This document shows positions 1 through 64,000 of a stretch of DNA of 64,000 nucleotides, one piece after another. Made by a program: the position numbers and the translations under genes. Numbering within the stretch: position 1 is the first letter of the stretch; every line of letters starts with the position of its first letter. Location: positions 279,613 through 343,612 of the forward strand of contig WIDE01000019.1 in assembly GCA_015039315.1 (NCBI GenBank), written 5' to 3'. Source of the DNA: Clavulina sp. PMI_390 (lineage: Eukaryota; Basidiomycota; Agaricomycetes; Cantharellales; Hydnaceae). The notes beneath the pieces were generated by a model. The model saw nothing but the letters and a program-made list of their open reading frames with translations. It was not told the origin of the DNA and searched no databases.

Positions 1-126
1 ATCTATCTCACATTTACGAAAGTAGTTTTGTCACATTAAATTTATCAAGATCGCATTATGTACACCTGTATGACATTGTTGCTCTCCACGCGCGTTGTTG
101 TGTTCAACTTGAAAACCAACTTTGGC

Positions 127-3100
127 ATGCCTCGTCGAAAACCCACCACCGATTCCGACGACTCTGGTGCCGAAATGGCGCCCCCACCTCAAAGAGACAG
201 CGAATCGGACGACGAACCTGCACCGGTGCCCGACAAGAAGTCTAAAGGCAAGGGGAAACGACGTCCGAGCGCGCCATTTGGCGACGCGTCCAACACGGAT
301 TACACTGCTCCCTTGAAGGACGACTCATCCCCTTCTCGCCCAAATATACAAAAGCGCGGTAGTGGCTTCGTCGAGGTCGATGATCGCGCCGAGAAGCGCA
401 AACGGAGACGGAGTGGTCGTGTCTCATTTGCTGGTCCAGCTGGCGATGGCAATGAGGCTGGCCTATCGACCGAGATGAGTGGAGGGGACGCCTCAGCGGC
501 CGGGCCATCGAATGACCTCAATCGATCAACTACCTCGCGACCGTCAATGCGTACCGCCCGAATGAGCACTGGGGCTGGCTTACGAATAAATGCAGTTACT
601 CCTGCTCCCCCTCCGTCCATATCAATGGATGTGATGAACACAAACTTTGAAGAATGGATGAAGATGGCGACTGATAATGTACGTGACCTTCATTCTCTAT
701 ATTCCTCAGCGATCTCATCATTCACTGTAGAAAATCAATGCTGCCAATTCATGGAGTTTTGCGCTCATCGACTATTTCCATGACATGTCCCTCCTACGAA
801 ATACCGACGACAACTCTATCAACTTCCAGAAGGCATCTTTCACTCTTGATGGATGTGTCAAGATCTGGACCAGTCGTGTGGACTCTGTTGGGACAGAGAC
901 AGGCAAACTGCTGAGTAATCTCGCTCAGGACAACGGGCGAGATGGGGAGGGCAATGAAGATGGGGAGGAAGATGGGGAAGAAGGCGAAGGAGAGGAAGGC
1001 GGGAAGAAGAAGCAACGGGTGCGTATTGATCCAGCCAGCTGCCGCTTGTGTATATCTCAGCGCCCTTTTCGCACCTGCTAGGTTCATCGAACAGAAGCGA
1101 CGCTCGTGAAAAACTACTCCCAGCTCCAGGTGAAGAAATTGGACCTCGACTTCGCTGTCGATCCACTATTCCGAAAAACACGCGCAGAGTTCGATGAAGG
1201 TGGAGCGACCGGCCTCCTCATGAACCATCTAGGGGTGAACTATCAAATGCGCGTGGTTTTTGATTCCGGCGACTCCAAGATCACAGAAGAGGACGATGAC
1301 GAAGATCCAGATATCGAGCAAGTAGTTGATATTGACCAGATCCGAAGTAGGTTATGTTTAGTGTATTCTTCGACTTCCACGCTGACATATCCACCCATAG
1401 CTACCCTTCTCCCTTCTCTCGATACTCTTGAAGAGCGCACTATCGCGCAAGACCTCGCGGAATTCCGCTTTTCCTCAGACCACAATAACATCGATTTCGC
1501 TTTATTCTCAAAAAATCGAGAGGACGATGATCCCAATGCCTCCTTTGTCTCCCACCGTATGTTCGTCAAGTCGGACGGTGAGGGCGTTGGTGCCGTCGAT
1601 GGATTTGACGACGATGACGATATGGGTCCACCGCCGGATTTCGGTGGAGATGTAGAGGATTTCTTTACTGGTGACCAGGCTGCCGCAGACGATGTCCCTG
1701 CGGGCGGCCCAGCAGGGTTCGCTCCTTTCGGCGTGGAGGAAGCAGAAGGAGGTCCCACTGGTCCAGTCGTCGGTGTGGAGCCATTTGATCCTCGGCGAGC
1801 ACCAAACCAACGTGATCTGGTCATGGCAATGAACGTTGATGATGATCAGGACGAGATGCTCGACTATTTCGACTCCAAGTTCATGAAGAACTGGGCTGGG
1901 CCTGAACACTGGAAACTGCGGAGAGCTGTGAAGAAGAGTAAGTTGGATTATTCCCTGTATCATCTGCTATTTCACTAACGGATCGACGTTTGTAGCGACG
2001 GATCCTGCCTCTGATGCCCCACGGACGCGAAAGGAGAAAACTGTTTTCGCTATTGACTTCCTGGGTGCTGCTGAGCACACTGCTAAGGAGCTCTTTGCGC
2101 CAGCCACCAAGGCAGCGATGATCACTCTACCTTCAACAATCACATCCAGTTCCAAGACCTCACGCATCAAGAAAAGCACTAAACGCGATGACCATCTATT
2201 ACCTGACGATAAACACTTCACCAGTGGGCAGCTACTCAAGCTGTTCCTCAAACCTTTGTTCACGGTGAGGGATACCTTATACACTGTGCTAGCAATAGTA
2301 GCTGAATTGGCACCATCCCCCTTAGCTCAAAATGCGTCGTTATGGCGTCGCTTCGGGCCGTCTCGATGGTGAGTCTTTCCAGCCCTTGACCAATGTTGGG
2401 CACACTGACACTTGAACTTTGTCAGACCAAGCAGATGGGGAGGTCGATGAACATTTCTGGGCAGAGGCCAATCAAATGGGTGGGAATGAACTGGACGAAA
2501 GTAAGCGACCCTTTGCGTCTGAGATGAGCAATCAAGATTCTCACCCTTCGACACAGCTGCTGGTGGTGGCCCCATACCATTCAATACTCAGTTCTTCCAC
2601 GACGATTTCGACGATGGTCCTGGATTTGACGATGATATGGACGGTGGTGACGGCGCTCTGCCCATCATTGCCCCGGTTGATGAAGAAGGGGACCTCCTGG
2701 CCGCTACGCAAGGTCCTCTCAAGCGGGTCCGCCCCGAATTTGTGAACTATGCACGGAAAGCAAAGCGCGTGGATGTTAGGAAGCTCAAGGAGAATATCTG
2801 GAAGGGGCTGAAGATCGTGACACCCAAGGAAGTCGATCCTGAGGTACGTCGCCGTCGCGAAACGTCCTCGACCCGCAAACTGAGGAAACACTCCTTTTTT
2901 CTCTCTAGGCTGAGCCTGAATCAATACCAGAAGAAAGCCTAACCGCGCCCGACAAAGCAAGTACGTTCAACTCCGTCATCAACGGCTTGCGGACGACGTA
3001 TACGAAGGACAAGATGGAAGAGATAAGCACGTCCTTCTGCTTCATCTGCCTCCTGCATCTCGCCAATGAGCGTGGACTCAAGATCGAGGTCAGCGAGGAT

Positions 3101-3229
3101 CGCATCATCCCTGATGATGACGAGGAGGGGGCACAGGATGCCGATGCACGCGAGGAGGAAAGACGGCAAGTCGGCGATATCTGGAGCCTAAACGTCTTCC
3201 GAGATCCAAATGCGATCGCCTCCGCGTAG
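127..3229 (+). CDS. BRN1: Condensin complex subunit 2 (CAP-H / Brn1 / Barren), kleisin
   Basis: Kleisin subunit that bridges the SMC2-SMC4 heads in condensin during mitotic chromosome compaction. Nine exons join into an 878-codon frame: 127-678, 731-1018, 1082-1346, 1401-1937, 1996-2264, 2326-2368, 2426-2500, 2557-2843 and 2909-3229; the phases are consistent throughout. The conserved barren-family block follows the first intron: KINAANSWSFALIDYFHDM, then NFQKASFTLDGCVKIWTSRV. A second block, HNNIDFALFSK, lies near 1480-1510. The C-terminal winged-helix region (INGLRTTYTKDKMEEISTSF, near 2970-3030) is present. The first about 180 residues are basic, Ser-rich and disordered, as usual in fungal CAP-H. 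An upstream in-frame ATG at 58 exists, but the ATG at 127 begins the typical MPRRK-like basic start. The gene is convergent with the downstream transcription factor. Family assignment is firm; small exon 6 (43 nt) is the least certain boundary. Confidence 0.93.
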
Positions 3230-3540
3230 TCGAAACGACCTGGCTTGTGTGTTTGTTTTTGTGCTCTTGGACCTAGGATACCCTTTTTGTTGTATGAGCA
3301 GATTTGTTGTTACCTTGTAGTCTTGCTTTTCTAGTCTACTACCCAATCCATTCCTCGTGATATTATGCTAATTGCGATGCGTGGAATTATTTCTTGTAAT
3401 CATGGTATAACATTAAAGCTAGCTTAGTATGATGCGGGTTATATATAGTGCATGAAGCTTGTTCGTATGGATAACGAACAAGCAAAGCATATCCGAGTAC
3501 GATAGAGGCAAAGCGGGCATAGAGCAAAGGATATCTGAAT
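3230..3540. other. Convergent intergenic spacer
   Basis: About 310 bp between the stop of condensin subunit 2 and the stop of the minus-strand transcription factor. It is AT-rich, with several AATAAA-like stretches such as cattaaa near 3411-3417. It would serve as the 3' region of both genes. No other feature was seen. Confidence 0.6.
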
Positions 3541-6322
3541 TCATTGGGACGGGGACGAAGAAGATGAAGGTGAAAGTGAAGGTGATTTGGCGGTGAAGCG
3601 ACTTGCTGCGATGAAAAGGAAGGAAGGCTCAGGTAAGAGCAAAAATTTTAGCATGCGAACCATCCCTGGCACTGCACAGGCAAGAGAAAAAAAGAAGACG
3701 AAGCGAATCCTTCAGTTATTAGTTCACAAAGACAAAGAAACCACATGTACTTACTCCATTGTGGGATATAAATTCCCATCTCAAGTAATGCATAGAACGC
3801 GGCTTCAAGATCGCCGGCAATGTTCGAGCGATCAGCATTGCTAAATGTGAGTAGATGACGCCGCGGTGCATTCGAAAACGCCAGAAGGGCAGATTGTGGT
3901 GTTAGGGCATCCACTTCGCTGATTGGTCTGCGTAGCTCCCGAGTAAGGACCTCACACGCGATGAAGAAAGGAATCTAAAACACGATTGAGTCAGCCACAG
4001 ATTGAATTGAGGTGAGCGAGGGAGGAGAAACATGCCATAATCATAAATGGTGCCTGGATCTCATGAGGCCCTGGTGGAGCCTCAGATCCGGTCGGCTTCC
4101 CACATGACCGTACAATACGAGCATATCGAGCGATTTCTTTTGCAGCAGCGACACAATTATTGTGTGCAGTGTCGTCACCTCCCTGGGCAAGGAGATCCGA
4201 CAGTAATAGCCGGGTCAGTTGTGTAAGAACACTCAGATAGAGAGCATCTGGGTTGCAAGGCGAGATCACTTCTTGCGCCGCAATCCCCCATCGACTCTGT
4301 AGCATAAGAGGGGCCGACTGTAATCGGGAAAGCACCGCGGAATATCGTTGGTATTCTGTTAAGAAGGCTGCGTCACGAGGTCGGCCTTGATTCCCATCTA
4401 GTAATGCGAGTGAGGAGAGATAATGACGAAGGTCGCTATTGGACTCACTAGGTTGTATCTGGAACCTAGCGCAGAAGCTCTGAACCTTGCAATAAAGGAC
4501 ATAAGCATAGGCTCTTAGCTCGGCTGGACCACTCTGTTGGACTGTCTGAGGCTTGATGGGGGTCTCAGCTTTTGTGGGGACTGTACTAAAATTAATACCC
4601 ACTAATTCAACCAACAGCTGGTAGATACTATCCATCGATGATATGTGCTAACAACTAAAATTAGAAGAGAAACCAGGGAATTAGGCGTGGGTTTTCCAGC
4701 TTACCTCTATTGGGACCGCAGTAGCTGGTCCATTTACGACGGTGAAACCAATGGCATTAGTGACCCACAAATCAGTAATTAGAATCGTGTTCCAGAGATC
4801 TCTCAAGTATTGCCGTCGTTGATCGGGGGGTAGCGATCCCGCCAAGCGTATTTGGTCAGACGGCGCATCCGAGTGTATCCCCAGAGCAACCGCGAAACGC
4901 ACAGTCCCGCAATAGAACAAGCTGCATGGTAATAATACGTAAGGGGTAAAAATCGATGCCGCCGGATCAGTAAATAGGCCCATGAAGCCGACGGCCATGG
5001 TTGAACTCACTGAGCTTCCAAGAATCGGAGCGTATGCCCGTAGTACATTCCCAGGATGGTCGAGGCCCACAGAAAGTCGTCTAGGCGATTGACATACGCA
5101 AGCGCAGAATCAAGATCTTGCCGGGTCCGTTCCAACAGGGGCGATTCGAAGCGGCCGAGTGTTCCTCCAATGAGACGGACTGCGGCGAGCTCCATCGCCC
5201 GCACGAGAGCCGGTAGTGGGGCTGCTGGATCACTGGAGGGGAGGCGGAGACGCGCCCAGAACGCGTGGGGGTCTATATTGAAGTGAAATGTTCTCCGATG
5301 AGGCAAAAAGCATCGAATCCTAGGGGGAAGGGGCGGTTGGAGTCAGGCTAACGCCTTGTAGCATAGCTGAACATATCATCTCAGTGACGTACAGGAGTAG
5401 CGTGATGGTATAAGAAGGATTATCAATAGGGTGCCAAGCTGAAGAGCCCACTGCCTTTTCGAGTTCAGCTCTACTGATGAGATGGCCGTAGCCGCCAGGC
5501 ATGAATGCAGTCTGGACGCGAGACTCAGTCATTTGTCCTCCCCTGATGTCCGTAGGGAAGATCGGAATAACAGGAAACGGGGGTCTCCCGAAGACCGCAT
5601 TTTCGCCGTCTGGATACATGGTGTCCATACGTTGCGTTAATGAACTAACCACTGTGTCAGGATTTATGGCCAATTGGTCTGCCTTTTGGAGCGCGAGCTC
5701 AAGCTGTTGGATTTGTGTTTGAAGATTGGCAATACGGTTTTCTCGCTCTTCCAGAGTGAAATCGCATGGCTCGCCGCCCCGGGCAACGCAGGGTGCGCAG
5801 GATGGTCTTGCCCCGTCTGAAATGATAAGGTTTGCGGTCAGTCGTTACCTATATCTCTAGGCCGCAACCTAAAATATCGTACCACACCTGTAGGAAGGTT
5901 AGGGTGTCAGCTAAACCCAGTACAGGGTGGTCAAAAAGTACAAACTCACCGAATTTTGCGCCGTTGACATTCGATGCACTGAATGACGTGCTTAGTGATC
6001 GGGGATATAGAATCCACGTTTTGAGACTTACAGCTTTGCGCCTAGGGTGTGCACCTCTCTCCATGTCGATTCCCAGAGAGAGGGTTATGGCACTAGTGGT
6101 ATTTCTGACCTACACCGAAACTGTGGATGAGTCTAGATCCATCGAAGGGGGGTGTATGAGTACGGGACGAACTTGGTTGGACAGAGAGGGCTCTGAACGT
6201 TTTGTCGATAGGAGGGGAGGCACTTCTATCTCACTCTTAACCCGCCGAAGGGCTCCTCCGCTCGAGGCAGGAAACCCGGCAGTATGGGTATTGGGAGGGA
6301 GGGGTGGAGGAAAGGACATCAT
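3541..6322 (-). CDS. Zn2Cys6 fungal-specific transcription factor
   Basis: Binuclear zinc cluster regulator. The cluster reads C-x2-C-x6-C-x6-C-x2-C-x7-C (KACIECQRRKIRC then DGARPSCAPC and GEPC) and is assembled across four exons: about 6000-6060, 5950-5978 (29 nt), a 5-nt microexon 5883-5887, and the exon beginning near 5819. A coiled coil (ENRIANLQTQIQQLELALQK) follows. The middle homology region carries FLPHRRTFHFN (joined over an intron at about 5314-5395) and YCGTVRFAVALGIHSD near 4880, typical of basidiomycete relatives of the fungal_trans domain. Other introns lie near 4922-5010, 4640-4695, 3975-4035 (GC donor) and 3680-3750. The C-terminus is Ser/Pro-rich and ends at 3541. The ATG at 6322 gives a Pro-rich leader; an ATG at 6064 (MERGAHPRRK) is an alternative start. 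Target genes cannot be told from sequence, and no metabolic cluster is adjacent. Confidence 0.85.
5883..5887 (-). other. 5-nt microexon in the zinc cluster
   Basis: On the minus strand the sequence reads ctacag|GTGTG|gtacga. The preceding exon ends AAA-ATT-CG and the next begins AC-GGG-GCA. Including GTGTG gives K-I-R-C-D-G-A, restoring the third cysteine of the cluster. Without it the cysteine is lost and the frame breaks. No single-intron alternative that I could find gives the conserved motif. Confidence 0.75.
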
Positions 6323-7069
6323 GATGTCAAAGATGATATGCCGGAGTCAGGTGGAAGCGAGCAGCAGAGGCCCTCAGCCTCAAGGCGTTAGGGAATAGTA
6401 CGATCCCAATATCAGATAGTGCGCTCCGGAGTGTTCGGATGTGTCAGTGAGAGAGCCGTAAATAGCAAGTGGGAGAACGTTGAGAACCACAGGACTACAG
6501 GGTTTCGCTGGATAGTAGTCGGATGCAGAGGGGTTCCAAGTACGCGTCAGACAACTAACAGAGCAACAAACAAGACGCGGCCGAGTTTCAGGTGCAACAA
6601 TTGTATCCGCCAATCGTAAACATCACAACAGGGCCACACAGCGCCTGATCATAGTGAGCGCTCAAGCAATACATTCGACGCTTCTGGTAAGTTCGTATAG
6701 AGTGGAGAATACGGGGAGGCTACTGATACATCAACATTGGGTGGGCGAATCCTCGACAGGTGTGGCTCTTTGACATATACGCTTGCCGCAATGTGACTCA
6801 TACAAAAGGCAGCTCTGGGAGGTTCTGCTTCTATAATGGTAGGGTATATATGGGCGGTCTTGCTCGGGGCGCGATGATGCGTCAGGGGTGAATGTTACAG
6901 GCAAGTAATCCCGTCCATGGCCGAGTCGACATCGTCGGATACATTGAAAATCACACCCACCCACCCGCTATGATATAGAAACGAAGAAGTGAAAGGACTG
7001 ACATGGAAGTGAGTCGCAGTCGAGGAATGGTACAGGTTTGGGCGTGTGGGGTAGTGAATTGGTTCCCTT
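6323..7069. other. Intergenic region between two minus-strand genes
   Basis: About 750 bp upstream of the Zn2Cys6 factor and downstream of the NKAP-like gene. Short ORFs here show no recognisable protein. It presumably contains the promoter of the transcription factor. No clear regulatory motif was seen. Confidence 0.5.
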
Positions 7070-8575
<1,506 letters not shown>

Positions 8576-8725
8576 ACTGCAGCAGTGACTGAGTAGAGTT
8601 GGTTCCGAGGAGGTCGTGACAAAGTAGGCGTCAACAAACCCCAACAGCATCGAGCTTTGGAGCCTCCTCCGGCACTATCCGCGGCGTCCCTCGTCCTTTG
8701 CACTTCTCGTCCCTCCCCCCGGTGC
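8576..8725. promoter_or_regulatory. Shared divergent promoter, NKAP-like / TSC1
   Basis: Only about 150 bp separate the start codons of two divergently transcribed genes. Any 5' leaders and core promoters must lie in or overlap this segment. No TATA box is evident. This is inferred from gene layout. Confidence 0.45.
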
Positions 8726-11700
8726 ATGGATGTCGTCGACATTGTGTCGCGCGTCCGCGCTGCCTTTGACACCCCTCCACGAGCTCCCATCTCCGATGCT
8801 ATTGCACTCATAACAGCTTCAGTCCGTGACCAGCATCGCGAGTCCTCGGACGCTGGTTCTATATCGGATTCTCTCGTTAACCTGGAGAAAGATCTATTGG
8901 AAATATACGAAAATCTTGTGAACCATATATATGTCCCTCATCTCGAAGCTTTCCTCTCCGTCCTCTTCGCTCTGCAACCTGTTTTGCCTGCTTCTTCCCT
9001 CATCTCTTGGTTCAACCACCTCCGACCAGCACTCAGAGAGCCTCAGCTCTCCCCAGAAACAAAGAAGAGCCTCCAGGCTCTGGTCTCTTCCGCATTGGAT
9101 GAGTCCACGCATGCCGCCGAATCCAGGTCGCGCGACTTTAGACGTCAACTACTCCATCTCTACATTCAAGACAGCTCGGGTACTGTTGCATCGGCCGATG
9201 AGATCGTAGAGGACCTCAATCGAACGCTCGCCGAGCAGCGCACATCCGCCGCATGGAAAGAGAATCTCGAAGCGATTTTGGAAACAGACCTCATGACCTC
9301 GCCTGACGTATGTTCATCCTCTTTCTTTCACTTCCGGGAGCTGTGCTAGGGGACTCTCCGACTCTATTTGCACTGACACGGTGATTTACCTACTCGGCCT
9401 CTTTGCGTAGGAATGCCTCGCCGTTCTCAATGTGGAATTCTTAGAGCCCACCGCTCGTTATCCTATCGTAGCACTTCTTCTGCGCGTCTTCGCTTCCAAG
9501 AGCGCTCTGCCCCCGATTGTCTCACTCGCGAAAAGCGCGTGGATCGATTCCTTCTTTACTTCACTTCTCGTGGACAAATCGACCGCACTGTTCGAACGCG
9601 AAATGATTACACTGCTGATCATTTTGCCGTACATGGCCGTATATGCTCCCACCCGGCTACGACGACTCTTACCGAAGCTTCTAGCGTCACTCTCCCGCGC
9701 CATATGCTGGAAGAAGCGACCGCAAAAAGATGAATACGCTCGTGAAGCTCGGAGCTCCTCCGACGTCCCAGCCTTTGAAGGGCGATCTCTTCCGAAGGTC
9801 TTCGTTGACAACAATGATCCAGGCCCTTATGGTGAAGAGCGCGCACATGGGTCTCCGTTGTTGACTGCCACGTTAGATTGGCCTGTCGCTGGTGAGTGCA
9901 AGACGAGTGTGCAATAGCTTCGCCATTAGACTCATGATGGCGTCAGAGCGAGAGGAGAATGACACGATTACCATCGACCCCTCGCCGCTATTCACGTTCA
10001 TCTACGGCCTCTTTCCATGCAACACTATAGCCTTTCTTCGGAGGTGAGCACCGTTATCACGTGTTAGGCGAGCAATATGCCGAGTAACATAATACTGCTG
10101 CTCCAGGCCCGTAGCGCGGCTTGAAGAGCTCGGATTTACTAGTCCTTTAGGAGTACGGTGGGCCTTTATCCTTGATGAGAGCGAAATCCGGGCTAAAAGC
10201 ACAGTCAGCATACTTCCCGCTTCCTGGATATCGGTTCAATGACTTGCTGACGTGCGTTCCCACCAGGTGCTCGTGAGATCTCATAGTTTCCACCCTGACG
10301 TTCTCTTCCGAGATGCGCCATCAGAGCTGCTCAACCCTCATTCATGGGGCTCCTCCACCTCGGTGGCGAATCCTTCCACGGACGATGTGGCGCGCTTGAC
10401 AGCGACATGCATCCGCCTTGATTTCTCCGGCCAAGGCGCGCTGAACCCTGAGGAGCTTGTCCGAGGGTCTTTGGGAAGGGATAATGAGAAATTTCTACCC
10501 CCAGTAGAACCAAGTGTCTCGTTGTCTCTAAAGTCGCTTCTGACGCTGCCTGCAGGGCACGGCCCTGGCCAGTATAGAGGACAGGAGTTGGCACCAGGTA
10601 TGCGTACACCACCCCCTCCAAGGACGAGCAGCAAGCAGGACCTGGATCTTGGCGCCATGGGCACAACTCCTCGCGCACACCTGCATCCACTTCTTACACC
10701 AAGCGCAGGGGCACATGCTCATGTATCATCCGAAAGCCTCCCAACAGGGATGGAAAGCAGTAATTTATCGTCGCCGCAAACGGCGTCATCCTCCCCAGCG
10801 TATTCATATTCTCATCGCCACCGATCTTTGGATCGTTTACCATTAAGCGATTCCATCACACATTCTGAAACATCTTCTTTCCTTCCTCAAACATACACCT
10901 ACGCCTATCAGACGCCATCATCGGCTTCTATCGCATCTCCCATAGCGATATCTCCTCCTGCACTTGGCTATACTTCCAGGGGATCGCGTCATTCGTCCAT
11001 TGAACGAAACGGGTCTGGCCCGACCACCGCGATGGGTGTTAGCCACTCCATGGCCTCTACATCAAGCACCCATTCACGACCATCTCTGGCGCATCCTTCT
11101 CCGCTTTCACTAAGCTCGGTGCCGCTCCCTGAAGTATCCCCTGAGGAGTCGCCCGTGGAAGAACTTCCACCCGAGACTTCTCTTCTTCACGAAGATCAAG
11201 CGCTGGATCGTACATCGGCACTCGACTTGGACGAGATGGGTCTCCCAGCGAGCTTCTCTTCGCAGCTCACAATAGGGCATCATATGAGTTCTGACGCTGA
11301 CGCGGACACTGATGCCCTGGTCTCCACCCCACACTCTATGGAGAGTGCCTCGCGCTCGAGCTCATCCGCATCACCCCTTCCCTATCCACCACAGTCATCT
11401 GCCTCTGCATCATCCGATCCTTCCGCCAGTGATCTACTTGCAGCGACTAAATCCGGCTCCTTCAACGCACCAGGTTCATCCCTATCACCTTCTCCGGATC
11501 CCAACACCCTCATGACTGCGAGCACCCCTGACTCGGATACGCGGCGTGCCCTCGAGACACTACAGCGCGAGAATATGCGCCTGAAGGATCTGAACTTGCT
11601 GGCGCTGTGGATGCGCGAACAGATGAAGAAGCATGTCGAGAGGCTGCATCGGGACAGGATTGTTTTGACAGGAGAGGAGATGGAACGGCAAAACTTGGTG

Positions 11701-13443
11701 AGTCTCCAGTCTTCCTTATTCTTTGTTCCCGCCCCTTTTTTTGGACGTGGGAAGAAGAGAAAGGGCAAAAGGCGTCCTGATTGTGAGCTAACATTGCCTT
11801 CTTGACCCATAGCATAATCGCCTCAGAGAGTACAAGCGTCGTCTCGCTGCTGCTGAGGAGGAAATCAAGCGCCTCAAGCGCGAGGGCGATATCAAGAGTA
11901 AGAGGTCACGCGAGTGGGTCGATGAACTACAGAAGAAGCTGGCCGAGTTCAGGAGCGAGAAGAGGAGCTGGACGGATGAGGCGGTCGCGCTGAGGGGTCA
12001 GGTGGCTGACGCGCAGGTATGAAATCAAGCTTTTCTCTGCCCCTCTCTGTTCCGGGTTGGTTTCTGACTTCGACGCATTTTCTATAGGCTCTGGCTGACG
12101 CCCGAGAAGGTCTCCTCAACGACACACGCTTAACGTACGTTTTCGGGCTGCCGAAGTGTGTAAGGATGTATCTCACAATAACTTCATTGCAGCCATGATA
12201 CGCTGAAAACTGAGATGGAATATCTCAAACCTAAAATCGCCCAAATCGAGGAGATGGAGAAGCAGGTGGGCGAACTGCGCAAGCAAGTGAATATGTAGGA
12301 TTCCTCCCCCCGTGCTCTCAATTTGGACAATGGAGTTCTGATACGAGTACACCTTTTAATCTATTATCTGTGTTCAGTGACGACTCTGAAGAGGTGAAAA
12401 AGCTTCGAGAAGACCAAAAAACGCTGCACGATACTCAGGAGGCGTTGGAGAAGATGCGTCTCCTCGTGCAAAGCTTGGAGCATGCGAATGAAGAGCTGCA
12501 GAAGATAGCCAAGTAAGCATCAAGAAACCGCTTCCTCAAGATAAATATCGCGCGCTAGCAGCGAATGGGTACTAGTTAGGTTTTCGTGCGTTCATTCGTC
12601 TTCTGTCTTGGGCTTTTGTGCTGTGCCCTGGCGTTTTTGTTCCGCGTTCCTTCGTTTCGCGAGTGGGTGTGAGCCAGTAATATGTCATACTGACTCTACC
12701 TTCCTCCCAATCTCTGGCTCTCACGTCACCACAGTGAAGCGAGGGCAGAAACGCGCAGGCTCGAATCCAAGATGGCGGCAAAAGCAGCGACCAATGGGTC
12801 ATCGTCACCCGCATTTTCGCTCCCCTCCCCTGGGAGTGGACCCATACCCCGAAACTCGAACAGTCGGAGCCCTCAGCAGCGCTATCGACCTTTGTCCGCT
12901 TCGTTTTCATCGCAATTCCGCCCTGCGTCATTCGTCAATTCTCCGATCCCTATACCAAGGATGGGGACACCACCGTTGCCTCAACTTCAGGCACAACCAG
13001 ACGAAGCGCAGCGGAAACTAGAGTCGGAAAATGAGGAGCTGAGGGAGGATGTGGAGAGTTTGACGATGATGGTGGAGCGGTTAAGGGCTGAGCTGGAGAG
13101 GACAAAGATCCGACAAGCACAAGCCGCGCAAGCGCAGGCGCAGGCACATGCTCATGCCCAGGCGCCGGTGCAGAGACAGCCTGTGGTGAATGGAGGCGGA
13201 AGTCCAGTTGTCCCCATGAATCCGGCTGCTAATGCGAGCTTGGTTGGAATGAGACCACCAACGATGCCAAGGAGAGGGAGTGTCACGGGTATGGGTGCTT
13301 CAGGATTCCTCCCCTCGGGGACGGGTCCTGGTGCCAAGGGTGTTGCCGCGCCTGCTGCAGTGTCTGCCCTTGACCTCTCCAACTCTCCGCCTTCGTCATC
13401 ATCATCAGAAGCGGTGGGGCTTGATCGTCGGAGGGTGGGGTGA
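8726..13443 (+). CDS. TSC1: Hamartin (TSC1), TSC complex scaffold
   Basis: Scaffold of the tuberous sclerosis complex, which with TSC2 restrains Rheb-TORC1 growth signalling. The N-terminal hamartin core is clear: VNHIYVPHLEAFLSVLFALQ, then after an intron (9308-9410) ECLAVLNVEFLEPTARYPIV, LIILPYMAVYAPTRLRRLLP, and FTFIYGLFPCNTIAFLR near 10000. The next block, VRSHSFHPDVLFRDAPSELL (near 10270), matches the family segment containing the HP-L motif. A long Ser/Pro-rich disordered middle follows (10500-11500). The C-terminal third is a long coiled coil (about 11550-13120, e.g. EEIKRLKREGDIKSKRSREW) split by several introns, including one of about 225 nt near 12512-12735. I chose the first ATG in frame, 8726 (MDVVDIVSRV). 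The introns around 10040-10265 are the least certain. The SREBP-type gene follows in the same orientation. Confidence 0.86.
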
Positions 13444-13774
13444 AGAGGAAGGTTATGCTTTGTTAATTTGCTTTGTATTGCTGTCATCATGGACTTTTCC
13501 GCTGTGCTGTATTTCACTCTGCTCTCCACGCTATTGCTATCATTTCTGTCTTTTTTTCGGTCAATGCCATCTGCCTTGCTCCGCCCATGTCAGGATGCAC
13601 AGCCACTCCGAAACCCCTCCCGAACGTGGGAAATATACCCGTGGGAACTGGCAAGAGTGGCACGATTTCCAGTCGTTCGAGGCGTCTTCACTGCGCTGAC
13701 GCTACCCATCACTCTTGACCTCTACCTTCTACATAAAAACAAGGCAGTGCAACAGTCCTTGATTATAAACTACA

Positions 13775-16700
13775 ATGGCCACCCCTCCGATGGAGGAAGA
13801 AGACTCTAGTGCAACCTCCGCCTCCTCCTTTGCGGGGTCTCCCCAAATGTCTCGCATGATGGCGGACACCACTGGCAACCTTGATCTCAACTCGTACTTC
13901 CTTGCCCTCGCCAACCCCGACATGTCATCCGCCTCTTCGGATTCTCAGTCTCAGGCCAGCCGGGCTACGAGCCCGAGTGACTGGCTGAATAGTCTTTCTG
14001 CGATGGATGCAACGGCTACTGCCAAATGGGCTGTCGATGCAGACTCGCTGCTTACGACTGGCATTGACCCCAATGCGCTCATCCTGGGGTCAGAGCAGCT
14101 CACTTACGATCCTGCCCTGTACCCATTCTCATTCGAGCATGGAATTTCGAACAATGTGGGGATGATGACTATTCCCTCCCATACCCCGTCCCAGCTGCAG
14201 GAGCAACAACAGCAGCAGACCCAATTGCATTATATGCTGCAGGCTATCAGCCAAGCACAGGCGTCGACACCAACTCAACCATCAGTCGCTCAGGTTGATT
14301 CATCATCCTCAACTGGGTCATACACCCCTTCGACATCAACGGCCGTCACGCAGCAAGTCGCGGCCCCTTCTATGACTGCTCAGCTCCCCGCTAGCACTGG
14401 GAATGAAGCAGACGATGTTGCTCGCCGTGTTCGGGAACTTGCTGGTATCACCTACGCCGTGACGCCCGCACAGCAAGCTGAGGCACTCCGATCTCAGCAG
14501 CTGCTCCAGCAACAACAACAACAGCAACAACAGGCATCGCAGGCTCAAACTCAAGCCCAAGCTTTCTCCATCATCCAACAGAATCCTGCGCTCCTCTCAC
14601 AACAACAGCTCTATCCAAACTCCTATCCTCTACCTTCCCAATACCAAACATCATCCCCTGGTCCGAGCTCGTCAGCTTCGAGCCCCTCTGCTGGCGGCAC
14701 GACTCCCCCTATTCTTGATGGTGGTAAAGGTCGAACAAAGACTTCCCATACTACAATCGAGAGGAGATATCGCACGAATTTGAATGAGCGCATTATCGCT
14801 CTTCGTCGTGCGGTTCCTGCACTACGTATTCTTGAGCGCGACAAATTCCCCGATGAGCGAGCCGACGAGAGAGGCTACGTTGACGGTGTGAAGGCCGCCC
14901 GAAAGGCTAGCAAGGGCAGTATTCTTGGCAAGGCCGCAGAGTACATCGGGTATGTTTCAGTCATTTGATCTCGTCCCTAAATAACCCGCATTTCTGATGT
15001 TTCCGTTACGTTTCTGAATCGTAGAGTGCTCAAGCGCCGTGAACTCCGTCTTCGACGAGAGTACGACGGCCTCAAGGCCCTCATTACAGGTCTTGTCGGT
15101 GGACCCGAGCTTTTCGAGCTATGGGAGCGTGAATGGCGCCAGCGTCATCCTGCAGGTGATGACGAAGATCTTGCCGCCGATGATGGGGATGACGAAGATG
15201 GGAGTGAAGATGAAGAGGAGGCCAAGCCTAGGAAGAAGCCGAAGCTCGCCACTGCGCCTCCTCCTGTAGCTGCCCCTGCACCCGCTCCTACGCAGGTGTT
15301 CCAGGCTACTGCTGCTCCATCGCAACCTGAATTGAAGCGCAAACGCGGACGACCACGGAAGAATCCCCTCCCTGGAGCGCCTGCCACCGGTGTTCCGCTG
15401 CCTTTCTTCCCTTCTGCTCAGGTAGAGCAAGAGATTCAGCAGCACCAGCAAGATCAACTACAACCGGGCGGAGCAAAGGTCCTTCTCGGCGTCTTCATGC
15501 TTTTCTCCTTCCTCAACCCTTCAACATCCCCCTCCCTCACCCCCTCCACCACTTCGTCCTCATCATCAACAACACACAAACACGTCGGGACTGTGCTCAG
15601 TGCAATCAACCATACCTTGCACTCGCATCCTGCGACAAAATATGTCGCTACGTCGGCACCACCGCTTTTCGAGAGCCTCTCGTGGGCGACCGTCATTGGC
15701 TATGCTCATGCGCTCGTGACGATCGTTCTGTTCCTTTCCCTGGCGAAGAGCTTTGCAGGCCGCGATGCTTGGTGGGCACGCTGGGTTCCTTCGTTCTACC
15801 CCGTCGCACCAAGTTCAAGCCATACCTCTGCTACGGCGTCAATCGCCAGTTCTAGAGGAGCACGCAAGAATGCTCGTCATACCCGTACACCTACCAGTCC
15901 CGCAACATTGTCCACAGCTGCGGTCGCACACCACAACGCCAACCTCACAGCGATGTTGGAAAGGGATGATCGCGAGCTCTTGGCGCGTGTGCTGAGGGTT
16001 GAGGATGTGGGTATTCTGGGTGCTTTTAGTGCTGTTCTCGGCGCACTTGGCACGTGGGCCAAGATTAGTGTTGGATCTATGATCAGGCTTGGTGGGAACA
16101 GCTCGAGTCAGCGACAACGGGACGCAAGGAGAGCCCCAGTTGTTGCAGCTCAATTCGATACGGCAGAGAGGGCCGCGGTTGTACGATTGGCTGAACTGGA
16201 CTTGATGCATCGACGTGAGTCTTTTGAATAGCAGCTCCTCGCTTTCGCCTGAAACTGACTTGTTCGTGACATTCTAGATGAGTCTCTCTCGTATATCCGG
16301 AGGGTCTACCACACTGCTCGGCTCTACGTCCTCTTGGCCCCTTCCCCTTCCCCATCCGCGTCTACGCCGACTTCCTCCGAACTCGCCACTCTTGCTGTCC
16401 TCGCTTCGCCACTGTCTACCTCCTTGGCCCAGACAGCCTGGTCTCGCGCCCAATTAGTGTCCTCGCACTCGCGTCTCCGCGACCGCAAGGTCCTCTTGGA
16501 CCGCCCTCTTGCCGATGCTCTGGCTCTTTACGAAGCTGGCCACGCTATTGTTGGCGCTGGAGAGGGGTCAGGGGGTGTTGGGAACGGCACGAACGATGGT
16601 CGTATCACACCGTTGGGTCTGATGGCGAGTGCTTTCGTATGTGGCGAGTTGAGGGAGCGCGCAGGCAAAGTGTTTGCTGCAGAGATCCCTCCCACTGCGA

Positions 16701-17650
16701 TGACTGGTGCCAATGGAGTCAATGATGGACATGAGCACGAAGCTGCACACACTCACATGAACGGTACGAGTATCCCCAACGGCGGCTCGATCGCGTATGC
16801 GGGCGAACCTCCTATCGCTGCTGCACGTGCACGACTTGCCAGTGCGAATGCTCTGTCCCGAGAGCCCTCCACCGACTCGTCCTCTCCTGTGGACGAAACT
16901 GCCGAGGTCCCCCTTGAGGAAGTCGTCATGCTTGGCCGAAGCTTGACCAAGCCCGTCCGAGAGTTGACGCACCTGTTCGAGGACGTTCTCGCTGGTATTC
17001 AGCCGCTTTCCCGGGGTGTGTCGTTTATCCTTGATCATGAGGGTGACGACAGCGATGAAGAAGACGAGGATGAGGAGGATGACGATGGGTACGAGGAGGA
17101 CAGCAGGTATAGCGGGAATAGTGGCAAGAAGAGGATGGAAAGAGATGCTCTTACGGACGCAACGGCGTTTTTGGAGGCAGTTCTTTTGTATCGGAAGATT
17201 GTGAGCGCTGCTGCGTTATCGGCCGCTGCTGCGATGTCATCACCGAGCACTCCAATCGCTACTGTTCCTTCCTCTGCTTTATCCGGCTCGTTCTCTCGCG
17301 CTTCTGGACCCTCTACGCCGGTGCTGTCGACGTCCGATGACTCGGATGGGCCAGATACACCCTGGGACTCTGACGAGGAGGACTCTGCCTCTGATGAGGG
17401 CTCTGCTGGTGCGCGGACTGCCATGACGGACAGCACTGCCCTTCCTGCTCGTCCACAGTTCGCGTTCACGAACCTTGCCCTGGCGTCGAAGAGGCTGCCT
17501 GGGATGGGAATGGTGGGCGGCGGAGGTGCTAGTGTTGGATCAAGGCTTGCACTCAGGAGGATGCTGGGTTCCAGGACATTCGCGGCCCCAGTAGAAATCT
17601 ACGATGCTCGTGATCGGATGGTGGATTATCTAGTTGACACTGCTTGGTGA
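13775..17650 (+). CDS. sre1: Sterol regulatory element-binding protein (bHLH, membrane-anchored)
   Basis: SREBP-family regulator, normally released from the ER by proteolysis to activate sterol and hypoxia genes. Three exons: 13775-14949, 15025-16214 and 16278-17650; they give a clean 1245-residue frame. The bHLH spans about residues 320-420 and has the SREBP-specific tyrosine in the basic region (TTIERRYRTNLNERI) with an extended, charged loop as in fungal Sre1. A hydrophobic segment (VLLGVFMLFSFL, residue about 545) and a second (VIGYAHALVTIVLFLSLAKSF, about 615-635) form the expected hairpin anchor. A long C-terminal region follows with acidic stretches near 17040-17100. The N-terminal activation region is Ser/Gln-rich with a CAG/CAA tract. 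A basic AT-hook-like KRKRGRPRK lies just before the first membrane segment. Whether it is cleaved (Dsc/S2P pathway) cannot be judged from this locus. Confidence 0.9.
14507..14533 (+). repeat. CAG/CAA trinucleotide tract in SREBP
   Basis: Nine consecutive glutamine codons (mixed CAG and CAA) lie in the Gln-rich region upstream of the bHLH. Mixed codons suggest a relatively stable, selected polyglutamine rather than a pure expanding repeat. Confidence 0.8.
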
Positions 17651-17801
17651 TTTCTGACCTGACTATAAACTCATTCACTATTCGTTCGTTGCTTTGTTGT
17701 TTTTATGGACTTGACTATTTCGCAGCAGCACGACTGTGCATGCTAGCTCTCGTAGACTCGAAGAATATATTCCGTGCCTAATTATATTGAGTCTATCACG
17801 A

Positions 17802-18889
17802 CTACTTCATGAGGGACTTGAACATGACTCGCTGATTCAGCCTTCCATCAAACCAGCCTGAGAGCTCATGTAGCAGCACGTATCCCATCTTATCCAGGAC
17901 AGCCAAGAGGTCGACACGGGTATTGAATACCTCGACAAGTATTCCGTTGCACTCCCTCTCTTCGAACGCGATACGCTCTGTCTCTGTGAGGAGAGCACGA
18001 TACGCCGTATGCCTCTCCTCAATGCTGCCCAGGTCTGAAGCGAGCACGATGCTGGCGACGTGCATAAAGGACCCGCCAGATGACCCAGTAATCCCCTCTG
18101 TTGGGGGCAGGTCGGTTGTAGGATTGAAGGTACGTTCGTATTGCAATACAAGACGCTGGTGATTGTATGGGGCAAAATGGCTCCCCACTTTAGCCCTGTG
18201 CTCCTCCAAGCCACTCGCAATCAACAAGTCAAGGCTCTCAGAGTGATAGGGGACGATAAGAGATCCTTCAGAGGGGAGAGATCTGAAGATCGATGGGGGC
18301 GGATAGTATTGTCTCTTGCACGAAAAGTTGCCAGAAGAAGCACTCACACAGCTGCAGCACTGTCAAAACTTGGAAAGGACTTGGCCAATCGAATCCGGTG
18401 GGATTTCCCGCCCATGCCTCCCGCCAGCCTCGCGTACGGGACATACCCCAACTTGACGTAAAACCCTTCCGCTTGGAAATCGAACGTGTCCAGTACGGCA
18501 TTCGTGCATCCCAGTTGATGCGCTTCTTGCTCCGCGCGTTGGACAAGGGCGCGCCCTACTCCGCGTCCTCGTGCCTCTTCTGACGTCCAGAGAAGTTTTA
18601 CGTGCAGGTAGGACCCAAAGATTAGGGCTGTGATGCCACCGATGATCTCATTTGGGGAAGGATCGACTCGGATCTGGGGACCTGCATCTCGTTCAGAGGA
18701 ACGGTCTGCTGGAGAGGATCGGAGGCAGGCAAAGCGCAGGACGCGTCGCTCGGTTGCATCTGAGATCCGTGTCGATCCGTACCCGTCGCCTAACGAGGCG
18801 CTGATAATCTGGAGATCACTCTCCTGAAGACGACGTGCAAATTCAGCGGCATCATCCCCGTCAAGGGTTCTAATACCGGGGTCGGGCAT
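17802..18889 (-). CDS. GNAT-family acetyltransferase with a second C-terminal domain
   Basis: Two exons, 18348-18889 and 17802-18282, joined by a 65-nt intron with good signals (gtgagt...cttcag), give 340 residues. The first exon is a typical N-acetyltransferase: ALIFGSYLHVKLLWTSEEAR followed by the acetyl-CoA loop RGRGVGRALVQRAE, then LGCTNAVLDTFDFQAEGFYVKLGY. Read unspliced it ends in a stop at 18344, overlapping the ATG of the second frame by 4 bp. The intron removes that stop, so one gene is more likely than two. The second exon resembles a degenerate GNAT-like fold (DLLAVLDKMGYVLLHELSGW near the end) without a clear acetyl-CoA loop. The substrate is unknown. The gene is convergent with SREBP, about 150 bp apart. 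Confidence 0.75.
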
Positions 18890-20334
18890 TTTTTTGGGTT
18901 ATCCACAAGCAGACGGCTGTAACCAGAGGACTTATGGCTGGAGAAGTTGGAAGCCTTGCGTAGAAGCCAAAAGCAATAAGAGGATGGCTGTGTGTACCCT
19001 AAACGTGAAGCGTACTTCATCACATGATCGAGGTCGCCACGCAGTTCGACTGTCAAGGCTGTGGGGGCCCAGCTTTGCGAGATCTGATGATGACAACAGT
19101 TCACTGATCTGGTGGTTTGAAAATCCCTCATCCTTAGATCGTACCAGAAATACATCCTCGAGATACCCAATCGATATACAGGCATCGCATGTCAAGCCCT
19201 AGATCTGCGAATTGCAAAGGTTCCGCAGCCATATTCTAGGGCGGTCCCCAAGGTGTTAATTTTAATCAAACGCGCCCCTGGTCGACATGGGGCAGTTATC
19301 ATCTTTTGGCACCTCACTAGATCAAGACCCATCGAAGATCTGTTACTGGGGGGCAAATCTTGCACGTTAATCGTAAATCTTCCGACACGCTGATCATAAC
19401 AGGCAGGAAACCGAACGTGGTAGTAGAACGTCACAGCTTTATCTTTCTCGAAGTTGAGCTGCAAGAGTACCACCGGTTTTTCCCAGAGATGCTGGGGATA
19501 GCGGAGAGCACATTCAGTCATCAGGAACGCCGCCGCCTTCGATGGTGGCCGACAAGCCGACTTTCTCGCAGAATGTGAATATTTCCAGTATTCTGGCAAA
19601 GAGTTGTGCGGGGGAGCCTTCTCTCAAACTCTCATGGCGCGGGTTGTCGCCTAAAAGCGTTCTAAGACCTCCGCTTTGACGTACAATAACAGCAATATCG
19701 GGGCGGTCAACCGTACCGCGGGATAGAATGCAACTTGAGAGACCGCTGTAAAAGGCAACCTCTTGCAAGATGTAATCCGGACCCCGATGCATGTGGGAAG
19801 ACCTCGAGGGGGGCTCCAAGCCCCAGAAAACTGGAACACAACAGGTCGCCCAATTTATTGAGCCCGCCGCCGCCGCCAGGAGAAGGCGCATTTAATCTTG
19901 GGAAGCCCTGCCGCGGCAGGGTTGCTGGAACAAGATACCGGAGGTCGCTTCATACGATTGCCTGTGAACCATTCTCCACGGCGCTGGTGAATGGAATCCG
20001 CGAATGGAAGGCCATATCAAGCTTGGGGAAGCGAGTTTGTGAAGCCCGTCACTTTAAGACCAGACATTCGGGATCCCATTGAAAGCTAATCGCGGCGCTA
20101 GAGAGTAGTTAATCTGATGGCCGAGGGGGGAGTGACCATTACGCCAAGTGCACAAAGTAGCAAAAAGAATGTTAAGTGAGGGTGGTTGAGCAAAGCTAGT
20201 AAAAAGGCAACATTTTTTTTTTCACCGGATGAGCAGGATTTACAAAGAGAAAAATGCAGCTCTCTGTTCTCTCACGTCCAGTCAGAGGATCAATAGGGCA
20301 AAGGGCTTCATTGGTTGCCTTCTTGAATAGTGCG
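18890..20334. other. 1.4-kb region without a confident gene
   Basis: Between the GNAT gene and PIG-L. Two minus-strand open stretches (19192-19599 and 19514-19891) look weakly protein-like but lack a recognisable family or a clean joined structure. A T-run (about 11 T) sits near 20211-20221. A CCG microsatellite-like run lies near 19866-19876. No other feature was seen. Confidence 0.4.
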
Positions 20335-21298
20335 TCAGATCTCTGTCCATTCATTCATCCACATATACTGCGAATTGAGAATGTACAACCAGCGGAACCA
20401 CACCAATTGACTCCAGTGTGCTTGCATTGCAGCGTAGGCAGTAGCATATCCGCGAAGGCTGGAGATGAAGCGATGAATCGGGACCTGCGAGCCCGAGTTC
20501 ATCATCCACATGATCCGATGATATGTTGGCCAGAGAATGCCCGAGTACTTGGAAAGGACTGGGTTTGTTCGCAAGGAGTAAATCGCGATTCTCCCTTCTG
20601 GTAACTGGGAGGCGAGATGGAGTGCTCCATTCAACAACGAAATATGATTCGGATGACCAGATATCCCCGCGGAGTCAAACGTCAACACCTGTGAGAAATC
20701 GTTCAGGGCACCTCAGCGGCGACAATAGCGAGAAAAACAACGAACGGTATCAATGCCTAAACGCTCGGTATGATTCCTCAAAATGGACGACACCAGGGTT
20801 GGTTCCCAATAGCGTGCAATACTATCCTGCAGGTCCCTATACCATAAATGAGCGATTGGCAATATGAACAGCACTCAATTCATGTAAACTTCATGCATAC
20901 GGGTGGTCAATAAGAGTCACATGACTCGCGTTCACGCCCAGTCTCGAATAGCTAGCGTATAACTCTTGTGCTCTGAGCTCGCCGATACCATCTGAATCGC
21001 CTGAAAAACAATTTCATCAAATGACCATAGGAACACAAGGCCGATGGAGAGTCTATCTCGTACCCTTCGAAAGGCACAATGCACTGACTTGGCAGCCACT
21101 GGATACGAGGGAAATGATAGTTGGGCCAAAGAACATACATTCATCATCGGGATGCGCCGTGAGAAATAAGGAGTGCTTCGGGCACTCGAACGAAGTCCCT
21201 GAAGTCGTTGGTTTGGAATGTGCTGACTGCTGAACGGGCGTAGAGAAGAGAAACGCAAATAGAGCCGCTGCAATCGCGAGTACGGACGCAATCGCCAT
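20335..21298 (-). CDS. GPI12: PIG-L family N-acetylglucosaminyl-phosphatidylinositol de-N-acetylase
   Basis: Second enzyme of GPI-anchor synthesis: removes the acetyl group from GlcNAc-PI at the ER membrane. The N-terminus has a signal-anchor (MAIASVLAIAAALFAFLF). The zinc-binding signature LFLTAHPDDECMFFGPTI (AHPDDE) follows at residues about 45-62. After an intron come the GDSDGIGELRAQELYASYSR and VNASHVTLIDHP blocks. After a further intron comes DLQDSIARYW, then TFDSAGISGHPNHISL with the second histidine motif (GHPNH). Four exons are needed, at about 21238-21298 and upstream coding, 20930-21000, 20735-20850 and 20335-20695. The ATG at 21298 is only 231 bp from the divergent DNAJC11-like gene. 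All expected metal and catalytic motifs are visible. Confidence 0.9.
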
Positions 21299-21529
21299 AG
21301 GACGATCTTGGGCTGGCTGAAGACCGAGGCAGTGATGATAGGTCTAGATTTTGGCGCTTCGCACTGTCAAAAAAAGCCAGCTCAAGTCACTTAATTTAGG
21401 TGGGCCGCAAAGCACCAATGCGAGCTGTTCAAACCCAAGTCGTGGGAAAAGTGACAACAAGCAGCAACATATCTCTTCCCTGCCAGTGGCGAATCGTACT
21501 AAGAGGAGACGTATTGCACTGGGTTCTGC

Positions 21530-24500
21530 ATGAACGATTTCTCGTCCGTCTTTGACGAGGATATTCGGAACCCAAGCTCTTCTGGTCACCCTGAACCTTT
21601 GGACACGCTTGGTCCTTCATCCCCAGACTCGGACTACTAGTTGCGTCATTTGTTCCTGTCTTTAATAAACGACACATGCCTTAATTAAGATACCTTCATC
21701 ATTTAAGTGCCCTTTTAAATCTTCCTCGCAATGCAAGCGAAGAGGACATTCGTGAAAAATGGAGACAGCTTGCAAGTAAGTTTTTCACATGGGATGTGCT
21801 CATGAGATTCGCCACGTACTAATGCATTTTTAGTTCTTCTACACCCTGATAAGCAGACAGACCAAGCGCATCGGGATCTAGCAAATGAGCAGTTTCGCCG
21901 GGTTCAAGAGGCTTACAAAGTTCTGTCGGATCCCCAACGACGAGAAATTTATGACCAGTATGGTGAGGAAGGTATACGCTTTGCTGGTCAGGTTGGACAG
22001 AGACAAAAGACGGCAGAGGAGGTGAGCTCTACTCTAAAATAAAGATAATCAGACTACTCAGCATGATAGGATTTTCGGTAGATAGCTGCAGCCATTCGGA
22101 ATATGTCTCGGCAATCAACTCTCCGTGAACGTACTGCCAAGTCACAGGGCGCTGCCAAAATAATCCTTAATGCTGGCTCGCTGACTGCGCCACGACCTGC
22201 GGATGATGTGGCCGTCGGTGGTCTCCTCATTGACGTGCTTGAACGCCTGAAGGGGGTTCGGGCGACAGGTTTTGGGCTGAGCCACACTCGATCAGTTCGT
22301 TTTGCCTATTCCCTGAAGTCGCAAAATTTGGTAATAATTGACGTCCCCAGATTCCGTATGGGACATCTGGCCTCATAACGATTGGTGGGCGAGTTGCCCG
22401 AGGCCGCCAGAGCGCATTCTTCGGAACCGTCAGACACCAGTTCTCCTCCCGAGTAATGTGCCAGGTATGTCTCAAAATGAATAACCCGATCAATTCTGTG
22501 TGTTTAAAGCCAAAGTCAATACACAGACAGAACTAGGTGCACTACCTCCACGCTCTCTCGCGTTGTCCACAAGTTATATCCCAGACCCATTGACGTGCGT
22601 CCTCAGAATTATAACCGGACCGTAATCTCCTCAGTCTCATGGTATCTCGGATATGACTAGACAGGTCAAGGTATCGACCAACTTGAAGTGGACCAGGTTC
22701 TTTACGCCGTCCGCTGGTCTTCACATCTCAAGAGTCCTATTTGAGGGTATCGTTGGGACTACGACATTCGAGACTGTGATACCATATATCGCGGACAGAA
22801 GGGTCAAACAGTCAAGCACACTGGTGATCGGCGTTCAAGCTGCGGAATGGAACATAAATCTTGGCACTGGAACCTCCGATGAGCCGATTCTCTCCATGAA
22901 GCGAGCATTCGAGCTCACAGAGTCAACCACTGTCGAGGTCGGCGCCGCAATGGCCCCGACACTTCTGCTCAGTATCATTCCAGCGGCGCTCACCGTGGAC
23001 GTTACACAAAACTGGCAAGATGTATTCCAGAGCGACCTGACTGTTGGATTTAGCGCTGCAATAGCGCTTACTGGGCCTCGACTACAGCTCAAGTGCGCGC
23101 TTTTGAATAGGGTGTCTGTCTGGGAACAGTGGTACTAATTCAATACTAAGATTTACTCATGGCGTAGACTCTCTCGTTATTCCAATAACGCTTGTCTCAG
23201 ATGTCGACTATAGTCGTTTTTCAGCCGTGTCCTGGACACTCTTACCTGCCCTTGCTCTCTTCGGCTCTGAAATGCTCGTTCTCAGAGCGGCACGAGATCG
23301 AATGTAAGTTGGTGTAGGCCATTTTTTCTCTGGGGCTTGGACAAACTTTTCGTCAAATTCTTGATGCCAGTTCGTTCCACCCCAATGCTCTATTTTTACT
23401 TATTCGCGTTCCGTTTCCTAGACGACGAGCTAAAAACCAGTTATTGGAGAAAGATGTGAGTTCCAGAAGAAGCCAGGCGGAAGCCCAGCTGGAGATCATA
23501 CGAGAGGCCGTCTCAGCCCGAGCGCAGCAGGAGCGTGAGCACCAAGGCGAGTAGCATCTTGAAGAATCTAGTTTGACCCACTCTCACCAAATCTGCTCAT
23601 CTTCAATTCCGAACTTTTGCATTGCACCGAACGATCTCTATCTCGGCCCGCGTGATGACTAACACCGCTTCATAATCCAGGCCTGGTCATACTTCGCGCG
23701 TCGTACGGACCTCCATCGCCGTACTCCACCACTGGCGATCATCCCCAAAGCGGATGTATTGACGTAACGATCGCCGTACAAGCGCTCGTACACAACTCGC
23801 AGATCAACATTCCAGGTGGCTATTCCAAGGTTCGTCTTCCATGAGCGATCCGGCTTTTGTTTCGTGAATTGGCCCTTTGTTCCGTCCTCTATTTGGCTCG
23901 TGCGAGAGGGCTTGCGAAGTTACGCAACGCGTAATCTGGCAACTCCCTACTCAAAGAGTGCGGCGACAAGGGATGGATCTGGATCGCGCCTTGCAAAATG
24001 ATTTGCCCCGTCCATGGTGTTGCACGAAAGACTGTCCAACCGTGTGGTTCGTCGAGATCGGGATTTGCAATCGCCAGAGGCCCATGGTTGATGCGGCGGT
24101 TTGGGAAATTGCATTCATTGCCTGATTAATGGACTGGCCTTATTTCTCTTTCGCTTCCGTCCTACGATTGCTTCTACATGGCGAGCTTCAGTGCAGCGGT
24201 CCAAGCTACACTCAAGACCAAGGGTGCCTTTTTTCATGGCCGTGTATTTGCCCATCTTCACACACCCTTTCCGCTTGCGGTGGCTTCCCAAGTGGATCTC
24301 TTAGACTCGGCAACTTACTAATGGTTGCGAGCTATCCAAGCAGCCCTTGATTTTCTGTCCCCTCCTACTGCGTCTTCTGAATAGCGAGCTGACGAAATCT
24401 TCCTCCACCTCTTCACACTCAATGATTCATCAACCGCGGGAATGACTATGATCTCCTTTTGCTTCGACTCCGATCCCCTCCGTTTGGACTGCCAATCGCT

Positions 24501-25157
24501 GTCGTCAAATTGTGACTCGCACATCATCCCAACTGATGGAACCGTGACTAATTCACTCTAACACAACGATTTGCAAACACGGTTTTTCACTTGCCTGGGC
24601 GCTACGCCTGTCTTGACAAACCTATTCATCGCGATGCCGATCTGCCGATGCGGATGGATCACTCGCGAATCTCACCTCGCCTCCAAAACTGACTGCACAA
24701 TATCAATACTCTCAATCTGGTATCTTTGGAATTTCGGTGACTATCACCCCGATTGCAACGTCATTTCGTATGCGCTGTGGCCGCCAACTCGGGTCCACAT
24801 CGCGTGTAAACCATGTGGGGCTGCGGGTCATGGTTGGACAAGCAGTCAGGCCTCGTGGGCTTTTATGACCCGAGAAAGGACAGGAGAAAGGGGAAGAAGA
24901 ACGTTCTACGAGTCGAATATCTGTTCCGCGAGCAAGCCCATCGTGCTGATATTGGTGATTTGGCAGCATTTATTGCCCCTCTCCGAGGTCAGTTTGATCA
25001 GTTGCTCGGATATTCCGCTTCCACTGTTCTGGTTCTGTATTTTCGACTGCTTGTTTGCCCTTTCACTTCGTCAATATTTTGTTTGGTCCCCGGAAACACC
25101 CCCTATTCCGGTGGTATCAGTCTACTTGGCGACAAACCTTTCAAGCCATGCGAGTAA
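21530..25157 (+). CDS. DNAJC11-like J-domain protein (mitochondrial outer membrane, DUF3395)
   Basis: Homologue of DNAJC11, which associates with the MICOS/SAM bridge at the mitochondrial outer membrane. Exon 1 (21530-21639) ends GAC-TAC-TA and joins exon 2 (21708-21775) to give YYALLNLPRNASEEDIREKW. Exon 3 (from 21834) has the J-domain HPD (LLHPDKQ) and QEAYKVLSDPQRREIYDQYG. A middle beta-rich region follows (22080-23150). The C-terminal DUF3395 starts near 23690 (LVILRASYG, IDVTIAVQALVHNSQINIPG) and resumes at 24846 with SGLVGFYDPRKDRRKGKKN and VEYLFREQAH after an unusually long 1016-nt intron (23830-24845). Intron choice near 22310-22360 and 22590-22665 is uncertain. The true stop after about 24987 is also uncertain, and 25157 is simply where the open frame closes. 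The family call is secure; the exact C-terminus is not. Confidence 0.8.
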
Positions 25158-27949
25158 TGCTGCTCGTGACATATCGCGCCCATTTCCACCAGAATTCTGC
25201 ACCTCGCTTGAAGGCCACCTCCAAGCTGGCCTGCCGTCCCGGTCTCGGCGCCGCCCCACTTGCCGAGGCGAACGGCAGACTCTTGGGCCTCCACATTGTG
25301 CGTCTGTCATGCAATTGCTAATCCCTTCCCCGCGACCACATCGTCGATGGTTGACCCTCCACATCGAAACGATGTTGCCGTGGGAGAACCTTTGTCACCT
25401 GCAATGCTCGATGCGGAAGCAATCCCATTGGCTTTCCCAAACTGAAGCTCTTATCTGGCCTGACCCCCCTGTCGCTGCCGTTTCATCTCCGCCGGCAGCG
25501 ATTAATGGCCCCAGGTATCTTGATTAGCTTGGCTTCGGAGCGGATGGTGTGCAAAGAGGTCACAATATGGGAGGATGATTATCCCTGTCATACAACGACA
25601 ACTGTTCGCTTGCCGGGGGCCGATGCGCTTCCCTGCTTGGGGCTACCAAGTAATATTGCAAGGATGAGCGCTTGCAACTTGGCTCACCTTGTCTGGTTGC
25701 CTACCATCAACCGTTCCCTGATACGGTTTTGACGCAGTCAAACGGCAGCCACCAAAAATTCTTTTTTTCGCCCAGAATAACATCATCTGCGCGCAGATTT
25801 TGGCTCTCGCCGCCGCCGTCAGCGGAAAGCATTCATCCGCGGCACATCGGCCACTTGTTGGTGGTGTGCGACACATTCCTGCAACGGTGAATGGGAGAAA
25901 ACTTCCCGCGCCCCGACCAACGCGAGAAGGGAGCGCGCTCGGGTTCTTCGGTTGTGGCGTGGCGCGCCTGAGGCACGGAGATCTGCGCGAGACTGGAACG
26001 ATCTACTCACCACTGCCAGAACTTTGCAACACCCGGGGACCTCGTCAAAGTAGTCTATCGGCGGCCTTACGCCACTCGTGGTTTCGGCATCTGGACTACT
26101 GCCACAGGGTGTGTTAGCGCTTCTGCCGTCGGCGGGCCACGCTCCGCCTCTCGCTCTTCGGGCAACTCATCTCCGTGCTACTCTCTATAATCGAATCGGC
26201 TTCTTGCTCGCCGTGCACCGACGCGTCCAGCGAGTCCACTTTCATGATTGACTGAATTTTGCGTTGCAAGGCCGAGTGTGGGGGCCCCTCTTATTTTTCT
26301 TTTGCAAGCCACTCATACCCTGGATCGAAGTTTCGATATTTGAGTGTGATCCTCACCCTCGGATTCGTCTTCCCATCTTTGATGAGGGCCCACCGCCTCG
26401 CGGTGTTTGCCAGCTATTTCTTTTCATTTCGGTGTGATGCCAAAGCGTATTCCCCCTTCTTCATGATCGTTTCATTGAGATGGCACATCCCCGGGGTGAG
26501 ATAATATCGAGGGGCAACGCCCTGAGCCTCTCTCCCCCTATCTTCTTTTTTGATTGCCAGATCATTTTTTCATACTCATTTTTTCCACTTTTGAATTGAA
26601 TTGGTTCTGGGCCAGAATGGCAACTGACTTGGAAGATGACATGCATACTGAACCTTCTTTTTTCTTGTTCTTTTTCTATCGTTTCTCTAGGGCATTTGGT
26701 CAGATGACACTTCTACTTGGATGTGCCATTGCACGCGCAGCTGAGCGGAGATCTAATCGCTTCGATATCGGGATGGATGTTCGTAGATCAGTGATGACGT
26801 TGATAGAGAGGCGGCTATTGATTCTGGCACAGGGTTCGCACCAACGACCGGGATCCGCCAGACCGGGACGTCGATCGTAGACAAAATGACAAATGGCCAT
26901 TACGCGTTGCTAACCTTCCCGACGGATGGTGGTGATTGTGGGGAATGAGATTGGTAGTTCATGAACATTGGAGGGGAAAAGGGGGGGGAGAGCAGGAGGG
27001 GCGAACGGTCTGGACTCGTGGGGCGGGATGGTCAATCCAACGCCGCCCGTCCGTCTTACAGACCGGAGAGTCTACCTAAAAAAGGCTTTGCGGGCGGCCG
27101 CGAGCTCCTGACTGCCTGTGCCGGGAGAGGCGCGTTCGTTTAGCGGCACGTTTCCCAAGCCCAAGAGGCTGCACAGGGAGCGCCGCCTCCGAGTTGCTGT
27201 CCGAGCCTAATAGGAGCGGACCTGGCAGGACTGAATCCACGATGCCGAGAATATATATGCAAGCTGGGAAAGCCTGGGACGAAAAAAGGCTTCTTTTTTC
27301 TGAACGGTTCTTTTTTTCGAGCCTTTGCTTACGCCTGTTTACGCCTCTATTCTTTCCTGTATATAAAAAATAGTAGAGTCAATTGGTGTGCCGTTGCAAC
27401 CCCCTAATTAGGATGGCTGAACTCCCTTGGCTCCGCAAGAGCCAAGATATGCTATTGTTTGACTCCCTAAAATATCTGAAGACATCCTGAGCTATCTTTT
27501 TGGACTGCAAGAAACGTGGAAGGCTGTTCAATAGGACCCTGAACCTGGTGGCTACCTCTTATTTAGGCAGGACGTGGCGGCGATAGGATCTAATATGAAT
27601 CCCAGGAAAAGGCCGATTGCATATATGTGCGATGAGACATCATAGCATATTCGGATGGATTCAGAATAATACAAGAGATTCAAACGATTCAATCAGACTG
27701 TCCTATTAAGTGCGCGAGCGACCACCTGGTTATATAGTCGAGCCGTTATTCCTCGACATCGTCCCTTCCCTGTTCCACGCTCACCTCTCTTCTCTCTCCC
27801 AACAACAAACACTACTCTTGTGCTTTGCACTCTTTGCTTGGTGGCCGGCGCCTTCTTCCTTGCCTCTCTCTCCCTCGCTCCTCGCCACCACCCCCGTCCA
27901 ACGTCTCCAGTGCCTCCACCTTGTCCCCACCAGGGCCACTCGCCACCGA
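25158..27949. other. 2.8-kb gene-free region upstream of the WOPR gene
   Basis: No ORF here resembles a protein on either strand. The last about 230 bp before the ATG are CT-rich (tctctctccc and similar), as in highly expressed fungal leaders. Several T-rich stretches lie near 26545-26590 and 27290-27320. The length is exceptional for this window and fits an extended promoter and 5' leader of the WOPR regulator. Confidence 0.5.
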
Positions 27950-30302
27950 ATGGACGCCAATACTCAACGATTCGCGCAGCTCCCCACCCACTCCAACCTC
28001 AAGATCGTCTCATCTGCAGATGCTCGCGGGGCACTCTTCCTCGTCGAAGCTCGCGTGCTTCAACCTGTCCGACGCAGGTAGCGTATCATATTCCTTTCCC
28101 CCGCACTCGCAAATCCGCCAACCAATTCACCCTTTCCCGCCCTCTCGCCTTTTTTGCCATCAATTCTTCGATGCTTTTACAGGCCTGATGATGCTGAAAA
28201 GGCCCAAATCTCGCATGGCCAAGTCTTTATCTGGCTTGACGGCGCCAAGGGGGAAACCGGTCTCGAGGTAGGTTGACACCTTCACTTGTTGTGCCTGTTC
28301 GAAAACAATTGTTTCCGTGCCATATTTGGTTTGTGGATGGCGATCCACCTGGAGTGCTGTGCGCGCCTGTTTTCACGACACGGCGATTGTTGTTGAGCCT
28401 CGATTCATCGTGGCCTCGCTACGAACGATTGCTCCCAATCGTTTGCCGTTGGTCAATTAATTCATCTTATTCCAAGCCGAGTGAGCGGCATCCCGCCTCG
28501 CACCAAATGCGCGCCCCGGACGGGCGGAGCAACACTCCAGCGCTCATCTCATCTTTGTCCTTTTGATTTGAATCTCTATCTATTCCAATCCCATTCAAGC
28601 GATTTACTGATCTTCCCCTCTTGGTTTCTCTCATCGTCTCTTTTTTCCACTCGACTCTTTGATGGGATGATGGTTTATTCTCTCGCAGCGATGGACTGAT
28701 GGTCGTGCTTGGGGTCCTTCCCGCTGCCGCGATGTGAGTAGAGACGTGCATGAGCTTGAGAACATAAGCTGGCCCTCTGTGCTCACCTCTCCGACTGAAC
28801 AATTGGTGTACACGATGGCCGGCATCTCAATTGCATCCTGACCGCGCTCCAACCATGTGTCTAACCTCACCTTTGCCTTCTTCAAGGACTTCCTCTTGTA
28901 CGAAGAGAAGAGTGGCGACCACAAGCTGACCAAGTGCACGTATACGGCACGAAGGAACACTCACGGAGACCCTGGAGCCCTCTGGCATCTTAGTGCGTTG
29001 CAATTTTTTTGGCCCCTCCCGCATCCTCCCCCTTGCATCGATCCTAACCGAGGCTCTCGTTGCATAGTTGCTTATTATTATTCAGACGAGACCGACACTC
29101 TTACCGATGTGTTCACGGACCCTCAGTTCTCGAGGTACACGGGCAACATGGCCCCCGCGTACTTCGTCTCAAGTAGGAAGGATAAGTCGCGGAAAGCAAA
29201 GGAGATCCCTCCCGTCGTTGATGTTTCTCCCTTATCCCGCTACGACGAGCTTGTTGCCTCGCTCTCGTCGATAGCTACGTCCCCGACCGCCACCACCACC
29301 GCTTCCCACTTCCCCCCTTCTGCACCCCATCCCGGCGTCTCGACCCCTTCCCAGTCTTATCATTCTCGTCCCCAGCAACATTTCCGGTCTAATTCGTATT
29401 CCCAACAGCCAATTTCTTATACCCCCACTATTAATGCATCCTACCCCCATCGCTCGTCGCCCTCACGCGCGAGCCCTAATTCTGCCGGTGACTCGTCCAT
29501 GGCCATCGTGAACCAGGCTGAGAATGTCTCGCTGGCTGGCGATCACCAAGGTCCTTATCCTTATCCCCGCCCCACTATTCAGACCTCAAGATTTTCGCCC
29601 GATGGTTCCAGCTTCAGCCCCACTTCCACCACCCCCACTCTTACCTCTCCCACATCGTCGCGGCGGCAGAACCACCAGGATCTGCCTCCCCTGCAAACGT
29701 CGTTTGCTCAAATGTCCACTAGCCCACTTTCCAGGAAACGGCGGTCGGACGACGACGATATGATGTTGGACTCGATGGACCAGCAGTACGCGTACAAGAA
29801 GCATCTGCCCGCGGACTATCATCGCTTGCCGCCACCGAGTGGCTCTTCAAGGTCCTTCGACTCGGGTGCCATGCACCACCTCTACCAGCATGCCGCTCAA
29901 TCTCACTCGCGTGGCGCCATCATGACTTTCAACTCGAGCCCCAGCCCGAGTTCCAGCAGCCCTGGTCTCAGCCCTACCTCCCCCGAGTCCATGGCAAGCC
30001 CCGTTGACGAGAGGATGCGGATTGATGGTCCTGCCGGACTGCCTGCCATGCGTGGTCCTGGGGGTGTCTACCATCCCTCGTCGTCTTCGTCCAGCATCTC
30101 GCCTACTACGCCCCACACGTACCCATCTTATGCAGCGCTCCCCGCGTTTGCTGGGATGGGTAGTGCCGCGGCCCCGGGCCCTGGTGGACCTCCGGCCTCT
30201 GCTCTGACAGCAATGGTTGGAATTGAAGGCCCTACTGCTGCTCCGATACGGTCTCGCGAAGATGAGAAGGCTCTGATGCAGTTCTCGAAGCGGCTCTGGT
30301 AA
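27950..30302 (+). CDS. WOPR-domain transcriptional regulator (Gti1/Pac2, Wor1/Ryp1/Sge1 family)
   Basis: DNA-binding master-regulator family controlling morphology, sporulation or effector expression in other fungi. Five exons (27950-28077, 28183-28267, 28689-28733, 28887-28992, 29068-30302) give 532 residues in one frame. The bipartite WOPR fold is clear. The first part is LFLVEARVLQPVRRRPDDAE, then QVFIWLDGAKGETGLERW and TDGRAWGPSRCRDDFLLYEE. The second part is KLTKCTYTARRNTHG and WHLIAYYYSDETDTL. The remaining about 360 residues are Ser/Pro/Thr-rich with a short basic SRKRRSDDDDM near 29730. Intron 2 (28268-28688, 421 nt) is long for this genome. Members with a single such gene often act as switches; whether this one regulates the cysteine-rich gene array 22 kb away is only a hypothesis. 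Confidence 0.92.
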
Positions 30303-33300
30303 TCGTGGATGGAAAATATCGCTCACTTCTCCACCCCCTTTCTTTCGTGGCCCCTCTTCGCTATCTCCTATTCTCCACCCTTCGCTTTCTTTTGTTCTGA
30401 TGATATCCCCCTTATTCCTCACTCTCTCTTCCCTTCCTCGGTTCTCCTCCGCGATCTCTTTCCCCAATCGTCTTTTTCGCTTTAGTCCAATCTGATCTAG
30501 GCCAAACATTTTTCTGCTACCTCATTGTCGTCCGCGATGCTCATGGCTCTCTATTTCTCATACCTTTGGACCTTGGGCTGCTCGTACGTCGCCTAAAACT
30601 TAGCCGTGTAATTGTACCACCTGATCGTCTACCTCCGTCCCTCCGCCGTTGATTGTTGATCGTCATGGAACACCGTTCTTAGCTCGTCCTCGGCTCATAC
30701 CATCTCTTCTCTTCTATGCATGAATTGTCTGACCGCGCGCAACACCCGACGATCCCTCTTTCTCGTTTCGTTTGTTCGCCTATTCTTGGGCGCTTATTGA
30801 AGCTCACTTGATCAGCCCATCCGAATTCATCTATACATGCGACCGAGTGAGTGAGTGCTGCTTCCGGTGATCATACATGTAATCTGCCAGGCTTTGAAAG
30901 GTGTGGGTTAGTGGTGTGTGAAAGGATAAGGAGCCACTGAATGCTCGCATTATCCTCAACGTGCTGGCTGATCCTGTCAAATTTGCGATGAGGGACGACC
31001 TTTCATTTGGCTATCCACACGACCCAATTCCTTTGCTCCATCATGATGGAGGGGGGCCACCGCAATTCTCCTTGCCTTCGCCGCACCGCGACCAACTTGA
31101 ATTATCTTCTCAAAGTGCGGGTCGATCGCAGTTGCCACATCGGAAATCGAAGCGCGAGCGCTTATACCCACCGCACGGGTGCTCGATACAACAACAACAA
31201 AATCAACACCATCATCATCATATCTTTTTTCCCTTCGAATTCGGTGTATCCCAGACTCGGTCGGGCTCCCAGCGCAGCGCAGCCGTCGAGCCTAAAATAA
31301 GCCGGCATGGTCAGGCTGGGCAACCAGCCGCGGGTACACAGGACACACATCCATACAATTGGCAAGTCGGGTGTGGGGTTGCCCCCCCTCTTCGAATGTA
31401 CGTACGTAACGCGAATCTCCACCACCAACTTGATTTGACAAGGGGCCTTCTTCGCCTTTTCAAGCCAAGCCCTACTATGGACTTGGGCGTCTCCTCCTGT
31501 TTCTCTTTTGACCTCCTTCCTAATTGGCGGTGCAGCTTGGTCGGGTCCAACCACAGAAAGAGATGAAGTGATCTTCCCTTGTCAACAACTCGTATTCCTC
31601 GTCTAACCTTGACTCCCTATTTGGTAGGAATATCAATATTGGCTGATCAACATTATTCTTCCACAGTCCGAACTGGATCGTCACACATCAATACTTGAGT
31701 GCCGAAACACTCACCATGAGGTACGTATGATAAGTTGCACTGGCTGTTCGTATGGGCACTGTGGGATCAATCACAGCTGGGGACATCGACATGTGATATG
31801 TTAGCGATCATGAGCCCATGCGCCCCAAAACTTAATGTCCGCTGCTTTCCGCCTTGCCCGCCCTTTGAAGTGACTTGCCCTGGCCCGCCGGATTGAATAA
31901 ACTCCCTCTGCTTCTTCCAAACATTAACGATCCACGCGTGTCTCCCTGGGCAATTCATGAGGCATTAGACTATTGGCAATAGGGGGAGCCGTTTCAGCCT
32001 ACAGGCTCCCTCCCCACTCGCTCGGTATGAGGCGTGTCCAAGTCCCCCCTACTGCTCACTAGGGAACGTGATCATCAAAGTCACCGCCAGTCTGCGACAA
32101 CCAAACCACTTTGCCATGGATAGTTGATGAATAATCCGTCCTAAACTTGGACCAGCGAGAAAGTATAGTCATTCCAGAGTAAGGGGCTCTTGACATTAAG
32201 GAGGTGTACGAGCCTGGGCCCTATCCGAGCCCCCCTCAATCGCAGATCAAGCAATAACTGACGCTCGTGATCCTCACGCGGGTTGAGTGGACCTGGAGCG
32301 TTGACATGAACGACCAATCAGGGTGTATTGGAGGGGGAGCACCGCCATCATCCCATACATCTTGCTCGCGTCGCCTACAACCTATATTACCAAGCCCCGC
32401 TCTCTTTTCATCCGCCAGTGGACAATATCTGGGCGCAACCGAGCATGCTGAGTTTGTGTTAGCGGGCGTAACCGTGCGCTTCGTTTGAACTATAACAACA
32501 ACATCTGAACTAGGACGTCATGTAATAGGCGGCGCGCGGTCGCTGTAGCGGGAAGATTGTCCGCCTGCCAAGTTGAGCTCACATAGACTCCGCGCGAGTA
32601 ACAAGGCCCTTGTGGATATGAGATGCATGTGATATGATATGGGCGGAGATCACCTCTGTGGAGACTGCACTGTGTATTAGTGTCCCACTGAACCCAATGA
32701 TTTGCTTCATACGCCCAACTCAGAAGGGGCTGGAATGGTTCATCGAGCTTTCGGCATCGCTGCCCTGCCGTGCGCCACGATCCATGAAGGCGAATCATAT
32801 AGGCGCAGCGGTTTGCGATGGCCCCGTGGCTGCCAAGTGGTGGCCAAGATTCCACCATACGGGTGCGTATTGGCAAAAACCCAACTGATATGCGGTTCAC
32901 ACTATACAGTGGGTGCTATATGTATAGATGGAGGTGGCAGCGCTCTATTCACGCATGACGGCAGAAAAGCACTTCCAATGCCGGAACTCCAATGGCGCCG
33001 CTAGCAAAGAGGGAGAGAGAAAAAAAGGCGTCCTAAACGGCTATCACGAATCGGGATTGGCGGTTCATACATCATGCTGCCACGCCTACGATCGCGAAAG
33101 CACCGCACACAGCGATCACGCATTGAGGCTTCGTGCTGTCGACATTTTTGATCGTGTTCAGTACTGGCACATTAGTCTTGCCTGCCCTTGCAGAGTTCTA
33201 ATCATTCAGCCGCCAGGCAGGCTTATCAGTGCCACAAACGTCTTTACCTCCGAGCTGTGCCAGGTGCTCAAGCAATTTTTTTTTTTCAAGTGAGCGCTTT

Positions 33301-35861
33301 TGTGCTAAAAATGTATTGTAGCGCCAAATGGTATGCATTGCGCATTCTGTTTGCTTCGCCATTCCTCAATTGTTAAGTGTGAAGAATTCAATCCGGCGTC
33401 GACTGACAAAGCTGCCCGAGTATACATATCCCCATTCATTGTGGAGAGTGGGCAATAAGACTTATTCAAAGAGCCTAGAATAAGGATCGCCGCCTTATTC
33501 ATGTAATGCATTTAGGATACGGTGTCTTACTTCGTAGGTAGATCGTGGGTGCGAAACTCCCCCGTCGTCTCCCCTGAAGCAGCGAACCCGGAGGCTCCCG
33601 CGCACATGCAAGAAGGATATGACTGCCGGAATTTCCTCCACACAGCGCAATGCACCCTTCCGAGATGCCGTTGAAATTCTGGGAGAGCCTAGGAAATGAA
33701 CCGAGAGCAGCCGTGACGCTCGGAGGACTTGGTGGAGGTCATCGAAAATCACATCCCAGTTCCCATGGGCTTGCATTGCATCCCAATTTGGCCCGCTCAG
33801 CACATGTTGATCGCAGATCATGCTGGTTTGGTTTACCTCAAAATCATCCACTCATCGACACCAAGGGCCAAGGAACCAACATGATTTATTTGCACCTGTT
33901 GTTGCATACAGTTCAACAGCCCCCGGGCCCGAGTGTGGGGGGGACAAACTACGGGAAATCCGCTATCGTCGATCGTGGATGGGAAGCGTGTGCCAGCGTG
34001 CGTGGGACAGCCCTCTGACCTACTGTGCGAATGAGTCGCCATGGACCGGAAAGAAGATGTACGTGAGTATATGAGAGTGTGAGCTGTAACCGCTTATTAC
34101 GAGGGGTGATGAGTGCCACCATTGATAGTTGGACCCTCGAGGTCGTGCGAGCGATCCGGGGGAGGGAGAGTCCAGGGTCGCATCGGGCTCGTAGCCATTT
34201 CGACATAATGGTAATAATAACCGGCCTTGTGGATACGAGAGAACCTTCCAGGTTCCCCCCATCTGCAAATAAAAACCCTGGAGTGGCCATCAACCTGGAA
34301 AGTTGATCGAGTTTTGCCATCGAGATGTCTGCACTTGGCGGAGGGTCTCAGCCGTCCAATCGTCATTGGCATCAAGGAAAATCGTCTCGGCCTCTCCCAC
34401 GAATTCGGCTTTCACACGTGCACTTCAGTGTGAAGGTAGAAGTGGCTTGGAGTCGGGACGAGCCTGCAGTTTCTCGCCGAAAGGGTCGTAGTATTTAATG
34501 TTACCTTATATGGGACTCGCCGACTTTACGATGAGACCTAGTATCTGGGGCCACGCTAAGGAAAAACCAGCATGATGGTGAGAACACAAGCCTCTTGCAG
34601 GGCCCTTAATGAGATATAATAACGTAGATTAGGATGGTGCGATAGGGGTCGTGGCTCGTCTTCGGCCCCCGTGTAATGCGCTCTCGATCAATATTATCAG
34701 GGTTGAAAATCTGGAATGATGAAAATTCAACGTTATGGCAAGATAAAGAATGTGAAGAGAATATTCTACCCACCAATGGCAATAATAAGTCATCTACCAC
34801 CCAGGGAAACACCCGCGATGCGAATGAGAAAGGGACTAGGAAGCCACCAGTGAAGGAACTCACAGTCGGACTTGACATGTAACCAAACGGTCCGTTATCG
34901 GTCCGTATACACGTGTGAAGGACAAGGAACGCCCCGTAACATGAGTATCCTAAATCCACGCAGCAAAAATGAGCTTCGCTGAGAAGAAAGGGATTTTTTT
35001 CCTTGCTTGTTGTCGCCAGTCATAGATTCTGCCTTTCGGAGAATTCAAGGCCACACTCATTCCTTATCATCAATGGACGCCGCTGCAACTGTACAATGTT
35101 AATCCGGCCGCTGTAGCATTTTCCATGTTTTAGCAGATGATAAGAGAGACGCCCCATACAATGGTTATCATGGAGGTAGAGTGCCGCTGGACAGCCTGCT
35201 CGCCACGGCGAAAGCTCGGTCCACGGAGGTAAGAGACGGGTCTAACCCTTTTGATGGCATTGATCCATCCACGCATGTGCGTTCCAGGATTTATCAACAA
35301 GAGCACAACAAAACATATCTGGAACCTGTGGGAGTACCATAGTGCCGGGACGGAGTCGCCACTGCCGAAGGTGTGTGTGGGGCGAAAGGGGTCGTCCGAT
35401 GTCGACAAGAGCATCGAGAGAAAGACGGCGACAAAGGTTCCGGTAGAGTGGCAACGCCATTTATGATGCGAAGAATGGAATTTTCGAGTCGATCGAAGGG
35501 GAATTGTGCATTATTCCTTGCAGAATTATTGTTCACTCAAACAGCGCGAGACTTCCAGGGAGGAATGTTGTCATACGAACGGTCGTTGCACCGATAGATT
35601 GTCGGCGTCAGATCCTCGGCGCAGACGATCCCGATTGTTATTAACAGGGAGAGGTATATTGCCGTCGACGGAGACGGGCGCTGAGCAGTATCCTTATCAG
35701 GTGGATCTAAGCCAAGCTTTGTGTTTCATGAAAAAAAATGAAGAGGATGTGGTTCGCTGGCGGCTCCATTTGGATCTCTGATAAACATAGCGTGTTAATC
35801 GCTGCAGAGAAAACTGGACTATACATATTTTCGATCAAGAATGTAATGTCACCAAGGTAAC
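30303..35861. other. 5.6-kb gene-poor region downstream of the WOPR gene
   Basis: The first about 550 bp are CT-rich and probably the 3' region of the WOPR gene. The rest contains only short ORFs with no recognisable family on either strand. Simple-sequence patches include an AAC/CAT-rich stretch near 31190-31225 and a T-run near 33278-33288. No tRNA, terminal repeats or transposase-like frames were recognised. Confidence 0.5.
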
Positions 35862-36578
35862 CTAGCGTGCGAGCGCAGTGTTTGCTTGTACACCTGTGTA
35901 AAAACTACGAACCCATCGACGGAACCAGTTCATCTCATTCTGCGACGATGGTGACCCCGCCGGCCGCCGCTGGGGCCCTAACCCAAAGAGGGCTCGGATG
36001 GATTTCCCGGCATTGTTGACCAGAGGAGCGACCGAGATACCGATAACAGCCCTGCGAGAAATGTGTGATTCTGAGAAGGGTGACCAATAACGGGGAAGAT
36101 TAATACTTCTCAGAGGAAGCCTTCTTACCATAATGCTCCTTGCACAAGAGGACTTATGATCTAGCAAACCCCTCTCAGCACTTCTCTTCTGCGCAAGAAG
36201 TCTTGCAATACATACCTGATCACGAATCGTCACCCATGCGACCCCTCGCCATCTGATGTCAAGTGGAACACCATATAGTGACTCTATGACTTCGTTTTGC
36301 CCACTATCACCGCTGTCGACCAGTCCCAGCTTCTCAGAAGTCTGCATAGATTCATGTCTCCCGACACTGTGGTCAATATTAGAGCTCTTTGGAGGCTTGG
36401 TGGAAGTGGAGGCAGCTGGGAAAGAGATGAAGGATTGAATGGAGAGCAGGTATGATTGTTCAAAGCGAAGGTCTGGTATTGGGGGTCCTTTTCGTCCCCG
36501 GGACGTCGGTAGTCTTGTCACAGCTTGTCCTCGATGATCATGGCGTGATGGAATGTGGGCAGGGTCTAATGTGGTCAT
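35862..36578 (-). CDS. Small fungal membrane protein with FEQSYL motif (DUF1770-like)
   Basis: About 180 residues from three exons. The first ends VAWVTIRDQ at about 36215. Then comes a 32-nt exon (about 36132-36163, after gctag) encoding IISPLVQGALW. The last begins AVIGISVAPLVNNAGKSIRA at about 36053. The joins keep phase 0 then phase 2. The N-terminal half carries PIPDLRFEQSYLLSIQSFIS, which I recall from fungal proteins of unknown function grouped as DUF1770. The QGALWAVIGISVAPL stretch is a likely membrane segment. No function is known. It is divergent from the next gene, with 292 bp between starts. The family name is from memory and should be treated as tentative; the gene structure is better supported than the name. 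Confidence 0.6.
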   Translation of the reverse strand: MTTLDPAHIPSRHDHRGQAVTRLPTSRGRKGPPIPDLRFEQSYLLSIQSFISFPAASTSTKPPKSSNIDHSVGRHESMQTSEKLGLVDSGDSGQNEVIESLYGVPLDIRWRGVAWVTIRDQVCIARLLAQKRSAERGLLDHKSSCARSIMVRRLPLRSINLPRYWSPFSESHISRRAVIGISVAPLVNNAGKSIRALFGLGPQRRPAGSPSSQNEMNWFRRWVRSFYTGVQANTALAR

Positions 36579-36870
36579 GACGCCTGGTCAATGTTTCTGT
36601 TCTCGTATGACGCTTGGCCCGGTTTGTGTGGGCTTGTTTGGCATCGGCAAACCAACGCAGTTCTACGTTGCCCACCTTGGCCCTCAACCACGTCGGGCGC
36701 TTCAATGGAGCCCCATGGGGTGCCTGGTGGTCAGGAAATGCCAACGTTGTGTCTCCCAGAAAGTGAATCGAATGAAGTATGTGCATATGAGGCTCTCTTT
36801 GGGGTGTGCCTGGGTTAACGCGAAACCCCCTTCGACACCTCCTAGACGCAACCATCGACGCCCCGACCGA

Positions 36871-38306
36871 ATGGATCGAGGATATCAGCTAAACGATATC
36901 CTGCTTCTCTCTCGCGTGGTAATGGATCGAACCCACCTGTAAGGACCCCCCACCGCCGAGGAGCATCAAGGCAGTACGAGACACTCGAGGATCTTCTTAC
37001 TGCAGCTGGCTACAAAGAAACCCGCGTCATTACCCCTCAAAGATCGTCTGCTCTCATCACCAACTCACCACAACCTGCAAACCCAATCGAGGCGATAACC
37101 GACCTGGGAATCACTCGGAGGCTGTCTAACCTCATCACCTCAGTTACCACCCTAATGCCTGGTGCAAGCGTGAGCCTAGGAAGAGCAAGAGGGGCCCAGC
37201 TAGCAAGGCAGGAAGCAGAGCTTCAGGGCGAAAGAATGGCAAAACGCCAGTCGTTCATGGCCTCTGCAGCCCCTTCAACATCATCCTCCAACTCCGACCT
37301 CACCTCCCTTTCTTCTCGTCAAGACGCCATTCAGGCCCCTCGAAATAAGACTCGCACTAGTATTCCAATGCATCTTACCCCTCCTGTGCTCCCTCGCCCC
37401 TTAACTCCCTCTGATAACCGCTCAAGGGCTACCAGACCTCCTCTACCCCAACACCCGTCCTTACGACACTTCGCTACGTCTCCAAACTTGAAACAGCCCC
37501 ACGCACATAAATCTCGAAAACGGGCGCAAGAACTCAAAGCCCCCGAGGTGCCTCTTCGTGGGCGCCAACCGATCGCCCGTGACGAAAACGGCGTACGAAC
37601 CCCCCGAATCGCGAAGCAGCGAGGCGCTTCTCGGACCACAACACGTCGCCACCCCAAATCTGGCACAGTAACTCCCGCCTCAACATTGGCACCCGTGCTC
37701 AAGACCGATGCTGTAGTTTGTCGTTCCACTAATGTTTCCCGTGCCCCGTCCAGGGTACGAGGTTCAGGTCGGACATCTTTCGGACAGTCGGAGGCCCCGC
37801 CTTTGCTCTCCGCCGAAGTGGTTGGGGAATCCCTGGCCGCCTGGATGGACAACGGATACGTGGACCGGCGTCGAGTTGAATCGGCATATGACGATGCCGA
37901 TTATTATGACGATGACGAGGATGACGATGTAGACCCTGGTCTTCTCCACATCGTGTCCTCTCGGTTTTCCCCGGACTTCTCCACCAGCTCACGAGACAGT
38001 TCATCTGCTACCTCCTCTTCCAACTCTTATCTCGCTGTCCCCTCTCGGCCTAGTTTGCGCAAAGAACAGTCTATCAAGTCTCTAAGAGCCCATCTCGCAC
38101 CCCGTCAGGCATCAATTTTTGGGGGAGCAAAAGAAGATACCTCGGCTCCGAAACCGTTCCTGGAAGGACCAGAATGGGAAGGTGCTACGTATCGTGCTCC
38201 GTCTCGTCAAGCCCCCAAACGTGGTCTTATCCCCTGGTTTGGTGGCGAAAGGAACTACATCCAAAGTTCCAACGGTCATCGTTCATCCATGTTCGATGAC
38301 GATTGA
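36871..38306 (+). CDS. Uncharacterised Ser/Arg-rich protein
   Basis: Not recognised. The main exon is open to the stop at 38304-38306. Upstream, an ATG at 36871 (MDRGYQLNDILLLSRVVMDR) can be joined by a very short intron (36939-36970, gtaagg...catcaag) to give HLQYETLEDLLTAAGYKETR in frame. An unspliced start at the ATG 37155 is the conservative alternative. The protein is mostly disordered, Ser/Pro/Arg-rich, with an acidic patch DDADYYDDDEDDDVDPG near 37890-37935 and a short ordered C-terminus (PKRGLIPWFGGERNYIQS). The ETLEDLL segment could be a helical docking motif. The neighbours give no functional clue. Confidence 0.6.
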
Positions 38307-38994
38307 TCATTTAAGGGGTTCATGTGGGGCACGTCAACGTCCCCCTATCCTTCACAGCGTCATGAGTCTCGCTCGCTCTCCCTATTGCATCATTGAGCTT
38401 CACCCTACCTCTCCTCATTTCCTATACCACTATCACGCATCATTCGTTCTGTCCTTTCATCGATAAAGTTGGAGCAATTCCCCTCACTCTGTATCCATTC
38501 GTTCATTCCTACCCTACTGTGGCTTTTCGCCCTCTCGCAACTTATTCTGGTTTCACTTACTCATTCGCGCCACTAATCCATTCATCCATCATCATGCCAA
38601 TCCCAACATTCATTTCTTTCGTTCTTTCCTAGTCAATCCTGACCCTTGTCTTGCAATTGGACTCCTCTTTGTGGTGGACGCGCCTGCCACTGCCCCAAAG
38701 CCTGAATCATTCCGCAAGGTTTTTCTTTACTCAAATCTGCCTACTACTTTTATCTTCACCTATCCCAACTAATTGTAATTCTCAATGTGCCTCGCTTCAC
38801 TCTTCTCTCTGGTCACTACATACGTCGTCAGAATAGAGTAGATGAAGAAACGATTTTTTTTCTCGCAGAAACCTCTTGCATAGAGCCATGAGAAAAGAAA
38901 CCATAATATACAGCGAGGGGGTGAGAGAAAATAGAGTTCTCGAAAGACCAAAATGGAGAAATCGTTGAAGTCAAGAAATAATGGTAGTCGTAGG
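38307..38994. other. Convergent intergenic region
   Basis: About 690 bp between the stops of two convergent uncharacterised genes. It is pyrimidine-rich on the plus strand, with no recognisable feature. It probably holds both 3' untranslated regions. Confidence 0.5.
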
Positions 38995-41900
38995 TCAAGA
39001 CGGTGCCCATCCATTCAGGAACGACATGCGTTTCTTATGCGGTGCAGCATTATCAGGAATGGCCTTCCTCTTGGGCACCACGATCTCACGGACGTGTGCC
39101 GCTGATGAGAAAGACGTATCACTGAACAAATATGACTGCTCTCCTCCAGAGGCAGATACGTCAAAGCTGGCGCTTTCATCGGACACCGACCCAGATAAAT
39201 TACGAGGATCAGGGTAGGACGTAGAGCTTTCCCCGGACCAGCGAGGGCGAGAGGTGTAAGGGCCAGGAGACGCTGTACCAGGCCGGCTGCCAGGCGTGGA
39301 CGCTCGTATTTGCTCCTCAACTTCTTGGTTGAGGTGCTCGAACCCTCTCACGAGGTCGCGCACAGAGCCTGTCGAGCTCACGCTCCGTAATCGACGAGGA
39401 GCATCCACTGGGCTGTATGACGCTCGCATGTAGCCGATGTCATCGATGTCGACATGGTTCAATGGAGGAATGGACGGAGGGCGTGCGGGCGAGGAATCGA
39501 GAATCGCGGGAGCAGGTTCACGATGGCGCAAGGACGGGTGGGCTTCGCGCTCACGCATGAGCCGCACGTCTGGGTCCTTCATCGGTCCTGTGTGGGACCG
39601 CCGCAAAGGGTCAACGAGAGGAGTTGCGGAGCCTCGCCGTACCTGGGCCATCTCGGGTTCATGGGACGGAGGAACCGGGGTTGGGCTGGTGGAGTCTACA
39701 GGCGAACGTATTACCGAAGGGGCCCGGGGAAGGGGTCGCTTGAAGGCATCGTCAGATGCAGGTGGTGGAGTGGCGCTGGCTCGGCCCACATTGAGGTAAT
39801 TCAGGAGCCTGGAGGTCACTGAAGGCTTGGGGACGCTGCCTTCACGCCCTGATTCTGAGGAGCCCGAAACGGTCCGTTTTGGCCCAGAGACAGACCGTCC
39901 CCGAACGTGGACTTGTGGGTACAAGCCACCGCCTGCGCCTGCGGCGACTGCCACGGTAGAAACTACCGAACTGTGCCGTGACGTCGCCACAGATATAGAT
40001 CGGTCATAATCAATTTCGTCACCAAAGGTGGAAGGAGTGGCAGCATCGCGGCTCGAATTACCATTGGATGATCTAGGTTCCGAAGTTTTCTTGCCAATTG
40101 ACTTCGCGAGCACCTTCACTCGAGTCACTAGTTTTCCACTGCAAGAGACAGTGCACTCAGAATGATAACAAGAAAAAGAAAGGAAAAGACATGAACTAAC
40201 CGATCCCACTCTGGGCCGACTTTTATCTGCTTGGACGCAATCAAGAAACCCTTGAATCGCTCAGCGACGAGTTCCACATCAATATGCCCAGGATCAACGT
40301 CACGACTTGATGGCAGCTGCAAGCGCTGCGCAACGACCTTGCGCTCCGCAACAAAGCAGCGCTCGAGATTACGCCAGTCCTCTTTCGTCCAAGGGTCTGG
40401 ACCAGAGCTGCTCGACTCGCTCGCAATAGACGTATCACCCGACACAGCAGACCCTGCGGGAGAATGCCTTCTTTTGGAGCCGCCACTCACGCGCCGCGCA
40501 GGGACAATGGGACGAGGAATTCTCGAAGTGCTTGGCGGCTTAGTGGGACTTGACGCTCTTGCCACAGGTCTTGTTGGGTTTTGGCTCAGCTCCACCTCCA
40601 CTTCATCAACGAGGTCTGGCATCGATACATCAGCAGTGTGCTCGGACCGGAAGCGCGATCTGGAGCGAGAACGGGGGCGAGCGGACGAGTCGTGTGTAGA
40701 GCGTGTTGTTTGGTTGGCGGGATCCTCAATAACATAGCCGTGACGCTAAGATACACTCAGAATGAACTCTGTAACAACTTATTGGAAGGACATGCTGCAC
40801 TTACCGAACGAAGTATGGCAGCAACCTTCGCTGCTTTCTTCGGATCTGAGCTCTGGATGGTGACGACATCTGGGTCAATGGAATCATCTTCATCCTCATC
40901 CTCGTCATCGAGCTGGTCCTCATAATCGTAGGAGCGATGTAAAGAAGGCTCCTCAGCATCAGGTTCATCATACTCAACCGATTCTTCCTCTATACTTGGT
41001 TGGGAAACTGCTGGGCGAATCTCCCGAATCGGGGGGCTTTGAGGAGTTGGCGTAGGAGCAACAATGACAAGAGTGGGTCCGTCCAGTTGTTCAGTCACTG
41101 GATGTTCCACCGGAAGAGGGGTATCGACCTCCTCTTCCGTGTCACTGACTAACCAGTCCTGTGACGGTTGAGAAGGAGGTATGTCTCGAACACGACTTTG
41201 GGGTGGCTGCGAAACAGGGTGATGACGTGAGGTGGGCTTGGGCTTGGGCGCAGAAGAAGGCTTGGCATGATGAGCAGAGCGAGCGTGAGATGTGGTTAAC
41301 ACCTCGGGTTCCGATGCCGCAGAGATACTCATAGATGTCTCAGAATTTTCGGGTGTCACCTCCTCTAGGACTTGAAAGCCTCGGGGATCGTGTACGTAGC
41401 CCGTTTCAACGCCGTCCGTAGGTTCTTGAGGATCCTCAGCAGCATGAGAAGGGTCAGGAATTGGCTCCCTCTCGTCATCATCCTCATCGGTATCCTCATC
41501 AGCATCGAGGGCGTCGAGAATGCGTTTAGATTGAGATGATGATTTTAGAGGCACCACGTCTAATGCCTTTTCTCTCGCCCTGATTGCACGTCTCCTAGAG
41601 TTAGGGCTTGGAGAGCGCGCCTCTACCTCATCTCCATCATGTTCATAATACACTGTCTTTGCCATGGCTGAGAGGTCGCCCTCGTTGGGCAACAACAGTC
41701 GTCGAGGGGTTGGTTTGCGCTGCCCCAGCTTGGTGTGCCTACGTTCCTCCCAATGCTGCGGCGGAGGAGAGCCTCCCTGCGTTTCGATAATGTATTCGTC
41801 GATCCAAGGCTCGAATTCGACGTCGTCCTCCTCCATGTCGTCGCCCCCATTAAGAGCACCACGCACATCTTGGAAAGTTGGTATGTTATGGATGGGACTA

Positions 41901-42397
41901 TCAAGGGGAGAGTCTTCTTCATCCTCTGTCTTCACGGATGGTTCGCGAGACCTAGAAGGAGTATGAGCTGACGAATTACTCCCAACCCGGCTTGATGCAC
42001 GATCCCCTCTCATTGGAGTGGGGAGACGACGTCCACCTGGGTAGAGAGTATTCCCAGCTCCGCTCCCTGAGGCAGCATGTGCAGTAGCTGCTCGAGATCG
42101 CGTGGACTCTGCTGACGTTTTCTGGATTTTTCGTGGCGGAAGAGTGAGATTTTCATCTGGTGCCTCTGTTGACAATGGCCGGCGCGATGAAGATGGATGA
42201 GGACGCTTTGTGCCAGAAGAAGTTGGAGTGGAGCTTTGAGAAGGCTGAAACGTTGGGAGGGGTTTAAATGGGGAAGAGAGACGCGGAGGCTTGTAGACTT
42301 TGATGGGAGGAAGCGGTTCTTCGGCAGCAGGAGATGGTGCTTTGCTGACTTGTTTGGAAGAGGTGGGCTGCTTGCGTTTTGGAAGTCGGGAAGCCAT
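38995..42397 (-). CDS. Large uncharacterised, mostly disordered protein
   Basis: Not recognised. Three exons join in frame. 42397 to about 40804 ends AAILRS. A second exon from about 40745 (RHGYVIEDPANQTTRSTHDS) runs to about 40202. A third from about 40136 (GKLVTRVKVLAKSIGKKTSE) runs to 38995. The total is about 1090 residues. The N-terminus is basic and Pro-rich (MASRLPKRKQPTSSKQVSK). Acidic runs occur in the middle (DEDTDEDDDERE; DEDEDEDDSIDPDVV). One compact segment, DPWTKEDWRNLERCFVAERK, has a Trp/helix pattern reminiscent of Myb/SANT domains. The C-terminal third is Ser/Pro/Arg-rich with a conserved-looking end (RKAIPDNAAPHKKRMSFLN). Nuclear location is likely from the basic motifs. The function is unknown. 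Confidence 0.65.
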
Positions 42398-43197
42398 TTC
42401 GGGGTTGCGAGTAATATATGCAGTGATAATTTATTTCTAGACGCCAAGAGCGATACGTTTAACGTCCCGTTTTACTTGAAAGCGCGCACCGACGACAAGA
42501 ATCTTGCACGCACCTGGGAAGGTAATGATGTTCGTAGAATGAACCACCTCAATCAGGATCGGCAGCGCGAAGGGCAGCGAAACGGCGCTACCACACGGAG
42601 GTTTGAGCAAGTTGGAAGAATATTGGGATACAAGATCGACCACAAAAGCGCGTCTGGGAAGTATCTGCTCGACGCGTTTGGAACTTTGGATGACAAGCAA
42701 GTAAACAAAGCTCGAGTTGAGTAACTCGCACAGCCCGAAGCACAGGTTATAGGACGCAGAGCCGGTGTGTAAAATAGTCTCTCCCGGTAGGAGATGTTCT
42801 TCCAGAGGAGAAATGGGCGGAGAATGCTCAAACAGGGCGGAAGTCGGCTGTCATTGGCTCGGCGTTGCAGTTCGGCGTCAACACGGCCAAACACGTCGCT
42901 AGTCATGTATCCCCACACACTGATTTCCCTGAAGATCAAAATTCGGAATATCGCATCTATATTCTTCTCATTATTCTAATATATTATTTCCTCTTCGGGC
43001 AAATTATTTTATAATTTCTCTACAAAAACTCTTCGGGATTACGCTTGGAACACGCCTTTATGAGTGGTTGGGAGAGGAAGGCGCAAGTTTTGGTGCTGCC
43101 CTACCTTACACAGTACATTGTAACGGGTCATTGCAGAGGAAAGCGCGTCTCGAGCGTATACCGCATGTGTAATCCACCATGTTCATCACCACGCATG
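42398..43197. other. Intergenic region between two minus-strand genes
   Basis: About 800 bp. Short ORFs only. An AT-rich stretch at about 42940-43030 lies just downstream of the DcpS stop. No recognisable element. Confidence 0.5.
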
Positions 43198-44556
43198 CTA
43201 ATCGGGATTGATGGCACCTGCTGCCTTCATCCCCTCGAATAATCCGTGCTTTTCACCCAACCCGTATGTGAGTGTCATCCGCTGGAATATTGAAGTTCTC
43301 TCGTCGGGATCGAGTTCAAGCTAAAAGGAGGAGACATAAGCGACAAGACACCCAGCAGAAGAAACCGTTCACCCACCAGGGATATCACGTCTTCCAGCCT
43401 ACGACAATGGATTGTCAGTGGGTCGAACTAAAGGAATATGAAGATATGGTATTTAAACAGGGTGTGACTGACAGATGCGCTTGGCCAATATTCATCCCAG
43501 CCAAGCCGATAAATTCCGTTGTCACAACGTGAACATGGAATTGATCTACACCAGAAAACCCGTTAGGAAGGGCGGGAAACATAACGGGTATTGTTTGATT
43601 CACAATAAGATGGCTGATAGTGGATGTACATCCGAAGGCGGCCAGGCTCCAGCCCCCATTTGTCGTTGACAACCTTTGTAGCTTCAGACTTGATTGATTT
43701 GAGCATTGGGATATGAGCTTTGCGTAAATCCCTAAGGGATTTGATCTCGCTCGAGTGGGCAATCGCGACGAGGTATAGGGAGCTAAGCGTCTTGCGATCC
43801 CACTTGGCGTCTGGGAGGAGAATGTAGCCAGTCGATGGAGAGGGATCCTCAAAGAGTATGTGGTCCGATTCAGTCACATGGTTGAGAATGTTATACACCC
43901 TTTTCCCAGGCGGACGAGTGAGCGTGTCAGATCTCGGCGCTCTATAGAAGAAGGCTGACTATACCATTGAACTCGTGAAGGAGGAAACGCTGAGATATAT
44001 TTCTCCGTCACTTCTTTATAGATCTGGGGAGTCTCAGATATCATAAACGATTTCTGAGCTGTGTACTTGGGGGCTATGGCTGTCAGAGAGGCCGATTGGG
44101 TAACTTGATAGGCTAATCTGCACCTTTCGTATGTGAACTTCGGTCGCAGGCGAGATGATGCTTATCCTCACATCTGCCAGTGTCGTATCCGCGTGCCCAG
44201 ATAGCCAGCCGAAGAACCAGTAATACTATGAACTGAGAATGAAGACTCTGTTTCAGAATAGGCGCAATTCGGGACTGACGATATCGTTGTGTTCAATAAT
44301 GTCGACACGATCTAGCAGCTGTGCGATCTGGGATGCAGATGATGCATCGAATGGAGTCTTCTGAATCGTTACAACTGCAGGGTGTCGATCAGATCCGGAC
44401 GAAGGAGCAGGAAGGGTCCCAAGCAAAATTATGCTCTTGGAGTGTGAATCTGCCCACAGACACAGTTCAGGCAATATCCCGCAGCGTAGATAATACAAGC
44501 TAGCCTTGATCGAGCACTCTTTCAAGGTGGAAAGATTTGAGCTCATGAATATCCAT
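43198..44556 (-). CDS. DCS1: Scavenger mRNA-decapping enzyme DcpS (HIT family)
   Basis: Hydrolyses the cap left after 3'-to-5' mRNA decay. The start MDIHELKSFHLERVLDQ (ATG at 44556) joins DSHSKSIILLGTLPAPSSG across a 55-nt intron with a GC donor (44450-44504). Conserved blocks follow in order: YWFFGWLSGHADTT and ISIISPATEVHIRK, MISETPQIYKEVTEKYI, HILFEDPSPSTGYILLPDAK, WDRKTLSSLYLVAIAHSSEI, RMYIHYQPSYYQFHVHVV, IGLAGMNIGQAHL, then a 22-nt exon (LEDVISL) and LTYGLGEKHGLFEGMKAAGA to the stop at 43198. The HIT triad here reads Q-F-H-V-H: the first histidine of H-x-H-x-H is Gln (codon CAA), while the central, catalytic His is kept. It is divergent from the next gene. Seven or more short introns were inferred. 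Confidence 0.9.
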
Positions 44557-44882
44557 CAGAGCCAGTATCACTTTGTATGAATGGTAGTGGCCGTCGAAAT
44601 GATTTGCACGTGGGCGCAGTCACAGCCTCACCCTTGATCGCAGCCCTGCCCAAGACAAGGCACTGTAGACTTAGAATATTGACAATACGAAGGATTGGGA
44701 CCCGAAGACAACGGCGATCACAGTAGGTTTGGGTACAGATCAGGCGCTGCCGTTGTTTCCACGCCTTTCTCTGCACAGCAATCGTCGTGCAGAGCACTAC
44801 CTGTCAGACACAAATACCTCGCAACACGCTCAGCATCGCGCTGCAGCCCCTCACCTCTCGCTTCACTCCCTAGCTCGTCATA
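44557..44882. promoter_or_regulatory. Divergent intergenic region, DcpS / uncharacterised gene
   Basis: 326 bp between two opposing start codons; it must hold both promoters and leaders. The minus-strand open frame 44718-45008 overlaps the start of the plus gene and has no family match. No defined motif was seen. Confidence 0.45.
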
Positions 44883-46894
44883 ATGAGCCTCGATAACAAC
44901 CTGTTTACTCTCTGGATTGGCCCAGATGAAAGAAACCCCCAGTCTGGGGATGTCGTCCTGACTGATCCCCAGTCTTCCGAGCCCATCTACTTGAAGCGGC
45001 GACGCCAAATAGCCAAAGGCCCTGACTACTGTTGGTCGCTCTGGGACCCGGTGTAAGTTCTAGTCATCTCTCCTGCTCAAATACTAGACATAACGACCTG
45101 CTTTGTAGCTCTGAAGCAATGCTTGCTACGGTCATGGGATTATCACCCACGGCCAAGACCAAGACGATTACTCTGCATGATCCAGAGATACCCGTCCAAC
45201 TTTCGTTCTCAGGGACCATGTACGCTCTCTTTCTTGGTGGTCCTGTCGAAATACGGCTCATTTAGTATGATAGGTCGTTCAAATGGACGTTTGAATGGGA
45301 AGGGTATGTGTGGCCCTGGCGTCAAATACAGCACATCCCGCATGCTCATATATTTTATGTTGTTACAACAGGCATGAATTCGAATGGAAGAAAGAGTCGT
45401 GAGTAGACCTCTCATCCCCAGTCATGAATCGGGCATCTGATTGCTAGTGTAGGTGCTACCTTCTCCGCAAACCAGACCCTCCTGTCCAAGTTGCCGTCAC
45501 CGATGCGGCGAAGAAAGGAAAGCCCGCTTCCGTCCAAGTCCTCGATTATAATTTGCGAAGGTATGCAAATTGTTTTGACCCGCCATTTGTCATAGCTGAC
45601 CCTCCGTATGTCCGCGTTGACGCTCCTACAGATTCGACATCGACGACAAGAAAGGTCTTGAGATCGTCATGCTTTGTGCACTTCTATCCTTCTCGGACTA
45701 CACCGAAGGGTTCAACAACCAAGCAGCGCCCGCAGCAGCTAGACCTGCTGTGCCAAGTGGAAGCGGCGCAAGAATAGCAGGCCCTTCAGCGCCGCCGGTT
45801 CTAACACCGCCTCCTGCTGCAATCATCCCTGTAAGTTTCCGTTTCATCGCACCGCTTGACACTTCAGCTCACTCTTCGGCCCGATCCCTGCAACAGTCCT
45901 CTGCAGAGCGGAATGAGATTATCGTGACTGAAGATGGTGCAGCTCACGACTACGCACAACATTGCGCGAATGTTCTAGGCGTGAGTCCTTCGAGCTTTAC
46001 CTTTCCTTGGTATATAGATTATTTCTCATCGCTAACTCACTCGTTTAATTCACCTCTTAGGACCCCGACATTCTATTCATCATCATTCGATCGCATAATC
46101 CTGAAGTCGTTCCCAAAGTAGTTGCAATTGCGGAGGCAACGAAGCGATTGAGACACCGGGTAGCCGACGCTGACGAGGAACTCTTCCAATACCTCACATA
46201 TGACCAAGAGGATGAGTCGAAGAAGAAGAAACGGGTGATCAAGCTTGATGACAAGCCAGACCCCAAGAAGAATGAGTACGTCAACAATCTGTGTTGGAAT
46301 GTGATCTAGATGTGCTGACGCTGCGGTAATGTCTCCAGGTACAAGCCTCTTAATACCCTCACCATCCACATCAGCAAGATACCCATCCCTGAACTAGGTC
46401 ATCAGAACCAATCCTCCAGTCGTCCTTCCCCCTCTTCTGCACCACCCGCGAAAACTCGCCCTCCCAATGGCAAAACGCCATTGACACTCCCCTCGCGGCC
46501 ACCCGCTTCATCAAATAACTCCTCCGGCTCAGGTGCCAGGCTTCAGAAACCGGCGCCAAACGGGAAACATGGGCGCTCATCCTCAGCTGAGCGACCTTCC
46601 GCGTCATCGAATTACCCTAACAATGGTGGGATGCTGGCCCCGAACCCCAACCCTAACGCGCGGCCAGGTGTGGCGGGCGGAGGGAGACAACGACCTGTGT
46701 CGGCATATGGTGCTCCTGTGGGTGGACAGCCCTATGGCCAAATGCCGATGCCCTATGGGGGACAGCAGCCAGGACAGTTGCCGCCAGGTGGATGGCAGCA
46801 GGGATGGGGCGGTGCGCCTCCACAACAACCTCAACCGCAGCAGCAGCAACAACAACAGTCTGGCGGACTGTTTGGGAAGCTCTTTGGGAAATAG
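44883..46894 (+). CDS. Uncharacterised conserved-looking protein with Trp-rich domain and Q/P-rich tail
   Basis: Not assigned. The ATG at 44883 starts MSLDNNLFTLWIGPDERNPQ. Introns near 45055-45109, 45220-45274 and others join coding that reads FKWTFEWEGHEFEWKKESCY, LLRKPDPPVQVAVT, VQVLDYNLRRFDIDDKKGLE and IVMLCALLSFSDYTEGFN. These beta-strand-like, Trp-rich segments resemble Tubby/LURP-like folds, but this is only an impression. A second part (ILFIIIRSHNPEVVPKVVAI, then EDESKKKKRVIKLDDKPDPK) is followed by a Ser/Pro/Gly-rich tail. The tail has polyglutamine (46838-46858) and ends SGGLFGKLFGK. Such a Gly/Gln-rich, phenylalanine-capped tail suggests condensate-prone or vesicle-associated behaviour, which is speculation. 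The gene structure is well supported by open frames and splice signals. Confidence 0.65.
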
Positions 46895-47047
46895 TGCTGG
46901 AGTGAGGTAGGATACTGAGAGAGAGGCTCTCTTATATGGCCATTACTGTGTTTGCAGCCTGGACTACTTTGCTAGTGGCGCGGAATAATATTGACAAGAT
47001 AACTTAGTTCGTTTTGTACATTGTCTCGTCGTGTAAAGTTACATCTT

Positions 47048-47881
47048 TCATGGTTTAGAATCGTGGGCGTTATTTGATGAGGGAGTCCAATTTCCCAGTG
47101 GCTTCCCTTTCCACCATAGGATGGGTTTGATCGAGTGGGTGGAAGAGCCTGGTGCGCCTCTCACCCAACGCGTCTCATATTCGCCTCGTAGCAGCCCTTG
47201 TTGGCCACTAAGCGCGGAATTCCATACCGCACTCCCCACATCTTCAGCAGAATTCGAACCGTTGGATTTGAATGAGTCGCCGACGCGTTCAGGGAGGTGT
47301 AAGAGCAAAAATGGCACGGGGGACGACATGGCCCGCATGATAGCCTGTTTTGTGAAGGGTGACTCGGATATGAGGAGAGCTGCAATATCGTGCAGACCCT
47401 TGGAGGGTGCAGAGGTATCAGAACCGTTGACCAATGGCTGGGATGCTCTATTTGCGAAGACAACGCCTTCCATTTCCCGAACAGAGGCGGGGCCTAGTTT
47501 CTTGGAATACGCCTTGCACTGAGCCAGAACACGTATCCGCCTTCTCGAGACGCCTGATTCAGACGGATGAGATGTCGAAGATGGTTTCTCTGAGGCACTC
47601 GAGCGCTCAGAGGATGGTAGCCACCACCAGCCTTGGAGGTCTATGCCTCCATCCGAAGCACCTCCCACCCGATCCAACGCCATTGAGAAATGATTCTGGA
47701 GAATTGAAAGAGAACGATTCTCAAACGTTGTCCCCTTCCATACTGCAGATGCCGCGCCCTTTGCGAGCATTTGGACGAGAGGGAGTAATGGAAGGCGAGT
47801 TATTTGGTCGTATTGACACTGGCGTCGGCGATCACAGACCACCACTCTCAACATCCAAGCGACCGTTCGAGCGATGCCCAT
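47048..47881 (-). CDS. RRG7: RRG7-like mitochondrial protein with restriction-endonuclease fold
   Basis: Single-exon gene, 277 residues. It contains GAASAVWKGTTFENRSLSIL and RVGGASDGGIDLQGWWWLP, then RIRVLAQCKAYSKKLGPASV. The order E...D(GGID)...QxK (QCKA) is the PD-(D/E)xK nuclease core, as in fungal proteins required for respiratory growth (Rrg7, DUF2034). Yeast Rrg7 is mitochondrial and needed for respiration. The N-terminus (MGIARTVAWMLRVVVCDRRR) is basic-hydrophobic and could be a presequence. Its ATG (47879-47881) lies inside the first codons of the divergent WAPL gene. A downstream Met (MLRVVV or MLAKGA) is a possible alternative start. Whether it cleaves DNA is not known. Confidence 0.82.
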   Translation of the reverse strand: MGIARTVAWMLRVVVCDRRRQCQYDQITRLPLLPLVQMLAKGAASAVWKGTTFENRSLSILQNHFSMALDRVGGASDGGIDLQGWWWLPSSERSSASEKPSSTSHPSESGVSRRRIRVLAQCKAYSKKLGPASVREMEGVVFANRASQPLVNGSDTSAPSKGLHDIAALLISESPFTKQAIMRAMSSPVPFLLLHLPERVGDSFKSNGSNSAEDVGSAVWNSALSGQQGLLRGEYETRWVRGAPGSSTHSIKPILWWKGKPLGNWTPSSNNAHDSKP

Positions 47882-50800
47882 TACCTACAGCAAGGCTGCG
47901 CGCCTACGCGTTCAGCGCCAATCTTCCTCGCAAAATCCCTCATCCGAAGACGAAAGCGAACCAGAGGCACCCGAAGCACAACCCTCTCCCCCCAAGAAAC
48001 CACCTGCACGACGGAGGGAAAGCACAAATGTTCTTACTTCGGCGATTCCATCACGTCGCCGTAGTAGCGAAACTAAGGGCTCTATTACTGATGCCTCTGT
48101 TGGCTCGGCCAAGAAGTTGAAAGAGAAAGCTGCGGCTGCTCCTTCTGCGTCGCATACATCGAGTACAACCAGAGGGAAGTCAATAAAGGCGGTTTCTTCC
48201 CCACAGTTACTGGAAACCACTCCTCCGAATAACAAAAAACGACGTGTCGACTCACTGCCTATCTCCTTAACTCCTTCGTCGCTAGAGACGACCACTCGTC
48301 CGACAAAGCGGGCCAAAATATCACCCCCTAAGTCGAGAGAGAAACAGTCTGGCGATGAATTACCCGATATACCCCGAGATGACATGAATGAAAACTTGGG
48401 GACCATCCCCATAGTCCTCGATCCCCCTAATGCAGTGACAAAGAGAAGTCGGGGTGATGGACATGGCCGACAACACGTCTCTCCAATCGTTCCGTCGAAA
48501 CCTTCTATGCCTTGTGAGTGGGCTCTCATTTGACTATACATGCATACTTGCCGATGCCAATGAAATTGCAGCCCTCAATGTCACTCGTAGCAGTCGTCAA
48601 ACTAAACCAACTCCATCTGCACCCAAAGTTACTCGTCGAGGGAGCGCAAAATCTGCCATTCCGTCCTCTCCACAACTTCAATCCTCATCCCGAACATCAC
48701 CACAACCCCAAATTCCTGACGAATTGCCTACACCACCACTGAGAAATACTCCAAAGGACTTGTCAAGTATATTCGCCGCCCATACCCCAAGTGGTTTGGA
48801 CACTCCTCCCGCTCGTAATCTATCCGCCAATTCCACGCCCCGCCGGTCACGAATGCTTGGAAAAGCTTCCACACTCCCAAACATTCCGAAGTCCCCTTCA
48901 CAAACTGATCTACCCCCTGGATCTCAAAATTCAATTGCGTCTTCTTCACGCTCAGTGCAGCAGACTACATCCTTGCCAGCATTGCCAGCATCTCCCAATA
49001 AGCTAGAAGACGAGTCCGTGACCGATCCAGAGCCTATTCCTTCCCGTCCACCCATGCGAACTTACGGTTCCGTTCGATCGTTCCTAGCTCCAATACCCCC
49101 TCCTGGTGGCGAAGATGGAGACGGCCCAGACGCTGATGAGCTAGAGTCGCAGGAACTTTTTCAACACGAATCGTATGCTGATTTACGGAAGAAATATCGG
49201 ATTGATATGTCTTCGGATGACGACATGGATACTGGAATCACTGGAATCGTTGATTTGAAAACAATTGGCGAGATGAGGGACAAGGGCGAGAATCGACGTT
49301 TCATGGATGATATGGGTTACCTCCTGGAAGGCCTTTCCCCCCAAATGAGTCTCTCTGTAAGAAGACTAAGGTATGGCTCCTGATACTCAATGCACTTTCG
49401 CTGGTAACTAATGGGGTTACTCAAAGCGCGATCAAGCTCGTCAATAACATGGGTGACGTTGAGTACGTGCGTAGAGCACGAGCATGTGATGCTCTCGGCA
49501 CGGCTTGGAGCGCTTTGCAGGACGCCAGCGAAGGGGACAAGGTGCGTTATGCATTGATTCTGTCCACATACAGAGCCGTGTATATATAAAATCTGCGCAT
49601 TCTAGATCATGGGCGTCGCTCAGGCTGCCTTTTGTGTACTTGCAACACAAGATCCAAAGGCATCGGATGAGCTTGCACGGGATTCTACAGTGGGAAAAAC
49701 GCTGTGCCGACTGATATCCACACGGCCGGCAGATGACGTCCTATGCTTTACTCCTGGCCAAGAGCGAGCACTGGACGCTCGACGATTGGGTATCGGCAAG
49801 CCCGAGCGAGCCTTAGTATGCACCGCTTTGTTTTGGCCTTTGGCCTCACAAGCTGACTTCTTTCGTTGGACAGATATCCCAGATAAGACAGGTGCTCAAG
49901 TCAGCCCGTGGGCTTGAAGATGAATCCATTGTGCGTATCAGCTTTAAGCATGGGGTTTTGCTGTATTGCTCTCAACACCAATAAACTTCTTATAGATCAC
50001 CACCCGCCATCTATGTTCTGACTCTCTCCTTACCCTTCGCCGTTACGACCGCGACATCATTCTCACTACTACGGAAGAAATCATTCGTGAATCCAAACTC
50101 ATCTCCCCCCGCATCCAAGCATATCGCAATGGCCTTGCGATTATACCCGACCCGCCATCCTATGATACCCCCAATGTCCAACACATAGATAACTGTCTCC
50201 GGATCCTAGAAGCCTCAATACTTTCCAGTTCCGCCACACATCCCCACGAGACTCTCCTAGAGAAGCAAGGCACCCTCGTTCAATCCCTGTTAACAACATC
50301 CACGGCTTGCGCAATTGCTGATTCTAGTGCACCTGGAGCAAACGTACAAGGTGAGCCTCGTACCTCAACATAGCGCGAACTACACCGTCCCTAACAAGCT
50401 CTCAGCTTCGACGTGTTTACTTAGCGCCCTTCGTCTTCTCGTCAAGCTAGCTGATGCAGACTCCTCATGGCCCGAATTCATCAGCCGGGTGCCATCATCT
50501 CTCTCCCTCCTCGTCAGGCTCGCCTCGTTGTATCACGGTGATTTTGGGGCGTCCGTCCAGTCCCAAAACATCCTGGCAGATGATGATAGCCACGATCAGA
50601 GTGCTACCCGACTCGATGTATTTTGTCTCGTCCTCGCGCTCCTCACTGGCGTACTTGTCGATGACGCGACTTCTCGAGCCAAATTGTTCTCTTTGAGTAA
50701 GTTCATTTCTTAATTAATGTCTGGAACTTCGATTCTCACTGTTCCTCTTAGCCTTATCTTCAAATTGCAAGTTTGGTCATTCATGTACAGCTGATTGTAC

Positions 50801-51373
50801 ATGTCTTGACGAGTGCACGTCGGTCTCAGCTCTCGCCAATATGTACATTGCGGAGAGTCGCAAATCCTACGACGGTGTAAGTTGATGTCGCCTCCACCAG
50901 CAGAACGCTATGTCTGATTATCTGCTTCCCTGCTTTAGTCAAACCCTGAGGCTGCATTCCTTAAAGGCCATCTCGCGATCTTGCTTGGCCTTCTATGCGA
51001 TGGCGCCAATCCTTCGGACATATCCACTGTCATTGGCCTCCTTCCAAATGCGGCCGATGACGAGCGCTCTACCAAGCTCGAAGCCCTTATCGAAACTATT
51101 CGAGAGTTCACAGTGCTCTACACCGATCTTGCACGAGGATTTGCGAAGGCAATCCAGACTCGCAACCGGCGTAATGAGGTCAATTCGAGTGCTGGGGATG
51201 ATGACGAGGTCCCCGACGATGATGAAATAGGCTTGCCTCAATCCACTGATTCCGTCGCACATCTCCCGACTACCTTCGGAGAGGACGAGGGACACGCAGG
51301 AGAGAAGGGAATCGAACTAGCCGAGCGGGTGATTCGAGTTCTCGCTGATATCGCAGAGCAGTCTGAGTTTTGA
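47874..51373 (+). CDS. WAPL: WAPL cohesin-release factor (Wings apart-like)
   Basis: Unloads cohesin from chromosomes together with Pds5. The N-terminal about 400 residues are basic, Ser/Pro-rich and disordered. The WAPL domain starts near 49060 (RTYGSVRSFLAPIPPP). It continues with QHESYADLRKKYRIDMSSDD, GEMRDKGENRRFMDDMGYLL, EGLSPQMSLSVRRLSAIKLV, then helical repeats through several exons. The last exon holds FLKGHLAILLGLLCDGANPS and ERSTKLEALIETIREFTVLY, ending ...EQSEF at 51373. Introns lie near 48513-48571, 49371-49427, 49542-49606, 49815-49873, 49930-49996 and later. Start: the ATG at 47874 gives MPITYSKAARLRV. This ATG overlaps the start of RRG7 by 8 bp. A decayed copy of part of the last exon occurs at about 53189-53274. 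Confidence 0.88.
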
Positions 51374-52172
51374 TTTTGATAATCATACCTCGGTCGAACG
51401 TTAAGGAGCTGGAGTGTATTTTAGGCGGGCTGCAATGTTTGCCCTTGATGGCCATCGATCAACTCTCTCGACTCTCACCAAGGGTCATCATTTCCTCATG
51501 CGGCTCTATCGTCCTCCCTTCCACCTTCGTCACTCATGTCGTACGCGTCGCGCGCAACAAAACACCCCATCTCCTTTATTCTACGCTCGCGTCAAGCCCC
51601 ACAAACGACCTTATTGAGATACCAGCTTCGATAACATGCACTGCTTGATGTTTGGCGAGAAGAAAAAAAAAAAAAAAAGTCCAAATCCATCAATTGTGTA
51701 GCCAACATCATGGTCTCGCTTCGACCTTCAGAGCACCTACACCTCTCACTCTGATATGATGATAAATCATATCCTTATCCTACGGAAGCGTTTCATTCGC
51801 CCCTATACTCCAGAGCATGCCGCCAATGGGCCGAAAAGTTCCCAATGAAATCTCTTTGTCCCAGCTGTCAGCTCGTCTCAGAATTAGGCGATGGTCTGAT
51901 CCTCCCGGAGACACTACGGCAAGAACTCAAGATCGAATCGGCTAAATGAGCTAATGAGATGATGCGGCAATCTCGAACCTTCGCTATGATCCTACCACCT
52001 CGCTCCAGATCCTTCACTTTTACTGCATGCCATTCGTCGCTTAGCTGGTATTTCATTACCGCTCACAGTTCCAGTTCGGGTATTCATTATCATACATTGG
52101 TGTACATGTACCACAGATTTGTGTCGCCCGGTACTTCAAGCCAACGTTGATCCGCATCATCTTTCCAAGTGG
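51374..52172. other. Intergenic region between WAPL and the cysteine-rich array
   Basis: About 800 bp between convergent genes. It contains a run of 16 adenines at 51663-51678 and otherwise only short ORFs without recognisable products. Confidence 0.5.
51663..51678 (+). repeat. Poly-A tract, 16 nt
   Basis: Sixteen consecutive A about 290 bp after the WAPL stop. It could be a chance homopolymer or the mark of a retroposed tail. No target-site duplication was recognised around it. Confidence 0.7.
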
Positions 52173-52584
52173 TTATTGTTCTGTACTTTCCTTACCGCAT
52201 CCACACTGTTCCATGCACTTTGAAGCTTTATCATGACATCTTTGCAAACATAATGCGTTGCCTAAATCAAAGGGGGATCCAACTACAGACCGAGGACATT
52301 CAACCTCGCACTGGAAGACGCACTTGAGGGAGCATCCGCTATTGAAGTACGCGTGAGGAACGCTGTAATATACGAATTGCAGTTGACGTCAGAACATACG
52401 TGTCACAAGCTCGCGTCTCGAGACGGTGGCTGTCAACACTACCCAGAACATTGGGTTGTGGGCTATAGCAAACACGGTGGATCAGAACACGCAGGTATAG
52501 CCCTAGCTAAATGGTCTAGACCAACATCGCAAATGCACCAGCGACGCAGGCTAAGAGTGTGGTGATAAAGAAGCTGGAATGCAT
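52173..52584 (-). CDS. Small secreted cysteine-rich protein, array copy 1
   Basis: Three exons (52526-52584, 52400-52462, 52173-52362) give 103 residues; both introns are in phase 2. Exon 1 encodes a signal peptide (MHSSFFITTLLACVAGAFA). Exon 2 (63 nt) has a short propeptide-like segment ending in LETRACDT, which is shared with the other two copies. Exon 3 holds nine of the ten cysteines, in pairs (GCSLKCVFQCEVEC, LCLQRCHDKASKCMEQCGC). It is the most diverged copy: longer loops, and a different last 10 residues. Extracellular location is predicted from the signal peptide. The function is unknown; such proteins in plant- or insect-associated basidiomycetes include effectors and antimicrobial peptides. 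A TATA-like CATAAAG lies about 70 bp upstream. Confidence 0.75.
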
Positions 52585-52710
52585 CGGTGGTGCTTTGTCT
52601 AAGGAAGGTGATTCCAGCGAGGATGGTAGTTTTAGTGACCACTACCTCTCGTGCTTTATGGGCTCCCCTTCGCGTCAATCGCGGGGAATTGGCCCCATCG
52701 AACAGCTAGA

Positions 52711-52735
52711 GACGAGGACTTGACAGATAGGGGCC
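52711..52735 (-). promoter_or_regulatory. Array upstream motif, copy 1
   Basis: Plus-strand gacgaggacttgacagatag followed by ggg, about 127 bp upstream of the start codon of array copy 1. It matches near-identical segments at the same distance from copies 2 and 3, so it is either a conserved promoter element or a remnant of recent duplication. Confidence 0.55.
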
Positions 52736-53188
52736 ACGAAGGCTTTTTCCCTCAGCTCTTCGGTCAGGTTCCATTGCCCATAACCAGACAAACTTCTTTC
52801 TCCCTGCACAGGATGAGGCCCTCCGCGGGCGTCTGTTCCGCCATGATCCCAACGCTCCCGCCGCCTCGCTTACCAAGGGGAAAGCTCGCGTATCGTCTAT
52901 CGACCCCCAAGTGGCACGGCTATGCCCCACGCAATCCGTCGCGCTAAAGAAACCGACCTCAGACCATCGAAGAGAAGCCAGAATAAGAATGAAGGAAGTG
53001 TCAACACATGAACACAGCACATCAAGCGTTATTTCTCACATGCCTGGCCAAACATAACAGATTGCGTCCTCACATCGGTTGCAGCGGTTTAACGATGACG
53101 CACTACACCTTGGCACATAGAGCGATCAATAGACACATCCTAGCCCTGCAACCCCGATGACGCTTGCAGCTGCTCAGAATACGAGCCC

Positions 53189-53274
53189 TCAACTAAGCTC
53201 GAAGCCCTGCTTGAACCATCGCCCGCGCTCTATATTGATGTTGCGTGAGATTTTGCGAGGGCGATCGAAACCTT
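53189..53274 (+). pseudogene. Decayed fragment of the WAPL 3' exon
   Basis: This stretch aligns with WAPL coding near 51068-51161. Shared blocks include aagctcgaagccc, gctcta, gatgttgc/gatcttgc and tttgcga-ggc-atc. Read in the same frame it gives STKLEALLEP, then ALYIDVA, a stop (TGA), DFARAIET, against STKLEALIET, VLYTDLA, GFAKAIQT in WAPL. About 9 nt are missing in the middle, and one in-frame stop is present. It is a non-functional relic lying between array copies 1 and 2, 80 bp beyond the stop of copy 2. Confidence 0.7.
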
Positions 53275-53354
53275 AACCCTCGTATCATTTCATGACCCTA
53301 AATTACATTCGTTGACACCATCGCCTTTTCACCATAACCTCCTTCGCCTCTCCC

Positions 53355-53746
53355 TCAACATCCAACACACTTTCTAACGCATTCCACTCCGAATTCATCG
53401 CATTTCGCCCGACAGGTTGTCGCCTTTACTGGATCGCTGAATCCTGAGCAGCTATAGTTGCATTGGCCCACCTGTTGGCTGCATTTGATCCCGCATTGGC
53501 TATTACATAAGATATAAAGTACATTATTCTCCTTGTGAGCTATAGCTTTGACTTTCGGCAGCACTTACATGTCACAGGCTCGCGTCTCGAGATGATGATC
53601 GTCAGAGCCGTCTAGGACATTGGCATGTGGCCTGTTATAAGTATGCAGTGTCAGCATATGCGATTGTCGCCTGGGATGAAACGGACTGACATAGCAAACG
53701 CATAAGCGATGCATGTCAGGGCAGTGGTGATGGAGAGAAAGCGCAT
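53355..53746 (-). CDS. Small secreted cysteine-rich protein, array copy 2
   Basis: Three exons (53691-53746, 53569-53631, 53355-53499) give 87 residues, with phase-2 introns at the same places as copies 1 and 3. The signal peptide is MRFLSITTALTCIAYAFA. Exon 2 is 63 nt and begins MPHANVLDGSDD, ending LETRACD. The mature part has ten cysteines with spacing 3-3-6-3-11-3-6-3-2, including CSQQVGQC, TTCRAKC and VECVRKCVGC. It is closest to copy 3 (same loop lengths; shared CSQ-VGQC, CRAKC and EFG/VFG-ECV). A TATA-like TATAAAG lies about 53-59 bp before the ATG (53799-53805). The function is unknown. Confidence 0.8.
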
Positions 53747-54857
53747 TGAGAGTGACTTGTGAGGGGACTTAGTCTTTCTGACACCACTTTCCCCTCCACT
53801 TTATAGGCACACTCCTCGGTGATGGAAATAGTCTTCCCCGGGAAATTTATCTGCCGAAAGACATCACTCTAACTTCCTTGACGAGGGCTTGACAGATAAG
53901 AGCCGGCGAATCCCAAGCTTCTTTTGATGATATGTGCTCAACATCTTCGATACTTGGTCACACCTAGAAGCATAAAAAGGTTTCACCTGATCAAACTTAG
54001 ACTACTGGATGTTCCGTGTTGGCCGCTCATGAGACCGACCGCTCGTACGATATGCCTCGAAACCCTACAGTGAGCTTCAGTGACAAGGCGAATAACTATG
54101 CGATGCGTGTCACTAGTTAAGGGATGCAGACTCGCCATTCTACCCCGCTTTGTGTTTCTTGTTATCACACCAGCATCCCGGGGCGGGCTTCAGTAGTGCT
54201 TCGGAGCCTTGGGCGGGAGATCTTTCCTGGGACCTGTTGACATTCAAGATTGGCGGAATATCGCGTCAATAGCCGCTGGCGCCATCGTACAATGGCATGT
54301 GCGACGTCCCTTGGTCTATTGAGGTTCAAATTCCTCTGCCACATGGGACTGATATCGCCGATGACTTCAGGTTATATCGCGCGGCTGCGTATGAACTACC
54401 CCAAGATCATCATGTCACTGACCTTAATCAATCAAGTGTTTGACATTGGGCTGCAAGAAATTGCCAGAGTTTATGGGCTGTTTACTAGCTATGACAATCT
54501 CAGCCAAAAGATTCGAAACTTTCATCCACTTGAAGCACTCTCCCGGGTTATTGGCTATCATCTTTATACTTAACGGGAACATATGACCTCACCCAATATC
54601 TCCAAAATAAACGGGATTTTCCAATACTAATCAGTCCTACATTCACCTGCTCACTAACCCTCTCGTGAGCGTGACCTACGGCAAGATTCTACTCAAATAG
54701 GTGGGGACAGCAATCCAGTGGTTCACCATCCAGCGCTAAATCCAGGCATTGGTGAACTAGGATTTCAGGCGACAAAAACAGTATGATCCCGAGACCCTAG
54801 GTTATTACATTGAGTGATACCAACTTCATTTGAGTCGCACTTTCCTCCATCTCTTCC
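53747..54857. other. Spacer between array copies 2 and 3
   Basis: About 1.1 kb. Copy 2's TATA box and upstream motif are at its left end. A plus-strand open stretch at 54250-54573 has no recognisable family and is not called as a gene. No WAPL-like relic was found here. Confidence 0.5.
53880..53904 (-). promoter_or_regulatory. Array upstream motif, copy 2
   Basis: Plus-strand gacgagggcttgacagataa followed by gagcc, about 134 bp upstream of the copy 2 start. It corresponds to the motif at 52711-52735. Confidence 0.55.
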
Positions 54858-55245
54858 TCAGACGCACTTGGCACAGCCTGCCACACACTCCGTCCCAAAG
54901 ACGCCACACTTCGCCCGGCACTCTGTCGCCTGCACTGGTGTAAGTCCTGAAGAGCAGCTGGCCATGCATTGTCCAACGCGTTGGCTACATGAGCTTTGAC
55001 AATCCCTACTATAGAACATGCAATGTTAAACACCCCAGCTTGCAGGACGTTTCCTAATGGAGACTCACAGGCTGCAGGCTCGTGTTTCGAGAAGAGAATT
55101 GTCAGACCCGCCTAGGGCATTCGCATGTGGCCTAATTGGAATATGAGATTCAAAATAGCCTCGGGACAACCCGAATGAATCAGACTTACAGAGCAAACGC
55201 ATGAGCGAGGCAGACCAAGATCACGGTGATTGAGACGAAGCGCAT
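54858..55245 (-). CDS. Small secreted cysteine-rich protein, array copy 3
   Basis: Three exons (55190-55245, 55069-55131, 54858-55008) give 89 residues; both introns are in phase 2. The signal peptide is MRFVSITVILVCLAHAFA. The 63-nt exon 2 reads LPHANALGGSDNSLLETRAC. The mature region has ten cysteines with spacing 4-3-6-3-11-3-6-3-2 (CQSSCSQRVGQCMASC, TECRAKCGVFGTECVAGCAK). The C-x3-C pairs separated by six residues suggest short disulphide-linked helical hairpins. A TATATTTA-type box lies about 45 bp upstream (55288-55295). The function is not known; secretion and the cysteine framework are the only supported properties. Confidence 0.8.
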
Positions 55246-55898
55246 TGTTGACGGGGGTGATTTCTTGAGGCCCATTCTTCACCGTCATATTTATATGCTC
55301 CCTCCTGGTACACAATTGGAAATCTTGTTCCGGACGAAGCTGACCGCTGAGCGATGTCATGCCGCCTTTTACTCACACCCGGGGACGAAGATTGACAAAT
55401 AGGGGTCAGTGCATCTCAAGCTTCTGACGGTAATATGCATACAGTCAAACCAATCGTGTGTCACATTGGACGGGACATCTCCATGAGCCTTCCTTATGGC
55501 GAAATCTCACCTGACGAAACTTGCATATGCTCAACGTCCATGAGTATATAGTTGTTCTTCATCCTTCTTCCACGTATTTTTCATTCGTTTGAGACTTCTG
55601 AGGCGTGGCCAAAGTCGTCAAGACCCTGGGTCCTAAAATTATGATTGGCTGAGCCCTACGTGTCCCTGGGTTACATCATTCCTTCTCCTCTTGACAACGA
55701 ATGCAGGGGCTCGACACGCAGCGCTGATTGTATTACCCACATCCCAGGCTTCTCCCGGTCATGATGGTATGCTGTTCCATGATTGACAGTGTAGATTACT
55801 TATACACCATCGCGATTTGTTACACAATCTTGGAAATTTTTCACACTATCTGCAGGGCTCCCGCGCTTCTCTGAGACGCACCGGGTATCATAGGAGGT
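55246..55898. other. Upstream region of array copy 3
   Basis: About 650 bp with the TATA-like box and upstream motif of copy 3, then the 3' end region of the MetE-like gene. No ORF of note. Confidence 0.5.
55384..55408 (-). promoter_or_regulatory. Array upstream motif, copy 3
   Basis: Plus-strand gacgaagattgacaaatagg followed by ggtc, about 139 bp upstream of the copy 3 start. It corresponds to the motifs upstream of copies 1 and 2. The following ctcaagcttct is also shared with copy 2 (cccaagcttct). Confidence 0.55.
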
Positions 55899-57363
55899 TC
55901 AAGCCTGCCCTGAGCTCTTGGATGACCAGACTTCGTCTGCTATTTCGCGAATTAGAGCGAGTTTCTTCCATTGGTCTTCCTCCCGGATTGCATTGCCATG
56001 ATATGTCGACTGTAATCCCAGAATTCATCAACAGAAGTAAGCACATGATACGAGAGGTAGTGAGTTGGTTCAGGCGTTACGCTTTCTGGAGCGGACTCAC
56101 CGAGAATCCACATTGGGTACTCAGGGCTAGTTGATTGAGCCCCCCTTTACAGAACTTCGACGCCTCGTTGATGCGGCGAATGATTTGCCCTTTGTCCTCT
56201 AGATCACTGAATTTGGACGACAGCAGACCAAGGACCACCTTGCGCCCTGGAACGAGGAAGCGAAGTGGTTCGAAATTCCCCGCACGATCGGACTCCCATT
56301 CAAGGTACAAGACATCGAGCTTAATGTCCTCAAAGATCGTCTTTGCCACTGGCTCGTAGCCGCCTGTGATATTGTGTCAGTCAACCTAAGCTATAAATCT
56401 CATCCAGTCGTGGAGCTACAGTCGTACCCGAAGCAAAGAATCGAGACCTGAAGTTCCCTCGGCAGAGATGCATGCCGATCACGAGGTCGCTTGGTCGATC
56501 CTGGATGCAGGCGTTGATCAATGCGGCATAGCGATCTGGTAGTGATTCCTGGTACGTCATTAGATGGAACCCTCAGATTATGACGAACGAGCCGAGATAC
56601 TCACAACATCATCCCCTCGTTCCGCGACACTGGCTCGCATTTTGGCGTCGCAGAGATAAGCCAAGTTCGTATCGTCGAGCTGAATGAACCGGCAACCAGC
56701 ATCATAAAGTGATCTAATTTCCGCTCGATAGGCAGCAACAAGATCGGCAAAGAAATCATCCAGCTACTCAGGCAGATGGAATCGATTCATCGTGAGAGGC
56801 TTGAAGTTCACTCAGAAGCAAATCACTCACTTCTGGATAAACCTCTTGCGAAATAGCGGCACGACCTCCTCGGAAATGTGCCATGGTTGGGGACGGTATA
56901 CAAACCTTGGGAACTGCACTCCCAGCACGCGCCTTCAGGAAGAGAAAATCATCCAGCTGTATCGGGCGCACATGGCGAATCTTGCCCGTAATGGTCAGCA
57001 CAGGTGGAGTCCAGTTGGCATCTCCAGTATCGAGGTTGTTATGGCTGACAGTGACCCCTAAAAGGACCGATAAATAAGATTATTTGAATGTTCACCAAAG
57101 TATTTGCCACCTTCGAGCTGCTGAAGGAAGTCGAGGTGGAAATATGCACGCCGAGCTTCCCCATCAGTAACGACCGGCATTCCGACCGCTAGCTGCTTCG
57201 CGACTAGTCCTGCAATCGTGCGATCCTCGACAGCTCTCAGCTCAGCTTTAGATACCTCATGCTTTTCAGCACCGAGTCGGGCACGTAGTAGCTCCTCAGT
57301 GCGAAGGTAGGAACCGGGGTGATCAAAATGCAGGCGGTTAAGAATTGCTGCTTTATCAGACAT
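55899..57363 (-). CDS. MetE-like cobalamin-independent methyltransferase (single C-terminal-type domain)
   Basis: Relative of the C-terminal half of cobalamin-independent methionine synthase, a stand-alone zinc methyltransferase of about 375 residues. The start MSDKAAILNRLHFDHPGSYL (ATG at 57363) carries the typical DHPGSYLR motif, followed by RAVEDRTIAGLVAKQLAVGM and VVTDGEARRAYFHLDFLQQL. Further exons give VCIPSPTMAHFRGG, AGCRFIQLDDTNLAYLCDAK, VIGMHLCRGNFRSRF (His and Cys zinc ligands), LYLEWESDRAGNFEPLRFL (Glu ligand) and GGLNQLALSTQCGFS (second Cys ligand). A last exon (STYHGNAIREEDQWKKLALI) ends at 55899. All four presumed zinc ligands are present, so it should be active. The methyl donor and acceptor are not predictable; full-length Met6-type enzymes are a separate group. 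Confidence 0.88.
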
Positions 57364-57724
57364 AGTAAATCGGTGGAGGGTGGGTGAGCGCGCTCTTGGT
57401 TCTCGAGGCGCAAAGTCTTTATAATAGATGGGCGGCAGTTCCGTTCTCCCAGTAGAATGAGTGACGCTACACTATCGGGAGCTATGAGCACTCCCGAAGT
57501 CACTTGACTGGGGTAAGCAGGCCGAACAGGTTCAATAAGGAAGCCGGCTGAATTATTCTACAAGATGGGAATAAGTGAGGCGCAAGATTTCGCGAGTGGG
57601 TTGTGTTCACGTTGCCGAAATCGACCGGGAAGAAGGCAAAAGACGAGGTGAAGCATTAGAAGGAGACCGGAGTATATGGATACAGTCGGCTGGCGTTGTC
57701 ATGGTGGCCAGGTACGAATGAACT
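57364..57724. other. Intergenic spacer
   Basis: About 360 bp between the MetE-like start and the CIA1 stop, both on the minus strand. It holds the MetE-like promoter. No defined motif was seen. Confidence 0.5.
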
Positions 57725-59087
57725 TCATGTTGGAGATATCTTCCACACCTGGATGACTCCATCGTCTCCTGCGGTGGCAAGTAGATCCTGAAAGCCTTCC
57801 TGAGGGCACCAAGCCACGGCGTTGACATCAGCATCCCCATGGGTGTCGGGAATAGAGGTGATCAAGTCATGGTGGACCATTGGAGGCTCCTCTGGAGCGG
57901 ATTGGTCCTGAGAAGGTCATTCAAGGGTCAGCGGAAGTAGAACTCTCACACTAATCGCTTACCCATATCCTCCAAATCTTCGTCGCTCCATCCCCGCCGA
58001 CGCTGGCGAGCCACCCAACCTCTGAGTCTGAGGGATTTCCTTGTGCGTTGGTCCAGGAGATGCAATAAATTGTGCGCTCATGGGCGTTAGGGATAGTAAG
58101 CTGACATGACCACTGCTCCTTAGTTGCTCCTGGGGGGCCGTGTGCCCGGGGTACTCGCTCCCGCATCCAAATTTTAATACTGAGATCGTCCGAGCATGAT
58201 GCGAGGTATTTCCCGGAAGGAGAAAAAGCCACCGACCAGACCGTCGAGGTATGTCCTGTCAGGGTATCGAACGGAAACCAGTCATCTTCTGGATCATCAA
58301 GATATAACTTGATTGTGTCGTCATAAGAGGCGGAGGCAAGGATCTCAAGAAAGAAAGCAAGGATAGCGGAGGTATTTGTGACCAAAAGTTACGTCAAGTT
58401 TATTGAATGGGCTCACCTCCTCTTTTGGGTGCCAAGCAACACACTTGACATCTTGAGAATGCTCCATCAAGACACTCATGCACTCAAAATCGGCGTCAGG
58501 CTGGACTAATGGACAGGAGAAACTCAACAACCTGTGTGACAGATTTCAAAGTGGTATATTTAGCAAACTCGCCTTCCCAGACCCATACACTCTTATCTCG
58601 ACTACAACTGGCAAGGAGCCCACCATTGTACGAATACGCAACACTCTTGCATTCACTTTCATGACCTTCCAGCGTGCTCGCACATTCCCATTCGCCAGAG
58701 GCGGGGCCTTCGGCTTCGTCATCATTTTGTGCCCTTTCCCAGATCGCAACTGTGGAGTCGAAAGATGCAGTGGCCAGCGACGTCCCAGATGGGGACCAGG
58801 CTATGCCCCGGACAGTCCGCGTATGACCGGTCGGGATTACGGTAGCGAGTTGGAATCTCGCTTCTTCTAACGATCCGTTCAAGGTCGAATAATGATAGAG
58901 TCTAACAGATTTGTCAGACGAACATGACGCAAGAAGAGGTTGAGTCGGATTCCAGGCGACATTCCAGGCCCGATCTTGATGACCTATGACCAGTCCGATC
59001 AGCCATCGGCACACAGGTGAGCATGTTAATGCGAGAACCTTCCAGCTTTGCGACAGATTTCAGAGTCCATGGCCGATCGCTTGACAT
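57725..59087 (-). CDS. CIA1: Cytosolic iron-sulfur assembly WD40 protein CIA1/CIAO1
   Basis: Seven-bladed WD40 targeting subunit that delivers Fe-S clusters to cytosolic and nuclear apoproteins. The start MSSDRPWTLKSVAKLEG (ATG at 59087) is joined to GHQDRAWNVAWNPTQPLLAS by a short intron near 58988-59035. Blades follow: SCSSDKSVRLYHY, GHTRTVRGIAWSPSGTSLAT, LEGHESECKSVAYSYNGGLL, SCSRDKSVWVWE. Next come DVKCVAWHPKEE, LASASYDDTIKLYLDDPEDD, GHTSTVWSVAFSPSGKYLAS and HERTIYCISWTNAQGNPSDS. The last blade is DADVNAVAWCPQEGFQDLLA, then DDGVIQVWKI, with the stop at 57725. The order LASCSRDKSVWVWE followed by LASASYDDTIKLY is distinctive for this family. There are four or five exons. Confidence 0.93.
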
Positions 59088-60377
59088 TTTCGGCGACGCG
59101 ATTGTTTGTGCCGGAGCCGATGTCTCGGCCACAACAATGCAGCCCAAGATTGTCAAGAGCTATAATGATGGGACAAGACAGCAAAGCCAGCAAAAGTTTG
59201 AATATATGCGGCGACCAAAGGTTAAGTAATCTATATTCAGCTCGCATACATCAATATGTGGCCGGACAAACGGTGGAAAGTAAAGTCAGCACCCGCCAAT
59301 CTCCCCGCTGACAGCCACGGCGTGTGTCAGGATCACGATGTAAGGTGAGCCTAGCTGACGGCTGTCAGAGTCTCACTACTCCGCCTTCGCTCGCTGATCT
59401 AGCGAAAGAAGACTAGATAATCATTTCACTCCGCCTTGAGGTAGCTGGAAGTGACAGGCAACTGAAGTCCATCGTTACGCTTAATTTCCCACGCCATATT
59501 CATCACGACCAGCCCCCGATTTTACGTAGGGGGTTAGATAAGAATTAGCTAGGCCAATAGCTCCGCCCAGGCTGAAGATCGAGCGCCGCCCATCAGCGAA
59601 ATCGTGGTGGGTACAAAGTGACTACCCAGGCCTTCGACAAGCAGTCTTTGCGCCTCTTGCAACATGGTATGCAAGGCTACAGCATGCAGTTGACTTTTTG
59701 GGCCGACACTTCTCTCCTCCGCCAACATCTTAATGACTGAGGACCCTGTCGTAGTTGTGGAAGTTTTGTGGTCGTGAAGGCTCTTCATCCCACATTCTCA
59801 AGCAGGTTCCAAAGAAGAGGGCGACAATATCCCCAGATTTGGGCGGGAATTTATTGTGGTGGAGCCATTATTTCGAATGATGTACGTATGGCAATACTGT
59901 GGACGGTCCCTTCTGATCTCGAGAAGAAATGCGGATTATCCGTTCGGTCTGGATGCCTCATAGAGGGTTGGATGAGTCACAATAGAGCACCCGGCTCTGG
60001 AACAAATGTAACTAAAAAGCGCAGTGAGTGGCAGGCTATGGAGATACAACCCAGCATCGCAATCGCAGGGTGCGAAACACCGCCTTCAGTGAAGCACTGT
60101 GGATTTCATGAGGAACGACTAAAAGGGCGCATGACGGCACTTTCGATTTGGGGAGGCTCGGTGGGGCTGCTTGGCAATATAGTAGACGAACGTTGCTTGC
60201 TGGGAGAATAACTACCTGTTTATAGGGCGAATGGTATCATGAGGAAATCCGAGAGCTAACCATTGGTCAATAACAGCAAGAATCCCAAGGAGGACCGATT
60301 GAACCAACCCATCAGTCTCACTCAGTATCAAACACTACATGCTAGAGCTATTCGCGATTCATCGTCTTATGACAGCG
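59088..60377. other. Region upstream of CIA1 with a probable relic of the terminal gene family
   Basis: About 1.3 kb without an intact gene. A short inverted repeat (ctgacagcc near 59308, ggctgtcag near 59359) flanks about 45 bp. A relic of the downstream paralog family is listed separately at 59549-59788. Plus-strand ORFs here are not protein-like. Confidence 0.45.
59549..59788 (-). pseudogene. Possible relic of the 60-64 kb tandem family (copy D)
   Basis: The minus-strand frame contains RLLVEGLGSHFVPTTISLMGGA, which resembles GVLVEGLGPKPITIFGGAEV in paralog A, at both protein and DNA level. The rest of the domain is not recognisable, and the frame closes soon after. This is either a decayed copy or a chance match of about 20 residues; the position next to the array favours the former. 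Confidence 0.4.
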
Positions 60378-61191
60378 TCATTTCCATATCGTTGAGCGAT
60401 AACCCCATCGAGGAGCAGGGTATGGCAGGGGTGAATGCAATGACCATGCAGAGAAGCGTTGCCGACGGCGAGGTGGCAATTCTTCTGTACGGGGTTGTGT
60501 TTGTTCCTCCGAAGGCAGATTGTCATCGTCCAGAGCTGGCTGTGGAGATAGATCAGCCTCGAGCTCTCGAGGACGAAAAGCCGGCAGAGGCTTTGTCAGG
60601 AAGCGGGGCTAGCAGATAAAGGCCGTGAGCTAGGTTGGCAGATATGGATCAAGGATAACAAATGACTACATACTTCGAGAGATGACTTGACGCATAAACG
60701 GTCAATCATTTGCCCGTCATCGTCAATAATATCATACCATTTAATCCTTGGGCTGTGCGCCGCTGGTGGCTGCGGGACCTCCGCCCCACCGAATATTGTG
60801 ATTGGCTTGGGCCCTAACCCCTCCACTAGCACGCCGTAGAAGATATCTATATTTAGAACTGGTGCGGCAGGCCATGGTGATTTTTGCTTGATCATGAATA
60901 TATGATCATCACCAGGCGAAGAGTCATTTTCTTTGCCAGAAAAGAACTGAGTTTGCCCTTCATGCTCTAGGCGATAAAATATTTCCCCTCTGAGTGAGCC
61001 AAGAGAGTACCATGTCGTAAATTCTATGTCAATGATGAGATGTCGATATTGAGTCAGTAGGACTTACCTCGATCTAGGGAAAGGTGATTGTAATCCCTGA
61101 AAATCCAAGGATCAGCGAGCTTTTCATCCACAAACAATGATTTGTCAGTACCTGTATCGCTGTAAGCGGAGACAATATTTGAATGTGCCAT
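60378..61191 (-). CDS. Uncharacterised tandem-family protein, paralog A
   Basis: Family not recognised. From an ATG at 61191 (MAHSNIVSAYSDTGTDKSLF) the frame continues to YNHLSLDRE. A 50-nt intron with good signals (about 61022-61067) then leads to FTTWYSLGSLRGEIFYRLEH. The body has IFMIKQKSPWPAAPVLNIDI, ITIFGGAEVPQPPAAHSPRI and KWYDIIDDDGQMIDRLCVKS. After a second intron (about 60620-60683, phase 0) the tail is Pro/Arg-rich: EELPPRRRQRFSAWSLHSPL, ending RWGYRSTIWK. Length is about 230 residues. There is no signal peptide or membrane segment. The closest relative in the window is paralog B, which shares SDLC-x-A-x-S, RLE-x-x-GQ, NID, AEVPQP, WY-x-x-IDD and the IWK end. The beta-rich pattern could be C2- or immunoglobulin-like; this is a guess. 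Confidence 0.6.
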
Positions 61192-62012
61192 GCATAGGTC
61201 GGATCTTCCTCAGTGGATTCGGTTAAAGATGTTAAGAAATTAGCCCCTTGATGCTTCGCACGAGGTACCATGGGGCTTGTTTGCATCCAACTCATAGCCA
61301 ATGGCGATGAGGTACGGGCTCGAGGCGTCAGCGTCGATGAGGGGAGGTGGTATTCATGGCGTCAATCCCAGCACCGCCCTTGGTCACTCAGAAAGCCACA
61401 GAACCCCCGCATTTGATTCATAACAGGCACAATTTCAACGACATGCATGCAGCCGTTGGCATTTCACATTCATGCTCGCTGCCGAACGAAGAACGGAAGT
61501 TCCCCCTCACTGGCACGATTTATCGAGCTTCGGGTCATCCATTCGCCATTGCTGGTGAAATACAAGCGGATATATGCCCTTCTCATAGATGCACGTTGTT
61601 TCCCAGAAAGAATAAATATCGCTTGGTCGATTCGATTTTCTGAGCGCTGCAGGGCAGTTCTTGTGATGAATGCGCAGGAGGGAATTCTCCGTACGGTGAG
61701 AATCGTCATGCTCTTGTTTATCCTGTAATTTCCGTTGACTCTGCGTGCACGGAGCCAATATAGTATATGTATATGTGCTTCTCACAGTTTGGAGCCATCG
61801 GAAGGACGTCTCGCAGAGGCTGTTCGGCGACACAGCAAACAAACCCGTCTTGCGAGGAACTATGTCCTCGTGTGCAGTCGAATGATGCCACCAAGAGATC
61901 CGACAGGATCAGGCGGCTGACAAGGGGCGCGAAGGACCAAGTACGTCAGCTTCACTCACAATCAAAGGCTGCGTGCTAGGAGACGTTAGCAGCCAACTAC
62001 CTTGCCACAATG
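61192..62012. other. Spacer between paralogs A and B
   Basis: About 820 bp, no recognisable gene. It should hold the promoter of paralog A and the 3' region of paralog B. Short open frames (e.g. minus 61507-61842) show no similarity to the family. Confidence 0.45.
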
Positions 62013-62833
62013 TCATTTCCAGATCGAGGAACGACTGCCCCATCTGGGCGCAGAGTGTAGCGAAGGTGAGTGCGTTGACCACACAGAGATGTGCCGTCGA
62101 CGGCTAGGTGGCAAACCACGCATGGGACGTTGAGTTCGTTGAGCTACAGGCAGCGTCCCATCGCCTGGAGCCGGATGTAGCTTTGGTTTAGCATCGAGCC
62201 ATGGGGAGCGAGGCATTGACGGAGGCATATGAGTCAGGCCATAGTTATGTTTGCGAATTCCATAGATCACATACTTCGAGGGACGACTGAACGCATAGCC
62301 TTGCAACGAGTTGATCCTCATCGTCTATCACTTCATACCACTCGGCACCTGGGCTGCGTCCAAGTATTGGCTGAGGGACCTCTGCTCGACCAAGACTTGT
62401 GATTTGATTGGGTCGTGATCCGTCCTCCAATGTCTCATGAAGGACATCTATATTTAGCATGGGTGTAGAAAACTCCAAGACAGGTGGTTGCTCGATGATG
62501 AATGTATGGCTATTACGCCAGCTAGTCAAGGTCCCTTCTTCGCCAGATAAGAACTGGACCTGCCCATCATACTCTAGACGGTATAGTATTGACCCTCCAG
62601 GTAACGAGCTGGTAGTCCCAATACGTCAAAAGTCCAAATTAATCATGAGGTGCTGGCGTGTATAGGGTAAAATAACCTACCCAGGAAGAGGCAATAGCAG
62701 CCCCTACAATGAAGACATTAGAATGCATGCTATCCACAAGCACCGCTTTATGGATGTCCTTACTGCTGTTATCAAGGAAACTAGTTGAATACGCCAAGCA
62801 TAGGTCTGACCCTCCTCGGGGGTTTCGATCCAT
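62013..62833 (-). CDS. Uncharacterised tandem-family protein, paralog B, possibly disrupted
   Basis: Starts MDRNPRGGSDLCLAYSTSFL (ATG at 62833), matching GRSDLCMAHS upstream in A. The main block is LPGGSILYRLEYDGQVQFLS, then HTFIIEQPPVLEFSTPMLNI, DGSRPNQITSLGRAEVPQPI and AEWYEVIDDEDQLVARLCVQ. After a phase-0 intron (about 62183-62273) comes a tail ending LPPSRRRHISVWSTHSP...RWGSRSSIWK at 62013. Between GAAIASSW (about 62680) and LPGGSILY (about 62605) no intron with matching phase was found. The region that in A reads EFTTWYSLGSL appears here as LTYWDY followed by SSLPGG in a shifted frame. This suggests a 1-nt frameshift or an unusual splice. Treat as a gene of uncertain integrity. Confidence 0.5.
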
Positions 62834-63099
62834 GATAGCGGTGAACCAGCCCCTTCACGTCCCGCATCGGCCAAGCCATCCCACTGCGGCGGCCCTTGAA
62901 CCTAAGGGCGGAGGATCAGCCTTAGTCAGAAGGATCTATCAGGAATGTCGCACCTGGCCCTCGGATGCTTTAGCGCTTTGGATCAGTGGGGTCAGATCAG
63001 CTGATGGATTCACCGCATGGGCAGATGGCAACGAGCTTGCCTAAGAGAAACGAGAAGGTCAATTAGTAGCAAGCATACTGGCACATCACTGACTTACTC

Positions 63100-63588
63100 C
63101 TAGCCTAGACCAAATGCAGAGTTCGCCCACTGCGCTTGTAAGGTCGGGGTTAGACAAAGCGAACCAGTCTGGGGTGTTGATCGCGTCCAGATGGTTAGGG
63201 TGCAATGTTTCATGGCTCTAAGAACAAGGAGACCAGGCTGACCATTGATATCGCCGCTACAAATATCGACAGATAAAGAGCCGATCATCTCGGGCTCATA
63301 TTGAGCGGCGGAAGAGCTAGGTGCATACAGATGACGCCTGTACCAGCATGAGATGTGCATGTGAGGTCGGTTGTATGCATAACCAGGAACTACTTTGATC
63401 TCAAAAGTGTTCAAGGTAGACCATTGTGGTGAGAGCACGTCGACCGAGTCGGTATCTTTAACTTGACCGTCAAACTCTAAACGACAGAAGAGAATACCAC
63501 TAAAATCAAGCCGGATGACAAGTGGAACAATGGGTGAAAGGTATTGGAACGCACTCGGAAAAGCCTCTCTTGATGTTCTACAGGACAT
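63100..63588 (-). CDS. Uncharacterised tandem-family protein, paralog C (boundaries uncertain)
   Basis: A single open frame of 162 codons from the ATG at 63588. The part GILFCRLEFDGQVKDTDSVD, followed by LNTFEIKVVPGYAYNRPHMH, aligns with RLE-x-DGQ...HTFIIEQPP...PMLNI of paralogs A and B. Downstream the similarity fades; the sequence reads EMIGSLSVDICSGDINGQPG and on to the stop at 63100. The Pro/Arg-rich tail ending IWK is not found in this frame. The gene may be spliced, truncated or decayed. The 5' part may extend beyond 63588. It is the most diverged member of the group. Confidence 0.4.
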   Translation of the reverse strand: MSCRTSREAFPSAFQYLSPIVPLVIRLDFSGILFCRLEFDGQVKDTDSVDVLSPQWSTLNTFEIKVVPGYAYNRPHMHISCWYRRHLYAPSSSAAQYEPEMIGSLSVDICSGDINGQPGLLVLRAMKHCTLTIWTRSTPQTGSLCLTPTLQAQWANSAFGLG

Positions 63589-64000
63589 AGTTGAACATTA
63601 TCCGATCGCAATGAGCTATAGTGATGAATGGGACCTCACTGCGCTGTCGATTGAAATGTGACACATGTAGGTGCCTAGCTCTTCCAATATTGGGGCGAGG
63701 TGGGGCTTTAGTGCCAATTGAGAGGGTATCAGAACGAGTGGTACTCAAACACTTTCCAGGGAAATGTATTTATACCGGTTTCCCCTCCGATATTGTAGGA
63801 AGGCTCGTATAAGATATCGTAGTGTTTGCTAGCATTAGAGAGCTCGACGATGGTGAGGGACAGAATCGGATCAAGTCGACAAGATGTTTCATGCTCCTGG
63901 CGTCAATTGTCGCGTCAACTCTGAACACGATGCGTTTAATTCAAATCAGGCACAACAACAACGCATTCGAGTGAATGGTACCACACACGCGCGCTCTCCG
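63589..64000. other. Window end, upstream of paralog C
   Basis: About 410 bp. A plus-strand tatttatac at 63767-63775 reads gtataaata on the minus strand, a TATA-like sequence about 180 bp upstream of the paralog C ATG. No gene was recognised. Confidence 0.4.

What the first reader, a model, noticed from the sequence alone, without database searches (positions are those of the whole stretch)
52173..55245. Tandem array of three ten-cysteine secreted proteins with an identical exon plan
Three minus-strand genes, each invisible as one ORF, resolve into signal-peptide exon, 63-nt exon and cysteine exon. Both introns are in phase 2 in all three genes. Mature parts keep ten cysteines while most other residues differ. 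This is the pattern of a small, fast-evolving extracellular family (effector, antimicrobial or self-recognition). I do not recognise the family. Secretion and duplication are read from sequence; any biological role is inference.
Basis: partly seen in the sequence, partly recalled or inferred. Interest (0 to 1): 0.88.

Follow-up and report, generated by a model that had tools for sequence, protein, structure and literature searches.

The report
Three-gene array of disulfide-rich secreted proteins

Summary
Three minus-strand genes (A 55245-54858, B 53746-53355, C 52584-52173) each splice into a signal-peptide exon, a 63-nt propeptide exon and a cysteine exon. Both introns are in phase 2 in all three; each mature part has ten cysteines.

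New here:
(1) All three share an upstream element about 150 bp before the ATG; a genome search at up to one mismatch found it only in this array (B and C copies; A lacks one base).
(2) In A and B the cysteine spacing is mirror-symmetric around one loop (4,4,7,4 | 12 | 4,7,4,3). AlphaFold2 gives a helical hairpin for B's third exon (pLDDT 92), so I infer a five-rung disulfide ladder. Gene C breaks the symmetry and folds poorly (67).
(3) No relative was found in Pfam, NCBIfam, PDB sequences or a 5.8-billion-protein collection searched by shared words.

"Fast-evolving" is not shown: synonymous sites are largely saturated and dN < dS. Best reading: a lineage-restricted secreted prepro-protein, probably a defence peptide comparable in layout to mushroom cylindracin; effector is the main rival. 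The class is ordinary for fungi; the nested twin-CX3C ladder is unusual.

The parts
55384..55404 (-). Gene A shared upstream element (CCCTATTTGTCAATCTTCGTC), core starts 156 bp before the ATG
   Evidence: one base shorter than in B and C
55190..55245 (-). Gene A exon 1 (56 nt): signal peptide
55069..55131 (-). Gene A exon 2 (63 nt): propeptide ending LETR plus Cys1
54858..55005 (-). Gene A exon 3 (148 nt with stop): Cys2-Cys10; alternative acceptor 3 nt upstream (TAGTAG)
53880..53900 (-). Gene B shared upstream element CTTATCTGTCAAGCCCTCGTC
53691..53746 (-). Gene B exon 1 (56 nt): signal peptide
53569..53631 (-). Gene B exon 2 (63 nt): propeptide ending LETR plus Cys1
53355..53499 (-). Gene B exon 3 (145 nt with stop): Cys2-Cys10, predicted helical hairpin
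52711..52731 (-). Gene C shared upstream element CCTATCTGTCAAGTCCTCGTC
52526..52584 (-). Gene C exon 1 (59 nt): signal peptide
52400..52462 (-). Gene C exon 2 (63 nt): propeptide ending LETR plus Cys1
52173..52338 (-). Gene C exon 3 (166 nt with stop): Cys2-Cys10, altered spacing, charged tail

Best explanation
A tandem array of three paralogous genes for a small secreted, lineage-restricted prepro-protein of an agaricomycete. Steps: (1) the genes are switched on together through a shared upstream element (inferred from conservation); (2) exon 1 gives a signal peptide cut after AFA (sequence motif, not tested); (3) the exon-2 propeptide is removed after LETR, leaving Ala-Cys (inferred); (4) the mature 5-6 kDa part folds as two antiparallel helices joined by one loop. 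In A and B the mirror-symmetric cysteines pair across the hairpin as five disulfide rungs: C5-C6, C4-C7, C3-C8, C2-C9, C1-C10 (hairpin predicted for B, pairing inferred). C is a diverged copy in which the ladder register has slipped. (5) The rigid product acts outside the cell, most likely as a defence peptide against other microbes or grazers, as shown for the similarly laid-out but eight-cysteine mushroom protein cylindracin (inference). My probabilities: genes and secretion 0.9; helical hairpin for A/B 0.75; five-rung pairing 0.55; defence role 0.4.
Confidence: 0.5

Rival explanations
1. The proteins are effectors or elicitors acting on a plant or other host partner of the fungus; the disulfides protect them in the apoplast.
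For: Small, secreted, 10 Cys, tandem, no relatives found: the usual profile. RsSCR10 of Rhizoctonia solani (84 aa, 19-aa signal peptide, 10 conserved Cys) triggers plant cell death (PMC8421026, passages and section 27).
Against: Host lifestyle is not known. No sign of positive selection: dN < dS, synonymous sites largely saturated. The array lies between a WAPL gene and a CIA1-like gene, a housekeeping neighbourhood.
Confidence: 0.25
2. The cysteines are thiolates, not disulfides: a secreted metal-binding (for example Cu(I)) helical bundle.
Confidence: 0.1
3. A protease inhibitor of alpha-hairpinin type, with a reactive loop between the helices.
Against: Loop sequences differ between copies and gene A has no Lys or Arg between Cys5 and Cys6.
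Confidence: 0.08
4. A structural or surface-active wall protein (hydrophobin-like or hyphosphere-protein-like) with no interaction role.
For: Several families of fungal small secreted cysteine-rich proteins are surface-active (PMC8596622, passages).
Against: Cys number and order differ from hydrophobins and HFS proteins; no Pfam match at E<=10; B predicted all-helical.
Confidence: 0.12

Closest known systems
Plant alpha-hairpinins (MBP-1, EcAMP1, nigellin, vicilin leader peptides)
   Same: Cys motif C-x3-C-xn-C-x3-C on two antiparallel helices; A/B carry C-x3-C-x11-C-x3-C around the loop.
   Different: Four Cys there; ten Cys in a nested, longer arrangement here; fungal; no sequence match in PDB at E<=10.
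Cylindracin / PRI3 (Cyclocybe)
   Same: Mushroom secreted prepro-protein of about 90 aa, propeptide ending Arg-36 before Ala-37, C-terminal Cys-rich domain (PMC11532979, abstract and passages).
   Different: Eight Cys, Gly-rich and basic; its 3D structure was not known to its authors; sequences not compared here.
RsSCR10 (Rhizoctonia solani)
   Same: 84 aa, signal peptide 19 aa, ten conserved Cys (PMC8421026).
   Different: A Cys at position 23, where A, B and C have the propeptide (their first Cys after the signal peptide is residue 38 or 39); sequences not compared.
Small Tim (twin CX3C) proteins
   Same: Twin CX3C helical hairpin (recalled); two Tim complexes are among six insignificant Foldseek matches of the low-confidence gene C model.
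   Different: Mitochondrial, four Cys (recalled); no Pfam match at E<=10.

Membership tests
alpha-hairpinin | Cys motif XnC1X3C2XnC3X3C4Xn | tested here: met
   Inner four Cys of A and B: C-x3-C-x11-C-x3-C; C: C-x3-C-x15-C-x3-C; definition from PMC7191063 (passages)
alpha-hairpinin | Four cysteines only | tested here: not met
   Ten Cys in each mature part; four-Cys statement from the start of the PMC11591084 abstract in a search listing
alpha-hairpinin | Helix-loop-helix fold | tested here: inconclusive
alpha-hairpinin | Sequence homology to known members | tested here: inconclusive
   The profile of three matched 5 PDB sequences at E<=10, none an alpha-hairpinin; a three-sequence profile is weak
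Cylindracin/PRI3 | Signal peptide, propeptide ending Arg-36 before Ala-37, C-terminal Cys-rich domain | tested here: met
   A and B at the same residues, C shifted by one (PMC11532979); cleavage itself not tested
Cylindracin/PRI3 | Eight Cys at conserved positions | tested here: not met
   Ten Cys
Cylindracin/PRI3 | Sequence homology | not tested
   No PRI3 sequence was available in the calls made
Small Tim (zf-Tim10_DDP) | Family profile match | tested here: not met
   hmmscan of Pfam, 0 families at E<=10 for all three
CFEM | CFEM profile match | tested here: not met
   0 Pfam families at E<=10; the two CFEM matches in the genome lie on other contigs
Hydrophobin | Eight Cys in C-CC-C-C-CC-C order | tested here: not met
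   No CC pair and ten Cys; pattern as given in PMC8596622 (passages)
Hyphosphere proteins (HFS) | Eight Cys C-CXXXC-C-C-C-C-C | tested here: not met
   Ten Cys in a different order
Fungal small secreted cysteine-rich protein (broad class) | 50-300 aa, signal peptide, at least 3% Cys, no transmembrane segment | tested here: met
   87-95 aa, over 10% Cys, strongly hydrophobic stretch only at the N-terminus; definition in PMC8421026; SignalP not available

The most novel reading that the evidence does not exclude
A new fungal protein architecture: an antiparallel alpha-helical hairpin held mainly by five cross-helix disulfides made of nested twin CX3C motifs, encoded by exons that match prepeptide, propeptide and ladder, in a co-regulated, lineage-restricted array; gene C shows the ladder slipping register while keeping all ten cysteines.
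Probability: 0.45. Interest if true: 0.6.

Novelty: new variant of a known kind. Interest (0 to 1): 0.42.

Why it matters
If the five-rung hairpin is real, it is a compact and probably very stable scaffold without a significant match in the structure searches made here, and a case in which conservation of cysteines alone is explained by geometry. It would also give a search rule (nested twin CX3C mirrored about a loop) for orphan secreted proteins in other mushrooms that sequence search cannot reach. As a biological role it is one more orphan secreted family, which is common in fungi.

Tried and rejected
Other LETRAC sites in the genome: 8 pattern matches (reversed-pattern control 3), 3 of them in the array; the other 5 show no such cysteine exon within 600 bases (beside one of them, L013, most of that stretch is masked). 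The weak genome hit on C90 (E 0.04) is a frame with few Cys. In the window the best tblastn hit outside the array has E 0.19; in 196,467 further bases of the contig the best has E 0.013, 31 residues without the cysteine pattern (L037). Exon-3 searches of the whole genome gave only the array and the C90 hit, but B's search missed C and C's found only itself, so diverged copies elsewhere are not excluded. Positive selection: not shown. Shared downstream regions: weak (2, 50 and 25 of 200 shuffles reach the score). Viral and prokaryote contigs: 11 and 125 pattern matches, none a relative. Bacterial-type promoter scan: below the shuffle mean, uninformative for a fungus. NCBIfam is a prokaryote library, so its silence says little. 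Species: the neighbouring CIA1-like segment matches 411 of 533 candidates at E<=0.001 (120 listed); named rows are six fungi that I recall as Agaricomycetes at 59-61% identity and Phenoliferia at 51%; unnamed metagenome rows reach 74-77% over 80-89% of the query and 82% over 59%, so only the class is inferred. VIA rows cannot exclude any family.

Full report
What is there. Enumerating two-intron models from each start codon (GT-AG introns of 40-120 nt, products of at least 80 aa with at least 9 Cys) gave 7, 9 and 17 models for A, B and C. Several tie on the simple splice score; the chosen ones share one plan in all three genes: a signal-peptide exon, a 63-nt exon and a cysteine exon, with introns of 58-69 nt in phases 2 and 2. 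Exon 1 ends next to the likely signal-peptide cleavage point (AFA), exon 2 holds the propeptide to LETR and the first mature cysteine, and exon 3 holds the other nine. Exon 2 can be skipped without loss of frame. Gene A has a TAGTAG acceptor. Mature parts are 52, 51 and 58 aa with ten cysteines each.

Chance. In 260 kb of the same contig (window plus 20 fetched stretches, about 2.1 kb masked), 5,549 open segments of at least 30 aa were examined. The three cysteine exons are the top three by CxxxC pairs, and the mirrored spacing is found only in A and B. Raw cysteine density alone would not single them out: ten segments, these three included, have 9 or 10 Cys in 48 aa.

Paralogy and regulation. 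B is 61% and C 35% identical to A. Self-comparison of DNA shows the duplicated blocks. Beyond the coding part, a 20-21 bp element (CYTATYTGTCAA(G)YCYTCGTC) lies 145-156 bp before each ATG; each pairwise upstream match beats all 200 shuffles. A genome search with up to one mismatch finds only the B and C copies; A lacks one base. An ATAAA (TATA-like) motif follows at -49 (A), -58 (B; another at -104) and -75 (C), so its position is not fixed. Downstream regions are not clearly conserved. Co-regulation is inferred.

Rate of evolution. In the mature part pS is 0.79, 0.96 and 0.67 (saturated for AB and AC; dS 1.71 for BC) and pN 0.34, 0.55 and 0.48. In the pre-pro part dS is 0.42, 1.0 and 1.15 against dN 0.23, 0.34 and 0.27 (Nei-Gojobori counts, with C aligned by me on the cysteines). 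The copies are therefore old or have saturated; positive selection is not shown.

Fold. Read outward from the single long gap, A and B have cysteine intervals 4,7,4,4 on one side and 4,7,4,3 on the other. At 100 degrees per residue this is more coherent than 99% of equal-end placements on both sides, although the first side is nearly as coherent at 170 degrees. AlphaFold2 was run on exon 3 of B (47 aa, Cys2-Cys10) with the three sequences: pLDDT 92.2, pTM 0.65, helices 2-17 and 23-45; other models 91.0, 89.9, 88.6 and 58.5. Gene C keeps ten cysteines but with outward intervals 4,4,4,4 and 4,7,4,2; its phase is not convincingly helical and its model is weak (67.2).

Verdict. Well-supported gene models without transcript proof; an ordinary class of fungal protein; a new orphan family with an unusual predicted disulfide ladder. 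Role unresolved: defence peptide 0.4, effector 0.25, structural 0.12, metal binding 0.1, protease inhibitor 0.08.

Noticed in passing
window 48439-49383 (+): WAPL-type (wings apart-like) gene segment to the left of the array: WAPL profile hit just over its cut-off.
   Followed up: partly
window 57058-59059 (-): Cobalamin-independent methionine synthase-like segment (Meth_synt_2, just under its cut-off) and WD40 segments that match CIA1-type proteins, on the other side of the array.
   Followed up: partly
window 55006-55011 (-): Tandem TAGTAG acceptor in gene A intron 2 (NAGNAG): two products differing by one residue next to Cys2.
   Followed up: partly
exon 2 of the three genes: 55069-55131, 53569-53631, 52400-52462 (-): 63-nt symmetrical phase 2-2 exon: skipping it keeps frame and yields a signal peptide joined to a nine-cysteine core.
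   Followed up: partly
window 13775-14968 (+): Open frame with a bHLH-like stretch (HTTIERRYRTNLNERI), resembling SREBP-type regulators from memory; no search made.
   Followed up: no
L001 (G000:C203), L002 (G000:C134): Two CFEM-domain loci over the family cut-off elsewhere in this genome.
   Followed up: no
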